DNA of 64,000 nucleotides from an uncultured Bacteroidales bacterium (GTDB lineage Bacteria > Bacteroidota > Bacteroidia > Bacteroidales > Muribaculaceae): assembly GCA_902777835.1 (NCBI GenBank), contig CACYVC010000004.1:58848-122847 (forward strand), in the 5' to 3' direction. Below, in pieces: positions 1-64,000 of the stretch. The notes beneath the pieces were generated by a model that saw only the letters and a list, made by a program, of their open reading frames with translations, had not been told where the DNA came from and made no database searches. Made by a program: the position numbers and the translations under genes. Each line of letters opens with the position of its first letter. Within the stretch, counting starts at the first letter, position 1.

Positions 1-260
1 ATTGTGGGAATCTCTACAGGCACGAGAGTGGGAACCGCCCAATCGCTAAACTGTGGTGCCACAGCGTCTTTTTCAGCCTTCTTGATCTCCTTGGGTAGGA
101 CTGTCTTCTTAACGACAGTTTTCTTCACTGGATCAAACTCTCTCTCAAGAGTAATGTTCTTATTTAGGTCGGTCTTGTCTTGGTTGGAGTTTTGAGCTAT
201 CGCCACATTGCCCAAAATCATCGCCATTGCCAGGCACACATATTTCATCTTTTTGTCCAT
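1..260 (-). CDS. Secreted envelope protein, N-terminal fragment
   Basis: Only the first 86 codons lie in the window; the rest runs off the left edge. The visible protein starts with a cleavable signal peptide (about residues 1-23, ending in IAQ) and continues with NITLEREFDP, a motif I associate with a Bacteroidales family of outer-membrane or TonB-receptor-like proteins encoded next to large TPR proteins. A Lys/Glu-rich stretch and a Pro-rich stretch follow. The gene starts 54 nt downstream of the stop of the TPR gene on the same strand, so the two are probably co-transcribed. The start at 260 was chosen because MDKK is followed directly by the hydrophobic signal segment; MKYV four codons later is an alternative. 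The family assignment is inference. Confidence 0.6.
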   Translation of the reverse strand, partial: MDKKMKYVCLAMAMILGNVAIAQNSNQDKTDLNKNITLEREFDPVKKTVVKKTVLPKEIKKAEKDAVAPQFSDWAVPTLVPVEIPT

Positions 261-314
261 ATCAATTATTGAAATCTTTAAATATCTAGTTATAATTATT
301 TCTGTAAATGACGA

Positions 315-3300
315 TTATTTCTTACCCTTCTGCAACTTACTCAGTCGAGTATCAATCTCGTTGAATATCTCGCCCTCTTTGCCAGGATAGTTGGCCTTCA
401 AGGTCTTGAGATAGTCAATAGCATCTTGATTCTTACCTTGATACTGGAATATGTCGCTCAACAATATAAATCCCTTGGCAAGCCAGTAGTAGTGAGTTGT
501 GTTGCTGGAAATGAGAGTCTGGAGAGTGTCTTCGGCATCATCTATATCGCCGTTATCATATTGCATCTGTGCCAACTCGTAGGCAGCTTGTGCGCCAGCC
601 TCGCTCTGGGTGTTGGCAGCCAACTCGCGCAGGTCGCCCATAGCTTCCGAAGTCTTGCCTATATTACTGTAGGCAATAGCACGGTTGAGCATCACTTCCT
701 GCTCAAGCTCTGCATTGAGGGTATTGTTGAAGTTGAGAAGTTCGTTGGCGCTGTTAATAACGTCGCGCCACTGCTGTGCCTCGCTAGCAGAGCGAACCAT
801 ACCTAGCAATGCTTGCGAGAGATTGTCACTATTGGTGGCCTTCTGTGCCCATAACTCGTAGAGATTATAGGCTTCCTCGGGATTACCATTCTCTAACAGC
901 AATGCAGCCTTGAGTGCCATCGCGCGCTGTGCAAAAGCTGCATCCTCGTTGCCGTCGAGGGCCTCGGTGAGAGCCTGCATAGCACTGTTGTAGTCGTTCT
1001 TTGTGTAATAGTAATAGCCAATGTAGTACTTGGCCTCTTTCACGTAGGCCCCATTGGGATAGTCACGAAGGTAATTCTCTAGCTTAGAGATGTTATTATA
1101 GTCGATATAATAAACTTCGGCAGCGTCGAATGCAGCCTTCTCGATTTTCTTAACATCGATTTTTGGACCACCAGGAATGCTGTTAAGACGATTGCCGAAC
1201 GCCATCAAGTCGTCACGCTTGGCATAAATCACCTTAAGGTCTTCGGCGGCTATCTTAGCCTCCTCGCTGGCGGGATAGGTCTCTATCACTTTCCAGTAGG
1301 TGGCTATTGCCTGGTCATCGTTGTTGCGCGACTTCTCGGCAATCGCCATCTTAAGCATCGCCTCACGAGCCTCGGGCTGATTGGGGTACTTGTTGATTAG
1401 CTTAGCATAGCTATTGATACCGCTTGCCACATCGCCCTTGAGAATTTGGGCGTTGCCCTTCTCAAGCATTGCCTCGGGCACCTTGCTCGAGTTGGGATAG
1501 TTGGCAATGAGTTCGTCGAGTTGCTGTATCTTGGAATCATATTGGCTCATGTCGCCGGCGATGATGGCCTTGCGCAAGATGGCATACTCCGACGAGGCAT
1601 CCACCTCGCCACGCGCTGCCTTGGTGTAATTCTCGACGGCAGCATTGAAGTTCTTACCATAGTAATAGGCATCGCCAATGCGGTTATAGGCCTCAGCAGT
1701 CATGTCGCGACTGAGGGAGTTGGTCTCAATGGCTTTCTCAAAATATCCTATCGCCTTGCTGTAGTCTTGTTGATTGAAGAGCGACGAGCCAGCATTATAC
1801 AGTGCGAGTCCATAGTTGGGATCGCTTGTCGAGGCGGCATTGATGAAGTCCTGCTGATTGGCAGCCGCACTCTTGTAGTCACCAAGCTGGTATTGAGCCT
1901 CAGCAAGCCACAGCTTACTGTTATTATAGATTTCTGTATCTTTCTTGCCCATGTCAACGGCCTCCTTGAGACTATTGAGGGCATTATCGGGTTTGTTGTT
2001 GCGCAACTGCTGAACGCCCTTATGGTAAAGCACTGTCTGCTTGGCCTTGAGCACTTTATCGCTAGGATTACTGATGTTGGCGATGCTGCGCAGTGCACGG
2101 TCATAGTCGCTGGTAGTGGTATAGGCATCAATGAGGTAGTTCTCCACATTGCTGTAGTAGCTCGAGTGGGGGTACTCATTTAGGAACTGCTCAAACATGT
2201 CGATTGAGTTGTTAAACGGTGTGCGGCCGCCCTTGCTTTGACTGATGGCATAGTTGTAGAATGCCGTCTCACGCACGTTGTTGTCCCAACGCATATTTGC
2301 TGCGCGCTCAAAGGCCATCGAAGCTCCGTTATAATCGCTGCACTTGAGGCGACTTTGACCTATGTAAAGATAAGCGCTTTGTGCCAGAGCATCATCTTCG
2401 CCAGTTACTTCGGCAAGTGTCTCAATGGCACCCTGATAGTCACGGTTGCCGTAGTCTATCACACCAAGCATGTAGGCCGAGGGGCGACGCTCCTCGTTCT
2501 CCTCGTCGCTTAACTCCAGGAATCTGCTCAGGTAAGGTGCAGCCTTCGAATAGTTGCCCAGACGGTAGTAGCTCTCTCCTACCACGCGGTTTATCTCGGC
2601 ACTGAAGTAGTCGTTGGAGTCGTCTTCGATTAGCGACTCACCAAGCTTCACGGCGTTGTTGTAATCACCTTGCTTATACATTATTTGACACATATAATAT
2701 TGTGCCTGATAGCCCAGCTCGCCAGTGCGATCCACTTTCGAGAAATAATCCATAGCGGTGTCATATTGGCCGTAGGCATACTCGATGTAGCCCTTGAAGA
2801 AAGTCGACGCAGTGCCATACTGCTTGGTAGCCGAGAGCTTGTCGTAGATGTCTTTGGCCTGGTTGTAGTCTCGAAGCATCAAGTCGCAATAGGCCTTGCG
2901 GTAAAGCACATTCTCGTCATAATCGTCGTCGAGGGCTTTTTCACGCACCTGCTCATAGCATTCACGAGCCTGAGCGAAGTCGCCATGATAGAAATAATAG
3001 TCACCCACTTTGGCACGTGCAGTCAACGCCAGTGGCTCGTTGGGATAATTCTCTATAAACTCTTCAAGCATCGTCAGGCTTGATGGATTGCCTAACTCAA
3101 ACTCGTTCAACGCCATCATGAACTCGGCCTCCACCTCATTGTTCCATGTGGGAGTGAGGCTGTTGTTGTGAAACCAAAGTTGGTGACTCGAACCAACATA
3201 GTTGCGCATCTCTTGCAATAGCTTTGCGCGGTTAATGAATGCATCACTACTATACTCAACAACACTAGGTTGTGCCAGCATCAATGCCGGAGCAGATATA

Positions 3301-3332
3301 GCACATATTACGAAAGCGGTCTTTAACTTCAT
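315..3332 (-). CDS. Large secreted tetratricopeptide-repeat protein
   Basis: A 1005-residue protein with a signal peptide (residues 1-20, ending MLAQ). Almost all the rest is TPR-like helical hairpins, visible as repeated patterns such as YxxGDYxxAxxxF, AxYxLGNYxKAAPYL and AYNRIGDAYYYGKNFxAA. TPR arrays are protein-protein scaffolds, and proteins of this size and export route in Bacteroidales act in the periplasm or at the outer membrane; no catalytic motif is visible. The gene lies upstream of a truncated envelope gene on the same strand (54 nt gap) and is divergent from the zinc-ribbon protein gene. The ATG at 3332 is followed directly by the signal peptide. The specific partner or complex cannot be read from the sequence. 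Confidence 0.85.
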   Translation of the reverse strand: MKLKTAFVICAISAPALMLAQPSVVEYSSDAFINRAKLLQEMRNYVGSSHQLWFHNNSLTPTWNNEVEAEFMMALNEFELGNPSSLTMLEEFIENYPNEPLALTARAKVGDYYFYHGDFAQARECYEQVREKALDDDYDENVLYRKAYCDLMLRDYNQAKDIYDKLSATKQYGTASTFFKGYIEYAYGQYDTAMDYFSKVDRTGELGYQAQYYMCQIMYKQGDYNNAVKLGESLIEDDSNDYFSAEINRVVGESYYRLGNYSKAAPYLSRFLELSDEENEERRPSAYMLGVIDYGNRDYQGAIETLAEVTGEDDALAQSAYLYIGQSRLKCSDYNGASMAFERAANMRWDNNVRETAFYNYAISQSKGGRTPFNNSIDMFEQFLNEYPHSSYYSNVENYLIDAYTTTSDYDRALRSIANISNPSDKVLKAKQTVLYHKGVQQLRNNKPDNALNSLKEAVDMGKKDTEIYNNSKLWLAEAQYQLGDYKSAAANQQDFINAASTSDPNYGLALYNAGSSLFNQQDYSKAIGYFEKAIETNSLSRDMTAEAYNRIGDAYYYGKNFNAAVENYTKAARGEVDASSEYAILRKAIIAGDMSQYDSKIQQLDELIANYPNSSKVPEAMLEKGNAQILKGDVASGINSYAKLINKYPNQPEAREAMLKMAIAEKSRNNDDQAIATYWKVIETYPASEEAKIAAEDLKVIYAKRDDLMAFGNRLNSIPGGPKIDVKKIEKAAFDAAEVYYIDYNNISKLENYLRDYPNGAYVKEAKYYIGYYYYTKNDYNSAMQALTEALDGNEDAAFAQRAMALKAALLLENGNPEEAYNLYELWAQKATNSDNLSQALLGMVRSASEAQQWRDVINSANELLNFNNTLNAELEQEVMLNRAIAYSNIGKTSEAMGDLRELAANTQSEAGAQAAYELAQMQYDNGDIDDAEDTLQTLISSNTTHYYWLAKGFILLSDIFQYQGKNQDAIDYLKTLKANYPGKEGEIFNEIDTRLSKLQKGKK

Positions 3333-3466
3333 AAGTATAATATATTGTCAATTTTTTAAAGCGTACTTTACAATATGCAAATTTAGATATAATTTTTCAC
3401 CTAATAACTCCAAAACCTATATAAAAAGAAAAAAAATAATTAAAATAGTATTTCATGCACCATTTT

Positions 3467-3498
3467 TTTGGGAATCTCAATTATTTTTCCCAATTTTG
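3467..3498 (+). promoter_or_regulatory. Bacteroidetes-type promoter of the zinc-ribbon protein gene
   Basis: TTTG at 3467-3470, a 20-nt spacer, then CAATTTTG at 3491-3498, close to the TAnnTTTG -7 element of Bacteroidetes primary sigma factor promoters. Predicted transcription start near 3505, leaving a leader of about 70 nt. Confidence 0.5.
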
Positions 3499-3576
3499 CA
3501 TATTGATTTATAAACTGCCAATTTTAAAGCAAAAAAGAATAAATCACTGAAAATAACTTAAAAAAATTTATATATT

Positions 3577-4938
3577 ATGGAACCTATCAAATGTCCAAAT
3601 TGTGGAAACATAGTGCCACCTGGCAGTAATCAATGTGTGTTTTGTGGCACACCACTAGCAATGCCTAGCATGCCACAGCCACCTCAAATGCCTCAAGCAT
3701 CTCAGGTACCACAGATGCCTCCAATGCCTCCAATGCCAGAGACTCCACAAGCGCCACAGATGCCTCCAATGCCTGAGGCTCCACAGGCACCACAGATGCC
3801 TCCAATGCCTGAGACTCCACAGGCACCACAAATGCCTCCAATGCCAGAGACTCCACAAGCGCCACAGATGCCTCCAATGCCAGAGACTCCACAGACACCA
3901 CAGACACCACAGATGCCTCCAATGCCTGAGGCCCCAAAGGCACCAGAAATGCCTCCAATGCCAGAGACTCCACAGGCACCACAAATGCCTCCAATGCCAG
4001 AGACTCCACAGGCACCACAAATGCCTCCAATGCCAGAGACTCCACAGGCACCACAAATGCCTCCAATGCCTGAGGTCCCAAAGGCACCAGAAATGCCTCC
4101 AATGCCAGAGACTCCACAGGCGCCACAGATGCCTCCAATGCCAGAAACTCCACAGGCGCCACAGATGCCTCCAATGCCAGCACCTGCGCCAGGACCAGAA
4201 CCTGCGCCGGAACCTAAACCAGCGCCCACTCCAGCACCTATACCAGAACCTGTGCCAGAGCCTACTCCAACACCTATACCCGAACCAGAGCCCGCAGCCC
4301 CTGCCACCATTAATGATTCCAACGCAACAATAGCGGCAGGAGCCATACCCGCTGTCGGGGCGATTGATCAACAAGTTCCTGAAAATAACGAACCTATAGG
4401 GTATCCTGAGCCTCCACAAGAAGAGAAGAAGAAAAAGAAATTCCCGTGGCTCTGGGTTATCATTCTAGCTTTGCTTGCTGCCCTCGGCGTAGGAGGTTAT
4501 TTTGCTTATGATGCCGGATATCTTGATGACGTCATCAAATGGTTTAAGGGCAATGACAAGAATAAATATTCAGAAGACGAGGACGAAAGCAGTGTCAGTG
4601 ACGAGGAAAGCTCCGACGTCAGCACCTCTCAAGATGGATATTATGATTATGAGGATGAGGTATCAACTTCTATCAAGGACATCAACGAACCCGATGAAGA
4701 CGAGTTTGAACCACAACCCATAGATGATGTGGATCCAGAGCCAGTTCCTGCACCCAAACCACAGCAACCGGCTCCAACTCCTAAGCCACAAACACCTAAA
4801 CCACAACCAAAGAAGCAGACTCCTCCAAAGCAGCAGACACAGCCCAAACCACAACCTCAACCACAACCAAAATATGATCAACCACATAGAGATGTTGAAT
4901 ATGAGCGTCTGCGCAACGGTGGCAACAGGGTAATGTAA
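3577..4938 (+). CDS. Zinc-ribbon, Pro/Met-repeat, single-pass membrane protein
   Basis: 453 residues with a striking modular layout. Residues 6-23 form a short zinc ribbon (CPNCG and CVFCG). Residues about 45-200 consist of roughly a dozen near-identical 12-residue repeats of the form PQAPQMPPMPET. A Pro-Xaa/Glu-Pro stalk follows (about 200-245), then a basic patch EEKKKKK, one transmembrane helix (about 289-311), an acidic Ser/Asp/Glu segment and a second Pro/Gln/Lys-rich tail ending RNGGNRVM. There is no signal peptide, so the zinc ribbon and repeats are probably cytoplasmic and the C-terminal tail periplasmic, following the positive-inside rule. I recognise no family beyond the zinc-ribbon module and assign no function. 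It is monocistronic, with its own promoter and a strong terminator. Confidence 0.8.
   Translation: MEPIKCPNCGNIVPPGSNQCVFCGTPLAMPSMPQPPQMPQASQVPQMPPMPPMPETPQAPQMPPMPEAPQAPQMPPMPETPQAPQMPPMPETPQAPQMPPMPETPQTPQTPQMPPMPEAPKAPEMPPMPETPQAPQMPPMPETPQAPQMPPMPETPQAPQMPPMPEVPKAPEMPPMPETPQAPQMPPMPETPQAPQMPPMPAPAPGPEPAPEPKPAPTPAPIPEPVPEPTPTPIPEPEPAAPATINDSNATIAAGAIPAVGAIDQQVPENNEPIGYPEPPQEEKKKKKFPWLWVIILALLAALGVGGYFAYDAGYLDDVIKWFKGNDKNKYSEDEDESSVSDEESSDVSTSQDGYYDYEDEVSTSIKDINEPDEDEFEPQPIDDVDPEPVPAPKPQQPAPTPKPQTPKPQPKKQTPPKQQTQPKPQPQPQPKYDQPHRDVEYERLRNGGNRVM
3709..4179 (+). repeat. In-frame 36-bp minisatellite inside the Pro/Met-repeat gene
   Basis: About twelve head-to-tail copies of a 36-bp unit encoding PQAPQMPPMPET, with a few variant units (PKAPEMPPMPET and a PQTPQTPQ insertion near 3893-3910). 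Several units are identical at the DNA level, so copy number probably changes by slippage or recombination without breaking the frame. Confidence 0.9.
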
Positions 4939-4961
4939 ACCCACATCACATTCCATTATAT

Positions 4962-4995
4962 AGTGTCCTGCACCAACCATGCAGGACACTTTTTT
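4962..4995 (+). terminator. Intrinsic terminator
   Basis: Perfect 11-bp stem AGTGTCCTGCA / TGCAGGACACT with a 7-nt loop, followed by a run of T. It ends the zinc-ribbon protein transcript. Confidence 0.85.
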
Positions 4996-5014
4996 CACTC
5001 GTTTTTGCTCAATA

Positions 5015-5046
5015 TTTGGCAGTGTGATTTTTTATTACTACCTTTG
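5015..5046 (+). promoter_or_regulatory. Promoter of the phosphatase operon
   Basis: TTTG at 5015-5018, 20-nt spacer, TACCTTTG at 5039-5046: an exact match to the Bacteroidetes promoter form. Start predicted near 5053, about 21 nt before the pafA-like ATG. No obvious Pho-box was recognised. Confidence 0.7.
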
Positions 5047-5073
5047 GAAAATCAAATGTAAAAAATATAACTT

Positions 5074-6561
5074 ATGAAACGTTTTTTGATAATTATTGCT
5101 GTGTGCTTCGCAGCTATTGGAGTTATGGCACAACCACGCATCGACCGACCTAAACTTGTGGTTGGCGTGGTGGTAGATCAGATGCGCTGGGACTACTTGT
5201 ATTACTACTACGAGGACTATGGACCCGACGGCATCAAGCGACTGCTAAATGAGGGATACAGTTGCGAGAACACAATGATAAACTACGTCCCCACTGTCAC
5301 TGCTATTGGACACACGAGCCTTTATACTGGCTCGGTGCCTTTCTTCCACGGCATCGCTGGCAATAATTTCATGATTGACGGCAAATCGGTATCTAGCACC
5401 GACGACAAGAGCGTGGAAGGTGTGGGCACCGACAGTAATGTGGGCATGAACTCTCCACGCAACCTGCGCTCTACCACCATTGGCGACGAGTTAAAGCAAG
5501 CTCTCGACTTCGAGTGCAAGGTCTTTGGCGTTGCCATCAAGCCGCGCGCCTCTATCCTCCCTGCTGGCCATAGTGCCGATGCCGCCTACTGGTGGGACAG
5601 CAACGTGGGGCACTTTGTCACTAGCACCTACTATATGGACCGACTCCCCAACTGGGTAGAAAAGTTCAACCGCAAGTACAACACTGAGCCTAAATTTGAC
5701 CTCAACACCAGCAACGAGGGTGTAACTTACACCTTCCGCATGGCAGAGGCAATACTCGAGAACGAGAAACTAGGACGCGGAAAATATACCGATATGCTGT
5801 GCGTGAGTGTGTCATCGACCGATGCCATAGGCCACACCTTCAGCACACGCGGACGTGAGAACTACGAAGTGTATATGCAACTCGACAAAGAACTGGCACA
5901 CTTCTTCAAAGAACTCGACAAGCAAGTGGGACGTGGCAACTACCTGCTATTCCTCAGCGCAGACCATGGTGCCGTCCACAACCCCAACTTCATGAAGGAG
6001 CACGATCAGCCCGCTGGCGGATGGGATGCAAGAACGGCCCGCATCAAGATGAATGAGGAAATCAACCGCGAGTGCGGAGTGCCCGATGCCATTAAAGCTA
6101 TCTATGACTACCGCATATACCTCGACCACAACAAAATAGACAGCGCAGGTGCCGACGTGGAGCAAATCAAAAAAGTTGCACTTAAAGTTCTTAGCAAAGA
6201 AGATGAACTAGTGGCAGCTGTCGATTATGACAAAATACAGGAAGCCAGCATCCCCGAAATCCTTAAAGAACGACTAATCAATGGATATCATCGAGGCCGT
6301 AGCGGCGACATAGTGGTGATGACACAGGCTGGTTACCTGCCTTTCAAAGTAAAGAGCGACTACAAAGGCACCACACATGGGTCGTGGTCTCCTCACGACA
6401 GCCACATCCCACTAGTATTTATGGGATGGAATGTGCCTCACGGTGCAACTACCAAACCCACACGCATCGTGGACCTCGCTCCCACCATCTGCGCTATGTT
6501 GCACATTCAAGCGCCAAATGCTTGCGTGGGTGATGCAATCTCTTTTGACGTGGCAAAATAA
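5074..6561 (+). CDS. pafA: PafA-like alkaline phosphatase
   Basis: 495 residues, signal peptide 1-19 (ends VMAQ). Alkaline phosphatase superfamily metal sites are visible: VVVDQMR (Asp35), SSTDAIGHTFS and SADHGA, plus the late His in GTTHGSWSPHD. The nucleophile is Thr76 in PTVTAIGHTSLYTG, as in phosphate-irrepressible PafA of flavobacteria, rather than the Ser of PhoA. The supporting PafA residues also appear: Asn97 in AGNNFM and the Lys-x-Arg pair in VAIKPRAS. It should hydrolyse phosphomonoesters in the periplasm or at the surface to release phosphate. It is the first gene of a three-gene run; the next gene starts 10 nt after its stop. Confidence 0.88.
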   Translation: MKRFLIIIAVCFAAIGVMAQPRIDRPKLVVGVVVDQMRWDYLYYYYEDYGPDGIKRLLNEGYSCENTMINYVPTVTAIGHTSLYTGSVPFFHGIAGNNFMIDGKSVSSTDDKSVEGVGTDSNVGMNSPRNLRSTTIGDELKQALDFECKVFGVAIKPRASILPAGHSADAAYWWDSNVGHFVTSTYYMDRLPNWVEKFNRKYNTEPKFDLNTSNEGVTYTFRMAEAILENEKLGRGKYTDMLCVSVSSTDAIGHTFSTRGRENYEVYMQLDKELAHFFKELDKQVGRGNYLLFLSADHGAVHNPNFMKEHDQPAGGWDARTARIKMNEEINRECGVPDAIKAIYDYRIYLDHNKIDSAGADVEQIKKVALKVLSKEDELVAAVDYDKIQEASIPEILKERLINGYHRGRSGDIVVMTQAGYLPFKVKSDYKGTTHGSWSPHDSHIPLVFMGWNVPHGATTKPTRIVDLAPTICAMLHIQAPNACVGDAISFDVAK

Positions 6562-6571
6562 TTGAACATTA

Positions 6572-9385
6572 ATGCGTAAGCAAAAAATATGGATGTTGAT
6601 GCTGCTTGCCGTTATTATCACGGCAAGCAACGCTCTTGCTGGCAATGAGAAACAATACCTTTTAGGCAACGAAATGCCTAATGAACTCATCTATCTCCCG
6701 TTACCTCCCGACTCCACTATGATTGCCACCAATGGAGACTATGCCAGGTGGGTGTGGGGAAAAGAACAGCGCAACACGCCACGCGGCGAGCAGGCCAGCT
6801 GGGAGACGAAGTATGGGATAGTGCGCATGTGCACTATCTATAGCGACGTACTCGGCATCGACATCAGCGAAGACTACACCCCTGCCATCTACCGATTGAT
6901 GTACAAAGCTGGAGAAACAGCAGCAGGCGCGGTGGCAACTATGAAAAACACATATTTCCGCAAGAGACCATTCCTTATTATGAACGAGCCCCTATGGGGA
7001 CAATACGACACTTATACAGAACTGACGAATAATAGTTCCTACCCATCGTCACACACTGGATGCGGCTGGGGCACAGCGCTAGCACTTGCCGAGATGGCAC
7101 CACACATGCAGGACACCATTCTCAGGCGAGGATATGAGTACGGCATCAGTCGAGTGATAGTGGGAGCGCATTGGCAAAGTGATGTTGATGCTGCCTTCAC
7201 ATGCGCCAGTGCTGCCATAGCACGCTCACACGCCACACCCGAGTATCAAGCCGACCTGACTGCCGCGAGAGCCGAATATATGCAAATCAAAGGTCTCACC
7301 GAGAGCGACATAAACACAAATTCAATTCCAACGGCAAGCAGAATAATACCTGCTCCTGCAATGGAAGACTCCTACTTCTACTATGGTGAAGTAGCCCCCT
7401 ATTGGCAGGCAAAGGGCGAACGAAATACCGAACGTGGCACACAAGCAATAATTGATGCCGACCTTAACGACGACGTCATAATAGGAGGCTTTGCACAAAG
7501 TGCGGGTATCAACATCTCAAGCACCACTCTGCCTCATACGACACAATTGCTCAAGTCCCTAAAAATAATGTTGGGACTACAAGCCTTCACGATGAAGGAC
7601 TACTGGTATCGAAACAGACCCTATGTGCAACTTGGTGACACTACCCTTGTGCCAGAAGATGAAGACACCTACCGCAACGAATCGTCCTACCCTTCGGGGC
7701 ATGCCATTATTGGATGGGGTATGGCACTGGTACTTACCGAAGTGATGCCCCAACTGCAAAATCCAATCCTCAAGCATGGATATGATATAGGATGGAGTCG
7801 TGTAATTGCAGGATACCACTATCCAGCCGATGTGCAGATGGGAAGAGTGATGGCTTCATGCCTTATTGCCAAGATGCACAACGACACTTATTTTAAGAGT
7901 CTATTGGAAGCTGCTAAGCAGGAATTCGCGAGCACCGAAACCAGCACCTATAATCTCACAGCCAGTGATTTGCCACGAGAGGAATCACTGATGCCATTGC
8001 CATGCGACTCATCAAGCACGAACTTTGCTAGCGACTTTTACCGATGGATATGGGGCAAACAGATGCGTAACACAGAACTAGGCGATATAGCACGACACGA
8101 TTCACAATGTGGAATCGACTATCTATGCTCAATCTACAGTGACGTGCTTGGTATCGATATTGACGAAAGCAACACTCCATCAATCTACAGCATTATATCT
8201 CAGACTGCCTATGCTGGCATAAGCAGTGTAAATGCTATAGTTGAAAATCAATCACGCAAGCGGCCCTACGAGTTGATGAATGAGCAGCCATGGGGAGAGA
8301 ACATGACAATACCAAACTTAAGCGATTCTATGTCATCCCACCCGTCAGCACATGCTGCAATGGTGTGGAGTACAGCACTGGCTTTGGCTCAAATTGCGCC
8401 GCAAATGCAAGATACCATCTTGGCTAGAGCAATGAGATGCGCCTCGAGTGGCGTAATTGCTGGCGTATGCTGGCAAAGCGATGTCGATGCGGCTATAACA
8501 TGTGCTAGCACTGCCATAGCACGTTCACGAGCCACCGACAGCTATCAAGCCAACATTGCTGCCGCACGTGCAGAATACATACAACTAAAAGGCCTCACCG
8601 AGAGCGACATGAATGCACCATATTATCCTGTCATGACCAAGATTCTAGATGCTCCACCCACAACCGATGATTATTTCTTTGTGAGTGATTTGTTCCCATA
8701 CTGGCAAGCATTTGCCCTGCGGTCCACAGAACGAGGCGAGCAAGCCCGAAACGACTATTCAATCAACGATGATTACTTAATCAGCATCTTTGCCGAATGC
8801 TCACCTATAGTTACAATCTCTGAAACCCAGACTCCACACATCATTACGCTTATAAAGACCCTTAATTTCATCCTAAAAAACCGAGCTACGACATTAAAAA
8901 AAGTTATGCATCGCAATCGACCAATCGCACAGTTTGGTGAGTCCGTGCCCTATGGTAGCGAAGACTGGCAACTCTACTACGAGACGTCCTACCCATCGCG
9001 CCATGCTCTGATAGGATGGGGCATAGCGCTGGCTCTTGCCGAAGTGATGCCTGACTGCCAAAACAAAATTCTCAAACGCGGTTATGAATATGGCGAAAGC
9101 CGCATCATTTTAGGCGCCAATTATGCTAGCGACGTGAACGCGGCAAGGATTATGGCTGCATGCGACCTAGGCAAAATGCACAACGAGGATTTATTCAAGA
9201 CATTGTTTGAAAATGCCAAGACAGAATATCAGCAAAAAATCGATGAAGCAAGCATCGAGAACATCATCGCCAACTCCAAAACAAACGACACTCTATGGTA
9301 TTCAATAACTGGCATAATCTACAATAGCAAACCATCTACACCAGGTATTTACATACATAATGGTAAGAAAGTCACCATACAATAA
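6572..9385 (+). CDS. Four-domain PAP2 acid phosphatase with C-terminal sorting-like tail
   Basis: 937 residues, signal peptide about 1-23. Four PAP2/class A acid phosphatase domains lie in tandem; the PSxH motif prolines are at residues 158, 374, 591 and 808, a period of 216-217. The family signature is Kx6RP...PSGH...SRx5Hx3D. Domains 1 (KNTYFRKRP, PSSH, SRVIVGAHWQSD) and 2 (KDYWYRNRP, PSGH, SRVIAGYHYPAD) are intact. Domain 3 has SSGVIAGVCWQSD, losing the Arg and the nucleophile His. Domain 4 has SRIILGANYASD, His replaced by Asn. Domains 1 and 3 resemble each other, as do 2 and 4, so a two-domain unit was duplicated. The tail ends PGIYIHNGKKVTIQ, like the DUF4465 protein at 56842. Expected role: secreted phosphomonoesterase alongside the PafA-like enzyme. 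The next paralogue starts 11 nt downstream. Confidence 0.85.
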   Translation: MRKQKIWMLMLLAVIITASNALAGNEKQYLLGNEMPNELIYLPLPPDSTMIATNGDYARWVWGKEQRNTPRGEQASWETKYGIVRMCTIYSDVLGIDISEDYTPAIYRLMYKAGETAAGAVATMKNTYFRKRPFLIMNEPLWGQYDTYTELTNNSSYPSSHTGCGWGTALALAEMAPHMQDTILRRGYEYGISRVIVGAHWQSDVDAAFTCASAAIARSHATPEYQADLTAARAEYMQIKGLTESDINTNSIPTASRIIPAPAMEDSYFYYGEVAPYWQAKGERNTERGTQAIIDADLNDDVIIGGFAQSAGINISSTTLPHTTQLLKSLKIMLGLQAFTMKDYWYRNRPYVQLGDTTLVPEDEDTYRNESSYPSGHAIIGWGMALVLTEVMPQLQNPILKHGYDIGWSRVIAGYHYPADVQMGRVMASCLIAKMHNDTYFKSLLEAAKQEFASTETSTYNLTASDLPREESLMPLPCDSSSTNFASDFYRWIWGKQMRNTELGDIARHDSQCGIDYLCSIYSDVLGIDIDESNTPSIYSIISQTAYAGISSVNAIVENQSRKRPYELMNEQPWGENMTIPNLSDSMSSHPSAHAAMVWSTALALAQIAPQMQDTILARAMRCASSGVIAGVCWQSDVDAAITCASTAIARSRATDSYQANIAAARAEYIQLKGLTESDMNAPYYPVMTKILDAPPTTDDYFFVSDLFPYWQAFALRSTERGEQARNDYSINDDYLISIFAECSPIVTISETQTPHIITLIKTLNFILKNRATTLKKVMHRNRPIAQFGESVPYGSEDWQLYYETSYPSRHALIGWGIALALAEVMPDCQNKILKRGYEYGESRIILGANYASDVNAARIMAACDLGKMHNEDLFKTLFENAKTEYQQKIDEASIENIIANSKTNDTLWYSITGIIYNSKPSTPGIYIHNGKKVTIQ

Positions 9386-9396
9386 CCTTAACATAA

Positions 9397-12240
9397 ATGT
9401 ATAAACAAATAAAATATATGTGGCTACTACTTGCCGTGATAATGACGGCAAGCAATGCACACGCAGCCTACGAAGACCAATACTTGTTTGGTAACAATAT
9501 GCCCAATTCGCTTTTCTACCTACCAGAACCTCCCGACTCAACGATGCTAGCCTACAATGGTGACTATGCCAAATGGATTTGGGGGAAATCGATGCGGCTT
9601 ACGCCAAGAGGCGAAATGGCAAGCGAGGATTCGAGATTTGGAATTGTGCGCATGTGCGATATCTATAGCGACATTCTAGGCATCAACATCAACGAGGAAG
9701 ACACTCCAGCAATCTACCGGCTGATGAAAAGATCGGGAGAGACAGGTTCATACGCTGGCATAGCAATGAAACTCGCCTTTTTCCGTAAACGACCTTTCTT
9801 ACTCATGAATGAGCCCACATGGGGAGCCCACGACTCTCATGAAGACCTCAGCAGCAGTTCCTACCCATCTTCACATAGTGGTTCGGGATGGGGTACCGCA
9901 CTTGCTCTTGCCGAAATGGCACCACACCTGCAAGACACCATCTTGAGACGAGGTTATGAATATGGTATCAGCCGAGTGATTGTGGGAGCACACTGGCAAA
10001 GCGATGTCGATGCTGCAATACTTTGCGCCTCTGCTGCATTAGCACGGTCACACGCAACTGCCAAATATCAGGCCGATTTGGCTGCTGCACGCAGCGAATA
10101 CATGCAACTTACTGGTCTCAGCGAGAGCCAGATAAATGGGGACTCATCGCCCTCGGCATCCAATATTCTTGATGCTCCCGCTATGGGAGATTCCTATTTT
10201 TACTACGGCGATGTGGCTTCCTACTGGCTGGCCAAGGACGAACGAGACAGCGAGCGTGGCGCCCAAGCCATTATCGATTCCAACCTTAACGACCTTGTCG
10301 TCATTAATGGATTTGCAGAGTGTGCAGGGGTTGAAATCTCCAGTAATACCACCCCCTGCATCAGCGCGCTTTTAAAGTCGTCAAAGCACTTTATAGAACA
10401 GCAGGCTCACGAAATGAGTAGCAACTTGTATCGCCCACACCCTTATGTTCAACTAGCTGACACCACCATGCTACCTAACGAGGAAGATAGCCATAGCAAC
10501 GAGTCGAGCTATCCTTCACTACAAGCCATGGTGGGATGGGGACTAGCTCTGATACTCGCCGAGGTAATGCCCGATCGCCAAAATGAAGTCCTAAAACATG
10601 GCTATGACATAGGATGGAGCAGCGTGATAACAGGATACCATTATCCTACCGATGTGCAAGCAGGAAGGATGATGGCAGCTTGCCTTATCACAAAGATGCA
10701 CAACATTACTAAATACAGCAATATGTTTAAAGCAGCTAGGCAGGAATATGATAACATGGGCACTAAAAACATAAGCACCAACTCCAGTACAACATCTTCA
10801 TCATTGCTGCCATCTCCTCCCGACTCGGCAAGTGTGAGTTTTGCTGCCGACTTCTACCGATGGACTTGGGGCAAGAGCATTCGTAACACTGAGCTTGGCG
10901 AAATTGCCCGACATGACTCACAGTGCAACATCGACCACCTGTGTGGTATATATAGCGAGATTCTGGGAATCAATATCAATAAGAATTCGGCTCCTGCTAT
11001 CTACAACATAATTTCGCAAGCAGCCCAAGCTGGCAAAAACAGCACTCAAGCATTATCCACGACTCGTCCACGCAAGCAACCCTTCGTGCTGATGAACGAA
11101 CAGCCTTGGGGGATAAACGACTCCATTAACGACCTTAACAACCCCACATCCCACCCCTCGAGTCATGCCTCAATTGTGTGGAGCACAGCATTAGCAGTTG
11201 CACATATGGCACCTCAACTCCAAGACACAATTCTCTCTCGAGCCTTGCAATGTGCAAGCAGTGGCGTAATAACAGGAAATTGCTGGCAGAGCGATGTTGA
11301 CAATGGCATTTCATGTGGCAGTATGGCAATGGCACACTTGCGTAGCGAAAGCAACTTCTCGACTCTCGCTGATGAAGCGCAAAACGAATACCTGCAACTG
11401 GCAGGACTCTCAATCGACGAACTTGACTCACAATTCCCGTCAATGACCACGATTCTTGACATGCCTGCAGGAATCGACGAAGTGCACTTTTTCCACGACC
11501 TTGACACTTACTGGCAAGGAAAGGCTCTGCGCGACACCGAACGAGGACAACTGGCCAATGAGGATGCATCAATCGACAACAGCTACCTCATCAATATGTT
11601 TAACAACTCTACCTACATAATCGATATATCTGAAAGCAACACACCTTACATCGCCAGTCTAATTGAGATGTTAAAACTATCTCTTAACTCCTACACCACC
11701 AATCTAAAAAACTCAACTAATAGGTGGCGACCATACAAGCAGTTCAACGAAAATATACCTTATGGTGGTGAAGCATGGCAATATTATTCAGAGTCGTCCT
11801 ATCCGTCACGACATGCGCTTCTGGGATGGGGAATAGCTTTAGTACTTGCCGAGGTAATGCCACAATGCCACAATGCTATTTTAAAACGAGGGTACGACTA
11901 TGGCGAAAGCAGAGTCATCACAGGATTGTGCTATGATAGCGATGCCAAAGATGCTAGAATCATAGCTGCAGCAGTAACCAACAAACTACACGACATACCT
12001 CTTTTCGCCACATTGATAAATAAAGCAAAAGACGAATATGAGCAGTTGAGAATGCCTTATGGTGACGTCAATGGAGATTTCGCTGTAACAAGTTCTGATC
12101 TCACGGCTCTTTATAACTGGTTGCTCAACAACGACGACAGTAATCTAGTTAATGGAGACCTTGATGATGACGGCATCATCACTGCCTCCGACATCACCAT
12201 TGTTTACAACATTCTTCTTGGTCAAAATTCAGAAAAATAA
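9397..12240 (+). CDS. Four-domain PAP2 acid phosphatase with dockerin-like tail
   Basis: 947 residues, signal peptide about 1-24; a paralogue of the preceding gene along its whole length up to the tail. PSxH-position prolines are at 157, 373, 587 and 803. Domain 1 keeps the full signature (KLAFFRKRP, PSSH, SRVIVGAHWQSD). Domain 2 is decayed: RPHP for RNRP, PSLQ for PSGH and SS for SR. Domain 3 lost RP and the nucleophile His (SSGVITGNCW). Domain 4 keeps PSRH and SR but has Cys for the nucleophile His (GLCYDSD). So only one of four domains looks catalytic. The C-terminus (about 887-947) is a dockerin-like pair of calcium loops (GDVNGDFAVTSSDLTALYN and GDLDDDGIITASDITIVYN) instead of its neighbour's tail. 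It is probably the last gene of the phosphatase operon. Confidence 0.85.
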   Translation: MYKQIKYMWLLLAVIMTASNAHAAYEDQYLFGNNMPNSLFYLPEPPDSTMLAYNGDYAKWIWGKSMRLTPRGEMASEDSRFGIVRMCDIYSDILGININEEDTPAIYRLMKRSGETGSYAGIAMKLAFFRKRPFLLMNEPTWGAHDSHEDLSSSSYPSSHSGSGWGTALALAEMAPHLQDTILRRGYEYGISRVIVGAHWQSDVDAAILCASAALARSHATAKYQADLAAARSEYMQLTGLSESQINGDSSPSASNILDAPAMGDSYFYYGDVASYWLAKDERDSERGAQAIIDSNLNDLVVINGFAECAGVEISSNTTPCISALLKSSKHFIEQQAHEMSSNLYRPHPYVQLADTTMLPNEEDSHSNESSYPSLQAMVGWGLALILAEVMPDRQNEVLKHGYDIGWSSVITGYHYPTDVQAGRMMAACLITKMHNITKYSNMFKAARQEYDNMGTKNISTNSSTTSSSLLPSPPDSASVSFAADFYRWTWGKSIRNTELGEIARHDSQCNIDHLCGIYSEILGININKNSAPAIYNIISQAAQAGKNSTQALSTTRPRKQPFVLMNEQPWGINDSINDLNNPTSHPSSHASIVWSTALAVAHMAPQLQDTILSRALQCASSGVITGNCWQSDVDNGISCGSMAMAHLRSESNFSTLADEAQNEYLQLAGLSIDELDSQFPSMTTILDMPAGIDEVHFFHDLDTYWQGKALRDTERGQLANEDASIDNSYLINMFNNSTYIIDISESNTPYIASLIEMLKLSLNSYTTNLKNSTNRWRPYKQFNENIPYGGEAWQYYSESSYPSRHALLGWGIALVLAEVMPQCHNAILKRGYDYGESRVITGLCYDSDAKDARIIAAAVTNKLHDIPLFATLINKAKDEYEQLRMPYGDVNGDFAVTSSDLTALYNWLLNNDDSNLVNGDLDDDGIITASDITIVYNILLGQNSEK

Positions 12241-12249
12241 TACTTAATT

Positions 12250-12281
12250 TTTGTCAATTAGGCCATTTTTTTATAATTTTA
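12250..12281 (+). promoter_or_regulatory. Promoter of hppA
   Basis: TTTG at 12250-12253, 20-nt spacer, TAATTTTA at 12274-12281 (one mismatch to TAnnTTTG). Start predicted near 12288, leader about 75 nt. Confidence 0.5.
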
Positions 12282-12363
12282 CACGCTCAAATCATGAATA
12301 CACCATGCGAGAGCGCACTAATTATCTATAACATAGACATTTCAATTTAAATCTATATAGTAT

Positions 12364-14760
12364 ATGAAAAAATTTCTTTCTGCATTAACGATGTTGATGC
12401 TACCGGTTTCGCTGATGGCTAGCGAGGCCGACCTGAAAATGCCCGAGGGATTTGCTAGCGACTCCCAAACTAGCGTACTCTACTGGGGATTTTTAATTGT
12501 GATTCTTGGTATGCTGTTTGGCTTGTGGCAATTCAGCAAAGTGCGCAAACTCAAAGCTCACAGCTCGATGCTCGAAATTGGAAATGTGATTTTCAAAACT
12601 TGTTCAACCTATCTCAAGCAGCAAGGCAAATTCCTGGGAATCCTATTCGTATTTATTGGTGCAGCTATAGCACTCTACTTCGGTGTGCTGTCAAAAATGC
12701 CCATTGGCTCAGTATTACTAATTTTGGGCTGGACAGTAATTGGCATCTTGGGTTCCTACGCTGTTGCATGGTTTGGCGTGCGCATGAATACCCTTGCCAA
12801 CAGCCGCATGGCATTTGCTTCTCTTAGACGTCGCCCACTCGACCTGCTTAATATACCTCTGTCGGCAGGTATGAGCATTGGTGTAGTTCTCATCTGCGTT
12901 GAGTTGTTGCTCATGCTTGTTATATTGCTGTTTATGCCAGCCGACCTAGCGGGCAGTTGCTTCATTGGCTTCGCCATTGGTGAGTCTCTCGGAGCTAGTG
13001 CATTGCGTATCGCTGGTGGTATCTTCACCAAGATTGCCGACATTGGCAGCGACCTGATGAAGGTGGTATTCAAGATTGGTGAGGATGACCCACGCAACCC
13101 TGGTGTGATTGCCGACTGTACTGGCGACAACGCTGGTGACTCTATTGGCCCGACTGCCGACGGCTTCGAAACATATGGTGTGACAGGTGTGGCACTCGTG
13201 TCGTTTATCTTGTTGGCTGTTCCAGTTGAGTTCCAAGTACCTCTGCTGGTTTGGATCTTCGTGATGCGTATCCTTGGTGTTGTGACTTCGGTACTCTCTT
13301 ACTATATCAATGGAATATTGTCGAAATCTAAATATAGCAAAGCCGACGATCTCGACTTCGAGAAACCACTTACCAGCCTGGTGTGGATAACCTCTATCTT
13401 CTCGATTATCGCAACATTTGCTGCCAGCTACTTCCTGCTAAAGGATCTGGGCAACAACTGGTGGCTCGGACTGGCAAGCATTATCTCGTGCGGAACACTT
13501 GGCGCAGCCTTGATCCCCGAGATTACCAAGCTTTTCACTTCGCCAACATCTATCCACGTGAAAGAGGTGGTAGAGACCTCAAAGCAGGGTGGCGCATCGC
13601 TCAACATCCTCTCGGGTCTCGTTTCTGGCAACTTTGGTGGTTTTTGGACAGGTTTTGTATTCTTCCTGCTTATGTTCATCGCCTACGTAGCTTCGGCACA
13701 ATTTGATATGGTTCCACTCTTAGGCGACTACTACTCAATCTTCGCATTTGGTCTAGTGGCATTTGGTATGCTGGGTATGGGACCTGTCACAATCGCTGTT
13801 GACAGCTATGGTCCTGTTACCGACAACGCACAATCGGTTTATGAGCTCTCGCTCATTGAGGACGACATTGACAAGGCAAAGACCGACATCGAGAACGACT
13901 TTGGCTTCACCCCCGACTTTGAAAAAGCAAAATATTACCTTGAGGCCAACGATGGTGCAGGTAACACCTTCAAGGCTACTGCCAAGCCAGTGCTCATTGG
14001 TACCGCTGTAGCAGGTGCTACAACCATGATTTTCTCGCTCATCCTGATGATTCAGAAGACTCTTGGCGTTGATCCTGCTGGCATTCTCAACTTGCTGAAC
14101 CCATATTCAATCCTTGGTTTCATCCTTGGTGGTTGTGTTGTATTCTGGTTCACTGGTTCGTCAATGCAGGCCGTTACTACTGGTGCCAACCGCGCTGTTG
14201 ACTTCATCAAGAACAATATCAAGCTTGATGCCAACGCTCCTAAGAAGGCCGATATCAGCAAGAGCCAGGAAGTGGTGCGCATCTGCACCGAGTATGCACA
14301 GAAGGGTATGCTCAACATCTTCATCGCAATTTTCTGCTTCGCATTAGGTTTTGCATGCCTCTCGTCGCCAGCAGGAATTGGCAGCAACGACGCTGTTTGC
14401 CTCTTCGTTAGCTATCTGATTTCTATCGCTGTCTTCGGTCTGTTCCAAGCTGTATTTATGGCCAACGCTGGTGGCGCATGGGACAACGCCAAGAAAGTAG
14501 TAGAGGTTGACTTAAAGGCTAAGGGCACCGAGCTTCACGACGCAAGCGTAGTGGGCGACACAGTGGGTGACCCATTCAAGGACACTAGCTCTGTGGCACT
14601 GAACCCAATTATCAAGTTCACTACCCTCTTTGGTGTGCTTGCAATGGAGATTGCCATCAGCGAGAGCTTCCGCGACATGGCACCCTACTTCGGTATCGCC
14701 TTCGTGCTTATCGCACTCTACTTCGTATATCGCTCATTCTACAAGATGAAATCGGTGTAA
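12364..14760 (+). CDS. hppA: Membrane-bound pyrophosphatase, H+ or Na+ pumping
   Basis: 798 residues with about 16 hydrophobic segments. It couples hydrolysis of cytoplasmic pyrophosphate to outward transport of H+ and/or Na+. Family motifs are clear: GIFTKIADIGSDL, EDDPRNPGVIADCTGDNAGD, TADGFETYGVT, and near the C-terminus GGAWDNAKK and GDTVGDPFKDTSSVALNPI. At the position that separates K+-dependent from K+-independent enzymes (GNTxxA), this protein has Lys537 in GNTFKAT, which by established rules points to K+-independence. Which ion is pumped cannot be settled by reading. It is monocistronic, with its own promoter and a strong hairpin behind it. The ATG at 12364 starts a good first membrane or signal segment. 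Confidence 0.93.
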   Translation: MKKFLSALTMLMLPVSLMASEADLKMPEGFASDSQTSVLYWGFLIVILGMLFGLWQFSKVRKLKAHSSMLEIGNVIFKTCSTYLKQQGKFLGILFVFIGAAIALYFGVLSKMPIGSVLLILGWTVIGILGSYAVAWFGVRMNTLANSRMAFASLRRRPLDLLNIPLSAGMSIGVVLICVELLLMLVILLFMPADLAGSCFIGFAIGESLGASALRIAGGIFTKIADIGSDLMKVVFKIGEDDPRNPGVIADCTGDNAGDSIGPTADGFETYGVTGVALVSFILLAVPVEFQVPLLVWIFVMRILGVVTSVLSYYINGILSKSKYSKADDLDFEKPLTSLVWITSIFSIIATFAASYFLLKDLGNNWWLGLASIISCGTLGAALIPEITKLFTSPTSIHVKEVVETSKQGGASLNILSGLVSGNFGGFWTGFVFFLLMFIAYVASAQFDMVPLLGDYYSIFAFGLVAFGMLGMGPVTIAVDSYGPVTDNAQSVYELSLIEDDIDKAKTDIENDFGFTPDFEKAKYYLEANDGAGNTFKATAKPVLIGTAVAGATTMIFSLILMIQKTLGVDPAGILNLLNPYSILGFILGGCVVFWFTGSSMQAVTTGANRAVDFIKNNIKLDANAPKKADISKSQEVVRICTEYAQKGMLNIFIAIFCFALGFACLSSPAGIGSNDAVCLFVSYLISIAVFGLFQAVFMANAGGAWDNAKKVVEVDLKAKGTELHDASVVGDTVGDPFKDTSSVALNPIIKFTTLFGVLAMEIAISESFRDMAPYFGIAFVLIALYFVYRSFYKMKSV

Positions 14761-14785
14761 CAATCGATAGGATACATACTTAACA

Positions 14786-14822
14786 AATAATCCCTGCTAG
14801 TCTGGTGCCAGCAGGGATTATT
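14786..14822. terminator. Bidirectional terminator between convergent genes
   Basis: Stem AATAATCCCTGCT / AGCAGGGATTATT, 13 bp, 11-nt loop, with A-rich and T-rich flanks. It serves hppA on the plus strand and the unknown secreted protein gene on the minus strand. Confidence 0.8.
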
Positions 14823-14838
14823 TATATGATAGAGTATA

Positions 14839-15984
14839 TCAGTATACAATCACTCTAACATTTTTAGTAAACGACTTTATTGTCTCGTCGTTGTGTTTCA
14901 CTTCGAGCGAGATGATTTGGTCGTCATTGTCATTAACCCCAACGATGTAGGAGAATTCGTCGTTCACAAAGGTGTAGCGGTGGGAATTCTCATCAAATGT
15001 GCCTTTGTTTACCACTAGGCTTGGCATTGTCGACATGTCGGCTGTTCCCTTCCATGAGGCATATCGGAACGAGCCGTCGCTCATGCGGTCGATGCGAATG
15101 GTGTGCTCGCCTATCTCTCCTATCACTTCCAGATACTTATAGTCGGCAAGATAGAAGTGGAGCCAATATCCTGCGCTGGTGCGCTGATACACAAACTCCT
15201 TGCCGTTGAAATGATAGATGTCGTAACGGTCGCTAAGCTGCTCCAGGCGATCATTGCCATTAAAAGGAATCTCATCAGAGAGAGACACATAAACATTTTG
15301 CTCGTCTTCGTTGTAGCACATCAGCCATGTCCAGCCTTCTTCGTTAGTTCGAAAATACCATCCCGACATATTTGAGAAACTCACACTTTGCTTGTCACTA
15401 GTTTTGCCGTTGCGGTTAAATTTCACATTGCTTGTTTCGTTATTATCAATCTTTATGGCCTCAAGGGTAGAGCTGCCACTGAAATTGTCGGCTTTGAAAA
15501 ACGATTTTATAAGATACACCGTCTCGCCACTTGCGGCTTTGAGTTGTGTGATTTCCCTTTTGTAGCCACTACATTCACCTTCCTTGCCGCCACTGAGTTG
15601 CACCGTCTCCACTTTGCCGTTGGGCTTGCGGCACTGCCGCCACACAGTATAGCACATCATAGTGCCACCGCTGGTGTCCCACTGGTAGAAGCGCAGATTA
15701 TGGTCCTCTGATTCTACAATCTCGACTAGTAGTCCTTTGATATCCTCAAATTCATAATCCAAGCTATGTGGATTTTTCTTGATTATATTTTCAAATTTTG
15801 CAAGAGCCTTGGCATTCTCCTCAGCCCACGAGGAGCGGTCGGCATAAGGTTTTGCCAATTTCAAAATTTGCGCCTCGGCCTTTTCGAGCTCGGCGACTTC
15901 ATCCTTTTTGTCCTTAGCATAGCAGTTACCTGCTATAATTATGGCTAGTGCCATCACTATAACGGAAGTAATAGAATGTTTCAT
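14839..15984 (-). CDS. Secreted protein of unknown function
   Basis: 381 residues from the chosen ATG at 15984 (MKHSITSVIVMALAII...GNCYA), which gives a clean signal peptide of about 22 residues; an in-frame ATG 19 codons upstream overlaps the promoter and is unlikely. The mature part starts with a charged Lys/Glu helix. It then looks like mixed beta structure with many aromatic residues (GWYFRTNEEGWTWLMCYNE, YWLHFYLADYKYLEV). I recognise no family or catalytic motif. It has its own strong promoter and shares a terminator with hppA, so it is probably monocistronic. Confidence 0.7.
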   Translation of the reverse strand: MKHSITSVIVMALAIIIAGNCYAKDKKDEVAELEKAEAQILKLAKPYADRSSWAEENAKALAKFENIIKKNPHSLDYEFEDIKGLLVEIVESEDHNLRFYQWDTSGGTMMCYTVWRQCRKPNGKVETVQLSGGKEGECSGYKREITQLKAASGETVYLIKSFFKADNFSGSSTLEAIKIDNNETSNVKFNRNGKTSDKQSVSFSNMSGWYFRTNEEGWTWLMCYNEDEQNVYVSLSDEIPFNGNDRLEQLSDRYDIYHFNGKEFVYQRTSAGYWLHFYLADYKYLEVIGEIGEHTIRIDRMSDGSFRYASWKGTADMSTMPSLVVNKGTFDENSHRYTFVNDEFSYIVGVNDNDDQIISLEVKHNDETIKSFTKNVRVIVY

Positions 15985-16011
15985 AGCATAGGAATTATAT
16001 AATGAGTTCCA

Positions 16012-16042
16012 CAAAGGTAGGCGCAAAAAATGAAAAAACAAA
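16012..16042 (-). promoter_or_regulatory. Promoter of the secreted protein gene
   Basis: On the minus strand: TTTG (16039-16042), 19-nt spacer, TACCTTTG (16012-16019), an exact Bacteroidetes form. Start predicted near 16005, which rules out the upstream ATG at 16041 and supports translation from 15984. Confidence 0.7.
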
Positions 16043-16058
16043 TATTAGGCTTAAAAAT

Positions 16059-16118
16059 AATTATTGTAAATACAATTATTGTAAATACAATTATTATAAA
16101 CACAATAATTATATATAC
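16059..16118. repeat. 15-bp AT-rich tandem repeat
   Basis: Two exact copies of AATTATTGTAAATAC (16059-16073, 16074-16088), a third with two changes (16089-16103) and a degenerate fourth. They lie between the terminator of the birA group and the promoter of the secreted protein gene. Confidence 0.8.
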
Positions 16119-16121
16119 AAC

Positions 16122-16151
16122 AAAAAAGTAGCCAACAATGACTACTTTTTT
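16122..16151 (-). terminator. Terminator after birA
   Basis: Hairpin AAAAAAGTAG / CTACTTTTTT with a 10-nt loop, ending in T on the minus strand 25 nt past the birA stop. Its symmetry would let it work in both directions. Confidence 0.7.
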
Positions 16152-16175
16152 GATATAGTTATGGGGATGTGCTGA

Positions 16176-16931
16176 TTACAAAAATCTAACTCTATTGATC
16201 ACAAATCCTATCTCCTTGAAGTGATAGTCGTGATGAGAATTGTCGCCATCGTGGAGCAGGGTTAGGGTGCCATCGGGTGCTACAGCCTTGATGGTCGCCA
16301 GGAACAGTGTGCCATCGGGGAGCACAAACTGGTGAGGCTTGCCGTCGTAACGATACAATTTCTTGAGATAACGCTTATGGAGATCGTCAAGTTGCTTATG
16401 CGACCCGTCAAAATCGCAATAGCGCTCTAATAATTCACCAAATTCCTCAGTGATTATATTCATATCGTAGAAATCTCCCGTGATTTGCGTTAAAGACACA
16501 GGATTTGGAGCGCCGCTGATAAACACCTGCTGGTTAATGTTCACCCCAACCCCAATAATAGTATAGTCGATACCCTCACTATTGAGAGAATGCTCAATAA
16601 GGATGCCACCAATCTTGTGGTCGCCATAGTAGATATCGTTAGGCCACTTGATGTTGAAGCCGGCAGCATACTTTTCAAGGGCATCCACTATGGCAAGCGA
16701 AACAGCCTCACTCATATAGAACTGGTCCTTAACGTCAAGTTTTGGCTTCTTAATAAGCAGTGAGAAAGTAATGTTCTTTCCTGGTTCTGCCTCCCAAGAG
16801 TTACCCTTCTGACCACGACCTGCCGTCTGGCTATAGGCAACAATAAGAGTCCCCGATTCCAGAGTGGAAGCATTACGCTTTAGAAAGTCGTTGGTCGATG
16901 GTGTCTCTTGAAGTAAGATGATTTTTGGCAC
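16176..16931 (-). CDS. birA: Biotin--[acetyl-CoA-carboxylase] ligase
   Basis: 251 residues. It activates biotin with ATP and transfers it to the biotin carboxyl carrier protein in the cytoplasm. Biotin protein ligase motifs: QTAGRGQKGNSWEAEPGKN (adenylate-binding loop; GRGxxG with the usual Arg kept), KWPNDIYY and KIGGILIEH. There is no N-terminal helix-turn-helix, so this is a group I (non-repressor) ligase, and the length fits. It lies downstream of tsaE on the same strand with a 90-nt gap containing AACACTTAAAACTT-type sequence, and ends before a terminator. Confidence 0.93.
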   Translation of the reverse strand: MPKIILLQETPSTNDFLKRNASTLESGTLIVAYSQTAGRGQKGNSWEAEPGKNITFSLLIKKPKLDVKDQFYMSEAVSLAIVDALEKYAAGFNIKWPNDIYYGDHKIGGILIEHSLNSEGIDYTIIGVGVNINQQVFISGAPNPVSLTQITGDFYDMNIITEEFGELLERYCDFDGSHKQLDDLHKRYLKKLYRYDGKPHQFVLPDGTLFLATIKAVAPDGTLTLLHDGDNSHHDYHFKEIGFVINRVRFL

Positions 16932-17021
16932 GAGTTATTAGGTGTTAAGTGTAAAGTGTCTGCACCTCAAATTTTCGAAGAAAATTCAATTTAACACTTA
17001 AAACTTTACAGTTAAAACTTA

Positions 17022-17465
17022 TTATTCGTTTGGCAGAGTCATCTTCACGAGGCGGCTGTCATCATCAGGGTTGACGGTGATATCCACGCGCACGGTATCG
17101 TCGGGAAGCAGTCCCTCAATGCGCTCAGGCCACTCGATGAAGCACAAAGCACCGCAGTCGAAGTAGTCCTCGGCACCAATATCCTGCGCCTCGGCCTCAT
17201 TCTCAAGGCGGTAGCAGTCAAAATGGTAGATAAGCTCGGCAGTGGTGTCGCTGCGATACTCGTTGATGATAGCAAACGATGGCGAACTGGTAATGTCGGT
17301 CTCCACACCAAGCTGCTTGCACAGCTCATTGATGAATGTGGTCTTGCCGGCACCCATCTCGCCATAGAAGGCAAAAACAGTGTAATCGCCCATCTCAGTC
17401 ATAAACTTATAGGCTGCCTCTTCAAGTTGCTCAAGCGAGGCTATTTTAAATTCTAAAGTTTTCAT
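17022..17465 (-). CDS. tsaE: tRNA threonylcarbamoyladenosine biosynthesis ATPase TsaE
   Basis: 147 residues. TsaE drives the TsaBD complex that makes t6A at position 37 of tRNAs decoding ANN codons. The Walker A motif GEMGAGKTTFINELC is at about residues 35-49, followed by SSPSFAIINEY and YHFDCYRL, typical of the family, and FIEWPER (Walker B-like Trp-Pro-Glu). Length is normal. It lies between upp and birA, all on the minus strand; intergenic AT-rich spacers of 80-90 nt separate them. Confidence 0.93.
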   Translation of the reverse strand: MKTLEFKIASLEQLEEAAYKFMTEMGDYTVFAFYGEMGAGKTTFINELCKQLGVETDITSSPSFAIINEYRSDTTAELIYHFDCYRLENEAEAQDIGAEDYFDCGALCFIEWPERIEGLLPDDTVRVDITVNPDDDSRLVKMTLPNE

Positions 17466-17548
17466 AATTTATCTATTAAAGAAATCAAAAACTTTAGCCG
17501 CGCTAGCGGCTCTACTTAACACTTAAAACCTAACACTTAAAACTTATA

Positions 17549-18208
17549 TCAAAGTTTCTCTCCATAGAGTAGGTCACCGGCATCGCCAAGACCTGGCACG
17601 ATGTAGCTGTGGGCATTGAGTTCATGATCGATGTCGCAAGCCCAAATGGTGAGGTTCTCGTTGGGGAGGTTGTTTTTCACAAACTCCACAGCCTGGTCGG
17701 TAGCGATAATCGATGCTATGTGCACGTGCTTGGGTGTGCCACGGCTCAACAGCGCCTTGTGAGCCAATGCCATCGAGAGACCTGTTGCCAGCATGGGATC
17801 GACAAGACACAACACCTTATCGTTGATGGATGGGCAGGCAAGATACTCGATTTTCACATCAAACTTGTTAGGGTCGTGGGCGTCATATTTGCGGTAGGCG
17901 CTCACAAATGCGTTCTCGGCCTTATCAAAGTAGTTGAGGAAACTTTCATGCAGAGGCAGTCCGGCACGCAAAATTGTAGCAAGTACGAGCTGGTCGGCAA
18001 TCACATTGGTCTTAGCAACTGCCAGTGGGGTCTCGGTATCGATGGTCTTATATTCCAGTTTTTTTGATATCTCATAGGCCATGATTTGTCCCAGACGATG
18101 CACGTTGGCGCGAAAACGAAGACGATCCTGCTGGATGTTCTTGTCGCGAATCTCGCTCATGAACTGACTCACTAGAGAATTGTTCTCACAAAGATTGATG
18201 ATTTCCAT
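17549..18208 (-). CDS. upp: Uracil phosphoribosyltransferase
   Basis: 219 residues. It salvages uracil with PRPP to make UMP in the cytoplasm. Motifs: ATILRAGLPLHESF, the PRPP loop LVDPMLATGLS, and the C-terminal uracil-binding PGLGDAGDLLYG. In the PRPP loop the second Gly of the usual ATGGS is Leu; the neighbouring Asp, Ala, Thr and Gly are kept, so I still expect activity. It is adjacent to ribF (12 nt gap), with which it is probably co-transcribed. Confidence 0.9.
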   Translation of the reverse strand: MEIINLCENNSLVSQFMSEIRDKNIQQDRLRFRANVHRLGQIMAYEISKKLEYKTIDTETPLAVAKTNVIADQLVLATILRAGLPLHESFLNYFDKAENAFVSAYRKYDAHDPNKFDVKIEYLACPSINDKVLCLVDPMLATGLSMALAHKALLSRGTPKHVHIASIIATDQAVEFVKNNLPNENLTIWACDIDHELNAHSYIVPGLGDAGDLLYGEKL

Positions 18209-18220
18209 ACTATTTAAATT

Positions 18221-19165
18221 TTATGAGTGGTTTGCTAAATAATTATCTAAAATTTTTTGCGATAGGGCTTTGTCATGTGTAAGTTGCGCACGTAGCTGCT
18301 CAATGCTGCCAAGTTTGAACTCCAAACGCAAGAAACGCACAAACTGCAATGTTATGGGTTTGCTATAGATATCGCTGTCGAAATCGAAGATGTTGACCTC
18401 TATCGACAGTTTGTGTCCATTATCAAGAGTAGGACGATAGCCAATGTTCACCATGCCCTTGTGCTTCTCGCCATTGACGGCGACCATCACAGCATAAGCG
18501 CCATTGTGTGGCAGTATTATCCCCGGTGGAAGTTCGCCCACATTGGCAGTGGGGAACCCTATGCCCCTGCCATTGTGGAACCCGTGCACTACTTTGCCCT
18601 CAAGTTCAAATGGATGCCCCATGCAGTTCATGGCATCCTCTACCCTACCGCTAGCGATGAGTTGACGCACTATCGACGAACTCACTGGTGCATATTGTCC
18701 AAGGTACTCAGGCGCTTTCACGACTTCCACGCCAAGAGCTCTACCTTGCTCCACATAATGGGCAAAGGTGGTACTGCGATCATGTCCAAAGCGGTGATTA
18801 TAGCCCATCACCAGAGTGTCAACGCCATATCGTCCATGCAACAGTTCCATAAACTGTTGAGCAGTAAATTGCGAGAGAGTGTCGTCGAAGTCGAGCAATA
18901 TGAGATAATCAGGAGCAGTGGCAGCAATGGCTTCGATTTTCTTTTCGAGAGTCATGAGGGCACGAGGGCTATCATCGGGATTGACCACCCGCTGGGGATG
19001 CTGCTTGAAAGTGACCACTGCCGAGTGCTGGCCACGCAAGGATGCCTGCTCCTTGAGGGCGTTAATTAGGGTGATGTGGCCTCGGTGCATGCCGTCGAAC
19101 ATACCTATGGCAGCGGCAAGTTTGATGTCGCTATCTATGCGGTCGGTAGCTGTGAGTATCTTCAT
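18221..19165 (-). CDS. ribF: Bifunctional riboflavin kinase / FAD synthetase
   Basis: 314 residues. The N-terminal half is the nucleotidyltransferase domain (IGMFDGMHRGHITLI near residue 20, SSSIVRQLI near 167), which adenylates FMN. The C-terminal half is the flavokinase domain (GRGIGFPTANV, NGAYAV, MVNIGYRPT), which phosphorylates riboflavin. Domain order and length are normal. Its start overlaps the stop of the upstream HAD gene by one nucleotide (TAATG), so translation is probably coupled. Confidence 0.94.
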   Translation of the reverse strand: MKILTATDRIDSDIKLAAAIGMFDGMHRGHITLINALKEQASLRGQHSAVVTFKQHPQRVVNPDDSPRALMTLEKKIEAIAATAPDYLILLDFDDTLSQFTAQQFMELLHGRYGVDTLVMGYNHRFGHDRSTTFAHYVEQGRALGVEVVKAPEYLGQYAPVSSSIVRQLIASGRVEDAMNCMGHPFELEGKVVHGFHNGRGIGFPTANVGELPPGIILPHNGAYAVMVAVNGEKHKGMVNIGYRPTLDNGHKLSIEVNIFDFDSDIYSKPITLQFVRFLRLEFKLGSIEQLRAQLTHDKALSQKILDNYLANHS

Positions 19166-19797
19166 TACCTCTCCATTTTAGTGATAATATCCATAAACTC
19201 GCAACCTGGCTCCACCAATGCGGTCTTGAATCCCAGCTTTGCCGCCACATCAAGATTTTCCTGACCATCGTCGAAGAACAATGTCTCCTCGGGCTTGATG
19301 CCCATTGTGGCTATGGCGTAATCAAAAATCTGGCGGTCGGGCTTGTTGCTGCGAGCCTTGTACGACACCGTAACACCATCGAAATAGGCATTCACGTCAA
19401 GGCCCTCCTGAGCGAAGTTGCGGGCTATAACACCCTCAAACATAATGGGGTTGGTGTTAGAGAGGATATAAGTCTTGTAACGCTTGCGCAGTTCACGGAG
19501 CGACTGCAGGCGGTGCAACGGTATGCCCACGATAAAGGAACTGAAAGCGTTATCCATCTGCTCATCGGTCACTTCTGGCGGCACTAGTGGTCGCAAAGCC
19601 TCGTGGAACTGCTCCACACTAATATCGCCATTCTCAAGTGCAAAGAAAGGACCCTCCTGCTTGTAGAGTCCTATCAAGAACTCAGGGTGGTCCATTCCCA
19701 ACTGTCGCATTTCATCAAGACAGTGGTCGCGCCTGATATCTACAATCACGCCACCCTGGTCAAAAAGCAAGTTCTTAATACCTGGTATAGTAGGCAT
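19165..19797 (-). CDS. HAD-family phosphatase, YihX-like
   Basis: 210 residues. HAD motif I is LLFDQGGVIVD, with the second catalytic Asp replaced by Gly in the way seen in the YihX (glucose-1-phosphatase-like) branch. Motif II is in YILSNTNP, motif III has YKARSNKPD and motif IV is FFDDGQENLDVA. It is a small cap-type (subfamily IA) haloacid dehalogenase-like hydrolase acting on a soluble phosphorylated metabolite; the substrate cannot be told. It overlaps ribF by one nucleotide, which could hint at a role in flavin precursor dephosphorylation (the riboflavin pathway needs a HAD phosphatase for its 5'-phosphate intermediate), but this is inference. Confidence 0.8.
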   Translation of the reverse strand: MPTIPGIKNLLFDQGGVIVDIRRDHCLDEMRQLGMDHPEFLIGLYKQEGPFFALENGDISVEQFHEALRPLVPPEVTDEQMDNAFSSFIVGIPLHRLQSLRELRKRYKTYILSNTNPIMFEGVIARNFAQEGLDVNAYFDGVTVSYKARSNKPDRQIFDYAIATMGIKPEETLFFDDGQENLDVAAKLGFKTALVEPGCEFMDIITKMER

Positions 19798-19827
19798 AGA
19801 GAATTGTTAATTTAAGAATTGTTGCAA

Positions 19828-19890
19828 GTGCATTATGCATTACTCAAGGCTCAGCCTAATTATGCATTGTGCATTATCAATTATGCATTA
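19828..19890. repeat. Intergenic TGCATTAT-type repeats
   Basis: Four occurrences of the self-complementary core ATGCAT within about 63 nt (TGCATTATGCATTAC, ATTATGCATTGTGCATTATC, AATTATGCATTAATC) in the gap between the SDR and HAD genes. The function is unknown; the sequence can fold on itself. Confidence 0.55.
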
Positions 19891-19891
19891 A

Positions 19892-20758
19892 TCAAGATGG
19901 CATCTCAGCCTTGATAATTCGCATTGTGTCGTTGCAGAGCTTGATAAACACCTCGCGGTTCTTCAACAGGCTACTGGTCTTCACCTGACGGTCAAGGCCC
20001 TTGAATATGAAGCCTGTGTCGCTCGACTCCAGCGCACGCATGGCTGCAATGGCGCCATCTTCTGGGTTGTGAATCAATGTCTGACCCACATGGTCACGCA
20101 GTTTATCAAACCAGTGGCTCAGCGTGAGCATACCGGCATTAATGAGCCCTGGGTCAGCACAGTTCACATTCACATGGCGAGTGCGAAGTGTGGTTGACAT
20201 ATAAATCGAGAAAAGTGTGAGCGCCAACTTGCTCTGTGCAAATGTGGTGAGTGGCACGAAGTTGTTCACAGCGGGGAACTCATAGGGCAGCGAAGTGAAA
20301 TTGCGCATCAGCGAAGTGGTCATCACTATGCGACCTCCCTTCTCCTGGAACATAGGTACCATGAGCATAGACAGTAGCACTGTGCTCAAGAAATTGACCT
20401 GGATAGTGAGCTCATAGCCATCGACCGATGTCTTGCGGCGACGGGTGAGCACTGCCGAGTTGTTGATTAACGCCGCTACAGGACGCTTCATCTCACTAAG
20501 CTCAGCAACGAAAGCTTTGACACGAGCAAACGAGCTCAAGTCGAGATGCATCACAGTGATGTCATTGTTAGAACTGATATCTTTCAGGTCTTTTGCCAAT
20601 TTATTGCCCTTCTCCATGTCGCGGCAGGCAAGAATCAAAGCCTTGTCTTGTGAAACCAAGCGCTTGCAAATCACGCGTCCCATCGCTCCAGTAGCTCCTG
20701 TCACAACATACAAAGGCTTGACAGTTGCCTGGTCTTTAATGATATTGTCTTGATTCAT
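19892..20758 (-). CDS. Short-chain dehydrogenase/reductase-like protein, catalytic Tyr replaced
   Basis: 288 residues with an SDR Rossmann fold: TGATGAMGRVICKRL (NAD(P)-binding TGxxxGxG), ACRDMEKGNKLA, LDLSSF and LINNSAVL. It is closest to retinol-dehydrogenase-type SDRs. The active-site motif that normally reads YxxSK reads FAQSKLALTLF here, so the catalytic Tyr is Phe, while the Lys and the Ser region (MTTSLM) remain. This could abolish or alter oxidoreductase activity. It stands alone between AT-rich spacers on the minus strand. The substrate is unknown. Confidence 0.8.
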   Translation of the reverse strand: MNQDNIIKDQATVKPLYVVTGATGAMGRVICKRLVSQDKALILACRDMEKGNKLAKDLKDISSNNDITVMHLDLSSFARVKAFVAELSEMKRPVAALINNSAVLTRRRKTSVDGYELTIQVNFLSTVLLSMLMVPMFQEKGGRIVMTTSLMRNFTSLPYEFPAVNNFVPLTTFAQSKLALTLFSIYMSTTLRTRHVNVNCADPGLINAGMLTLSHWFDKLRDHVGQTLIHNPEDGAIAAMRALESSDTGFIFKGLDRQVKTSSLLKNREVFIKLCNDTMRIIKAEMPS

Positions 20759-20826
20759 TGTTTTATTTGCTTATAGTAACGATTGCAAAGTTATAGAAAA
20801 AACTGCAAAATAAAAATATTTTCACG

Positions 20827-21708
20827 TTATTTCTTGCCCTTTTCTTTGGCATCAGAAAATTCGTTAGGATACTCAAACACCTCTCGAGGGCGACGCAAGG
20901 CACGGACTATAAGCCACACTCCTGCTATGATGAAAGGTATGCTAAGCATTTGACCCTGATCAAGACCAATAGAGCTGCGCATGCTTTCCTCCCAGCCCAC
21001 TTGCACCTCCTTGACAAACTCAATGAAGAATCGCGAGGCAAAAATGCCTATCAGGAACACTCCCAAGATGAAACCTGGACGTTCCTGGGCATTGCGGCGC
21101 CAATAGAGCCACATGCACAGGGCAAACACCAGCAGGTAGCAAATCGCCTCATAAATCTGCGTGGGATGGCAAGGCTGCGTGAAAACAGGCTCTGCGCCTT
21201 GCATATATTGATTGATGTTCGTAATGAAGCAGAAGCCCCATGGCAAATCGGTGGGACCGCCATAAATCTCGTGGTTCATAAGATTGCCAAAACGAATCAA
21301 CGCCCCCACAAAACCAATGGGAATGCACAAGCGATCAAGTGTCCACAGCACACTTTTTTTCGTCACAGCCCAACTGAATATGAAGATAGCGATGATGATA
21401 CCTATAGTGCCGCCATGGCTGGCCAAGCCGCCTTCCCAAATTTTAATGATGTCGCCCGGATACTGACTGTAATGATCCCATTCATAGAAGAACACGTGTC
21501 CCAGTCGGGCACCAAGAATGGTTGCTATCACCACATAAAAAAACAACGGAGCCAGCCATCGCTCTGGCGCACCCTCATGCTTGAAAATGCGGTAAACAAT
21601 CTCGTAGCCAACAAGGAATCCTATAGCAAACATCAGTCCATACCACCTCACTGTCACAAAGCCTTCATAGAGGTTGGGATTAGCTGTCCAAGTAATGAAA
21701 TTCAACAT
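20827..21708 (-). CDS. lgt: Prolipoprotein diacylglyceryl transferase
   Basis: 293 residues from the chosen ATG at 21708 (MLNFITWTANPNLYEG). The open frame continues 80 codons further upstream but that extension runs through the gapA terminator and into gapA, and the family starts near here. Lgt transfers diacylglycerol from phosphatidylglycerol to the lipobox Cys of lipoproteins in the inner membrane, the first step of lipoprotein maturation. About seven membrane segments are visible, plus RWYGLMFAIGFLVGY, GARLGHVFFYEW, GGLASHGG and the signature GALIRFGNLMNHEIYG. It serves the many lipoproteins of this genome, such as the OmpA-type and BtuG-type ones nearby. Confidence 0.92.
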   Translation of the reverse strand: MLNFITWTANPNLYEGFVTVRWYGLMFAIGFLVGYEIVYRIFKHEGAPERWLAPLFFYVVIATILGARLGHVFFYEWDHYSQYPGDIIKIWEGGLASHGGTIGIIIAIFIFSWAVTKKSVLWTLDRLCIPIGFVGALIRFGNLMNHEIYGGPTDLPWGFCFITNINQYMQGAEPVFTQPCHPTQIYEAICYLLVFALCMWLYWRRNAQERPGFILGVFLIGIFASRFFIEFVKEVQVGWEESMRSSIGLDQGQMLSIPFIIAGVWLIVRALRRPREVFEYPNEFSDAKEKGKK

Positions 21709-21736
21709 TTTGCTTTTTATTTTAATTAATGTGGCG

Positions 21737-21744
21737 CAAAGATA
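21737..21744 (-). promoter_or_regulatory. -7 element upstream of lgt
   Basis: TATCTTTG on the minus strand, exact to TAnnTTTG, about 29 nt before the lgt start. No TTTG lies at the expected -33 position, so support is partial. Confidence 0.4.
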
Positions 21745-21810
21745 ATACTTTTTTGCCAATCGGCGTCCATTTTCTCCACGATTGTTGAAAAGCCACCTCC
21801 TGCAAGACAC

Positions 21811-21843
21811 AAAAAGCCTGACTTGCTTATTGCAGGCCAGGCT
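21811..21843 (-). terminator. Terminator after gapA
   Basis: Minus-strand stem AGCCTG / CAGGCT followed by TTTTTG, 30 nt past the gapA stop. The stem is short but the T-run is good. Confidence 0.6.
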
Positions 21844-21872
21844 CTTGTAAAACTGAAAATCGGTGCTGTCGA

Positions 21873-22913
<1,041 letters not shown>

Positions 22914-23027
22914 TCAGTAAATTGTTTAAAATAAATAATTATTATTGCCTAAAAAGTATTATCTTTGCACAAACTATTGCAATAGCAAGAAAAGCAGGTA
23001 TCATTTTTCACCAAATCTTTTCGACTG

Positions 23028-23035
23028 CAAAATTA
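23028..23035 (-). promoter_or_regulatory. -7 element upstream of gapA
   Basis: TAATTTTG on the minus strand, exact to TAnnTTTG, giving a start near 23022 and a leader of about 110 nt. No clear -33 element was found. A plus-strand TATCTTTG also occurs at 22960-22967, without a partner. Confidence 0.4.
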
Positions 23036-23085
23036 GTATTTTTTTTGTAAAAAGGTGGATATTAGCAGGAAAATATTGACAATAG

Positions 23086-23116
23086 TTTGCTCAATTAAGA
23101 ATGTTTAATAGTTTTG
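23086..23116 (+). promoter_or_regulatory. Promoter of mscL
   Basis: TTTG (23086-23089), 19-nt spacer, TAGTTTTG (23109-23116): exact Bacteroidetes form. Start near 23123, about 34 nt before the ATG. Confidence 0.7.
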
Positions 23117-23156
23117 AGATTACCTAATTTATTAACTTCTAAATAAATACAACACT

Positions 23157-23549
23157 ATGGGATTTATCAAAGAATTTAAAGAGTTTGCCATGAAGGGCAA
23201 CGTAATGGACATGGCTGTTGGTGTTATCATCGGCGGCGCATTTGGTAAGATTGTTAGCTCACTCGTTGACGATGTGTTGATGCCAGCCATTGGTATGCTC
23301 ACTGGCAATGTGGACTTCACAAAACTTACTGCTAAGATTGGCACAGGCGAAGATGCCGCAGTCCTCAAATATGGCGTATTCATTCAGAATGTCATCGACT
23401 TCCTCATCATCGCACTGTGTATCTTCTTGATGATTAAGCTGATGAACAAGATCATTAAGAAGAAAGAAGAGGAGCCAGCTCCCGCTCCCGAACCCAGCAA
23501 CGAGGAGAAACTGCTCGGCGAAATCCGCGACCTGCTCAAGAACAAATAA
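23157..23549 (+). CDS. mscL: Large-conductance mechanosensitive channel
   Basis: 130 residues. It is an inner-membrane tension valve that opens on osmotic downshock. The N-terminal [41 protein letters not shown] is the TM1/pore signature (quoted here in overlapping parts: [33 protein letters not shown]). TM2 lies at about residues 82-103, followed by a Lys/Glu-rich tail and the amphipathic C-terminal helix [15 protein letters not shown]. Length is normal. It has its own promoter and terminator. Confidence 0.95.
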
Positions 23550-23575
23550 TCCCAACAGATATTTGTCAATCATCA

Positions 23576-23616
23576 ACTGCATCGAGGGACTACAATTCTC
23601 GATGCAGTATTTTTTT
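23576..23616 (+). terminator. Terminator of mscL
   Basis: Stem ACTGCATCGAG / CTCGATGCAGT (11 bp), 11-nt loop, then ATTTTTTT. A partial copy of the right arm (CTTGATGCAGTATTTCTT) follows at about 23622-23639. Confidence 0.85.
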
Positions 23617-23685
23617 CATTTCTTGATGCAGTATTTCTTATTTTGGGTGTTTATAAGGCGAGATTGTTACTTTTTTTGTTCATAA

Positions 23686-23717
23686 TTTGCGATTTACAAG
23701 AAAAGTACTTACTTTTG
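23686..23717 (+). promoter_or_regulatory. Promoter of the OmpA-type lipoprotein gene
   Basis: TTTG (23686-23689), 20-nt spacer, TACTTTTG (23710-23717), exact form. Start near 23724, leader about 56 nt. Confidence 0.7.
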
Positions 23718-23779
23718 TGACGTATTTTTATAACCGACACATTATTTTATTTAATTAATTCTTTAAAAATAGTACTATT

Positions 23780-24469
23780 ATGAAGAAAATTTTATGTCTT
23801 TTTATGAGCGCTGCGTTGCTCTTTTCTTTCAGTGCATGTAATTCTATGAGCAAGACCTTGCAAGGTGGCCTCATTGGTGGTGGCGGTGGTGCCGCTCTCG
23901 GTGCTGGCATTGGCGCATTGATTGGCAAGGGCAAGGGTGCTGCTATTGGTGGCGCTATTGGTGCTGTTGCTGGTGGTGTTGCTGGTACTCTCATTGGAAA
24001 ACACATGCAGAAGAAGGCCGACGAGTTGGCAGCCATCCAGGGTGCTTCGGTAACTACAGTTACCGACAACAATGGCTACACTGGTATCCAGGTAACCTTC
24101 GACTCGGGTATCCTCTTCGACACTAACAAGGCTGATCTCAAGGCTCCTGCAAGGAACGCTTTGACCAATTTTGCTACTTCACTGAGAAATGATCCTAACA
24201 CCAACGTTCAGATTTTCGGTCACACCGACAACACTGGTTCACGTGAGGTAAACGAGAAACTCTCGCTCAAACGTGCCAATGCTGTTAAGACCTATCTGGA
24301 GAACAGCGGTGTTGCTGGTTATCGCATGGAAACCAGAGGTCTGGCTTATGACTATCCAGTAGCAAGCAACGAGACTGCTGAAGGTCGCGCTCAGAACCGT
24401 CGTGTAGAGGTTTATATCACTGCCGACGAGACTATGATTCAGCAAGCTGAGGCTGGAACTCTCCAATAA
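23780..24469 (+). CDS. OmpA-family outer-membrane lipoprotein with glycine zipper
   Basis: 229 residues. Signal peptide II with lipobox FSAC, the lipidated Cys at about residue 20. Residues 28-75 are a Gly/Ala zipper (repeated GxxxG: GAGIGALIGKGKGAAIGG). Residues about 105-220 form an OmpA-like peptidoglycan-binding domain: ILFDTNKADL, IFGHTDNTGSREVNEKLS, RANAVKTYL, and NRRVEVYI at the end. The layout is that of YiaD-type proteins that tether the outer membrane to the cell wall. It has its own promoter and a GC-rich hairpin behind it. Confidence 0.9.
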   Translation: MKKILCLFMSAALLFSFSACNSMSKTLQGGLIGGGGGAALGAGIGALIGKGKGAAIGGAIGAVAGGVAGTLIGKHMQKKADELAAIQGASVTTVTDNNGYTGIQVTFDSGILFDTNKADLKAPARNALTNFATSLRNDPNTNVQIFGHTDNTGSREVNEKLSLKRANAVKTYLENSGVAGYRMETRGLAYDYPVASNETAEGRAQNRRVEVYITADETMIQQAEAGTLQ

Positions 24470-24503
24470 TTTAGAGACTTCTAGACTAGCTTAAGAGAAA
24501 ACA

Positions 24504-24547
24504 CACGGTCGGCAACCCAACAGAGGCGGCCGACCGTGTTTGATTTT
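24504..24547 (+). terminator. Hairpin after the OmpA-type gene
   Basis: Stem CACGGTCGGC / GCCGACCGTG (10 bp) followed by TTTGATTTT. The T-run is imperfect. It overlaps the upstream part of the next open frame and supports the internal start of that gene. Confidence 0.6.
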
Positions 24548-24563
24548 AAATAATCCTTCTTCA

Positions 24564-25745
24564 ATGAAACTTAAACGAATACTTCTAGCTCTCGTTGTGG
24601 CATTGTCGGCATGCATCACTTTCGCCCAAGACTTTACCAGCCTCGACACCCTCAAGTTTTATGATGCCTTGCGCTTCCGCATGATAAACAAGGGGTGGGA
24701 CAATACCCTAACGCCATACACCCGCATCCCAGCCACCATCAAAGATAGTGTGCGCGAGACCTTGTGGGACCGTGCAAAAAACTCAGCAGGAATCGGCATA
24801 CGCTTTGCCACCAATAGCCATTGCGTGGCAGTGCGATACAACTTGATGAGCAACTTCCACATGGCACACATGGCCGACACTGGCATCAAAGGTACCGACC
24901 TATATATCCTTGACGATGAGGGCGTGTGGCGATTTGTGAACTGCAACCGTCCCTACCGCGACTACAACTACAAGGGTGAGGGACCGCGCAAAGACTCCAT
25001 ACAGAGCAAGGTGTATATCGACAAGCTCGACGGCCGTTGGCACGAGTACATGATCTACCTTCCTCTATACGATGGCATCAACTGGATGGAGATAGGAGTG
25101 GAGCCAAGCGCCGAAATCACCCAGCCACGCGTCAATAGTCCGCGCCGCGAGAAGAAGTTTGTGTTCTACGGCACCAGCATCCTGCATGGCGGCTGCGCCT
25201 CACGCACTGGTATGGTGGCGACAAGCATCCTACAGCGCGACCTCGATGTTGAGTGCGTCAACATTGGCGTGAGCGGAGAAGGAAAGATGGATAGCGTCAT
25301 GGCACGAGCTATGGCGGCAATTCCACATGTCGATGCCTATATCCTTGACCCCATCCCCAACTGCACCAAGCTCATGTGCGACACTGTGACCTATGGATTC
25401 GTCAACCTGCTTCGCACGTTGCGCCCTGAGGTGCCAATCTTCATGGTTGAGGGACAAGAGTACAGCTACGAGCGCTTTAGCGGATTCTATAGCAAATACC
25501 TGCCCGAGAAAAACGAGGAGTATCACAAGAATTATCTGAAACTCAAAGCCGAGAACCCTCGCAATCTCTACTATATAGACCGTGAGAACCTTTACGGTCC
25601 CGACTGCGAAGGCTCTGTTGACGGCATCCACCTTACCGACCTGGGCTTCTATTACTATGCGCAGAAGCTCAAACCCTATCTGGAGGCCATCCTCAACGGC
25701 ACACCAGTGCCGTTCCAAGATAAAGTGAACAAACCTAAGCAATAA
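24564..25745 (+). CDS. Secreted SGNH/GDSL-family esterase with GxDLY domain
   Basis: 393 residues from the ATG at 24564 (MKLKRILLALVVALSACITFAQ), which begins a signal peptide; an ATG eight codons upstream sits in the hairpin of the previous gene. Residues about 60-190 carry GTDLYILDDEGVWRF, the GxDLY N-terminal beta domain. Residues about 200-390 are an SGNH hydrolase: the block I Ser in FYGTSILHGG, NIGVSG (Gly block) and DGIHLTDLG (catalytic Asp-His). The enzyme is probably an esterase or deacetylase acting on carbohydrate in the envelope. It is followed by an unknown secreted protein (41 nt gap) and yqeY. Confidence 0.85.
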   Translation: MKLKRILLALVVALSACITFAQDFTSLDTLKFYDALRFRMINKGWDNTLTPYTRIPATIKDSVRETLWDRAKNSAGIGIRFATNSHCVAVRYNLMSNFHMAHMADTGIKGTDLYILDDEGVWRFVNCNRPYRDYNYKGEGPRKDSIQSKVYIDKLDGRWHEYMIYLPLYDGINWMEIGVEPSAEITQPRVNSPRREKKFVFYGTSILHGGCASRTGMVATSILQRDLDVECVNIGVSGEGKMDSVMARAMAAIPHVDAYILDPIPNCTKLMCDTVTYGFVNLLRTLRPEVPIFMVEGQEYSYERFSGFYSKYLPEKNEEYHKNYLKLKAENPRNLYYIDRENLYGPDCEGSVDGIHLTDLGFYYYAQKLKPYLEAILNGTPVPFQDKVNKPKQ

Positions 25746-25786
25746 AGATTTAGTTTTAAGCGTAAAATGTCTTTAAAGAAACGATT

Positions 25787-26899
25787 ATGAAAAAAGTTAT
25801 CACATCATTATTGTTAATTGTCTGCTGCACTGTTGTGGCTCAGGCACAAATGTCTGCTACCGTGCAGCGTAACCTGCCCACCATCATCGAGGAGTTCAAC
25901 AAAGGCAAGCAGGGCCACGAGCAAGCCTTCTGGTATACCATCGTTGATGTTGACAAAGATGGCACTAACGAATTCTGCGTCGCCAGCTACGACAAGAATT
26001 ATATCAGCACCTTCAAAACTTCCAGCGGAAAACCTGAGCGTATCCGCACCATTCCACAGGGCGATATCAACTGGGGGCCTTTGTTCCACATCTACAGCTC
26101 CGAAGGACGCGACGCCACCATCGACCCAACACTCAAGTACCGACCACTGTTCCTTGACAAAATCCAGATCTCCAAGAACCGCTTCACCACCAGCAACGAG
26201 ACTTGGTTGACCGAGGGTGTTGACGTGGGCAAGATGAAGCGCACTTACAACCGCATCATCTTCAAACCTCACATTGGCAATGCCAAGTTTGTGAGTGAGA
26301 AATCAACTGGCAAGAACGGCCTGTTCACCTTTGCCCTTACCAATGCCTCAATGACCAAGAAAATGTTCCGTGGTTACAGCGACTATCAGGCCACACCATT
26401 CATTGTGCCACAGGCATGGCTCAACGATCACAACGTGCTCGACTACTCTCGCTGGCTTAATGGAGAAAAAGAGAAGACCGCCTCGCGCGACGCTGCCAAG
26501 ATAATCAGCGACTTCTATGGCGGCAAGCGCATCATTGCCACCAAGTGGCTTGCCAGCTGCCCCATCAACGAGCGTCACTTCTACATGGTGCTTTTTGAGC
26601 CACAAAACCATGTGGGACTGATGTCGATGGTGTGCCTCGCCGAGGGTGAAGTGGTTTCGGCTTACAATGATTGGAAGGAGCTTAATGAAAACGACCAATA
26701 TACCCTTAGCGGTGAGGACTACGACAAAGACATGTTCTTCCATGCGCCCCAAATCATGGCGATGGTGGCAGCTCCAGACGGTCTTGAGCTCTACGTACGC
26801 TGGAACTCCCTCGAAGGAATTCACTATTCCATCTGGCGAGAAATGGACACCCAGTGGATACAAATCCAAGACGACTACGAATATCTGCAAGCGTTTTAA
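25787..26899 (+). CDS. Secreted protein of unknown function
   Basis: 370 residues with a signal peptide (about 1-20, ending AQAQ). The segment VDVDKDGTNEFCVASYD near residues 46-60 resembles a calcium-type loop of FG-GAP/VCBS repeats, but only one is visible, so I do not assign that family. The rest is aromatic and mixed. The DNA runs straight on from the SGNH esterase gene (41 nt) and into yqeY (36 nt), so the three may be co-transcribed. No catalytic motif was recognised. Confidence 0.65.
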   Translation: MKKVITSLLLIVCCTVVAQAQMSATVQRNLPTIIEEFNKGKQGHEQAFWYTIVDVDKDGTNEFCVASYDKNYISTFKTSSGKPERIRTIPQGDINWGPLFHIYSSEGRDATIDPTLKYRPLFLDKIQISKNRFTTSNETWLTEGVDVGKMKRTYNRIIFKPHIGNAKFVSEKSTGKNGLFTFALTNASMTKKMFRGYSDYQATPFIVPQAWLNDHNVLDYSRWLNGEKEKTASRDAAKIISDFYGGKRIIATKWLASCPINERHFYMVLFEPQNHVGLMSMVCLAEGEVVSAYNDWKELNENDQYTLSGEDYDKDMFFHAPQIMAMVAAPDGLELYVRWNSLEGIHYSIWREMDTQWIQIQDDYEYLQAF

Positions 26900-26935
26900 C
26901 ATCGCACCCTCTACTCTAAACTATAAACTAATAAA

Positions 26936-27364
26936 ATGTTACATAACGAAATCAACAAACACATCGCCGCTGCGATGAAGAGCCGTGATGCCGACCGCCT
27001 CTACGTGCTCAAGATGATTAAGGCTAAGTTCCTTGAGTTCCAAACCAGTAAAGGCTTTAACGAGGCCGACTTCAACGACGCCAAAGAAATCTCTATCATC
27101 CAAAAGATGGAGAAGTCGTGGAAAGAGGAAGCCGAACTCTTTGCACAAGCAGGCCGTGACACCAGCGAACTTAGCAACCGACTCAACATCTTGCAAGAGT
27201 TCCTTCCCAAGGAACCAGAACTCGCCGACATAGTCGCCATGATAAAAGAGTCGGGCATTGAGCCACAGATGAAAAACATGCGGGTCATCCTCGCACACGT
27301 CCAGGCACAATGCCCCGCCGCCAGCGGCAAACTCGTGAGCGAAGCACTAAAACAGCTGCAATAA
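26936..27364 (+). CDS. yqeY: GatB/YqeY domain protein
   Basis: 142 residues, a small cytoplasmic helical protein. It shows the YqeY pattern: MKSRDADRLYVLKMIKA at the N-terminus, IQKMEKSWKEEAELFAQAGR, the conserved LQEFLPKEPE, and a C-terminal SGKLVSEALKQL like the tRNA-binding tail of GatB. The family is thought to act on aminoacyl-tRNA metabolism, but no reaction is firmly established for stand-alone YqeY. Length is close to normal. Confidence 0.85.
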   Translation: MLHNEINKHIAAAMKSRDADRLYVLKMIKAKFLEFQTSKGFNEADFNDAKEISIIQKMEKSWKEEAELFAQAGRDTSELSNRLNILQEFLPKEPELADIVAMIKESGIEPQMKNMRVILAHVQAQCPAASGKLVSEALKQLQ

Positions 27365-27487
27365 CCACAACTTTTGTCAAACGATTAAAAACGAAGAACA
27401 AAAAACACTTAAAAGTGTCGAAAAAAATTGTCTTGCACGCTTTTTCGGCACTATTTTGCGCCTGGTGTAATATTGTGTAATAGATTT

Positions 27488-27519
27488 CTTGCGGCAATTC
27501 ATGGCAATATCTACTTTTG
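27488..27519 (+). promoter_or_regulatory. Promoter of the tonB/TPR-regulator pair
   Basis: CTTG (27488-27491, one mismatch to TTTG), 20-nt spacer, TACTTTTG (27512-27519, exact). Start near 27526. Confidence 0.55.
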
Positions 27520-27570
27520 CATCGTCCGGACAGACAACCCGATTGTTGAACATTTTAAAAAATTAAGAAA

Positions 27571-27978
27571 ATGAGAAAATTGTTTTTAATGTGTGCGATG
27601 GCAGTTATGTGTCTCGTGACGGCGAATGCACAGAAGACAGTTGTATCGCAGAGTAGCCAGAGTGTCTATGATGAGGTAGAAGTGATGCCTGAGTTTCCTG
27701 GAGGCATGCAGGCCATGATTGAATATCTTAATACCAATATCAAGTATCCAAAAGATGCCATTAAACAAGAAGTGGGTGGCAGGGTTATGGTCATGTTTGT
27801 GGTAGAAACCGATGGCAGTCTTTCTAATGTGAGAGTGGCGAGAAAAGTATTCCCATCGCTTGACGCCGAAGCCGTGAGAGTGGTGAAAAGCATGCCCAAG
27901 TGGAAACCCGGAAAGGAGAAAGGGCGATCGGTGAGAGTAAACTTCACCATGCCTATAGTGTTCTCTGTAAAGAAATGA
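27571..27978 (+). CDS. Short secreted TonB C-terminal-domain protein
   Basis: 135 residues: a cleavable signal peptide (1-20, ends ANAQ) followed by a single TonB C-terminal domain (about 45-133), with MPEFPGGMQAMIEYLNTNI, YPKDAIKQEVGGRVMVMFVV, and a terminal VNFTMPIVFSV. It lacks the membrane anchor and Pro-rich spacer of a true TonB, so it is a free periplasmic domain rather than a classical energy transducer; such solo domains are common in Bacteroidales. Its stop overlaps the start of the next gene by ATGA, a sign of coupled translation. Confidence 0.85.
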   Translation: MRKLFLMCAMAVMCLVTANAQKTVVSQSSQSVYDEVEVMPEFPGGMQAMIEYLNTNIKYPKDAIKQEVGGRVMVMFVVETDGSLSNVRVARKVFPSLDAEAVRVVKSMPKWKPGKEKGRSVRVNFTMPIVFSVKK

Positions 27979-29525
27979 GGAACATATTATGTTTAATAAT
28001 CCTTTTTATCGTTGTGGGTTGCTCTCATGAGCAGTCCCACAACGACTTGTTGACTAAAGCCGAGCAGATTGTGTTCACTCAGCCCGACTCGGTGGTGGGA
28101 ATGCTCGCTCCAAGCTGGAACGACACAACAATGAATGAGGCCGATCGAGCACTCTTTGGTCTTCTTTACACCGAAGCCCTTCACCGTAGCGGACTCTATA
28201 TTGGTTCTGACTCGCTAATAAAGGCAAGCAGGGAGTATTTCAAGCTACATGGCGACAACAAACACCTTGCCCGAGCACTGCTGCATCATGGAATTATCCT
28301 ATATCAGCAGCAACAAACACGCGAGGGCATTTTGGCTATGAAAAAAGCAGAGCAAATGGCTGGCAGCCTGAATAAACCCGATTTTGACTGGTATCTCTAT
28401 TCGGTGCTAGGCGACGTGTGCGACAATGTGGGAGACTACATACTCACATTACGCTATTACAAGCAAGCTTTGAAAGCAGCTCAGCAAGTTGACAATAAGC
28501 AGTGGATAGTGCAGACTCTTAACAACATCGCCTCAACATTTGATGTGTTAGGCGAGAACGACAGTCTAAAATACTATTTAGAACAAGCCAAGCCTCTTGC
28601 CGTCAGCACCCAAGGCGATGTGCGAGCCAACTATCTCGTCAATAACGCCAGCTATCTGATGAAGACAGGAAAGAAAGATGAAGCTAAGCGTTTACTGAAC
28701 GAATCAATGCATATATCTCCTACCGACCGAGGGGATAAACTCCTGGCCGACATCTATGTGCAGGAAGGTGATACGGCGTCGGCAATAATGCAATGGTACA
28801 GGCTAACCACTTCGCTTTCGCCCGATGTCGCCATCCAGTCCCACCAGCTGTTAATAGAACACCTGAAAAGGCAGGGCGACATGGTGAACGCGGCAGAGTA
28901 TAGCCAACGACTCAACGAGGTGTATCGCGGTCTGTACGAGCGCAAAGATGCCGCTGGCATAGTTGACATGATGACACAATTTGACGAGCAGGTGAAAGAG
29001 CGCAAGCAATATAAGACAGTTATTGCCATGCTTACCGCCATCATATTCTTAATGATAGCATCGGCTATTATTATATGGTACAGTCGCCGTCGCATCGACA
29101 GACTTAATGCCCGTTTTGCCGAAAGCCAGCAGCAATATAACCTGACGCGTTCCGAACTAACACAGATGCGACGACAGAAGGAGCGAGAGCTACGCGAGAA
29201 TACCTTGCAGATGAAGGAGACTGTTTCGCGACTGCATGCGTCGGCCAACAAAGGGCAGCCAGCTGCCGATGAGGACGCCAACGAACTTGCGCAGCTATCT
29301 TATGCACAAAACCCCAAATTGCGTGAGTTGCTATCTATGTTGAATTCAAAAGAACAGATGGTGTGCCTGCTCACTATCCATAATTTCCTGCCCACCGAAA
29401 TCGCAACGTTGACAATCTCCACGCCACAGGCCATCACCAACACCCGTGTGCGCCTGCTCAAGAAACTCTTTGGCGAGACTGGCGGAGCCAAGGATTTCGA
29501 CAACGCCATCAGAGAAGTGCTTTAA
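27975..29525 (+). CDS. Membrane-tethered TPR regulator with LuxR-like C-terminus
   Basis: 516 residues from the ATG at 27975 (MRNILCLIILFIVVGC), a lipoprotein-type signal with Cys16; the longer open frame upstream overlaps the tonB-domain gene. Residues about 20-340 are TPR-like helices (LLHHGIILYQQQQTREGIL, YYKQALKAAQQ). A transmembrane helix (about 354-376, ending WYSRRR) and a coiled coil follow. The C-terminal PTEIATLTISTPQAITNTR then LLKKLFG resembles the helix-turn-helix of LuxR/GerE-like domains. The layout suggests a sensor with periplasmic TPRs and a cytoplasmic DNA-binding end. If the lipobox is used the topology needs checking. It is translationally coupled (ATGA) to the TonB-domain gene. 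Confidence 0.75.
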   Translation: MRNILCLIILFIVVGCSHEQSHNDLLTKAEQIVFTQPDSVVGMLAPSWNDTTMNEADRALFGLLYTEALHRSGLYIGSDSLIKASREYFKLHGDNKHLARALLHHGIILYQQQQTREGILAMKKAEQMAGSLNKPDFDWYLYSVLGDVCDNVGDYILTLRYYKQALKAAQQVDNKQWIVQTLNNIASTFDVLGENDSLKYYLEQAKPLAVSTQGDVRANYLVNNASYLMKTGKKDEAKRLLNESMHISPTDRGDKLLADIYVQEGDTASAIMQWYRLTTSLSPDVAIQSHQLLIEHLKRQGDMVNAAEYSQRLNEVYRGLYERKDAAGIVDMMTQFDEQVKERKQYKTVIAMLTAIIFLMIASAIIIWYSRRRIDRLNARFAESQQQYNLTRSELTQMRRQKERELRENTLQMKETVSRLHASANKGQPAADEDANELAQLSYAQNPKLRELLSMLNSKEQMVCLLTIHNFLPTEIATLTISTPQAITNTRVRLLKKLFGETGGAKDFDNAIREVL

Positions 29526-29577
29526 ATCAGAAAACAATTTGCTAAAGTTGCCAAACAATGAAAAACGATGAAAAACA

Positions 29578-29608
29578 ATTGTGTGAATATATATTTTTTG
29601 TATATTTG
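29578..29608 (+). promoter_or_regulatory. Promoter of the coiled-coil protein gene
   Basis: ATTG (29578-29581), 19-nt spacer, TATATTTG (29601-29608, exact -7). Start near 29615. Confidence 0.55.
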
Positions 29609-29652
29609 CACGTTGAATAATTAGAACAATAACTTTTAAAACTTTTATAATC

Positions 29653-30060
29653 ATGAAGAAATTAGCATTATTGGCAGCAATGATTTTTGCATTTGCTGTG
29701 GGAGCTAACGCTATGACTCCCAAAGACAACCTCGAGCAACTCTCAAAGGACACCAAGGCAAAGACCGAAGCGATGAAGAAGTATAACGACGCTCTCAAAG
29801 ACGAGGTAAAAGCCAAGAAAGACGTTGAGAAAGCTCAAAAGAAAATCACTGATGCAGACAAAAACCTCGAAAAGGCACAGCAGAAAGTAAAAGATGCTGA
29901 AAACAAGGTGAAAGATGCACAAAAGAAGGCCGAGAACGCCCGCAACGACTACAACAAAGCCGTTGATAAAGCCAATAAGGCCCAGCAGAAGACAATGGAG
30001 ATGAAACGCATCCTCGACCAGATGGACGGCATCATCGTCAACGATGGATATAACCATTGA
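29653..30060 (+). CDS. Small secreted coiled-coil protein
   Basis: 135 residues. Signal peptide about 1-20 (ends GANA). Residues 30-120 are almost entirely charged helix rich in Lys, Glu, Asp, Ala and Asn with heptad-like repeats (KDVEKAQKKITDADKNLEKA, QQKVKDAENKVKDAQKKAEN). It is likely a periplasmic coiled coil, perhaps a spacer or envelope-binding protein, with similarity in style to Lpp-like or alanine/lysine-rich histone-like proteins. It has its own promoter and a strong terminator, and the short leader suggests high expression. No function can be assigned. Confidence 0.75.
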   Translation: MKKLALLAAMIFAFAVGANAMTPKDNLEQLSKDTKAKTEAMKKYNDALKDEVKAKKDVEKAQKKITDADKNLEKAQQKVKDAENKVKDAQKKAENARNDYNKAVDKANKAQQKTMEMKRILDQMDGIIVNDGYNH

Positions 30061-30078
30061 TTACTGTCTTACGATTAC

Positions 30079-30117
30079 AAAAATCGACCCGCATAACACA
30101 ATGCAGGTCGATTTTTT
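30079..30117 (+). terminator. Terminator of the coiled-coil gene
   Basis: Stem AAAAATCGACC / GGTCGATTTTTT with an inner GCAT/ATGC pairing, ending in T. Confidence 0.85.
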
Positions 30118-30170
30118 GCGTTATAACATTTTTTATGAATAATGGGCAAGTGATTGTGGCAGAAAAACAG

Positions 30171-30178
30171 TAACTTTG
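30171..30178 (+). promoter_or_regulatory. -7 element upstream of the NamZ-like gene
   Basis: TAACTTTG, exact to TAnnTTTG, with start predicted near 30185. This excludes the upstream TTG codon at 30176 as a start codon and supports the ATG at 30200. No clear -33 element. Confidence 0.45.
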
Positions 30179-30199
30179 TTGAGTGAAATCACTTCAATC

Positions 30200-31417
30200 A
30201 TGAAGAACTTAAAACTATTATTTATTTTACTTTTTGTCAGCGTCTTAACATGTAAAGCGCAGGTAACAACTTGTGACGAGACATGCGCGACTTCCCTACC
30301 ACCAGAGATGGTAGTGGTGGGTGCTGAGCGCACTGCTGAATACTTGCCGCTACTCAAGGGCAAGCGCATCGCGTTGCTGAGCAACCAAACGGGCGTAGTG
30401 GGCTACTTTCACGACAAGCACACCCTTGACCTTATGCTAGAGATGGGACTTAACGTCACCACCATTTTCTCGCCCGAGCACGGCTTCCGTGGCAAGGCCG
30501 ACGCTGGCGAGCACGTGAAAAGCAGCGTAGATGAGAAGACTGGCATCCCCATAGCCTCGCTTTATGAAGGCAAAAGCCGTATGCCCAGCAAAAAGACAAT
30601 GGACCGCTTCGATGTCATCGTCACCGACATCCAAGACGTGGGTCTGCGATTCTATACCTATTATATAACTATGGTCAACATGATGGATGCCGCTGCTGCC
30701 TACGACAAGGAGTTTGTGGTCTTTGACCGCCCCAACCCCAACGGCATGACAGTTGACGGTCCCATACTCGACATGAACCTAAAAAGCGGTGTGGGGTGGC
30801 TGCCCATCACAACCGTTCACGGTATGACTATGGGAGAAATAGCGTTGATGACCAACGGCGAAGGCTGGCTCAAAGACGGCAAGAAGGTGAAACTCACCGT
30901 GATTCCCTGCAAGAACTACACGCACCAAACGCGTTATAAACTGCCTATAGCACCATCGCCCAACCTGCCCAATATGCTATCGATATACCTCTACCCTTCC
31001 ACTTGCTACTTCGAAGGCACGCCAGTGAGCCTGGGCCGCGGCACCGACTGGCCTTTCCAAGTCTATGGCCACCCCGACATGAAAGGTTATGACTTCTCGT
31101 TCACACCCACCAGCCGTCCAGGTGCCAAGACACCACCGCAGATGGACAAACTGTGCCATGGAGTAGACCTCCATAATCTCAATGCAGAAGAGGTGATAGC
31201 ACAAGGCATGAATCTCGAGTACGTGATTGATGCCTACAACAATCTCAAGATTGGCGACAAGTTCTTCACGCCATTCTTCGACAAACTCGCTGGACGCACC
31301 TACATCCGCGAGATGATACAGGCCGGCAAAAGCGCTGCCGAAATCAGAGCATGCTGGCAAGACGACGTGAAACGCTTCAAAGAGCAGCGCCGTCCCTATC
31401 TCCTCTACCCAGAATAA
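30200..31417 (+). CDS. namZ: NamZ-like exo-beta-N-acetylmuramidase (DUF1343)
   Basis: 405 residues from the ATG at 30200; the signal peptide ends CKAQ. It shows the DUF1343/YbbC (GH171) features: KGKRIALLSNQTGVV, TIFSPEHGFRGKADAGE, DIQDVGLRFYTYY, VFDRPNPNG, TTVHGMTMGEIA, and SPNLPNMLSIYLYPSTCYFEGT. In Bacillus and Tannerella this family removes terminal MurNAc from peptidoglycan fragments. Here it is exported and would act on cell-wall pieces in the periplasm. It stands alone; no MurNAc kinase or transporter gene is adjacent. Confidence 0.85.
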   Translation: MKNLKLLFILLFVSVLTCKAQVTTCDETCATSLPPEMVVVGAERTAEYLPLLKGKRIALLSNQTGVVGYFHDKHTLDLMLEMGLNVTTIFSPEHGFRGKADAGEHVKSSVDEKTGIPIASLYEGKSRMPSKKTMDRFDVIVTDIQDVGLRFYTYYITMVNMMDAAAAYDKEFVVFDRPNPNGMTVDGPILDMNLKSGVGWLPITTVHGMTMGEIALMTNGEGWLKDGKKVKLTVIPCKNYTHQTRYKLPIAPSPNLPNMLSIYLYPSTCYFEGTPVSLGRGTDWPFQVYGHPDMKGYDFSFTPTSRPGAKTPPQMDKLCHGVDLHNLNAEEVIAQGMNLEYVIDAYNNLKIGDKFFTPFFDKLAGRTYIREMIQAGKSAAEIRACWQDDVKRFKEQRRPYLLYPE

Positions 31418-31436
31418 ATTCGCTTCTTGTTACGCC

Positions 31437-31457
31437 TGTTGCGTTGTCAACGCAACA
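31437..31457. promoter_or_regulatory. 21-bp perfect palindrome, copy 1
   Basis: TGTTGCGTTG-T-CAACGCAACA: 10-bp arms around one base, in the gap between namZ and the secreted protein gene at 31502. The 17-bp core recurs at 33937-33953. It is a candidate operator or small hairpin. Confidence 0.5.
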
Positions 31458-31501
31458 AAATACCCCTTCAAAATTCAGAATAAACAACTAACCCCATTGA
31501 T

Positions 31502-32416
31502 ATGAAACGATTAGTAAACACATTTACAGCTCTTTTACTCATGTTTTCTGGACTCATGACCATAAGTGCCAATGATGAATTGAAAACGAAATATGTACCC
31601 ACCGCCAAAGATATGGAGGAATTTTCACAAAAACTCATTGAACTTGAGAGCAATGAACTTTCAACGTTTAACGATATTAAAGATTATATCAAGCAAGTAG
31701 AAAACTATGCTATGGAATATTACCATGGCAACAAATCGTCGATGAGCAAGAGGGATGTGGCATCCTTGGCGCTTCGTGATGTGCAACAATACGCCGATAA
31801 GATCAAGGCTGATGGCTCAACACGCGACATGATGGAGTGCGGCATTCTTTATACCGTCATCTTTCACTACAATACATATCTCAACTCCGATGAACTGAGT
31901 GGTCAAATATACCTGCCCGTTGTGAGCGCGGTGATGCACGAGGTTGAAACATGGCAAAAACTTGAGAACACGTTAACTGACTATTACGCATACTCCGCAT
32001 TTATGGAGAGCCAAGGCGGCTCAATGGCAAACATAGTTGCTACGGGCAGCGCTTGGAACATTGCCGAGGCACGCTATAAAGACACAAATATGCTGCTGAA
32101 TGCAGGAATTGCCGATGGCGCCAGGAGTTTCCCTATGATAGATGAAATCAAAAGAAATGCCAACGAAACAGTGAATTTCCTCATCTCTACAGCAAAAGAT
32201 TTGCTCGATTGCGAAAACGATTTCAAAGAGAGCACATATTATAAAGAAGTATCTAAAGGCCTCACCGAGGCTTGCGATAACCTCAAAACCGACATGGAAG
32301 CATGGATTATCGCAAGATTAAGTGTCGTGGGATGCTTAGAAGAACGAAGCATTGGCATAGACGCAACATTCAAACTGCTCACTCAAATAAAGAAAATAGG
32401 GACGCCTGAACAATAA
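31502..32416 (+). CDS. Secreted protein of unknown function
   Basis: 304 residues with a signal peptide (1-23, ends ISAN). The rest looks mainly helical (KYVPTAKDMEEFSQKLIELE, KDYIKQVENYAMEYYHG). It contains a central segment with Gly and Ser (FMESQGGSMANIVATGSAWN). No membrane anchor beyond the signal and no motif I recognise. It lies between two copies of the palindrome, with the sodium symporter gene 47 nt downstream. Confidence 0.65.
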   Translation: MKRLVNTFTALLLMFSGLMTISANDELKTKYVPTAKDMEEFSQKLIELESNELSTFNDIKDYIKQVENYAMEYYHGNKSSMSKRDVASLALRDVQQYADKIKADGSTRDMMECGILYTVIFHYNTYLNSDELSGQIYLPVVSAVMHEVETWQKLENTLTDYYAYSAFMESQGGSMANIVATGSAWNIAEARYKDTNMLLNAGIADGARSFPMIDEIKRNANETVNFLISTAKDLLDCENDFKESTYYKEVSKGLTEACDNLKTDMEAWIIARLSVVGCLEERSIGIDATFKLLTQIKKIGTPEQ

Positions 32417-32463
32417 TAGTGGTGGCTCACTTATCACTTAACACTTAAAACTTAGCACTTTCA

Positions 32464-33924
32464 ATGACAAAACCTTGGATTATCATTGCCACGATAGTTG
32501 GCTATTTTATTTTACTATTCTTAATCTCGTGGTTTGCTACCCGCAAGAGCGACAGCAAGGACGCGCTCACGGGGGGCAACAAAGCGCAGTGGTTCCTCGT
32601 GGCTATCGCCATGATAGGAGCCCCCATTTCAGGAGTTACTTTCATCTCGGTGCCTGGCATGGTGCTCAGCAAGGGGTTCAGCTACCTGCAGATGGTGCTC
32701 GGTTTCCTTGTGGGCTACTTTGTGATTGCTTACGTCCTAATTCCGCTATTTTACAAGCGCCATTTAGTGTCGATTTATGGCTACCTTGAGGAGCGCTTCG
32801 GAAGTGACACCCACAAGACTGGTGCCTGGTTCTTTTTTATCAGCAAGATGCTCGGAGCCGCTGTGCGTTTCTATGTGGTGTGCGTGACTCTGCAACTGCT
32901 GGTGTTTGACTCGCTTGGCATTCCATTTATCCTGAACGTGGTAGTCACCACTGCCCTTATCTTCCTCTACACTCTGCAAGGCGGTGTGAAGACGGTGATA
33001 TGGACCGACACCCTTAAGAGTTTCTGCCTTGTAGGCAGCGTAGTTCTGTGCATCTACTTTATTGCAAAGGGTTTAGGCTACGACTTCGGCGAAATGTGCA
33101 AAGCGGTGGCTGGTGACGAGAGTTCACGCATATTCTTCTTTGATAATCCCAAAGAAGGCACCTTCTTCTGGAAGCAGTTTGTTGCCGGTATCTTCATGGC
33201 AATTGCCATGACTGGCCTCGACCAGGACATGATGCAGCGCACCCTCGCCAGTCCCAATGCCAAGGAATCGCAGAAGGGCATGATTGTGAGCGGTGTAATA
33301 CAAATCTTCGTGATTGCTCTCTTCCTTATCTTGGGAACGCTACTCTCTATGTATGCCAAGTCAAAAGGCATGGCATTGCCCGAGAAGAGCGATGAACTCT
33401 TTGGCTCAGTAATCTGGAGCGACGGCATCCCAGTAATAGCAGGCATATTCTTTATCATCGGACTTATTGCCGCAGCCTACTCAGCTGCCGGCTCAGCCCT
33501 CACCTCATTGACGACTTCTTTCACTGTAGATATTCTCAGTGCCAACAAGAAACAAGACGAGAAAAAACTTTCCTCAACCCGCAAACTCGTCCACGTGGCA
33601 ATGGCAGTGTGCATGGGCATTGTGATTATCGTGTTCTACTTCTTAAGCAACAGCGACGCCATCAGCGCAGTCTATTCAATCGCCAGCTACACTTACGGTC
33701 CTATCCTTGGCCTCTTTGCCTACGGCATGATGTGCAAAACGGGTGTCAAGGACAAGATGGTGCCTATAGTGTGCATTGCAGCACCAATCCTGAGCTGGTT
33801 TATCCAGTATTGGCTCAAACAGCAATTTGACTACACCATAGGCTTCGAGCTGCTGCTGCTCAATGCCGCCCTCACCATGCTTGGTCTATTCATTTTCAAA
33901 AAGAGCACTACCACCACTAAATAA
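32464..33924 (+). CDS. Sodium:solute symporter family protein
   Basis: 486 residues with about 13 hydrophobic segments, the layout of the SSS (SLC5-like, LeuT-fold) family. The Na+-coupled region is recognisable: GAPISGVTFISVPG, YLEERFGSDTHKTGAWFF, TLQGGVKTVIWTDTL (typical of SSS members), TGLDQDMMQRTLASPNAKESQKG, and AAYSAAGSALTSLTTSF. It imports a small solute with Na+ across the inner membrane; the substrate cannot be predicted. The upstream spacer contains ACACTTAAAACTTAG sequence. The Na+ gradient could be linked to the membrane pyrophosphatase elsewhere in the window. Confidence 0.88.
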   Translation: MTKPWIIIATIVGYFILLFLISWFATRKSDSKDALTGGNKAQWFLVAIAMIGAPISGVTFISVPGMVLSKGFSYLQMVLGFLVGYFVIAYVLIPLFYKRHLVSIYGYLEERFGSDTHKTGAWFFFISKMLGAAVRFYVVCVTLQLLVFDSLGIPFILNVVVTTALIFLYTLQGGVKTVIWTDTLKSFCLVGSVVLCIYFIAKGLGYDFGEMCKAVAGDESSRIFFFDNPKEGTFFWKQFVAGIFMAIAMTGLDQDMMQRTLASPNAKESQKGMIVSGVIQIFVIALFLILGTLLSMYAKSKGMALPEKSDELFGSVIWSDGIPVIAGIFFIIGLIAAAYSAAGSALTSLTTSFTVDILSANKKQDEKKLSSTRKLVHVAMAVCMGIVIIVFYFLSNSDAISAVYSIASYTYGPILGLFAYGMMCKTGVKDKMVPIVCIAAPILSWFIQYWLKQQFDYTIGFELLLLNAALTMLGLFIFKKSTTTTK

Positions 33925-33936
33925 TAGTTTTGTATG

Positions 33937-33953
33937 TTGCGTTGTCAACGCAA
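33937..33953. promoter_or_regulatory. 17-bp perfect palindrome, copy 2
   Basis: TTGCGTTG-T-CAACGCAA, identical to the core of the palindrome at 31437-31457, 24 nt upstream of the WYL regulator start. Candidate autoregulatory operator. Confidence 0.5.
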
Positions 33954-33976
33954 TATTCTTAACTAACAACTGACAA

Positions 33977-34903
33977 ATGGCTAAAAACCTAATCGCAAAA
34001 TACATCTGGATGGTCGATACCATTGAGCGGCATGGCGCAATCACGCGCGAGCGGCTCAACCAGTTGTGGATGCAGAGCGAGTTCAGTAATGGCAACCCCT
34101 TGCCGCGACGCTCGTTTTACAATTACCGCAACGGCATTGCCGACACACTGGGCATCGATATAGAGTTCAACCAATCGACCTACGAATACTATATCGCTCA
34201 CGACGGCACCGACACCGCCAACCGACGCATGCAGTGGTTGCTCGACTCCATGTCGATTAGCGGCATGGTAAGCAGCTCATCCGACCTGTCGTCACGCATT
34301 CTACTCGAATATGTGCCCTCGGCACGCGAGTTCCTGCCCATGATTATAGATGCCATGCGCCAAAACCTGCGCATCAAGTTCAGCTACAAGAGTTACATGC
34401 GCGCCAATCAGCAGAACGGCATCATCATCGAGCCCTATTTTGTCAAGATTTTCAACCAGCTGTGGTACGTGATTGGCTACAACACTGCCGACAAGAAAAT
34501 CAAGACCTATTCGCTTGACCGTATGTCTAATGTGAATATCACCGATGACAAATTTGAGATGCCAGAAGACTTTGTCCCCGAAGAGTTCTTTGCCGACTGC
34601 TACGGCATCACCACCAATCAGGCCGAGCCCAAGCGCATTGCTATCAAGGCCGAGCCCACACAGGCCAAATACCTCAGGGCGCTGCCGCTGCACCCTTCGC
34701 AACAGGAGGAGCTGCACGACAACTACTCAATTTTCCGCTACAAGATGCGCAACACCTATGATCTGCGCGAACGACTACTCTCTCACGGTAGCAGCATCGA
34801 GATCCTCGAGCCGCCAGAGCTGAAGGCACAAATTGTTGACGAGATGAAAAAGGCCCTCGAGAACTACAGTAAAGCTAAAACATCAAAAAAATCTAGCAAT
34901 TAG
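33977..34903 (+). CDS. WYL-domain transcriptional regulator
   Basis: 308 residues. The N-terminal part (about 1-80) looks like a winged helix (ITRERLNQLW, LPRRSFYNYRNGIAD). The C-terminal part (about 120-230) is a WYL domain: IEPYFVKIFNQLWYVIGYN carries the WYx motif, followed by KIKTYSLDRMSNV. WYL proteins bind ligands or nucleic acid and often control defence or stress genes. A perfect palindrome sits just upstream and again 2.5 kb away, before the secreted protein/symporter pair, which fits local control by this protein (inference). The C-terminus resembles a WCX extension. Confidence 0.85.
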   Translation: MAKNLIAKYIWMVDTIERHGAITRERLNQLWMQSEFSNGNPLPRRSFYNYRNGIADTLGIDIEFNQSTYEYYIAHDGTDTANRRMQWLLDSMSISGMVSSSSDLSSRILLEYVPSAREFLPMIIDAMRQNLRIKFSYKSYMRANQQNGIIIEPYFVKIFNQLWYVIGYNTADKKIKTYSLDRMSNVNITDDKFEMPEDFVPEEFFADCYGITTNQAEPKRIAIKAEPTQAKYLRALPLHPSQQEELHDNYSIFRYKMRNTYDLRERLLSHGSSIEILEPPELKAQIVDEMKKALENYSKAKTSKKSSN

Positions 34904-34948
34904 CATAAATTCATATCTATGGGCAATATTTTTACCCATATCACATAT

Positions 34949-34956
34949 TAACTTTG
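34949..34956 (+). promoter_or_regulatory. -7 element upstream of bcp
   Basis: TAACTTTG, exact to TAnnTTTG, start near 34963 and ATG at 34980. No -33 TTTG at the right distance; a short hairpin (TATGGG/CCCATA) lies just upstream at 34918-34940. Confidence 0.4.
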
Positions 34957-34979
34957 CAACATCAAAATTTTACAACATC

Positions 34980-35435
34980 ATGAAGATTGGAGATAAAATA
35001 CCCGAGATTCTGGGCACCGATGCTCAGGGCAACGTGATTAAAGCGAGCGACTTTGCAGGTAAGAAACTTGTGATATATTTCTACCCTAAGGACAACACTC
35101 CTGGTTGCACCGCCGAGGCGTGCAGCATTAGCGAAGGCTATGGCAAGCTCCTCAAAGCGGGCTTCGCTATCGTGGGCGTGAGCAAGGACAGCGCCGCTTC
35201 TCACGAGAAATTTGCTGCCAAGTACAACCTCCCCTTCCCACTCATCGCCGACGTGGACCTCACACTAAACCAGGCCTTCGGAGTGTGGCAGGAGAAGAAG
35301 ATGGCAGGCCGCACCTACATGGGCACCGTTCGCACCACCTTCATCACCGACGAGCAAGGCATAATCACCCACATCATCAATAAGGTGAATACCAAAGACA
35401 GCGCCAACCAAATTTTAGCGCTTTTTGCTGAGTAA
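34980..35435 (+). CDS. bcp: Thioredoxin-dependent thiol peroxidase, Bcp/PrxQ type
   Basis: 151 residues. It reduces hydrogen peroxide and organic peroxides using thioredoxin. The peroxidatic Cys is in YPKDNTPGCTAEACSI, with the resolving Cys five residues later (CTAEAC) as in PrxQ. FAGKKLVIYFYPKD, VGVSKDSAASHEKF and RTTFITDEQG are typical. Cytoplasmic, normal length. It lies 48 nt upstream of recA on the same strand, and may be read through into it. Confidence 0.93.
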   Translation: MKIGDKIPEILGTDAQGNVIKASDFAGKKLVIYFYPKDNTPGCTAEACSISEGYGKLLKAGFAIVGVSKDSAASHEKFAAKYNLPFPLIADVDLTLNQAFGVWQEKKMAGRTYMGTVRTTFITDEQGIITHIINKVNTKDSANQILALFAE

Positions 35436-35483
35436 GATTGAAATTAGAGAAAATATTCAAAATAACAAAAATAAAATACTATT

Positions 35484-36539
35484 ATGAACGAAGACATTTT
35501 CAACAATGAAGAGGCTATGGAGCAGCCACAGCGCATAGCCCCTTCTCCTGAGAAGCTCAAAGCCCTGCAAGTGGCTATGGACAAGATCGACAAGACCTAT
35601 GGCCGCGGCTCTATCATGAAACTCGGCGACGAGAATATCGAGAATGTAGAAGTGATACCCACTGGGTCAATTGGCCTCAACTATGCACTTGGTGTGGGAG
35701 GATATCCCCGTGGACGCATCATCGAGATCTATGGCCCAGAATCAAGTGGTAAGACCACGCTCGCTATCCACGCCATAGCCGAGGCTCAGAAAGCTGGCGG
35801 CATTGCCGCTATCATCGACGCCGAGCACGCCTTCGACCGCTTCTATGCCGAGTCGTTGGGGGTTGACGTCAACAACCTTTGGATTGCTCAACCCGATAAT
35901 GGCGAACAAGCCCTCGAGATTGCCGACCAGCTCATACGCTCATCGGCAGTAGATATCGTGGTGATTGACTCGGTAGCCGCACTCACCCCAAAGGCCGAGA
36001 TCGAAGGCGAGATGGGCGAGAGCAAGATGGGCCTGCAGGCTCGACTCATGTCACAGGCACTGCGCAAGCTCACCGCTACCATCTCTAAGACCAACACCAC
36101 CTGCATCTTCATCAACCAGCTGCGCGAGAAATTAGGTGTTATGTTCGGCAACCCCGAGACCACCACTGGTGGCAACGCCCTCAAATTCTATGCTTCGGTG
36201 CGCATCGACATCCGCCGCATTGGCCAACTCAAAGACGGCGAGCAGGTGATTGGCAACCTCACACGCGTCAAAGTTGTGAAAAACAAGGTGGCACCACCAT
36301 TCCGCAAGGCAGAGTTTGAGATTCTCTTCGGCAAGGGCATCTCACGCACCGGCGAGATTCTCGACCTTGGTATTCAGTTTGGCATTATCAACAAGAGCGG
36401 CGCATGGCTCTCCTACGAAGGCACCAAGTTCCAGGGCCGCGACAACGCCAAGCAGATGATAGAGGACAACCCCGAGCTCGCCGAAGAGCTTGAAGCAAAA
36501 ATCTTTGAAGCCATGAAAAACCCCACCGCCAAGAAGTAA
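35484..36539 (+). CDS. recA: Recombinase RecA
   Basis: 351 residues. RecA polymerises on single-stranded DNA, pairs homologous strands and triggers LexA self-cleavage. Walker A is [11 protein letters not shown], Walker B is [12 protein letters not shown], loop L1 is [20 protein letters not shown], and loop L2 has [22 protein letters not shown]. The N-terminal extension is slightly longer than in E. coli, as usual in Bacteroidales. No SOS box was recognised upstream. A strong terminator follows. Confidence 0.97.
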
Positions 36540-36574
36540 CAAGCTTCTAAGGTTAGTCTCTGTTTCGAAACACC

Positions 36575-36620
36575 AATGCGGTGCGAGCCACACTTCAGGC
36601 CACGCACCGCATTTCGTTTT
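36575..36620 (+). terminator. Terminator of recA
   Basis: Stem AATGCGGTGCG / CGCACCGCATT (11 bp), 17-nt loop, followed by TCGTTTT. Confidence 0.75.
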
Positions 36621-36667
36621 CCTCTGTAACAATTTTGCGAGACTCACACCCGCAATAGTGTTCTATA

Positions 36668-36704
36668 AAAAAGAAGCACCCATTTTGTGATGAGTGCTTC
36701 TTTA
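36668..36704 (-). terminator. Terminator after the SLC45-like transporter gene
   Basis: Minus-strand stem AAAGAAGCAC / GTGCTTCTTT followed by TTTATA; A-rich on the other side, so it may act in both directions between the convergent genes. Confidence 0.7.
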
Positions 36705-36715
36705 TAGGTTAAGTG

Positions 36716-38047
36716 TTATGCTTTCTTTAAGGCTTTGCGCTTCTCGCTGATGAAGAAGACGCAGGCGGCTCCCACTACCAGGAATACGCCAGCCAAGATG
36801 AGCATGTTGCCTTGAACGCTGCCCAGTGCCTTGAGTGTGATGCCACCAAGTGCAGCGGCAACAATCTGTGGCAAGCAGATGGTGCAGTTGAACAAGCCAA
36901 GATATGTTCCCATGCGTGGGTTGCCCTCAAAGGCGTTGGTCACCAGTGTGAATGGCATTGCCAGCATAGCGGCCCAAGCAGCACCGATCAAGAAGTAGGG
37001 CACGAAGAGCATGTACTGATTAGTGCAGTAAGGCACCATAATAAAACCTATAGCGCCAATTACTAGGCTCAAGGAATAAGCCACCTTGTTGTTCTTGAAC
37101 AAAGGAAGAGCAAGAGCCCAAACCATACTGCCAACAGCTTGAACAGCAAAGAGCACGCCTACCCAGTCGCCTGCATCTTGATATCCCTTGCTAGCAGTGT
37201 CGGTTGCGTTCCATACTGTTTGTGCAATAGTGCCGTTGGTGTATGTCCACATGTACATAAACGCTGCCCAGCAGAAGAACTGAACCAATCCCACCTGGAA
37301 GAAGACTTTCAAAGCATGATTTAATGCACTCTTGTCGGTGCTTTCGGCAGAAACCTTCTTGTCCTCCTCTTTGGCGGCCTCGCGGAACTCTGCCATTTGT
37401 GCTGGAGTGTATTCTTTCACCTTTGCAACTGTGTAAACAACACAAGCTATAAGAATTGCGGCGCCAACGTAGAATGCCCATTTCACAGAATCTGGAACCT
37501 CTCCTGTGGGTGCAATGTTTTTGATGCCAATATAGGTAAACATGATAGGCAAAAGATAGCCTACTAGCGAGCCTGCATTGCACAAGAAACTTTGAATGCT
37601 GAAAGCCTGAGTCTTCTGCTTCTCGTTAACCATATCACCCACCATCATCTTGAATGGCTGCATTGCCATGTTGATGCTTGTGTCAAGGAACATGAGAGAA
37701 ATCAATCCAAATGTCATTGCAGCGGCTACGGTAAGGCCGAAACTGCCAGAGTTGGGAAGCATACACATTACAAGTACTGCTACAGTAGCGCCAAACAGCA
37801 GATAGGGAATGCGACGTCCCATGCGAGTCCAGGTCTTGTCGCTGAAGTATCCCACCAATGGCTGAACCACCATTCCCATGAGTGGCGGCAGAATCCAGAA
37901 GTAACTCAAGTTGTGTGGGTCAGCACCCAATGTAGCAAAGATGCGGCTAATGTTGGCACTCTGCAAAGCGTAAGCAATCTGCACACCAAAAAAGCCAAAA
38001 CTGAGGTTTATCAGTGTCGATAATCTTAAATCAGGTTTTGTTTTCAT
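36716..38047 (-). CDS. MFS transporter, SLC45-like sugar symporter
   Basis: 443 residues from the ATG at 38047; the upstream in-frame TTG codons are not needed. About 12 membrane helices. The N-terminus (SFGFFGVQIAYALQSANISR, then GADPHNLSYFWILPPLMGM, VQPLVGYFSDKTWTRMGRR) is characteristic of the SLC45 (GPH-like) branch of the MFS, which carries sucrose, maltose or related sugars with H+. The long central cytoplasmic loop is charged (AAKEEDKKVSAESTDKS). It stands alone on the minus strand with a terminator; the substrate is probably an oligosaccharide (inference from family). Confidence 0.85.
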   Translation of the reverse strand: MKTKPDLRLSTLINLSFGFFGVQIAYALQSANISRIFATLGADPHNLSYFWILPPLMGMVVQPLVGYFSDKTWTRMGRRIPYLLFGATVAVLVMCMLPNSGSFGLTVAAAMTFGLISLMFLDTSINMAMQPFKMMVGDMVNEKQKTQAFSIQSFLCNAGSLVGYLLPIMFTYIGIKNIAPTGEVPDSVKWAFYVGAAILIACVVYTVAKVKEYTPAQMAEFREAAKEEDKKVSAESTDKSALNHALKVFFQVGLVQFFCWAAFMYMWTYTNGTIAQTVWNATDTASKGYQDAGDWVGVLFAVQAVGSMVWALALPLFKNNKVAYSLSLVIGAIGFIMVPYCTNQYMLFVPYFLIGAAWAAMLAMPFTLVTNAFEGNPRMGTYLGLFNCTICLPQIVAAALGGITLKALGSVQGNMLILAGVFLVVGAACVFFISEKRKALKKA

Positions 38048-38140
38048 TGTCAACAAAATTTTATAGTGTGAATATGTTTTTCCTGTATAGTGAACAAGCT
38101 AAATACTAACGAAGCAATTGTTGCCACATCATTAATTAAA

Positions 38141-38174
38141 CAAAAAACAAGGGACTTCAAAACGCTGAAGTCCC
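38141..38174 (-). terminator. Terminator after tRNA-Leu
   Basis: Minus-strand stem GGGACTTCA / TGAAGTCCC (9 bp), 6-nt loop, then TTGTTTTTTG, 10 nt past the tRNA. Confidence 0.85.
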
Positions 38175-38182
38175 CTGCTCGG

Positions 38183-38267
38183 TACTCGGAGTGGGACTTG
38201 AACCCACACAGCCGCAATGGCCAAGGGATTTTAAGTCCCTCGTGTCTACCGATTCCACCATCCGAGC
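38183..38267 (-). tRNA. tRNA-Leu (TAA)
   Basis: 85-nt class II tRNA on the minus strand: acceptor GCTCGGA / TCCGAGT with a terminal G-U pair, anticodon TAA in GACTTAAAATC, long variable arm, TTCAAGTCC T-loop, discriminator A. The genome does not encode the CCA end (the next bases are CCG). Single-gene unit with promoter and terminator. Confidence 0.95.
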
Positions 38268-38278
38268 AGCTGGTTTTG

Positions 38279-38310
38279 TAAAGTTAATAGCAATTTTCGG
38301 TTTTTGCAAG
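38279..38310 (-). promoter_or_regulatory. Promoter of tRNA-Leu
   Basis: Minus strand: CTTG (38307-38310), 20-nt spacer, TAACTTTA (38279-38286), each one mismatch from the consensus, just upstream of the tRNA. Confidence 0.45.
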
Positions 38311-38584
38311 AAAAAAGTGGTTTTTGTGATTTTCAGCGTTTTGAAAGCGTTTTTTAGGCGCAATTAGTTTTTTGCGGATTTACTGTTTTAGTGGTTTATA
38401 TAATATATAATAAGGTGTAGCGAGAAAGGCAATGGAGTTGTTGTTTTGCGCTACAGCAGCAGAACAAATTAGTTATTTTTATTATTCCCAACATATCTAA
38501 CTATATATCAGTGCATTAAGCACCATACCAAGGGTAGGCACCACGCTTTTTTTGAATTTTTTTTGAAAAAAAAGTGTGGAATGT
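38311..38584. other. Intergenic region without recognised genes
   Basis: About 270 nt of AT-rich sequence between the divergent tRNA-Leu unit and the tRNA-tuf operon promoter. I see no open frame with coding character and no RNA gene; poly-T and poly-A tracts lie at 38547-38572. Confidence 0.6.
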
Positions 38585-38615
38585 TTTGTCAGTAAAAAAA
38601 ATATGTCTAACTTTG
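38585..38615 (+). promoter_or_regulatory. Promoter of the tRNA-tuf operon
   Basis: TTTG (38585-38588), 19-nt spacer, TAACTTTG (38608-38615): exact Bacteroidetes form. Start near 38622. Confidence 0.75.
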
Positions 38616-38625
38616 CACCCGCAAT

Positions 38626-38647
38626 AAAACCCCCGAGTGGGGTTTTT
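38626..38647 (+). terminator. Terminator-like leader hairpin of the tRNA-tuf operon
   Basis: AAAACCCC-CGAGT-GGGGTTTTT, an 8-bp stem with a T-run, only a few nt after the predicted transcription start and 14 nt before tRNA-Thr. It may be a promoter-proximal attenuator or a 5' stabilising hairpin. Confidence 0.5.
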
Positions 38648-38660
38648 GAGTCAAAAAGTT

Positions 38661-38734
38661 GCCTCTTTAGCTCAGTTGGCCAGAGCACGTGATTTGTAAT
38701 CTCGGGGTCGTTGGTTCGAATCCGACAAGAGGCT
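38661..38734 (+). tRNA. tRNA-Thr (TGT)
   Basis: 74 nt; acceptor GCCTCTT / AAGAGGC, anticodon loop TTTGTAA with TGT, GGTTCGAATCC T-arm, discriminator T, no encoded CCA. First gene of the tRNA-tuf cluster. Confidence 0.95.
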
Positions 38735-38760
38735 CAAGAAAGATCTTTGAAAAAGGTTTA

Positions 38761-38843
38761 GGGTAGATTCCAGAGTGGCCAAATGGGGCAGACTGTAAAT
38801 CTGCTGCGTCATCGCTTCGGTGGTTCGAATCCATCTCTACCCA
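38761..38843 (+). tRNA. tRNA-Tyr (GTA)
   Basis: 83-nt class II tRNA; acceptor GGGTAGA / TCTACCC, anticodon GTA in ACTGTAAAT, long variable arm (GCGTCATCGC), discriminator A. Confidence 0.95.
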
Positions 38844-38856
38844 CACAATGAAAGTT

Positions 38857-38929
38857 GCGGAAGTAGCTCAGTCGATAGAGCATCAGCCTTCCAAGCTGAG
38901 GGCCGCGGGTTTGAGCCCCGTCTTCCGCT
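38857..38929 (+). tRNA. tRNA-Gly (TCC)
   Basis: 73 nt; acceptor GCGGAAG / CTTCCGC, anticodon loop CTTCCAA with TCC, T-loop TTTGAGCC, discriminator T. Confidence 0.95.
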
Positions 38930-38945
38930 CAAAGAGATATGGAAC

Positions 38946-39017
<72 letters not shown>

Positions 39018-39026
39018 CTAGTAAAT

Positions 39027-39078
39027 ACACACAAGCTTCGCTTCTCTACGCTCGTCGTGGGGGCGAAGTGAAATGTGT
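39027..39078 (+). other. Possible stem-loop between tRNA-Thr and tuf
   Basis: ACACA...CTTCGC pairs with GCGAAG...TGTGT around a loop of about 20 nt, in the 119-nt gap before tuf. It may mark an RNA-processing site separating the tRNAs from the tuf message; this is inference. Confidence 0.35.
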
Positions 39079-39136
39079 AATTATGAGGGAAACAATAAGT
39101 TAATCATTTATAATTTTTTAAGTAACAAGAAAAGTT

Positions 39137-40333
39137 ATGGCAAAAGAGAAATTCGTAAGAACGAAACCGCATGTTAACATCGGTACAATTGGTCACGTTG
39201 ACCACGGTAAAACTACTTTGACCGCTGCTATCACCCTCGTGCTCTCGAAGCAGGGTTATTCTCAGCAGGAGGTTCGCTCGTTCGATTCTATCGACAACGC
39301 ACCTGAGGAGAAAGAGCGTGGTATCACTATCAACACTGCTCACGTTGAGTATGAGACTGAGAATCGTCACTATGCACACGTTGACTGCCCTGGACACGCC
39401 GACTACGTTAAGAACATGGTAACTGGTGCTGCTCAGATGGACGGTGCTATCGTAGTTATCGCTGCTACCGACGGTGTTATGCCACAGACTCGCGAGCACA
39501 TCCTTCTCGCCCGTCAGGTGAACGTTCCACGTCTGGTTATCTTCTTGAACAAGTGCGACTCTCCCGATGTTGACGAGGAGATGATCGAACTCGTTGAGAT
39601 GGACGTACGTGACCTCCTGAGCGAGTATGAGTATGATGGCGAGAACACCCCTGTTATCAAGGGTTCGGCTCTTGGTGCACTGAATGGTGAGCCCAAGTGG
39701 GAGGAGACAGTTCTTGAGCTTATGAAGGCTGTTGACGAGTGGATTCCACTGCCTCCACGCGACATCGACAAACCATTCTTGATGCCTATCGAGGACGTAT
39801 TCTCTATCACTGGCCGTGGTACTGTTGCTACTGGTCGTATCGAGACTGGTATCATCAAGGTTGGTGACGCTGTTCAAATCATGGGTCTTGGCGCAGACCT
39901 CAAGTCGGTTGTTACCGGCGTTGAGATGTTCCGCAAGCTGCTCGATCAGGGTGAGGCTGGCGACAACGTAGGTCTGTTGCTCCGCGGTATCGACTACAAG
40001 GAGATCAAGCGCGGTATGGTAATCTGCCACCCAGGACTTGTTAAGCCACACGATCACTTCACTGCTTCGGTTTACGTACTGAAGAAGGAAGAGGGTGGCC
40101 GTCACACTCCATTCCACAACAAGTATCGTCCACAGTTCTACATCCGCACACTTGACGTGACTGGCGAGATCACCTTGCCCGAGGGTGTAGAGATGGTAAT
40201 GCCTGGTGACCACGTTGAGATCAACGTTAAGCTCATCACTCCAGTTGCTTGCAGCGAAGGTCTTCGTTTCGCAATCCGTGAGGGTGGCCGCACCGTTGGC
40301 TCTGGTCAAATCACCAAGATTATCGACGATTAA
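39137..40333 (+). CDS. tuf: Elongation factor Tu
   Basis: 398 residues. A GTPase that delivers aminoacyl-tRNA to the ribosome. G1 GHVDHGKTT, the effector region ERGITI, G3 DCPGHAD, G4 NKCD and G5 SAL are all present, and domains II and III follow with GRGTVATGR and RPQFYIRT. Codon use is strongly biased, as expected. It sits after four tRNA genes (Thr, Tyr, Gly, Thr), the same order as the E. coli tufB operon, and before tRNA-Trp and secE. A long open frame on the opposite strand across tuf is an artefact of codon bias. Confidence 0.98.
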
Positions 40334-40400
40334 TATCTGTTGTGAGTCTGACAGCCCCTCTCAATGTGGGCGCTGACAGCGTGAAAGGACATAACTAAAA

Positions 40401-40450
40401 AAGCCGGCTGCCTTGAAGTGCAGCGCAAAGTAGAGAGCAGCCGGCTTGTT
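40401..40450 (+). terminator. Long hairpin between tuf and tRNA-Trp
   Basis: Perfect 11-bp stem AAGCCGGCTGC / GCAGCCGGCTT with a 25-nt loop, followed by GTTTAC rather than a T-run. It may be a partial terminator or an RNA-processing structure that trims tRNA-Trp. Confidence 0.55.
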
Positions 40451-40453
40451 TAC

Positions 40454-40526
40454 ACGGGAATAGTTCAGTTGGTAGAACGACGGTCTCCAAAACCGTAGGT
40501 CGTGAGTTCGAGTCTTACTTCCCGTG
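40454..40526 (+). tRNA. tRNA-Trp (CCA)
   Basis: 73 nt; acceptor ACGGGAA / TTCCCGT, anticodon CCA in TCTCCAAAA, T-arm GAGTTCGAGTC, discriminator G. Its 3' end is 20 nt before secE, so it is cut out of the secE-nusG transcript. Confidence 0.95.
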
Positions 40527-40546
40527 CTAATTATCTAAAAAAGAAA

Positions 40547-40747
40547 ATGAAGAAATACAAGATACTTACGGACATCGAGGAATCTTATAACGAGTTAGTT
40601 CATAAGGTTTCTTGGCCAACTAAGAGTGAATTGGTCAATAGCACAATCGTAGTAATGGTTGCTTCCATCATTGCTGCTCTGATTCTGTGGGTTATTGACT
40701 TTATTCTGAGTCACGCTATGCAGTTCATTTACGGGTTGGCAGGTTAA
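40547..40747 (+). CDS. secE: Preprotein translocase subunit SecE
   Basis: 66 residues from the ATG at 40547 (MKKYKILTDIEESYNEL); the open frame continues upstream into tRNA-Trp, so this start is required. It is the single-span form of SecE: HKVSWPTKSELVNSTIVVMV is the hallmark amphipathic helix plus the start of the membrane helix (about 35-60). It clamps SecY in the inner-membrane translocon. It is followed by nusG, as in most bacteria. Confidence 0.93.
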   Translation: MKKYKILTDIEESYNELVHKVSWPTKSELVNSTIVVMVASIIAALILWVIDFILSHAMQFIYGLAG

Positions 40748-40813
40748 GAAAGAGTGTCGTGCCCGTCACGTGATTGTGACGAGGCGCAAAGTCTTGAAGA
40801 ACCTAACCCGCAA

Positions 40814-40839
40814 GCAATGCACTCATTGCGCGGCTTTTT
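40814..40839 (+). terminator. Terminator-like hairpin between secE and nusG
   Basis: GCAATG-CACT-CATTGC extended by outer C/G pairs and followed by CTTTTTC. A short stem; probably partial termination or an RNase site, since secE and nusG are normally co-transcribed. Confidence 0.4.
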
Positions 40840-40891
40840 CTCACAGAGTGTGAATTAATTAATTTTCAATTTCGCTAAAGAAGTGTAATCA

Positions 40892-41446
40892 ATGGCTGAA
40901 AACAAAAATCTTCAGTGGTATGTTCTGCGTGCCATCTCGGGAAAAGAGGCAAAGGTCAAGGAGATGCTTGACGCGGCATGCAAAAATACCGATCTGGGCA
41001 AGTATGTGGCTCAGGTCTTGATACCTACCGAAAAGGTCTATACTACACGTGGAGGAAAGAAAGTGCTCAAAGATCGCAATCTGTTCTCGGGTTATGTGTT
41101 TGTACAGGCCGTGCTACGTGGCGATGTTGAGGATTATTTGCGCAACACTACCAACGTCATCGACTTCGTGCGCAGTCGTGATGCCAACCGCAAGCCCGAA
41201 CCCATTCGCGAGAGCGACATAGCACGCATGCTTAATGCTGCTGAGGGCGAGAGCGCCAGCGACGATGCATCACCCAACGATTTCATCGTGGGCGAGACTG
41301 TGAAGGTTAATGACGGACCTTTCAACGGGTTTACCGGAGAAATTGAAGAGGTTAACCGCGAGAAGCGTAAGCTTAAGGTGATGGTGAAGGTGTTTGGACG
41401 CAAGACACCTCTGGAGTTGGACAATTCGCAGGTAACGCGAGAGTGA
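40892..41446 (+). CDS. nusG: Transcription termination/antitermination factor NusG
   Basis: 184 residues. The N-terminal NGN domain (WYVLRAISGKEAKVKEML, LFSGYVFVQAVL) contacts the clamp of RNA polymerase. The C-terminal KOW domain (GETVKVNDGPFNGFTGEIEE) contacts S10 or Rho. It lies between secE and rplK in the standard order. Length is normal for Bacteroidales. Confidence 0.96.
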   Translation: MAENKNLQWYVLRAISGKEAKVKEMLDAACKNTDLGKYVAQVLIPTEKVYTTRGGKKVLKDRNLFSGYVFVQAVLRGDVEDYLRNTTNVIDFVRSRDANRKPEPIRESDIARMLNAAEGESASDDASPNDFIVGETVKVNDGPFNGFTGEIEEVNREKRKLKVMVKVFGRKTPLELDNSQVTRE

Positions 41447-41528
41447 GCCTCCTAATGTTACGTGGGAGGGCACGCCTATCGCAACTTGTTTATTAGTAAT
41501 ATAAACATTTTAGAAATTTTTCAGAACA

Positions 41529-41972
41529 ATGGCTAAAGAAATTGCTGGACAGATCAAATTACAGATTAAAGGTGGAGCCGCAAACCCTTCACCCCCAGTA
41601 GGACCTGCACTTGGTGCTAAGGGTATCAACATCATGGAGTTTTGCAAGCAATTCAATGCCCGCACACAAGCTAGCGCCGGTAAGGTGTTGCCAGTGGTAA
41701 TTACCTATTACACCGACAAGAGTTTTGACTTCATCGTTAAGACTTCGCCTGCTGCAGTGCAGCTGCTCGATGCCGCCAAGATTAAGGGTGGTTCGGGTGA
41801 GCCTAACCGCAAGAAGGTAGCTAGCGTGACTTGGGAGCAGATTCAAGCAATTGCCGAGGACAAAATGCCTGATTTGAACTGTTTTACTCTAGCTTCGGCT
41901 ATGAGAATGGTTGCTGGTACAGCAAGAAGTATGGGTATCACTGTTAAGGGTCAATTTCCTGAAAACATTTAA
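41529..41972 (+). CDS. rplK: 50S ribosomal protein L11
   Basis: 147 residues. Binds the GTPase-associated region of 23S rRNA. Typical N-terminus [20 protein letters not shown] and C-terminal [12 protein letters not shown]. It is followed by rplA after 15 nt, the conserved L11-L1 pair. Confidence 0.97.
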
Positions 41973-41987
41973 AACTTCAATTGAACT

Positions 41988-42683
41988 ATGAGTAAACTTA
42001 CAAAAAATCACAAGTTAGCAAAAGAGAAGATTGAAGCCGGGAAGAGTTACACCCTTTTGGAGGCAGCCACTTTGTTGAAGGAAATCACCTACACAAAGTT
42101 TAACGCCTCGGCTGATATCGATGTACGTCTTGGTGTAGATCCCCGCAAGGCCGACCAGAACGTGCGTGGCGTCGTATCTCTGCCCAATGGCACTGGTAAG
42201 ACCGTTCGCGTCCTCGTTATGTGTACTGCCGACGCCGAGGCAGCAGCCAAGGAAGCTGGAGCCGACTATGTAGGTCTTGACGAATATATCGACAAGATCA
42301 AAGGCGGCTGGACCGACGTTGATGTTATCATAACTCAGCCACAATGCATGGGCAAGCTTGGTCCTTTGGGACGCATCCTTGGTCCTCGTGGCTTGATGCC
42401 TAACCCCAAGAGTGGCACTGTGACTCCTGATGTTGCAAAGGCCGTGAAAGAGGTTAAGCAGGGTAAGATTGACTTTAAGGTTGACAAGAAAGGTATCGTT
42501 CACACCTCTATTGGCAGAATGTCGTTCACTCCAGAGCAAATCAAGGAGAACGCACAGGCTTTCATCAACACACTGGTGAAACTCAAACCCAACACTGCCA
42601 AGGGTACCTATCTCAAGAGTATTTATCTTTCAAGCACCATGAGTCCTGGTATCAAGATTGATGTCAAGTCGATTGACGCTTAA
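41988..42683 (+). CDS. rplA: 50S ribosomal protein L1
   Basis: 231 residues. Forms the L1 stalk and can repress its own operon by binding a mimic in the mRNA. Signature [20 protein letters not shown] followed by [12 protein letters not shown] is present. Length is normal. Confidence 0.97.
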
Positions 42684-42703
42684 TTTTAATCAAGTAGAAG
42701 AAA

Positions 42704-43228
42704 ATGAGAAAGGAAGATAAAGCAAAACAGATAGAAGCAATAAAAGGCTTACTTACCGATTATAGTTGCGTGTACCTCACCGAGACTACCGCTCTCAACG
42801 CCGAGAAGACTGTGGAGCTGCGCCGTGCAGCTTTCAAGAACGACGTGAAGATGGTAGTTGTGAAGAACACCTTGTTGAAGAAGGCTATGGAGCAGATGGA
42901 TGTGGACTACAGTGGTCTTTTTGACTCGCTGGCAGGTCCCACCACCTTGATGCTTAGCAACACAGGCAATGCTCCAGCTAAACTTATCAAGAGTTTCCGT
43001 CAGAAGAAAGAAACACTTCCCGCGCTCAAGGCCGCATTTGTGGAGGAGACTACCTACGTGGGTGCCGACCAGCTCGAAGTGCTCGCTACTATCAAGAGCA
43101 AGAACGAACTTATCGCCGACGTTGTGGCATTGCTGCAGTCGCCTGCTAAGAACGTCATCAGCGCTCTCCAGAGTGGTGGCGGCAAGCTGCACGGAATCCT
43201 GGAAACATTATCAAATAAAGAAAATTAA
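42704..43228 (+). CDS. rplJ: 50S ribosomal protein L10
   Basis: 174 residues. Base of the L12 stalk: the N-terminal domain binds 23S rRNA and the C-terminal helix binds L7/L12 dimers. Family pattern: [35 protein letters not shown]. The C-terminal helix is intact ([19 protein letters not shown]), relevant because its partner L7/L12 here lacks a hinge. Confidence 0.95.
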
Positions 43229-43254
43229 TAACAATTCAATTAAATCATACAAAA

Positions 43255-43548
43255 ATGGCAGATTTAAAAGCTTTTGCAGAACAATTAGTTAATCTTTCAG
43301 TTAAGGAAGTAAACGAGCTCGCTCAGATCCTTAAGAAATCTTCTTTCGACGTAGTGCTTAAGGCCGCTGGTGCCAACAAGCTCAAAGTTATCAAACTCGT
43401 TAAGGAGCTCACTGGTCTTGGCTTGAAGGAAGCTAAGGCTCTCGTTGACGAGGCTCCAAGCAAAGTTAAAGAAGGTCTCGCTAAGGCCGAGGCTGAGGGC
43501 TTGAAGCAGCAACTCGAAGCTGAAGGAGCTGAAGTTGAACTTAAATAA
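43255..43548 (+). CDS. rplL: 50S ribosomal protein L7/L12 lacking the hinge
   Basis: 97 residues, about 27 shorter than usual for Bacteroidales. The N-terminal dimerisation domain ([20 protein letters not shown], ending ELAQILK) runs directly into the C-terminal factor-binding domain ([20 protein letters not shown], and later [20 protein letters not shown]). The usual end of the N-domain and the flexible Ala/Gly/Glu-rich hinge are absent at the junction near 43331-43337. The frame is kept. The hinge normally lets the C-terminal domain reach out to EF-Tu and EF-G, so this would be functionally serious. It may be a true deletion or a collapsed repeat in the assembly. Confidence 0.9.
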
Positions 43549-43570
43549 TACTACCTGTTAAACAGGTATT

Positions 43571-43612
43571 AGGTTAAGAATCCCAAGCGATTGTCGATTC
43601 TTAACCTTTTTG
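43571..43612 (+). terminator. Attenuator/terminator between rplL and rpoB
   Basis: Stem AGGTTAAGAATC / GATTCTTAACCT (12 bp) followed by TTTTTG. A small ACCTGTT/AACAGGT hairpin precedes it at 43553-43567. It fits the partial terminator commonly found here that sets the ribosomal protein to polymerase ratio. Confidence 0.8.
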
Positions 43613-43625
43613 TGTCTTTTTTTTC

Positions 43626-43700
43626 TAGGTGGGCGTTTAGCCTATGACACAAGGGACTTTCGATCACTTTTTTGGATCATCTACACCCACCTATCTTTTT
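43626..43700 (+). promoter_or_regulatory. Second leader hairpin upstream of rpoB
   Basis: TAGGTGGG (43626-43633) pairs with CCCACCTA (43686-43693), enclosing a smaller GATC/GATC pairing, and is followed by TCTTTTTTATTTT. With the preceding hairpin it makes a double attenuation-like leader before rpoB. Confidence 0.5.
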
Positions 43701-43731
43701 TATTTTGAGTTCACCTTAATTTTATTTTTCA

Positions 43732-46700
43732 ATGTCAGTTTCCAAAACACAACGCGTAAATTTTGCACGTGTCAAGAATCCTTATCCTTATCCCGATTTC
43801 CTTGAAGTGCAATTACAGTCTTTCAGAGACTTTCTGCAATTAGATACTCCTACAGAGAAAAGAAAAAACGAGGGACTCTATAAAGTGTTCAGCGAGAACT
43901 TCCCAATTGCGGACACTCGCAACAACTTTGTCCTTGAATTCCTTGATTATTTTATCGATCCGCCGCGCTACACAGTGGAGGAATGCCTCGACCGAGGGTT
44001 GACCTACAGCGTCCCTTTGAAGGCAAAACTCAAACTCTACTGCACCGACCCCGACCATGAGGATTTTGCTACCGTTGTCCAGGACGTGTATCTGGGTGCC
44101 ATCCCTTACATGACCGACAAGGGTACATTTGTCATCAACGGTGCTGAGCGCGTCATCGTTTCTCAGCTGCACCGCTCTCCAGGCGTGTTCTTTGGTCAGA
44201 GCGTGCATGCCAACGGCACAAAACTCTATTCGGCCCGCATCATCCCATTCCGCGGTAGCTGGATTGAGTTTGCCACCGATATCAACAATGTGATGTATGC
44301 CTACATCGACCGCAAGAAGAAGTTGCCCGTGACAACTCTGTTGCGCTCGATAGGTCTAGAGACCGATAACGACATCATCAAGATATTTGGGCTGGCCGAA
44401 GAGATTAAAGTGAACAAGACCAACCTCAAGAAGGCAGTAGGCCGCAAGCTTGCCGCCCGCGTGCTCAAATCGTGGAACGAGGACTTCGTTGACGAGGACA
44501 CCGGCGAGGTGGTTTCTATTGAGCGTAATGCTGTTGTTGTTGACCGCGACACCATCATCGAGGAGGATTTCATCGATGAGATTCTCGATTCTGGAGTTCA
44601 AACTATTCTCCTGCACAAGGAGGACATCAACACAGGTGAATATCAAATCATATTCAACACTCTTAACAAAGACACATGTAACAGCGAGAGAGAGGCCATC
44701 AACTACGTCTATCGCCAGTTGCGCAACGCCGAGCCACCCGATGACGCTAGCGCTCGCGAGGTTATCAACAACCTGTTCTTCAGCGAGAAGCGTTATGACC
44801 TGGGTGACGTGGGCCGTTTCCGCATCAACAAGAAACTGGGTCTCACCACTCCCGACGACGTGCGTGTGCTCACCAAGGAAGACATCATCGAGATCATTAA
44901 GTACCTCATTGGCCTTATCAACAGCAAGACCGATGTCGATGATATCGACCACTTGAGCAACCGCCGCGTGCGCACCGTGGGCGAGCAGCTTTACAACCAG
45001 TTTAACGTAGGTTTGGCTCGCATGTCACGCACCATTCGTGAGCGCATGAACGTGCGCGACAACGAGGTGTTCACCCCCATCGACCTCATCAACGCCAAGA
45101 CGATATCGTCGGTGATCAACACCTTCTTCGGCACCAACGCCCTGTCGCAGTTCATGGATCAGACCAACCCTCTTGCCGAGATTACCCACAAGCGCCGTAT
45201 GAGCGCCCTGGGTCCTGGCGGTTTGTCGCGTGAGCGCGCCGGTTTTGAGGTGCGCGACGTGCACTACACTCACTATGGCCGCCTGTGTCCTATCGAGACT
45301 CCTGAGGGACCAAACATTGGTCTTATTTCTTCGCTTTGCATCTATGCCAAGATTAATAAGCTAGGATTTATCGAGACTCCTTACCGCAAGGTAGAGAACT
45401 CTAAGGTAAATCTCAACAATGATGAGATTGTGTATCTCACCGCCGAGAGCGAGGAGAGCAACATCATCGCACAGGGCAACGCGCCACTTAACGAGGACGG
45501 CACATTCAAGAACAACCGCGTGAAAGCGCGTCTTGACGCCGACTTCCCAGTGGTATCGCCCGACCAGATTTCGCTCATGGACGTGTCGCCACAACAGATT
45601 GCATCTATTGCGGCTGCCATGATTCCATTCCTTGAGCATGACGACGCTAACCGCGCCCTGATGGGTGCCAACATGATGCGCCAGGCTGTGCCTTTGATGC
45701 GCAACGAGGCGCCTATTGTGGGTACTGGCATCGAGAAGCGACTGGCATTCGACAGCCGCACTCAAATCCAGGCCGAGGGCACTGGCGTGATAGAGTATGT
45801 TGACGCCAACGTTATCCGCATACGCTACGAGCAGACCGAGGATGAGGCTTTCGTAAGCTTTGAGGAGCCCGTCAAGGAGTATTTCCTGCCCAAGTTCCGC
45901 AAGACTAACCAAAGCACTACCATCGACCTGCGCCCAGTGTGCGACAAGGGTCAGCATGTGAAGAAGGGTGATATCCTCACCGAGGGATATTCCACCAGCG
46001 ACGGTGAGTTGGCACTTGGCCGAAACCTCAAGGTGGCTTACATGCCTTGGAAGGGTTACAACTATGAGGACGCCATCGTGCTCAACGAGCGCATGGTGCG
46101 TGAGGACATCCTCACCTCAGTGCATGTGGATGAGTACATCCTTGAGGTGCGCGAGACAAAGCGCGGTCTTGAGGAACTCACCAGCGATATCCCCAACGTG
46201 AGCGAGGACGCCACTAAGGACCTCGACGAGCGCGGTATCATTCGCATTGGTGCACATGTGCAACCTGGCGATATCCTCATCGGCAAGATTACACCTAAGG
46301 GCGAGAGCGACCCAACTCCCGAAGAGAAGCTGCTGCGCGCCATCTTTGGCGACAAGGCAGGCGACGTGAAGGATGCTTCGCTCAAGGCTAACCCATCGCT
46401 TAAGGGTGTGATTATCAACACTCGTCTCTTTACCCGCGCCATGAAGAAGAGAAAAGGCAAGGGTGGAGATCCCGTGCTCCAGAAGCTTGAGGAAGACTAC
46501 AATGCTCGCCTCGACGAAGTAAAGAACATGCTCGTTGAGAAGCTGCTCGTGCTCACCGAGGGCAAGCAGTCTAATTGCGTGAAGGACTTCCTCGACACCG
46601 AGATAATTCCTAAGGGTGCACAGTTCACCGCCGAGGTGCTTAAGAACATCAACTACGACTCAGTGAACCTGAGCAAGTGGACTAACGATGCTCACACCAA

Positions 46701-47538
46701 CGACATGATTCGCGCTTGTGTGATCAACTATCTGCGCAAGAGCAAGGCCATCGATGCCGAGCTACGCCGCAAGAAGTTTGATATCTCTATTGGTGATGAC
46801 CTGCCTTCGGGCATCATGCAGATGGCCAAGGTTTATGTTGCCAAGAAGCGCAAGATTGGCGTGGGCGATAAGATGGCAGGACGTCACGGTAACAAGGGTA
46901 TTGTTTCGCGCGTAGTACGTCAAGAGGATATGCCATTCCTCGCCGACGGAACACCTGTCGATATCGTCCTCAACCCACTGGGTGTGCCTTCGCGTATGAA
47001 CTTGGGTCAGATTTTTGAGGCCGTGCTTGGATGGGCTGGACGCGAACTCGACGTGAAGTTTGCAACTCCTATCTTCGACGGTGCTTCACTCGACGACCTT
47101 AATGAGTGGACCGACAAGGCCGGACTGCCTCGCGTAGGCAAGACCTGGCTCTATGACGGCGGCACTGGCGAGCGCTTCGACCAGCAGGCTACAGTGGGCG
47201 TGACCTACATGCTCAAGCTGGGCCACATGGTAGAAGACAAGATGCATGCCCGCAGCATTGGTCCTTACTCGCTCATCACCCAGCAGCCACTTGGTGGTAA
47301 AGCACAGTTTGGTGGTCAGCGTTTTGGTGAGATGGAGGTTTGGGCTCTTGAGGCCTTCGGCGCTAGCCACGTGCTGCAAGAGATCCTCACCATCAAGAGT
47401 GACGACGTCACTGGCCGTAGCCGTGCCTACGAGGCCATCGTCAAGGGCGATCCTATGCCAACTCCCGGCATTCCTGAATCTCTCAACGTGCTCCTGCATG
47501 AGCTCCGTGGATTGTGCTTGAGTGTAACACTCGATTAA
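43732..47538 (+). CDS. rpoB: RNA polymerase beta subunit
   Basis: 1268 residues, normal for Bacteroidales. Rifampicin-region residues are wild-type in form ([40 protein letters not shown]). The C-terminal part carries [15 protein letters not shown] and the end [14 protein letters not shown]. It forms half of the polymerase active cleft. The rpoC start is 30 nt downstream. No interruption was seen in the reading frame. Confidence 0.98.
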
Positions 47539-47568
47539 TAGTTAAACATTATCTCATTACATTATATC

Positions 47569-50500
47569 ATGGCTTTTAAGAAAGATAATAAGATAAGAAG
47601 TAACTTCTCCAAAATTACCATTGGTCTTGCTTCTCCCGACGACATCCTCAGCAACTCTAAGGGTGAAGTCCTCAAGCCTGAGACTATCAACTACCGCACC
47701 TATAAGCCCGAGCGCGACGGCTTGTTCTGCGAGCGCATCTTTGGTCCAGTAAAGGACTATGAGTGCCATTGCGGCAAGTACAAGCGCATACGCTATCGCA
47801 ACATTGTGTGCGACCGATGCGGTGTTGAGGTCACCGAGAAGAAGGTGCGCCGTGAGCGCAGCGGTCACATCCAGCTCGTAGTGCCTGTGGCACACATCTG
47901 GTATTTCCGCTCGCTGCCCAACAAGATTGGTTACTTGCTGGGACTGCCCACCAAGAAACTTGACTCGGTAATCTACTACGAGCGTTACATTGTCATTAAC
48001 CCAGGTAATGTGGTTATTGATGAGGCATCAGGAGGCTTTAATTGGGTTCCTGGCGTTGCCGAGAGCACCAAGGAGCGCGACCAGGCCAACCGCCTGCAGA
48101 AGTGTGAGCTCCTGAGCGAGGAAGAATACCTTGCCATTATGGAGAAAGTGCCCGAGGGAAATCGCAACCTCGAGGACACCGACCCCAATAAGTTCATCGC
48201 TAAAATGGGCGCCGAGGCCATCTACGACCTGCTGTGCGAGCTTAACCTCGACAAGCTGTCGAATGACCTGCGCGACCGCGCTAGCCATGAGACATCTCAA
48301 CAGCGCAAGACCGACGCCCTCAAGCGTCGTCAGGTTGTGGAGATGTTCCGCATGAGCAAGAATATGAACCGCCCCGAGTGGATGATTCTCAAGGTTATAC
48401 CTGTCATTCCACCCGATTTACGTCCTCTCGTGCCCCTCGATGGTGGCCGTTTCGCTACTAGCGACCTCAACGACCTCTATCGCCGCGTGATTATCCGCAA
48501 CAACCGTCTCAAGAGACTTATCGAGATCAAGGCTCCCGATGTGATTTTGCGCAACGAGAAGCGTATGCTTCAAGAGGCTGTTGACTCATTGCTCGACAAC
48601 TCTCGCAAGTCGAGTGCTGTCAAGAGCGATGCCAATCGTCCTCTCAAGTCGTTGAGCGACAGTCTTAAGGGTAAGCAAGGACGTTTCCGTCAGAACTTGC
48701 TCGGTAAGCGTGTTGACTACTCGGCTCGTTCGGTAATCGTGGTTGGTCCAGAGCTCAAGATGGGCGAGTGCGGTATTCCTAAGGATATGGCTGCCGAGCT
48801 TTACAAACCTTTCGTAATCCGCAAACTCATTGAGCGCGGCATCGTGAAGACGGTGAAGAGCGCCAAGAAGATTGTTGATCGCAAGGAACCCGTGGTTTGG
48901 GACATCCTCGAGAACGTGATGAAGGGTCATCCCGTGCTCCTCAACCGTGCCCCAACACTGCACCGACTCGGTATTCAGGCATTCCAACCCAAGCTCATCG
49001 AGGGCAAGGCAATTCAGCTGCACCCACTGGCATGTACTCCATTTAATGCCGACTTCGATGGCGACCAGATGGCAGTTCACCTTCCATTGGGCAACGAGGC
49101 TATTGTCGAGGCTCAGATGCTTATGCTCATGCCTCACAACATCCTCAACCCTGCCAACGGTGAGCCTATCACCGTACCTTCACAGGATATGGTATTGGGA
49201 CTTTACTACATCACCAAGCTGCGCGAAGGCGCTAAAGGTGAGGGTCTCACATTCTACGGTCCCGAAGAGGCAACTATCGCCTTCAACGAGGGCAAGCTGG
49301 CAATGAATGCCATCATCTCAGTGATGGTTGACGATGTAGATGCCGACGGCAATCCTATCCGTCACATTGTAAAAGACACTTCGGTGGGCCGCATCATCTT
49401 CAACAACTGCGTTCCCGAAGAACTTGGATATGTCAACGAGGTGATTTCGAAGAAGTCGCTCAAGAAGATTATCACAAAGGTTATCCGCAACTGCGGTGTG
49501 CCTCGCAGTGCCAAGTTCCTTGATGACATCAAGAACCTGGGTTACTACATGGCATTCAAGGGCGGATTGTCGTTCAATCTCGACGACGTGCTCGTACCAC
49601 CCGAGAAGCAGAAACTTATCGAGGAGGGCGATGCTCAAGTTGAGGAGGTAATGAACAACTACAACATGGGCTTCATTACCAACAACGAGCGCTACAACCA
49701 GATTATCGACATCTGGACACACGTCAATAGCCGCTTGACCGACACCCTGATGAAGCAGATTTCGGCCGACAAGCAGGGCTTCAACTCAGTATATATGATG
49801 CTTGACTCTGGAGCCCGTGGTTCGCGCGACCAGATTCGTCAGCTCTCAGGTATGCGTGGTCTGATGGCCAAGCCACAGAAGAGTGGTGTAGAAGGCGGAC
49901 ACCAGATTATCGAGAACCCAATTCTTGCAAACTTCAAGGAGGGTCTGTCGGTGCTGGAGTACTTTATCTCTACTCACGGTGCCCGTAAGGGTCTTGCCGA
50001 TACCGCTTTGAAGACTGCCGACGCAGGTTACTTGACCCGCCGTCTGGTTGACGTGGCTCACGACGTGATTATCAACGAGGAAGACTGTGGCACTCTGCGC
50101 GGACTCGTTTGCCGCGAGGTGAAGAACAACGACGACGTGGTTGCCACTCTGGGCGAGCGCATTGTGGGACGTGTTTCGGTTCACGATGTTATTGACCCAA
50201 CTACCGGCGAGGTAATCGTAGAGTCGGGCGAAGAAATCAGCGACGCTGCTGCCGACCGCATCAACAACTCTCCTATCGAGAGCGTGGAGATTCGTTCGGT
50301 CCTCACCTGCGAGTCAAAGCATGGCGTCTGCGCCAAGTGCTATGGCCGCAACCTGGCTAACCACCGCCTCGTTCAGAAGGGCGAAGCTGTGGGCGTGATT
50401 GCCGCTCAGTCAATTGGCGAGCCTGGTACTCAGCTTACTCTGCGTACCTTCCACGTGGGTGGTGTGGCAAGCAACATCGCTGCCGTTAGCAACATGACAT

Positions 50501-51498
50501 CTAAGTACGACGGCCGTCTCGAAATTGACGAGCTTCGCACAGTTGCCGACAAGGATGGTCACGATATCGTAATCGGTCGTATGGCCGAGATGCGCATCGT
50601 GGATCCTCACACCAACATGATGCTTACCAGCGCCAACATCGTCTATGGTTCTAAGCTCTTCTTCAAGCCTGGCGACATGCTCAAGAAGGGTGATGTAATC
50701 TGCGAGTGGGACCCATTCAACGCCGTTATCGTGAGCGAGGTGGGTGGACGCTTGAGATACAAGAACCTTATCGAGGGTGTTACTTATCGCAACGAGGTTG
50801 ACGAGACCTCTAACAAGAGTGAGATGATTGTAATCGAGTCGAAAGACCACACTCGCATCCCCGAGGCACAGCTCATCGCTGTTGAGGATTTCGACAATCC
50901 CGATGCAATGCCTATCAAGACCTACTCATTGCCAGTGGGCGCTCACCTGATGAAGGTAGAGGGCGAGGAAATCACTCCTGGAGAGGTATTCGTGAAGATT
51001 CCACGCGCTTCAAGCGGTGGCGCCGGTGATATCACTGGTGGTCTGCCACGCGTTACTGAGCTCTTCGAGGCCCGCAACCCATCTAACCCCGCTATCGTTA
51101 GCGAGATCGACGGTGTTGTAACCTTCGGAAAGATCAAGCGTGGTAACCGCGAGATTATCGTCACCAGCAAGAATGGTGAGGAGAAGAAGTATCTCGTGCC
51201 TATGTCGAAGCAGATTCTCGTGCTTGAGAATGACTCAGTGCGTGCAGGTACTCCACTCTCTGATGGTGCCGTCACTCCAGCCGACATCCTGCGCATTAAG
51301 GGCCCAACAGCCGTTCAGGACTATATCGTTAACGAGGTTCAGGACGTTTACCGCCTGCAGGGTGTGAAGATCAACGACAAGCACTTCGAGGTTATCGTGC
51401 GCCAGATGATGCGCAAGGTAGCGCGACTTTATGGACGAGAACGACCGCATCTGGGGCAAGAAGATTGTCATCGACTGTGGCGACTCGCTCGACGTTGA
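47569..51498 (+). CDS. rpoC: RNA polymerase beta' subunit, main part; reading frame breaks near 51420
   Basis: The frame encodes genuine beta' to about residue 1284 (ending IVRQMMRKV at 51420), then 25 out-of-frame residues before a stop. Key sites are intact: the N-terminal zinc ribbon ([20 protein letters not shown]), the catalytic [16 protein letters not shown] with three Mg-binding Asp, the rudder/lid region [18 protein letters not shown], and the second zinc site ([15 protein letters not shown]). Homologues continue with about 20 residues of the type IxDPGDTxFLExQxVDKW before DFMDEND; here only GCGC separates the Val codon from GAC TTT ATG. The true gene probably ends at 51880. An essential gene cannot be lost, so an assembly error is the leading explanation. 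Confidence 0.93.
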
Positions 51499-51880
51499 CA
51501 AGGGTCAGATGATCACAGCTCGCAAGCTGCGCGACATCAACTCAATGCTCAAGCGCAAAGCTCTGCGTGAGGTTAAGGTGCGCGACGCTGTGCCTGCTAC
51601 CAGTGAGCAGATTCTGCAAGGTATCACCCGTGCTGCATTGCAGACTAAGAGCTTTATCTCGGCGGCTTCGTTCCAGGAGACCACCAAGGTGCTCAATGAG
51701 GCTGCTATCAGCGGTAAGGTTGATTACCTCGAGGGCATGAAGGAGAACGTGATTTGCGGTCACCTCATCCCTGCTGGAACTGGTCTGCGTGAGTATCAGA
51801 CTCTCGTCGTAGGAAGCAAAGAAGACTTCGACCGCGCCGCCGTTATCAAAGACGTCGAAGTGGTTGATCAAATCCAGTAA
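51431..51880 (+). CDS. rpoC: RNA polymerase beta' subunit, C-terminal part in a shifted frame
   Basis: The last ~150 residues of beta', read in a different frame from the upstream part: [71 protein letters not shown], and [19 protein letters not shown]. These are strongly conserved beta' sequences, so this is not a separate gene; the shown ATG is simply an internal Met. The sequence in this part is undamaged, which argues against long-standing pseudogene decay. Confidence 0.9.
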
Positions 51881-51930
51881 AATATAGATTTTCATATCTA
51901 TATTATAGATTTTGTTTTCATAAGTATTTG

Positions 51931-51966
51931 CTCTGGGGCTGCAGTGGTGCAGTCCCAGAGTTTTTT
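51931..51966 (+). terminator. Terminator of the rpoBC operon
   Basis: Stem CTCTGGGGCTGCA / TGCAGTCCCAGAG (one G-T pair, 4-nt loop) followed by TTTTTT. Confidence 0.9.
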
Positions 51967-52069
51967 ATATGCTATTTAGTAAAAAAAACAATTCACTAAT
52001 TACCAATAACAGAAAACTTTTCACTACCGTTAGATAAATTAGGCTTCACCTCGGAAAAACTCAAAGAAA

Positions 52070-52101
52070 TTTGGTTTTTCACTCGGTTTGCATTAATTTT
52101 G
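52070..52101 (+). promoter_or_regulatory. Promoter of the vitamin B12 operon
   Basis: TTTG (52070-52073), 20-nt spacer, TAATTTTG (52094-52101), exact form. Start near 52108, at the edge of the riboswitch. Confidence 0.7.
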
Positions 52102-52107
52102 CAGCGC

Positions 52108-52300
52108 ATTTTGGTGCTGTGCGGGCAGTTATGCCCCGCAGTTAAAAGGGAATCGGGTGAGAATCCTGGACAGACCACGCTGCTGTATTTCCCAGCCAAG
52201 TTGCAGCACACACTCTCTGTTATCGTCACTGTCAATGAAGACGGGAAGGCGGTGCTGCAACGGGATAAGTCAGAAAACCTGCCACAATGCGTTGATATTT
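52108..52300 (+). promoter_or_regulatory. Cobalamin riboswitch
   Basis: The conserved blocks of the B12 riboswitch are present in order: AGGGAATCGGGTGAGAATCC at about 52147-52166, then GGACAGACCACGCTGCTGTA, a variable arm of about 55 nt, GACGGGAAGGCGGTGC, and the B12-box end GATAAGTCAGAAAACCTGCC. The upper-strand GCGGGCAG and lower-strand CTGCC can close the P1 region. It lies directly before a BtuB-type receptor gene and is expected to shut down expression of the four-gene uptake locus when cobalamin is plentiful. The exact boundaries are approximate. Confidence 0.92.
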
Positions 52301-52325
52301 AACTGACTAACGGGGTAAAAGAGTT

Positions 52326-54386
52326 ATGTTAAAACGCTTTGCTATCACATTGCTGGCTATTGGCTATTGCTGCTTGGGCTTGAAAGCTCAGGAGGCTAAC
52401 TCAATGCCCCAAGTCAATGATATCGACACTGTGCAATACTTGCAGAACGTAGTGGTCTATGGCAACAAACCCTACGGCAACGTAATCCCGTCGCAATTGC
52501 TCAAAGGCAAGCAACTTGAACGCTTGAACAGTCACTCGGTGGCCGATGCAGTGCGTTATTTTGCTGGAGTGCAGCTAAAAGATTATGGTGGCGTGGGCGG
52601 CATCAAGACAGTGGATATGCGTTCAATGGGCACCAACCACATGGGGGTGTTCTACGATGGCATCCAACTTGGCAACGCACAAAACGGACAAATCGACCTC
52701 GGCCGTTTCTCTCTCGACAATGTCGAGGAAATAGCACTTTACAATGGTCAGAAAAGTGAAATTTTCCAGCCAGCCCGTGATTATGGCTCAGCAGGCAGCA
52801 TCTATCTGCGCACTAAGCGACCAAGATTTACCGGTGACAAGAACGACAACCTCAACGTGACAATGCGAACGGGTTCCTTTGGCCTTGCCAACCCAAGCAT
52901 CAGGTGGGAGCATCGCTTCAACCGCACACTCACCATGTCGCTCAATGCCGAATACACCTATGCCACAGGTCAGTACCACTTCCGCTATCGCAAGGTGTTC
53001 AGCGATGGAGTGGTGGCATGGGATACCACCGCAGTGCGAAAGAATGGCGACATTTGGTCACTAAGGGTAGAGGGCGCGATATTTGGCACTATCACCGACG
53101 GCAAGTGGAACGCTAAAGCCTACTATTACGACAGCGAGCGCGGCATCCCTGGCGCCATCATCAACAATGTGTGGAAAAACGCCCAGCGTCAGTGGGACCG
53201 CAACTTCTTTGCTCAAGGCAGCTGGCAGAAGCTTATGAATGAGCGTTATGAGATGATGATCAATGCTAAGTATGCCCGCGACTACATGCGTTATCTCAAC
53301 CCCGATACCACGTTGATGTATCTCGACAACAAATTCTGGCAAGATGAGATTTACATTTCCAGTGCCAACAAATACACAATCCTTACTGATTGGGACGTGA
53401 ACCTTAGCGTTGATTACAAGTGGAACTACCTGAATTCCAATCTTGTGAACTTCGCCTACCCTACTCGCCACACATTGCTTGCCGCATTATCAACAGCTCG
53501 CACATGGCGTGGGTTCAAAATGCAGGCCAGCGTGCTCTATACCCATGTCAACGACCGTTACACTTCGCGTTCGGGAGGCATAGTAATAGAGAAACACAAC
53601 AAGCACCTCAACAAGTTCACACCAGCCGTTTTCTTGAGCTATCAGCCCTGGCACGAGCATGACCTGAACTTCAGGGCGTTTTTCAAGCGAATATTCCGCA
53701 TGCCCACTTTCAACGACCTGTATTACACCGATATAGGCAATGCTGGTCTGCGCCCTGAGTATGCCACTCAGTGGAATGTGGGAGCCCTTTACCAGCGATA
53801 TATGGAAAGCGGATGGTTCCGTGGCGTGAAGTTGAGCGCCGACGCTTATTACAACATCGTAAATGACAAGATTATTGCAGTGCCCAAAGGCACTGGCCAG
53901 TATCGCTGGATGATGATGAACATTGGCAAGGTTAAGATTCGCGGTATTGACGTTACTGCACGCTTGGCGTTCCGCCTGCCCCACGACATTGTGCTTGAGG
54001 GTGGCATCAACTACACTTATCAGAGGGCACAAGACTATACCAACCCCGCCGACACACTCGATGGTGGCACCTACAAAGGCCAGATTTCCTATATCCCATG
54101 GCATAGCGGCAGCGCCACAATTCACGCTGCATGGAAGAACTTGGACCTGAACTACAGCTGCATCTATGTGGGAGAGCGCTATCACAACAGCTCTAACATC
54201 CTAGCCAACCACGAGCAGCCCTGGTACACTCACGACCTGAGCGCCAGCTACCTGTTTAATTTTCATAAGACAACTCTCAAGGTGACCTTGGAGGTCAACA
54301 ATGTGTTTAACCAGCAGTATGACGTTATTCAGAACTATCCCATGCCAGGACGTAACTATAGATTGATTGTGAAGTTTGATATATGA
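52326..54386 (+). CDS. btuB: BtuB-type TonB-dependent cobalamin receptor
   Basis: 686 residues, signal peptide 1-21. A Ton-box-like segment (TVQYLQNVVVYGN) and plug domain (LNSHSVADAVRYFAGVQLKD, then GGIKTVDMRSMGTNHMGVFY, EEIALYNGQ, GSAGSIYL) are followed by a beta-barrel ending FNQQYDVIQNYPMPGRNYR and a C-terminal Ile. It imports cobalamin across the outer membrane using the proton-motive force. The cobalamin riboswitch upstream and the BtuG-like gene overlapping its stop (ATGA) support the substrate. Confidence 0.92.
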   Translation: MLKRFAITLLAIGYCCLGLKAQEANSMPQVNDIDTVQYLQNVVVYGNKPYGNVIPSQLLKGKQLERLNSHSVADAVRYFAGVQLKDYGGVGGIKTVDMRSMGTNHMGVFYDGIQLGNAQNGQIDLGRFSLDNVEEIALYNGQKSEIFQPARDYGSAGSIYLRTKRPRFTGDKNDNLNVTMRTGSFGLANPSIRWEHRFNRTLTMSLNAEYTYATGQYHFRYRKVFSDGVVAWDTTAVRKNGDIWSLRVEGAIFGTITDGKWNAKAYYYDSERGIPGAIINNVWKNAQRQWDRNFFAQGSWQKLMNERYEMMINAKYARDYMRYLNPDTTLMYLDNKFWQDEIYISSANKYTILTDWDVNLSVDYKWNYLNSNLVNFAYPTRHTLLAALSTARTWRGFKMQASVLYTHVNDRYTSRSGGIVIEKHNKHLNKFTPAVFLSYQPWHEHDLNFRAFFKRIFRMPTFNDLYYTDIGNAGLRPEYATQWNVGALYQRYMESGWFRGVKLSADAYYNIVNDKIIAVPKGTGQYRWMMMNIGKVKIRGIDVTARLAFRLPHDIVLEGGINYTYQRAQDYTNPADTLDGGTYKGQISYIPWHSGSATIHAAWKNLDLNYSCIYVGERYHNSSNILANHEQPWYTHDLSASYLFNFHKTTLKVTLEVNNVFNQQYDVIQNYPMPGRNYRLIVKFDI

Positions 54387-55549
54387 GAATAAAATCACAC
54401 ATATTATTGTTTAACTTGATGCTTATTGCCTTGATGCTCATGACTGTCTCTTGCCGTGAGGAGGTGGTGATATTCATTCCTGAGGAAGTGGAGATTACAG
54501 CTCCGCAATACACGTCGGTGCAGGGCTTCTACCTGCTCAATGAGGGAAACATGGGCAGCAACAAGGCCACACTCGACTACTACAACTTCCGCACTGGCCG
54601 ATACACCCGCAACATCTTTGGCTTTGCCAATCCCAATGTCCCCAAGGAGATGGGCGATGTGGGCAACGACTTGGGCATCTATGGCAGCAAGCTCTATGCC
54701 GTGATCAACTGCTCCAACAAGATTGACGTGATGGACAAACTTTCGGTCAAGAAGATAGGACAAATCGATATTCCAAACTGCCGCTTCATAAAGTTCTATG
54801 GTGGATATGCCTATGTCACGAGCTATGCCGGTCCGGTAGAAATCAATCCAAATTACACTCAACGCGGTTATGTGGCAAAAGTCGATACTGCCACACTTCA
54901 AGTGGTAGATAAATGCCTCGTGGGATTCCAACCCGATGAACTAGACATCATCAACGACAAGATTTATGTGGCCAATTCAGGTGGCTACATGGTACCAAAC
55001 TACGAGAATACTGTCTCGGTAATCGACATCAAAACTTTCACCGAGGAGAAACGAATAGAGATAGACATAAACCTGCAATGTTGCCGTGCCGACAAGCATG
55101 GAAATCTGTGGATTTCGTCGCGCGGTGACTACTACGACAATCCAAGTCGTCTCTATGTCTACGACACGCGTCATGAGCGGTTGATAAAGACATTTGACAC
55201 CGAGGTGAGCAGCATGTGGCTCGACGGCGACTCGCTCTATGTAATAGGAGTGCAGTTCAGTTATGTGACAATGCAGAACGAAATTTCCTATGCTCTTATC
55301 AACACATCGACACTAGAAATTCTTTCTAAACATTTCATCACCGACGGCACTGAGCAGGAAATCACGATGCCATACAGTGTGGCTGTCAATCCTATCACTA
55401 AGGAGATTTATGTCACCGACGCTAAAGACTATGTGTCACCTGGTCGACTCTATTGCTTCAGCCCAGAGGGAGTGAAACTGTGGGATGTGCGTACAGGCGA
55501 CATACCGGCGCATTTCGTGTTTGTGGGTGATAACATCAATGAGAAATAA
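54383..55549 (+). CDS. btuG: BtuG-like surface cobalamin-binding beta-propeller lipoprotein
   Basis: 388 residues. The lipoprotein signal ends TVSC (Cys24) and is followed by Arg-Glu-Glu, roughly the acidic pattern used for surface export in Bacteroides. The rest is propeller-like (YncE/DUF5074 type) with repeated blades: GIYGSKLYAVINCSNKIDVM, FYGGYAYVTSYAGPVEI, DIINDKIYVANSGGYMVP, and NPITKEIYVTDAKDY. In B. thetaiotaomicron BtuG sits on BtuB and captures B12 with very high affinity. The ATGA overlap with btuB and the riboswitch fit that role. It is slightly longer than some homologues. Confidence in the exact orthology is moderate. Confidence 0.85.
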   Translation: MRIKSHILLFNLMLIALMLMTVSCREEVVIFIPEEVEITAPQYTSVQGFYLLNEGNMGSNKATLDYYNFRTGRYTRNIFGFANPNVPKEMGDVGNDLGIYGSKLYAVINCSNKIDVMDKLSVKKIGQIDIPNCRFIKFYGGYAYVTSYAGPVEINPNYTQRGYVAKVDTATLQVVDKCLVGFQPDELDIINDKIYVANSGGYMVPNYENTVSVIDIKTFTEEKRIEIDINLQCCRADKHGNLWISSRGDYYDNPSRLYVYDTRHERLIKTFDTEVSSMWLDGDSLYVIGVQFSYVTMQNEISYALINTSTLEILSKHFITDGTEQEITMPYSVAVNPITKEIYVTDAKDYVSPGRLYCFSPEGVKLWDVRTGDIPAHFVFVGDNINEK

Positions 55550-55564
55550 CATAAAGTATTAGAT

Positions 55565-56785
55565 ATGAAACGATTTTTACTCCTATCAATTGCAATGATA
55601 ACATTGCTGGCTCAGGCGCAAAACAAGCCTTATATCACAAAGGTCTATGATTTCATGCCGGCGCCAGGGCAGTTTGTGAACAACACACCATTGTATAATG
55701 ATGGTGAACCTCGTGACAGCGTCATTGCTCGTGCTTCTCGCGCAATTTGTGGTTACACTACAATCACTATCGATGAAATAGAAATGCCCGATGGCTCTGT
55801 CCTTTCAGTCAACGACACTACTTATAACGTGAAGCCTGGCATGATAAGTCTGGGCTCATTTGGCGGATATGTGGTGTTTGGATTTGACCATCCAGTGGTT
55901 AATGTTGAAGGTGAGTACGACATTCAGATTTTTGGCAATGGTTTTCAGGCCAACAACACTACGACATCGGGTGGTAGCAGCGAGCCTGGCATAGTGATGG
56001 TGAGCCGTGACGTGAACGGCAACGGCATCCCCGATGATCCTTGGTATGAACTAGCAGGCAGCGAGTATAACAACCCCAAAACCCAAAAACATTTTACCAT
56101 TACTTATTACAAGCCCGACGATAGTCAGTTTGGTCCTCTTGGCATGAATCAGTATCACGATCAGTATATTCGTTGGACCTGCAACAGCGTTGATAGTCTG
56201 CAGGAAGGCTACATCCGCAAGAATTATTGGCACACTCAGAGCTATTGGCCCCAGTGGGCAGAGGGCGAGACGCTCACCTTCGAGGGCACAAAGTTGCCAT
56301 GTAATGCCGTCGATGAGAGCGGTATTGGCAACTACTGGGTGCAGAGTTTCTTTGACTGGGGTTATGTGGATAACCGCAGCGACGAGCACTATGGCTATGG
56401 TACCAATGCGACAAACATCACTGCCGAAAACCTGAACAAGGGATTCAAAATAGAATGGGCGGTCGATGGTAACGGAAATCCTGTGGAACTGAAGAAGATA
56501 GACTTTGTAAAGGTTTACTGTGCCATGCTTCAGGACTGTGGCTGGCTTGGCGAGGAGTCGACCGAGGTGTGCGGAGCCGTTGACCTGCATCCCGATGCTG
56601 TAGCTGCGCCCGAGCCCGGTGACGTGAACGGCGATGGAAACGTGACAGTTGCCGACATTACCGCGCTCTACAACTATCTGCTCAATGACGACGAGACTTA
56701 TCTCAGCACTTGTGACGTTAATGGTGACAGCGAGATTACCAGCTCTGATATTACCGCAGTTTACAACATCCTCTTGGGTAATTAA
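55565..56785 (+). CDS. Surface protein of the B12 locus with dockerin-like tail
   Basis: 406 residues with a signal peptide (1-19, ends QAQN). The main domain (about 25-340) matches the cell-surface proteins found next to btuB/btuG in Bacteroides: PGMISLGSFGGYVVFGFDHP, the EYDIQIFGNGF element, GSSEPGIVMVSRDVNGNGIP, and DDPWYELAGSEY. Its role in cobamide binding is not established, but its place in a riboswitch-led operon suggests B12 capture or handling. The C-terminus (about 350-406) is a dockerin-like pair (GDVNGDGNVTVADITALYN and CDVNGDSEITSSDITAVYN), unusual for a B12 gene. It is 15 nt downstream of btuG. Confidence 0.78.
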   Translation: MKRFLLLSIAMITLLAQAQNKPYITKVYDFMPAPGQFVNNTPLYNDGEPRDSVIARASRAICGYTTITIDEIEMPDGSVLSVNDTTYNVKPGMISLGSFGGYVVFGFDHPVVNVEGEYDIQIFGNGFQANNTTTSGGSSEPGIVMVSRDVNGNGIPDDPWYELAGSEYNNPKTQKHFTITYYKPDDSQFGPLGMNQYHDQYIRWTCNSVDSLQEGYIRKNYWHTQSYWPQWAEGETLTFEGTKLPCNAVDESGIGNYWVQSFFDWGYVDNRSDEHYGYGTNATNITAENLNKGFKIEWAVDGNGNPVELKKIDFVKVYCAMLQDCGWLGEESTEVCGAVDLHPDAVAAPEPGDVNGDGNVTVADITALYNYLLNDDETYLSTCDVNGDSEITSSDITAVYNILLGN

Positions 56786-56841
56786 TACTTCGAGACTATT
56801 CTACTATTCCACTATTATACTAACATTTAAATTCATTTTTT

Positions 56842-58170
56842 ATGAAAAAGATTTTTACACTTCTTGCAGCAGTCGCTTTGACTGCTTCGGCAGCAATGGC
56901 CGATGTTATCACACTTGATTTGAACATGCCAGTGAACCCAACTTCTTTGGAGTACAACGAGAATGGCATTTGGACTGAGTGCTACAATGATGTTGACTAC
57001 ACTTGGCTGGCGTTTGGTGATGAGAACCGTGGGTTCCTGCTTTCACACCTCATTGGTGGCGAAGGTTCATCATGGGGTGGCTACTATTGGGATGGTTTCT
57101 GCCCTGCTATCGGTGGCGACATCACCGACTATGGACAATCTGGTTCAAGTGATGGATGGACAGTTAATTATGGTGGCTGCATGGCAGGTGGTGGCTGCGT
57201 TATCAACGAGGATGGCACAGTAACTGCCGATCCTGCTAAACCTTACATTGTAGCTTACTGGGGCTCTTGGAGCGAGGATCCAACCAACCAAGTGATGTAT
57301 GCTGACATAAACGACAACACCACATTCAAGCCAGTGGGCGTGTATGTGTGCAACCACCCCTGGCCTTACTATGGCTGCTTGCATGGCGATGGCTTTGGCC
57401 GCGCTTTTGAGGAAGGTGACTATTTTGAGCTTATTGCTCATGGTGTTGACGCCGAAGGCAACGAGACTACCACCAGCATCAACCTTGTTGAGTTCACCAA
57501 CGGCGAGCTCAAGGCCCTTAACGATTGGACATTCTTCGACCTGTCAAGCCTTGGCGAGGTTGAGAGCGTTTACTTCACTCTGAACTCAACCGACAGTGGT
57601 GCATATGGTATGAACACTGCAGCCTACTTCTGCATGGACAAGTTCCAGGCCGAGGTTGAGGTTCCAGTGATCGAAGACAACGAAGGCTTCTTCTTGGTAG
57701 GTGACTTCAACGACTGGAACCAGACTGCCGCGGGTGGCCGTTTAGCTTTTGACGAGTACGACAATCTCGAAGGTGTTGAGCTTGAGGCTGGCGCCGAGTT
57801 CAAGGTTATCGCATTTGATGAGGATGGCAGCACTATCTGGTTTGGTGGACAAGACGATAACAATGTTGGCTACTTCCTGCTCAACGACGATCTCATGGGT
57901 CAGGGTTTCATGTGTGTTGAAGGCAACAATGGTGCAAACTTCCGCGTTGAAGAGGCTGGCACTTACAACATTAAGCTGGATGTTCTAAGAGACTTTGGCG
58001 GTGCAGTTTTGATGACTGTCACTAAAGATAATCCTAGCGCAATCAGCAACGTTGGTGTTGACACTAAGGCCGACAACGCTTACTACAATCTCATGGGTGT
58101 TAAGTACAATGGCATGCCAAACGTTCCTGGCATCTACATCCACAACGGCAAGAAAGTTATCATTAAATAA
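56842..58170 (+). CDS. DUF4465 protein of the B12 locus with C-terminal sorting-like tail
   Basis: 442 residues, signal peptide 1-20 (ends AMA). Residues about 30-270 resemble DUF4465, a beta-sandwich domain often found in Bacteroidetes B12 loci: GGYYWDGFCPAIGGD, VGVYVCNHPWPYYGCLHGDG, ALNDWTFFDLSSLGEV, and GMNTAAYFCMDKF. Residues about 275-400 look like a SusE/F-type or CBM-like domain (FFLVGDFNDWNQTA). The end (YNLMGVKYNGMPN, then VPGIYIHNGKKVIIK) is the conserved C-terminal tail shared with the PAP2 protein at 6572. It may be a cobamide-binding surface protein of the BtuH kind, but I am not sure of that link. Co-transcription with the three genes upstream is likely. Confidence 0.78.
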   Translation: MKKIFTLLAAVALTASAAMADVITLDLNMPVNPTSLEYNENGIWTECYNDVDYTWLAFGDENRGFLLSHLIGGEGSSWGGYYWDGFCPAIGGDITDYGQSGSSDGWTVNYGGCMAGGGCVINEDGTVTADPAKPYIVAYWGSWSEDPTNQVMYADINDNTTFKPVGVYVCNHPWPYYGCLHGDGFGRAFEEGDYFELIAHGVDAEGNETTTSINLVEFTNGELKALNDWTFFDLSSLGEVESVYFTLNSTDSGAYGMNTAAYFCMDKFQAEVEVPVIEDNEGFFLVGDFNDWNQTAAGGRLAFDEYDNLEGVELEAGAEFKVIAFDEDGSTIWFGGQDDNNVGYFLLNDDLMGQGFMCVEGNNGANFRVEEAGTYNIKLDVLRDFGGAVLMTVTKDNPSAISNVGVDTKADNAYYNLMGVKYNGMPNVPGIYIHNGKKVIIK

Positions 58171-58189
58171 TCTAGACAACTATTACTCT

Positions 58190-58225
58190 AAAAGCCATCA
58201 GCTCAAAAAGCGCTGGTGGCTTTTT
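58190..58225 (+). terminator. Terminator of the B12 operon
   Basis: AAAAGCCATCAGC pairs with GCTGGTGGCTTTTT (with one G-T), loop 9 nt, ending in T. Confidence 0.85.
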
Positions 58226-58291
58226 GTGTGCCATTAAGTCACAAATAGGCAATCGCTGAGTGCATAATAGTGTGATATAGCAATTTTTTTG

Positions 58292-58299
58292 TATATTTG
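58292..58299 (+). promoter_or_regulatory. -7 element upstream of the PP2C gene
   Basis: TATATTTG, exact to TAnnTTTG, start near 58306, leader about 64 nt. The -33 element is not clear. Confidence 0.45.
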
Positions 58300-58369
58300 C
58301 ACCAGACTAGATGCGTTATTCTTTCTAAGCAAAAATAGTGTTATTTTGACATCATAAAAACACAAAAAT

Positions 58370-59812
58370 ATGAAATTTGAGATTTTCACACCCACAGTTA
58401 TTCACGAGTTAGGACAAAGAAAGAATCAGGAGGACTCAGTATTCCCTGCAAAGGGTGCGGCTACTGAGACCGACCGACTGTTTCTGGTGTGTGATGGCAT
58501 GGGAGGACACGCCAAGGGTGAAGTGGCTAGCGCCAATGTGATTGAGGCCATGACAACTTGGATTAAGCAGCGCACACTGCCCGACGGCCGAGTAACCGAT
58601 GGCATCATTGAGAGCGCTCTGCTAAGTGCACACCAGCGTCTTGACACCCTTGACGATGGTGCCGCAAACAAGATGGGCACCACTCTCACCATAGTGTGCC
58701 TGCATAGTGGCGGTGTGTCGATGGGCCATGTGGGCGACAGCCGCATCTATCATATTCGCCCCTCTCAAAAGAAAATACTCTATAAGTCGATTGACCACTC
58801 TCTTGTATATAGCCTTTATCTCCAAGGTGTTATCAGCTATGAAGAAATGGCGACATCACCACAGCGCAACGTGATAACCCGCGCCATTATGCCTGGCGAA
58901 GAAAACAACGATAAAATCGACATCACCCACACCAGCGATGTGCAGCCAGGCGACTACTTCTACCTATGCAGCGACGGTATGCTCGAGGAGATGACCGATG
59001 CCCAACTGGTAGAGGTGCTGAGCTCCGATGCCTCTGATGTAATGAAGGCAAACACACTGGTGACGATGACTGCCAGCAACAAAGACAATCACACTGCATT
59101 GCTCATAAAGATTAAGAACGTAATTGCTGAGCCAGGCGACGAGAATTTGCCTAATGATGAGCACATTTCCCCTTATAACGAGGTGGCAGCAGCACCCATT
59201 GTCCCAGAGCTCGACAATTCTACTCCAGTAATGCATGTTCCACCTGCAGCTCCAGCAAACAATAAAGCTGCCAACCAGAACAAACAGACGAATAGCAACA
59301 AAAAACTATTGCTACTCCTGGCAATCCTCTTGCTCGCATTAGTGATAGGCGGGGCACTTTACTTTTTGCTCAACAAGGATAAAAGCAGCAGAAGCTATGA
59401 CGACGAAAGCGACGACATAACCACCGAAAAGGTAGAAAAGAATGACAAGAACGTCCCAAGCGATTTAAATGAGAACGATGATTCCAAAAGTATGGAAAAC
59501 AACCAATATGATAATAAGTCGCCTCAGCAAAACAATAATCAACAGCCACAAAAAACAGCGGCAAAAAAGCCGACACCGAAAACAAATAATGGCACTCCCC
59601 AGCAGGAAAAACCTCAGATTAATAAAAAAATGGTGAATGAACCAAATAATTCGCCACAGCAAGACAAAGATGCACCTGGCAAAGATGGTTTAAATTTAAA
59701 CGAAAAAATAAAGTCCTCATCCAACCAAAATTCCAATGACCAAAAACAAACTCCAAAAGTTGGAGAAAAAAACAGCAATAAGCAATTACCAAATTTAAAA
59801 CAACAAGAATGA
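58370..59812 (+). CDS. PP2C-type Ser/Thr protein phosphatase with membrane anchor and low-complexity tail
   Basis: 480 residues. Residues about 1-240 are a PP2C (PPM) phosphatase with the metal-binding motifs RKNQEDSVF, LVCDGMGGHAKGE, MGTTLTI, MGHVGDSRIYHI and the late SDGMLEEMTD. It removes phosphate from Ser/Thr in the cytoplasm. Residues about 310-335 are a membrane helix (KKLLLLLAILLLALVIGGAL), followed by an acidic segment (YDDESDDITTEK) and a long Asn/Gln/Lys/Pro-rich periplasmic tail of about 130 residues. A partner kinase is not in the window. The membrane plus acidic-linker plus low-complexity layout resembles the zinc-ribbon protein at 3577. Confidence 0.9.
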   Translation: MKFEIFTPTVIHELGQRKNQEDSVFPAKGAATETDRLFLVCDGMGGHAKGEVASANVIEAMTTWIKQRTLPDGRVTDGIIESALLSAHQRLDTLDDGAANKMGTTLTIVCLHSGGVSMGHVGDSRIYHIRPSQKKILYKSIDHSLVYSLYLQGVISYEEMATSPQRNVITRAIMPGEENNDKIDITHTSDVQPGDYFYLCSDGMLEEMTDAQLVEVLSSDASDVMKANTLVTMTASNKDNHTALLIKIKNVIAEPGDENLPNDEHISPYNEVAAAPIVPELDNSTPVMHVPPAAPANNKAANQNKQTNSNKKLLLLLAILLLALVIGGALYFLLNKDKSSRSYDDESDDITTEKVEKNDKNVPSDLNENDDSKSMENNQYDNKSPQQNNNQQPQKTAAKKPTPKTNNGTPQQEKPQINKKMVNEPNNSPQQDKDAPGKDGLNLNEKIKSSSNQNSNDQKQTPKVGEKNSNKQLPNLKQQE

Positions 59813-59817
59813 CGATT

Positions 59818-59857
59818 AATCAGGACGCAGATTTAATGATTTGCGTCTTGATTTTTT
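59818..59857 (+). terminator. Terminator of the PP2C gene
   Basis: AATCAGGACGCA / TGCGTCTTGATT (12 bp with one G-T pair), loop 12 nt, followed by TTTT. Confidence 0.85.
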
Positions 59858-59933
59858 ATGGAGTATTGAGCTGCCGTAATGGGAGGTATAAACGGTTGTG
59901 ATGACAAATTATATGTTAATTTTGCATGAAAAT

Positions 59934-59964
59934 ATTGTTGTGACATAAAAAATGTGTATATTTG
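59934..59964 (+). promoter_or_regulatory. Promoter of the amylase-galactanase pair
   Basis: ATTG (59934-59937), 19-nt spacer, TATATTTG (59957-59964, exact -7). Start near 59971, leader about 63 nt. A second possible -7 (TAATTTTG, 59917-59924) lies upstream. Confidence 0.5.
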
Positions 59965-60033
59965 GGGAAAAATTTAGTACATTAGCAACAAAAGGCACAA
60001 GAACAAAAACATAAACATTTAAATATAAATAGC

Positions 60034-62193
60034 ATGAAGAAGAAATTATTACTTTTGGCTGCCGCCGTGCTGCCACTCTTGAGCCAAGCTCAAGGATGGC
60101 CCGACAACTATGGCGGCGTAATGATGCAGGCGTTCTGGTGGAACTCCTTTGGTGACACCCGGTGGGTGAATCTCACCAACCAGGCTGACGAGATTTCGCA
60201 GTACTTCGACCTCATTTGGATACCTCAGAGCGGCTGGACTGGCAGCGGTGGATCAATGGGCTATGACGTGAAGTACTATTTTAACCAGAAAAGCGCCTTT
60301 GGTACTGCCACCGAGTTGCGCGAGCTCATTAGCACCTATAAGGCTAAGGGCACAGGCGTGATTGCCGATGTGGTAGTAAACCACCGTGGAACCCTTACCA
60401 ACTGGGTGGATTTCCCTGTAGAGACCTATAATGGCGTCACTTATCAGATGACACCAGCCGACATCACCAAGAATGACGATGGCGGTGCTACTGCCACTTG
60501 GCTTGCTCAGCAGCAAGCACTTGGCAACATTCCTGCCAGTGTCACTTTGAGTTCCAACAATGACGAGGGTGAAGACTGGGGCGGCATGCGCGACCTCGAC
60601 CACAAGAGCGAGAACGTGCGCAACATTATCAAGGCCTATGTCAACTTCCTTGCCAACGACCTCGGTTACTCGGGCTTCCGTTATGACATGACACGCGGAT
60701 TCTGGGCAAACCGTGTTGCAGAATACAATGCTTCAGCCGGTGTGCAATTCTCGGTAGGTGAGAACTGGAGCAGCCAAAACGAAATCCAGACATGGATTGA
60801 CAACTGCAAGTGGAACGGCGTGAACATGAGCGCCTCGTTCGACTTCCCCTTCCGCTACACCGTGCGCGACGTGGTGCGCGGCAATAACGATGCAGGTACA
60901 AAAAAGACTTGGAAAGATCTCACCATAGGCGGCCTGATGTCAACAACCAACTTCAAGCGCTATGCCGTGACATTTGTGGAGAACCACGACACACAGTATC
61001 GTGACCCCAACAACCAGAACGACCCAATTCGTGCCGACACGCTTGCCGCCAACGCCTACATGCTCACCATGCCTGGCACTCCTTGCGTTTTCCTTGCTCA
61101 CTGGAAAGACTACAAACAGGAAATCAAGAACATGATTGACATCCGCAAGACTGTGGGAATTACCAACACCAGTACAGCACAGAAATATCCCCTCTCGAAG
61201 AGCTATGAAATGTCGGGCTTCAAATCTAATGGTGCCAACGGCAGAGCAATGTACTGCATCGTAGGTAAGAACAAATACCTCAAAGACAATGTAATTGCTC
61301 AGTACTATGCAACAATCCTTAGCGAAGCAGTAGAGGTTACAAAGGGCTGGGGTTATCGCCTGTATATGTCGAAGAACTGCGAGACTGCATGGTGCGACAA
61401 GGCATCAGGCAAATACAAAAACGCATTCAGTGCAAAACTCACTGCTGTTTCGGCCTCAAGCGGGGCAAAACTCGTTTATACACTCGATGGTTCAACACCT
61501 ACAGCCAGCAGCACCCAAGTGGAAAGTGGCGCTACAATAAACATCACCCAGCCTTGCACACTCAAGGTGGGTCTTCTCAAGGGCAGCGCAGTGAGTGGCG
61601 TCATCACCCGCAACTACGACTTTGCTGGCCAGGGCGCTCCACACACCATCAACGTCTATGTAAATGCCGAAGAGGCTGGCTGGAACCTTGTGCGTTACTA
61701 CACTTGGGATCAAGACGACCAGCAGCACAACGGCAACTGGCCTGGTGAGGTTATCAAGCAGAGGGCATCTGTAGGAGACAAGACTTGGTATGTGCAACAA
61801 TATGAGCTCGCCAACGATGACTGCTTCATGAACTTCGTGTTTAACACTGGTGCCAGTGGCTCGCCACAAACAATTGACGTGAGATACGCCACTACCGACA
61901 AGTTCTACATCGTTAAGAGCGATTTAGACCCCGATGAAAACAAGAATATGGTAGTTGACGCCACTGAGGACTACGCCGGTTTACCTGTAACTATTTTGCC
62001 ACCCGTAACAGATGTTCATGGCGACGTGAACGGCGATGGCACAGTGACAGCCGCTGATATCACTGCCCTTTACGACTACCTGCTTAACGAAGATGACAGC
62101 AAAATTGTCAATGGTGACCAAACTGGCGACGGCATAATCACCGCTGCCGACATCACCGAGGTTTATGATGTTTTATTAGGAGATAACAAATAA
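60034..62193 (+). CDS. Secreted alpha-amylase GH13 with CBM26-like and dockerin-like domains
   Basis: 719 residues, signal peptide 1-19 (ends SQAQ). The GH13 catalytic domain (about 20-400) has all four conserved regions: DVVVNH (Asp112), GFRYDMTRGF (nucleophile Asp218), VGEN (acid Glu243) and VENHDTQ (Asp319). A CHB_HEX_C-like beta domain follows (about 460-530, YTLDGSTPTASSTQ), then a starch-binding module of CBM26 type (about 535-635, INVYVNAEEAGWNLVRYYTW). The dockerin-like end (about 661-719) has GDVNGDGTVTAADITALYD and GDQTGDGIITAADITEVYD. It hydrolyses alpha-1,4-glucan outside the cell. The galactanase gene starts 1 nt after its stop. Confidence 0.93.
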   Translation: MKKKLLLLAAAVLPLLSQAQGWPDNYGGVMMQAFWWNSFGDTRWVNLTNQADEISQYFDLIWIPQSGWTGSGGSMGYDVKYYFNQKSAFGTATELRELISTYKAKGTGVIADVVVNHRGTLTNWVDFPVETYNGVTYQMTPADITKNDDGGATATWLAQQQALGNIPASVTLSSNNDEGEDWGGMRDLDHKSENVRNIIKAYVNFLANDLGYSGFRYDMTRGFWANRVAEYNASAGVQFSVGENWSSQNEIQTWIDNCKWNGVNMSASFDFPFRYTVRDVVRGNNDAGTKKTWKDLTIGGLMSTTNFKRYAVTFVENHDTQYRDPNNQNDPIRADTLAANAYMLTMPGTPCVFLAHWKDYKQEIKNMIDIRKTVGITNTSTAQKYPLSKSYEMSGFKSNGANGRAMYCIVGKNKYLKDNVIAQYYATILSEAVEVTKGWGYRLYMSKNCETAWCDKASGKYKNAFSAKLTAVSASSGAKLVYTLDGSTPTASSTQVESGATINITQPCTLKVGLLKGSAVSGVITRNYDFAGQGAPHTINVYVNAEEAGWNLVRYYTWDQDDQQHNGNWPGEVIKQRASVGDKTWYVQQYELANDDCFMNFVFNTGASGSPQTIDVRYATTDKFYIVKSDLDPDENKNMVVDATEDYAGLPVTILPPVTDVHGDVNGDGTVTAADITALYDYLLNEDDSKIVNGDQTGDGIITAADITEVYDVLLGDNK

Positions 62194-62194
62194 A

Positions 62195-63484
62195 ATGATA
62201 AAGAAAATAATAATTATGGGGACAGTATTATTATGTCCCCTTTTTTTGAAGGCCAACGTTTATGACGTTAACTGCGACGGAGAGGTAACTGCCGCCGATG
62301 TCACTGCCCTATATGACTACTTACTTAACAACGACCTCACCTATGTCGCCACTAGCGACGTAACTGGTGACGGCCAAATAACCGCTGCCGACATCACAGC
62401 CATATACAATGTGTTACTCAACGGCATCACACCCGAACCTCTGCCCGAACGACTGGTGGGCGGGGACATCTCTATGCTTACAAAATATGAGGAAGGTGGA
62501 GCAATCTATAAAGACCGTAACGGTAGCACAATCAGTAATATCCTACCATACTTTGGCCAGCAGGGTTGGAATGCGATGCGAGTACGACTCTTTGTCAACC
62601 CCGAGAACGCTAGCACGACCCACCAAAAGGAAGGTGTGGTACAAAACCTCGCCTACGTCAAGGCGCTAGGCAAGCGCATCAAGGATGCGGGCTACGCCTT
62701 TGTACTAGACTTGCACTACAGCGACACCTGGGCCGATCCAGGAGCGCAGGGAGTGCCAGCAGCATGGCCCAAAAACGACGTAGAAGCACTAAAAGACAGC
62801 GTTTTCAACTACACCAAGCACGTGTTGCAAGAGATGATTGCAGCTGGAGCACGCCCTGACTTCATCCAGCTAGGTAACGAGATTACGGGCGGCATGCTGT
62901 GGCCCACTGGTAAGAATTGGGACAATCTTGCTGCATATCTTACACATGCTTCTCAGGCGGTACGAGAAGTAAGTCCTAACACTAAAATTATTCTTCACAC
63001 CGAGTTGCATAGAACTAATAATGGCGCTGGCAATATCGTAGCCGACTATTTTTATCAACAAGCAGAGAATTATGATTTAGATTATGATATAGTGGGTTTG
63101 AGTTATTACAGTGCCTATCATGGAGATTTGTCAAAACTTAATGAAGATCTAACTTTAATAGAAGCTGTAAGTGCTAACAGACCTATTATGATAATGGAAT
63201 GCGGTTATGGCTACGCTTGGGATTTACCAGAAACAAAATTTGATCTCACTGGCACCTATCCCTACAGCAACGAGGGACAGAAGAATTTCACCGTGGCCAT
63301 GATTGCCGCCCTCAAGCAGCACAGCCGCGTGAAGGGCCTCTTCTGGTGGTGGCCAGAAGCAAACGAGTTCAACATCCCCTGGCAGAACCAAACTACCACA
63401 AGCTGGTGGAACGGCAGCCTCTTCGACAACCGCGACGGCAAAGCACAAGACGCACTATATGAGATGAAGCAGTTCATTGAGTAA
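62195..63484 (+). CDS. Endo-beta-1,4-galactanase GH53 with N-terminal dockerin-like domain
   Basis: 429 residues with a signal peptide (1-20). Unusually the dockerin-like pair is N-terminal (about 22-72: YDVNCDGEVTAADVTALYD and SDVTGDGQITAADITAIYN). GH53 follows (about 85-425): YFGQQGWNAMRVRLFVNPE, FVLDLHYSDTWADPGAQ, the acid Glu229 in QLGNEITGGMLWP, LSYYSAYHG, and the nucleophile Glu335 in MIMECGYGY. GH53 enzymes cut beta-1,4-galactan of type I arabinogalactan. It is directly behind the amylase (1 nt), so the two are translated from one message although their substrates differ. Confidence 0.92.
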   Translation: MIKKIIIMGTVLLCPLFLKANVYDVNCDGEVTAADVTALYDYLLNNDLTYVATSDVTGDGQITAADITAIYNVLLNGITPEPLPERLVGGDISMLTKYEEGGAIYKDRNGSTISNILPYFGQQGWNAMRVRLFVNPENASTTHQKEGVVQNLAYVKALGKRIKDAGYAFVLDLHYSDTWADPGAQGVPAAWPKNDVEALKDSVFNYTKHVLQEMIAAGARPDFIQLGNEITGGMLWPTGKNWDNLAAYLTHASQAVREVSPNTKIILHTELHRTNNGAGNIVADYFYQQAENYDLDYDIVGLSYYSAYHGDLSKLNEDLTLIEAVSANRPIMIMECGYGYAWDLPETKFDLTGTYPYSNEGQKNFTVAMIAALKQHSRVKGLFWWWPEANEFNIPWQNQTTTSWWNGSLFDNRDGKAQDALYEMKQFIE

Positions 63485-63542
63485 AACTAGATACTCTAGG
63501 TTTTCTAGACCTTCTAGAAACGAGAACACAAGAGATACAATT

Positions 63543-63570
63543 AAGGCTTTTCCCTTACGAGAAAAGCCTT
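63543..63570. terminator. Hairpin between convergent genes
   Basis: AAGGCTTTTC / GAAAAGCCTT, 10-bp perfect stem, 8-nt loop; T-runs on both sides are weak. It separates the galactanase from the SusE/F-like gene. Confidence 0.6.
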
Positions 63571-63600
63571 GATTGTTATTAGAGTTCTTACTTCTACCGT

Positions 63601-64000
63601 TTAGAGGGCAGGAGTAAAAATCACATGGAAGTCACCCTCGTAGGTGATGTAGAGCTGGATGAAGTAGCTGCCGTCAACGTCAAACTTGAGGTTACCACCA
63701 TCGAAGCTGAGGTTGTTAATGTCACCACCCCAGTTGATTGCCCAGTCCTCATTAGCACGGAACTTGAACTCAGTGCCAGCGGGAATATCGCAATAGCCTT
63801 CCCAAGCACCAGTCTGGGTGTTGTAAGTGAGCTTAGCATAGTCACCTGCCCAACCGTTGAAGCCACCAATCACACCAATAGTTGTGATAGGAGTGAGCTT
63901 GTAGCTCAAGTTGGCAATGTCGGCCTCTACCATATAGAATCCCTCGGGAGCGTTGATGTTACCAGCACCTACTGCGAGCAATCCCTCATAGTCATCAATA
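63601..64000 (-). CDS. SusE/SusF-like carbohydrate-binding protein, C-terminal fragment
   Basis: The last 133 codons or so; the gene continues beyond the right edge (the frame stays open to 64000). The visible domain is a SusE/F-type starch-binding repeat: IGVIGGFNGWAGDYAKLTYN, TGAWEGYCDIPAGTEFKFRA, NEDWAINWGGDINNLSFDGG, and the ending FHVIFTPAL. Such lipoproteins sit on the outer membrane next to SusCD and hold alpha-glucan. It is convergent with the amylase-galactanase pair, suggesting a polysaccharide-use locus that extends to the right. Confidence 0.82.
   Translation of the reverse strand, partial: IDDYEGLLAVGAGNINAPEGFYMVEADIANLSYKLTPITTIGVIGGFNGWAGDYAKLTYNTQTGAWEGYCDIPAGTEFKFRANEDWAINWGGDINNLSFDGGNLKFDVDGSYFIQLYITYEGDFHVIFTPAL

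Follow-up and report, generated by a model that had tools for sequence, protein, structure and literature searches.

Ribosomal protein bL12 (L7/L12) of an uncultured Muribaculaceae bacterium is encoded in the deposited contig without the hinge between its two domains. This raises the question of whether a gut Bacteroidales species lives with a hingeless bL12, or whether the hinge is absent from the sequence file only. A hingeless bL12, if true, would contradict the need of a long flexible linker to fetch translation factors, and it would offer a natural test of the hinge requirement, which so far has been based on engineered variants. We conclude that the sequence file does show the loss but that the organism, a bacterium likely known only from a metagenome, most likely does not have it.

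The window, by which we mean the whole 64,000-nt stretch of DNA analysed, is part of contig 4 of a 52-contig assembly (G000) rated 90% complete. One genome of its genus has an rplL frame identical to that in the record Muribaculaceae bacterium RGIG4880, which places the source among Bacteroidales of this type. Its rplL adjoins rplJ within the rplKAJL-rpoBC cluster (Table 1). The window protein resembles other Bacteroidales bL12 proteins (PF16320 plus PF00542, TIGR00855) in its rplK-rplA-rplJ-rplL-rpoB-rpoC place, its N-terminal 27 residues and its complete C-terminal domain; it differs from them in that, as assembled, it is without 28 residues. The nearest relative that we found, G051, has an rplL longer by exactly these 28 codons (84 nt), which read DEYGIEP...AEEE and encode the last part of the N-terminal domain plus the entire Ala/Gly hinge. 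Three residues are left between the domains of the window protein, which thus lacks a flexible hinge. The first-pass annotation had noticed this in-frame loss and put it at about 27 residues; we confirm it with the corrected length of 28. It had also named relatives with about 80 additional nt at the junction as evidence that would speak against a hingeless lineage, and G051 is such a relative. Neither a second rplL nor the missing 84-nt piece was found elsewhere in the G000 assembly, the source of the window.

Table 1. Positions in the window of the features around the rplL and rpoC gaps
Feature	Position	Strand	Description
rplJ (uL10), full length	42704..43228	+	97% identical to G051 rplJ
100-nt block identical in G051, G006 and G063	43236..43335	+	stops where the rplL deletion starts
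rplL (bL12, L7/L12), apparent in-frame loss of 28 codons	43255..43548	+	open reading frame of 97 aa (translation of the window) vs 125 aa in G051
rplL deletion junction	43328..43346	+	84 nt of G051 missing after ATCCTTAAG; ends have 2 nt (AG) in common
rpoC, broken in two frames	47569..51880	+	1309-aa ORF to 51498; C-terminal remainder in other frame to 51880
rpoC deletion junction	51411..51430	+	53 nt of 7/7 relatives missing at 51420; ends share 1 nt

In the Pfam comparison, the C-terminal domain (PF00542) was aligned over the whole profile (positions 1-67 of 67, 97.5 bits), and the corresponding residues 27-97 of the window protein match the solved chain 1ctf. The N-terminal domain (PF16320) was aligned only at positions 3-31 of 48 and scored 27.7 bits (cut-off 25). 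The earlier description of both folded domains as intact therefore holds only in part: the C-terminal domain is complete, and the N-terminal one loses its conserved end along with the hinge. With the NCBI equivalog model for L12 (TIGR00855), the window protein scored 84.5 bits against a cut-off of 84.4, a margin of one tenth of a bit. The neighbouring L10, which had been called full-length, is indeed so, with 174 aa in the window as in G051.

Comparison of the remaining 97 codons of the window rplL with those of G051 yielded seven synonymous differences and no amino-acid change. The shared part of the protein thus shows no sign of adaptation to hinge loss, and the normal hinge of a nearest relative with an otherwise identical protein counts against a real deletion. 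The distance from the N-domain helix to the start of the C-domain was 28-35 residues in 131 full-length relative loci compared to 3 residues in the window, the latter judged visually from the same landmarks as in the 131 loci. These were the loci that fit a full-length rplL pattern among 136 from two collections, in which some loci possibly represent the same genome. The five loci missed by the pattern were four full-length genes with different residues and one broken copy, that of G076. YGIEP, at the end of the N-terminal domain, occurs in 123 of these 131 loci with a full-length pattern. Because the gap takes this conserved end in addition to the hinge, a false deletion is favoured over a real one.

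Across the genus, an rplL match was obtained in 75 of 101 genomes, among them one in a frame of 819 aa that does not encode L12 (G081) and one to the C-terminal end only (G001). Both ends of rplL were present in 72 other genus genomes, and in 69 of these the two ends share a contig and a frame, which again favours a false deletion in the window; the three exceptions are G070, with the gene over two contigs, G076 and G063. No rplL match was obtained in 26 genus genomes, three of which belong to the 48 with a rated completeness of 90% or more and contamination of 5% or less. Matches were also obtained in 250 of 297 family genomes and in 377 of 392 order genomes, the order sample consisting of genomes at least 90% complete and the three sets overlapping. 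No second hingeless L12 was seen among the matches listed in the genus (101), family (297) and order (392) genomes. The family and order matches were sorted by E-value, so that a match with both domains should outrank the C-domain-only matches that head these lists after G000.

The same contig carries a second short gap, in rpoC, an essential gene. The rpoC gene lies 4 kb 3' of rplL, and its gap lies 7.9 kb 3' of the rplL gap in ordinary, not low-complexity, sequence. The remainder of rpoC after the break continues in a different frame with 98% identity to G051, and a search of the G000 assembly for a second rpoC returned only the two adjoining pieces. Since a cell with a broken rpoC is not expected to live, this gap is almost certainly false. 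A split rpoC as a genuine trait was ruled out, as the 53 nt gone at the break are present in all seven relatives compared. The rpoC gap is therefore an implausible break in a nearby essential single-copy gene, which we take as a mark of sequence error. Because a gap of this kind breaks the sole rpoC on the same contig, it favours a false deletion in rplL as well and counts against a real one.

Frame-breaking gaps in rplL itself were found in two genomes of the genus. The G076 gene has a 25-nt gap in the hinge, within its GCTGCTG-rich part, and the G063 gene has a 32-nt gap in the C-terminal domain; both are out of frame. Like the window gap, they are short deletions in the same gene and genus with normal flanks; unlike it, they are not multiples of three and leave the gene visibly broken, and that of G063 falls in the C-terminal domain. 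In G076 the first 13 residues of L11 were also unmatched, and in G063 the last 24 residues of L10 (rplJ). Furthermore, in the S10 operon of G063 two genes each run over two frames and another one is shortened; compared to G046, the gaps there measure 25, 34 and 47 nt, and a fourth gap of 42 nt was assigned to no gene. This suggests that the G063 assembly is error-prone. As a side observation, the G063 gaps touch rplL, the end of rplJ, rplB and two further S10-operon genes. The seven operon relatives were picked by rplL similarity except for G076 and G063, which were picked for their odd frames, so that two of seven indicates the kind of error and not its rate; the genus-wide figure for frame-broken rplL is 2 of 72, plus G070 over two contigs. 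Taken together, the frame-breaking gaps in G000, G076 and G063 indicate that short deletions in essential genes recur as sequence errors among the assemblies of this genus, and the two in rplL itself favour the same origin for the window gap. The counterparts in rpoC and in relatives, by breaking the frame, expose an error that the in-frame rplL gap hides; an in-frame false deletion, we caution, slips past gene callers and Pfam cut-offs.

We judge the absence of the hinge in the window rplL to be a sequence error rather than a trait. As far as sequence comparison can tell, the rplL of this species very probably has an ordinary hinge, and the 84-nt gap, like that in rpoC, would be a short stretch falsely deleted from the contig. 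A lineage with a hingeless L12, one of the two explanations offered by the first-pass annotation, is unsupported in view of the rpoC gap, the broken rplL genes of G076 and G063 and the lack of a second case among the matches listed. The two gaps, the relatives without them and the breakage of rpoC can be read directly from the sequences, whereas the route by which the gaps arose is something that we infer. The likeliest route would be a local mis-join in assembly or gap closing, with the 1-2 nt common to the ends of each gap. These genes differ so little in DNA between related species that reads from species occurring together would become mixed up. In particular, the first part of rplL is nearly identical across species. 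The 100-nt block preceding the rplL gap extends to 102 nt with G083 and to 152 nt with G076, and is 90 nt with G046 and 41 nt with G049. Because the gap starts at the end of this block, which is common to other species, a false deletion is further favoured. The same appearance would result from chimeric reads where coverage is thin. That the gap is a multiple of three may be due to chance, as would be the case for one random deletion in three.

The strongest of the alternatives is a real and recent 84-nt deletion, such that the species lives with a hingeless bL12 with its C-terminal domains near the stalk base and its N-terminal domain shortened. We consider this highly improbable. It agrees with the preserved frame and the complete C-terminal domain, with the conservation of the start and the remainder of rplL, and with the lack of another copy in the assembly. 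Moreover, the gap preserves the frame exactly and its extent nearly coincides with the linker, as would also be the case for a real deletion under selection, which counts against an error. Standing against a real deletion, in addition to the lost end of the N-terminal domain, the rpoC gap and the normal G051 protein, is the function of the hinge. Excerpted statements in the literature report that the flexible bL12 hinge is essential for ribosome activity in E. coli (PMC6753160) and that one L12 dimer is enough for survival at a lower growth rate (PMC4592705). On these excerpts, a hingeless and otherwise unchanged bL12 appears improbable. The work behind the statement that the hinge is essential is said to be that of Oleinikov and others from 1993. 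A narrow search of open-access literature for a natural hingeless bL12 found nothing on the topic.

A real deletion in a minor strain or in a second, dispensable copy, with the working full-length rplL missing from the assembly, seems even less probable to us. Genes are indeed missing from G000, given its completeness and an unmatched 10.8-kb part of the S10-spc region. However, the window rplL sits in the normal order of the cluster, at the site of the only copy of G051; no relative needed a second rplL for its explanation; and the rpoC gap would be left unexplained. The least probable reading, to which we give hardly any weight, is that the assembler collapsed the low-complexity Ala/Gly hinge: the lost stretch does contain GC-rich repetitive hinge codons, and the G076 gap does fall in such a part, but the ends of the window gap share AG only and are not within the Ala/Gly repeats, and the rpoC gap falls in sequence that is not of low complexity. 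The other explanation of the first-pass annotation, a hinge collapsed in assembly, is thus borne out as to an assembly error and not as to collapse. Collapse between direct repeats was ruled out, as the direct repeats in G051 rplL do not bracket the gap.

Returning to a false deletion as the preferred reading, we compared the rest of the window and of G000 with relatives. Comparison of nusG, rplK, rplA, rplJ and rpoB with G051, with tuf and secE left out, yielded no gaps of more than 3 residues, and the rplL and rpoC gaps stand out. In a check with the G051 operon, eight of ten frames were in one piece, the failures being rpoC and a 69-aa frame that failed in all seven targets. For G051, the tuf-to-rplJ part depends on this check and on the preceding alignments, as the comparison with the seven relatives omitted the G051 match beginning before position 38400. 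Over the whole window, the sole frame switch in a true gene relative to the G051 frames compared was that in rpoC. Each tRNA found in G051 ahead of tuf or secE has its counterpart in the window, with no tRNA loss in the region. For four long aminoacyl-tRNA synthetase genes, the frames in G000 are similar in length to those in four relatives, and the part of the S10 operon present in G000 (4.25 kb) has gaps of only 1-2 nt compared to G051. G000 is mostly clean, as indicated by the normal synthetases, the small S10 gaps and the single frame switch, and this counts against an error in rplL.

At ribosomal protein genes, however, G000 is a weak assembly. Its contig 36 begins within rplB (positions 1-489, L158). 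For 10.8 kb of the G051 S10-spc region, no G000 match was found at E up to 0.001, compared to strong matches in three of three relatives. This absence fits a metagenome origin and is no proof of base-level error. Ribosomal protein genes are missing from metagenome-assembled genomes, with binning largely the cause, according to excerpts of Mise and Iwasaki 2022 (PMC9723686). The cases excerpted there resemble the S10-spc absence in G000 in that essential ribosomal protein genes are gone from near-complete assemblies; they concern whole missing genes, in contrast to the short internal deletion in the window rplL.

Between rplL and rpoB, the window also contains about 70 nt (about 43624-43696) that are not in the aligned relatives. 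No second copy of this insert was found within the window or the relative loci compared. Near the insert site, G051 has about 200 nt of different sequence. The insert folds, by script, as a hairpin of -20.3 kcal/mol.
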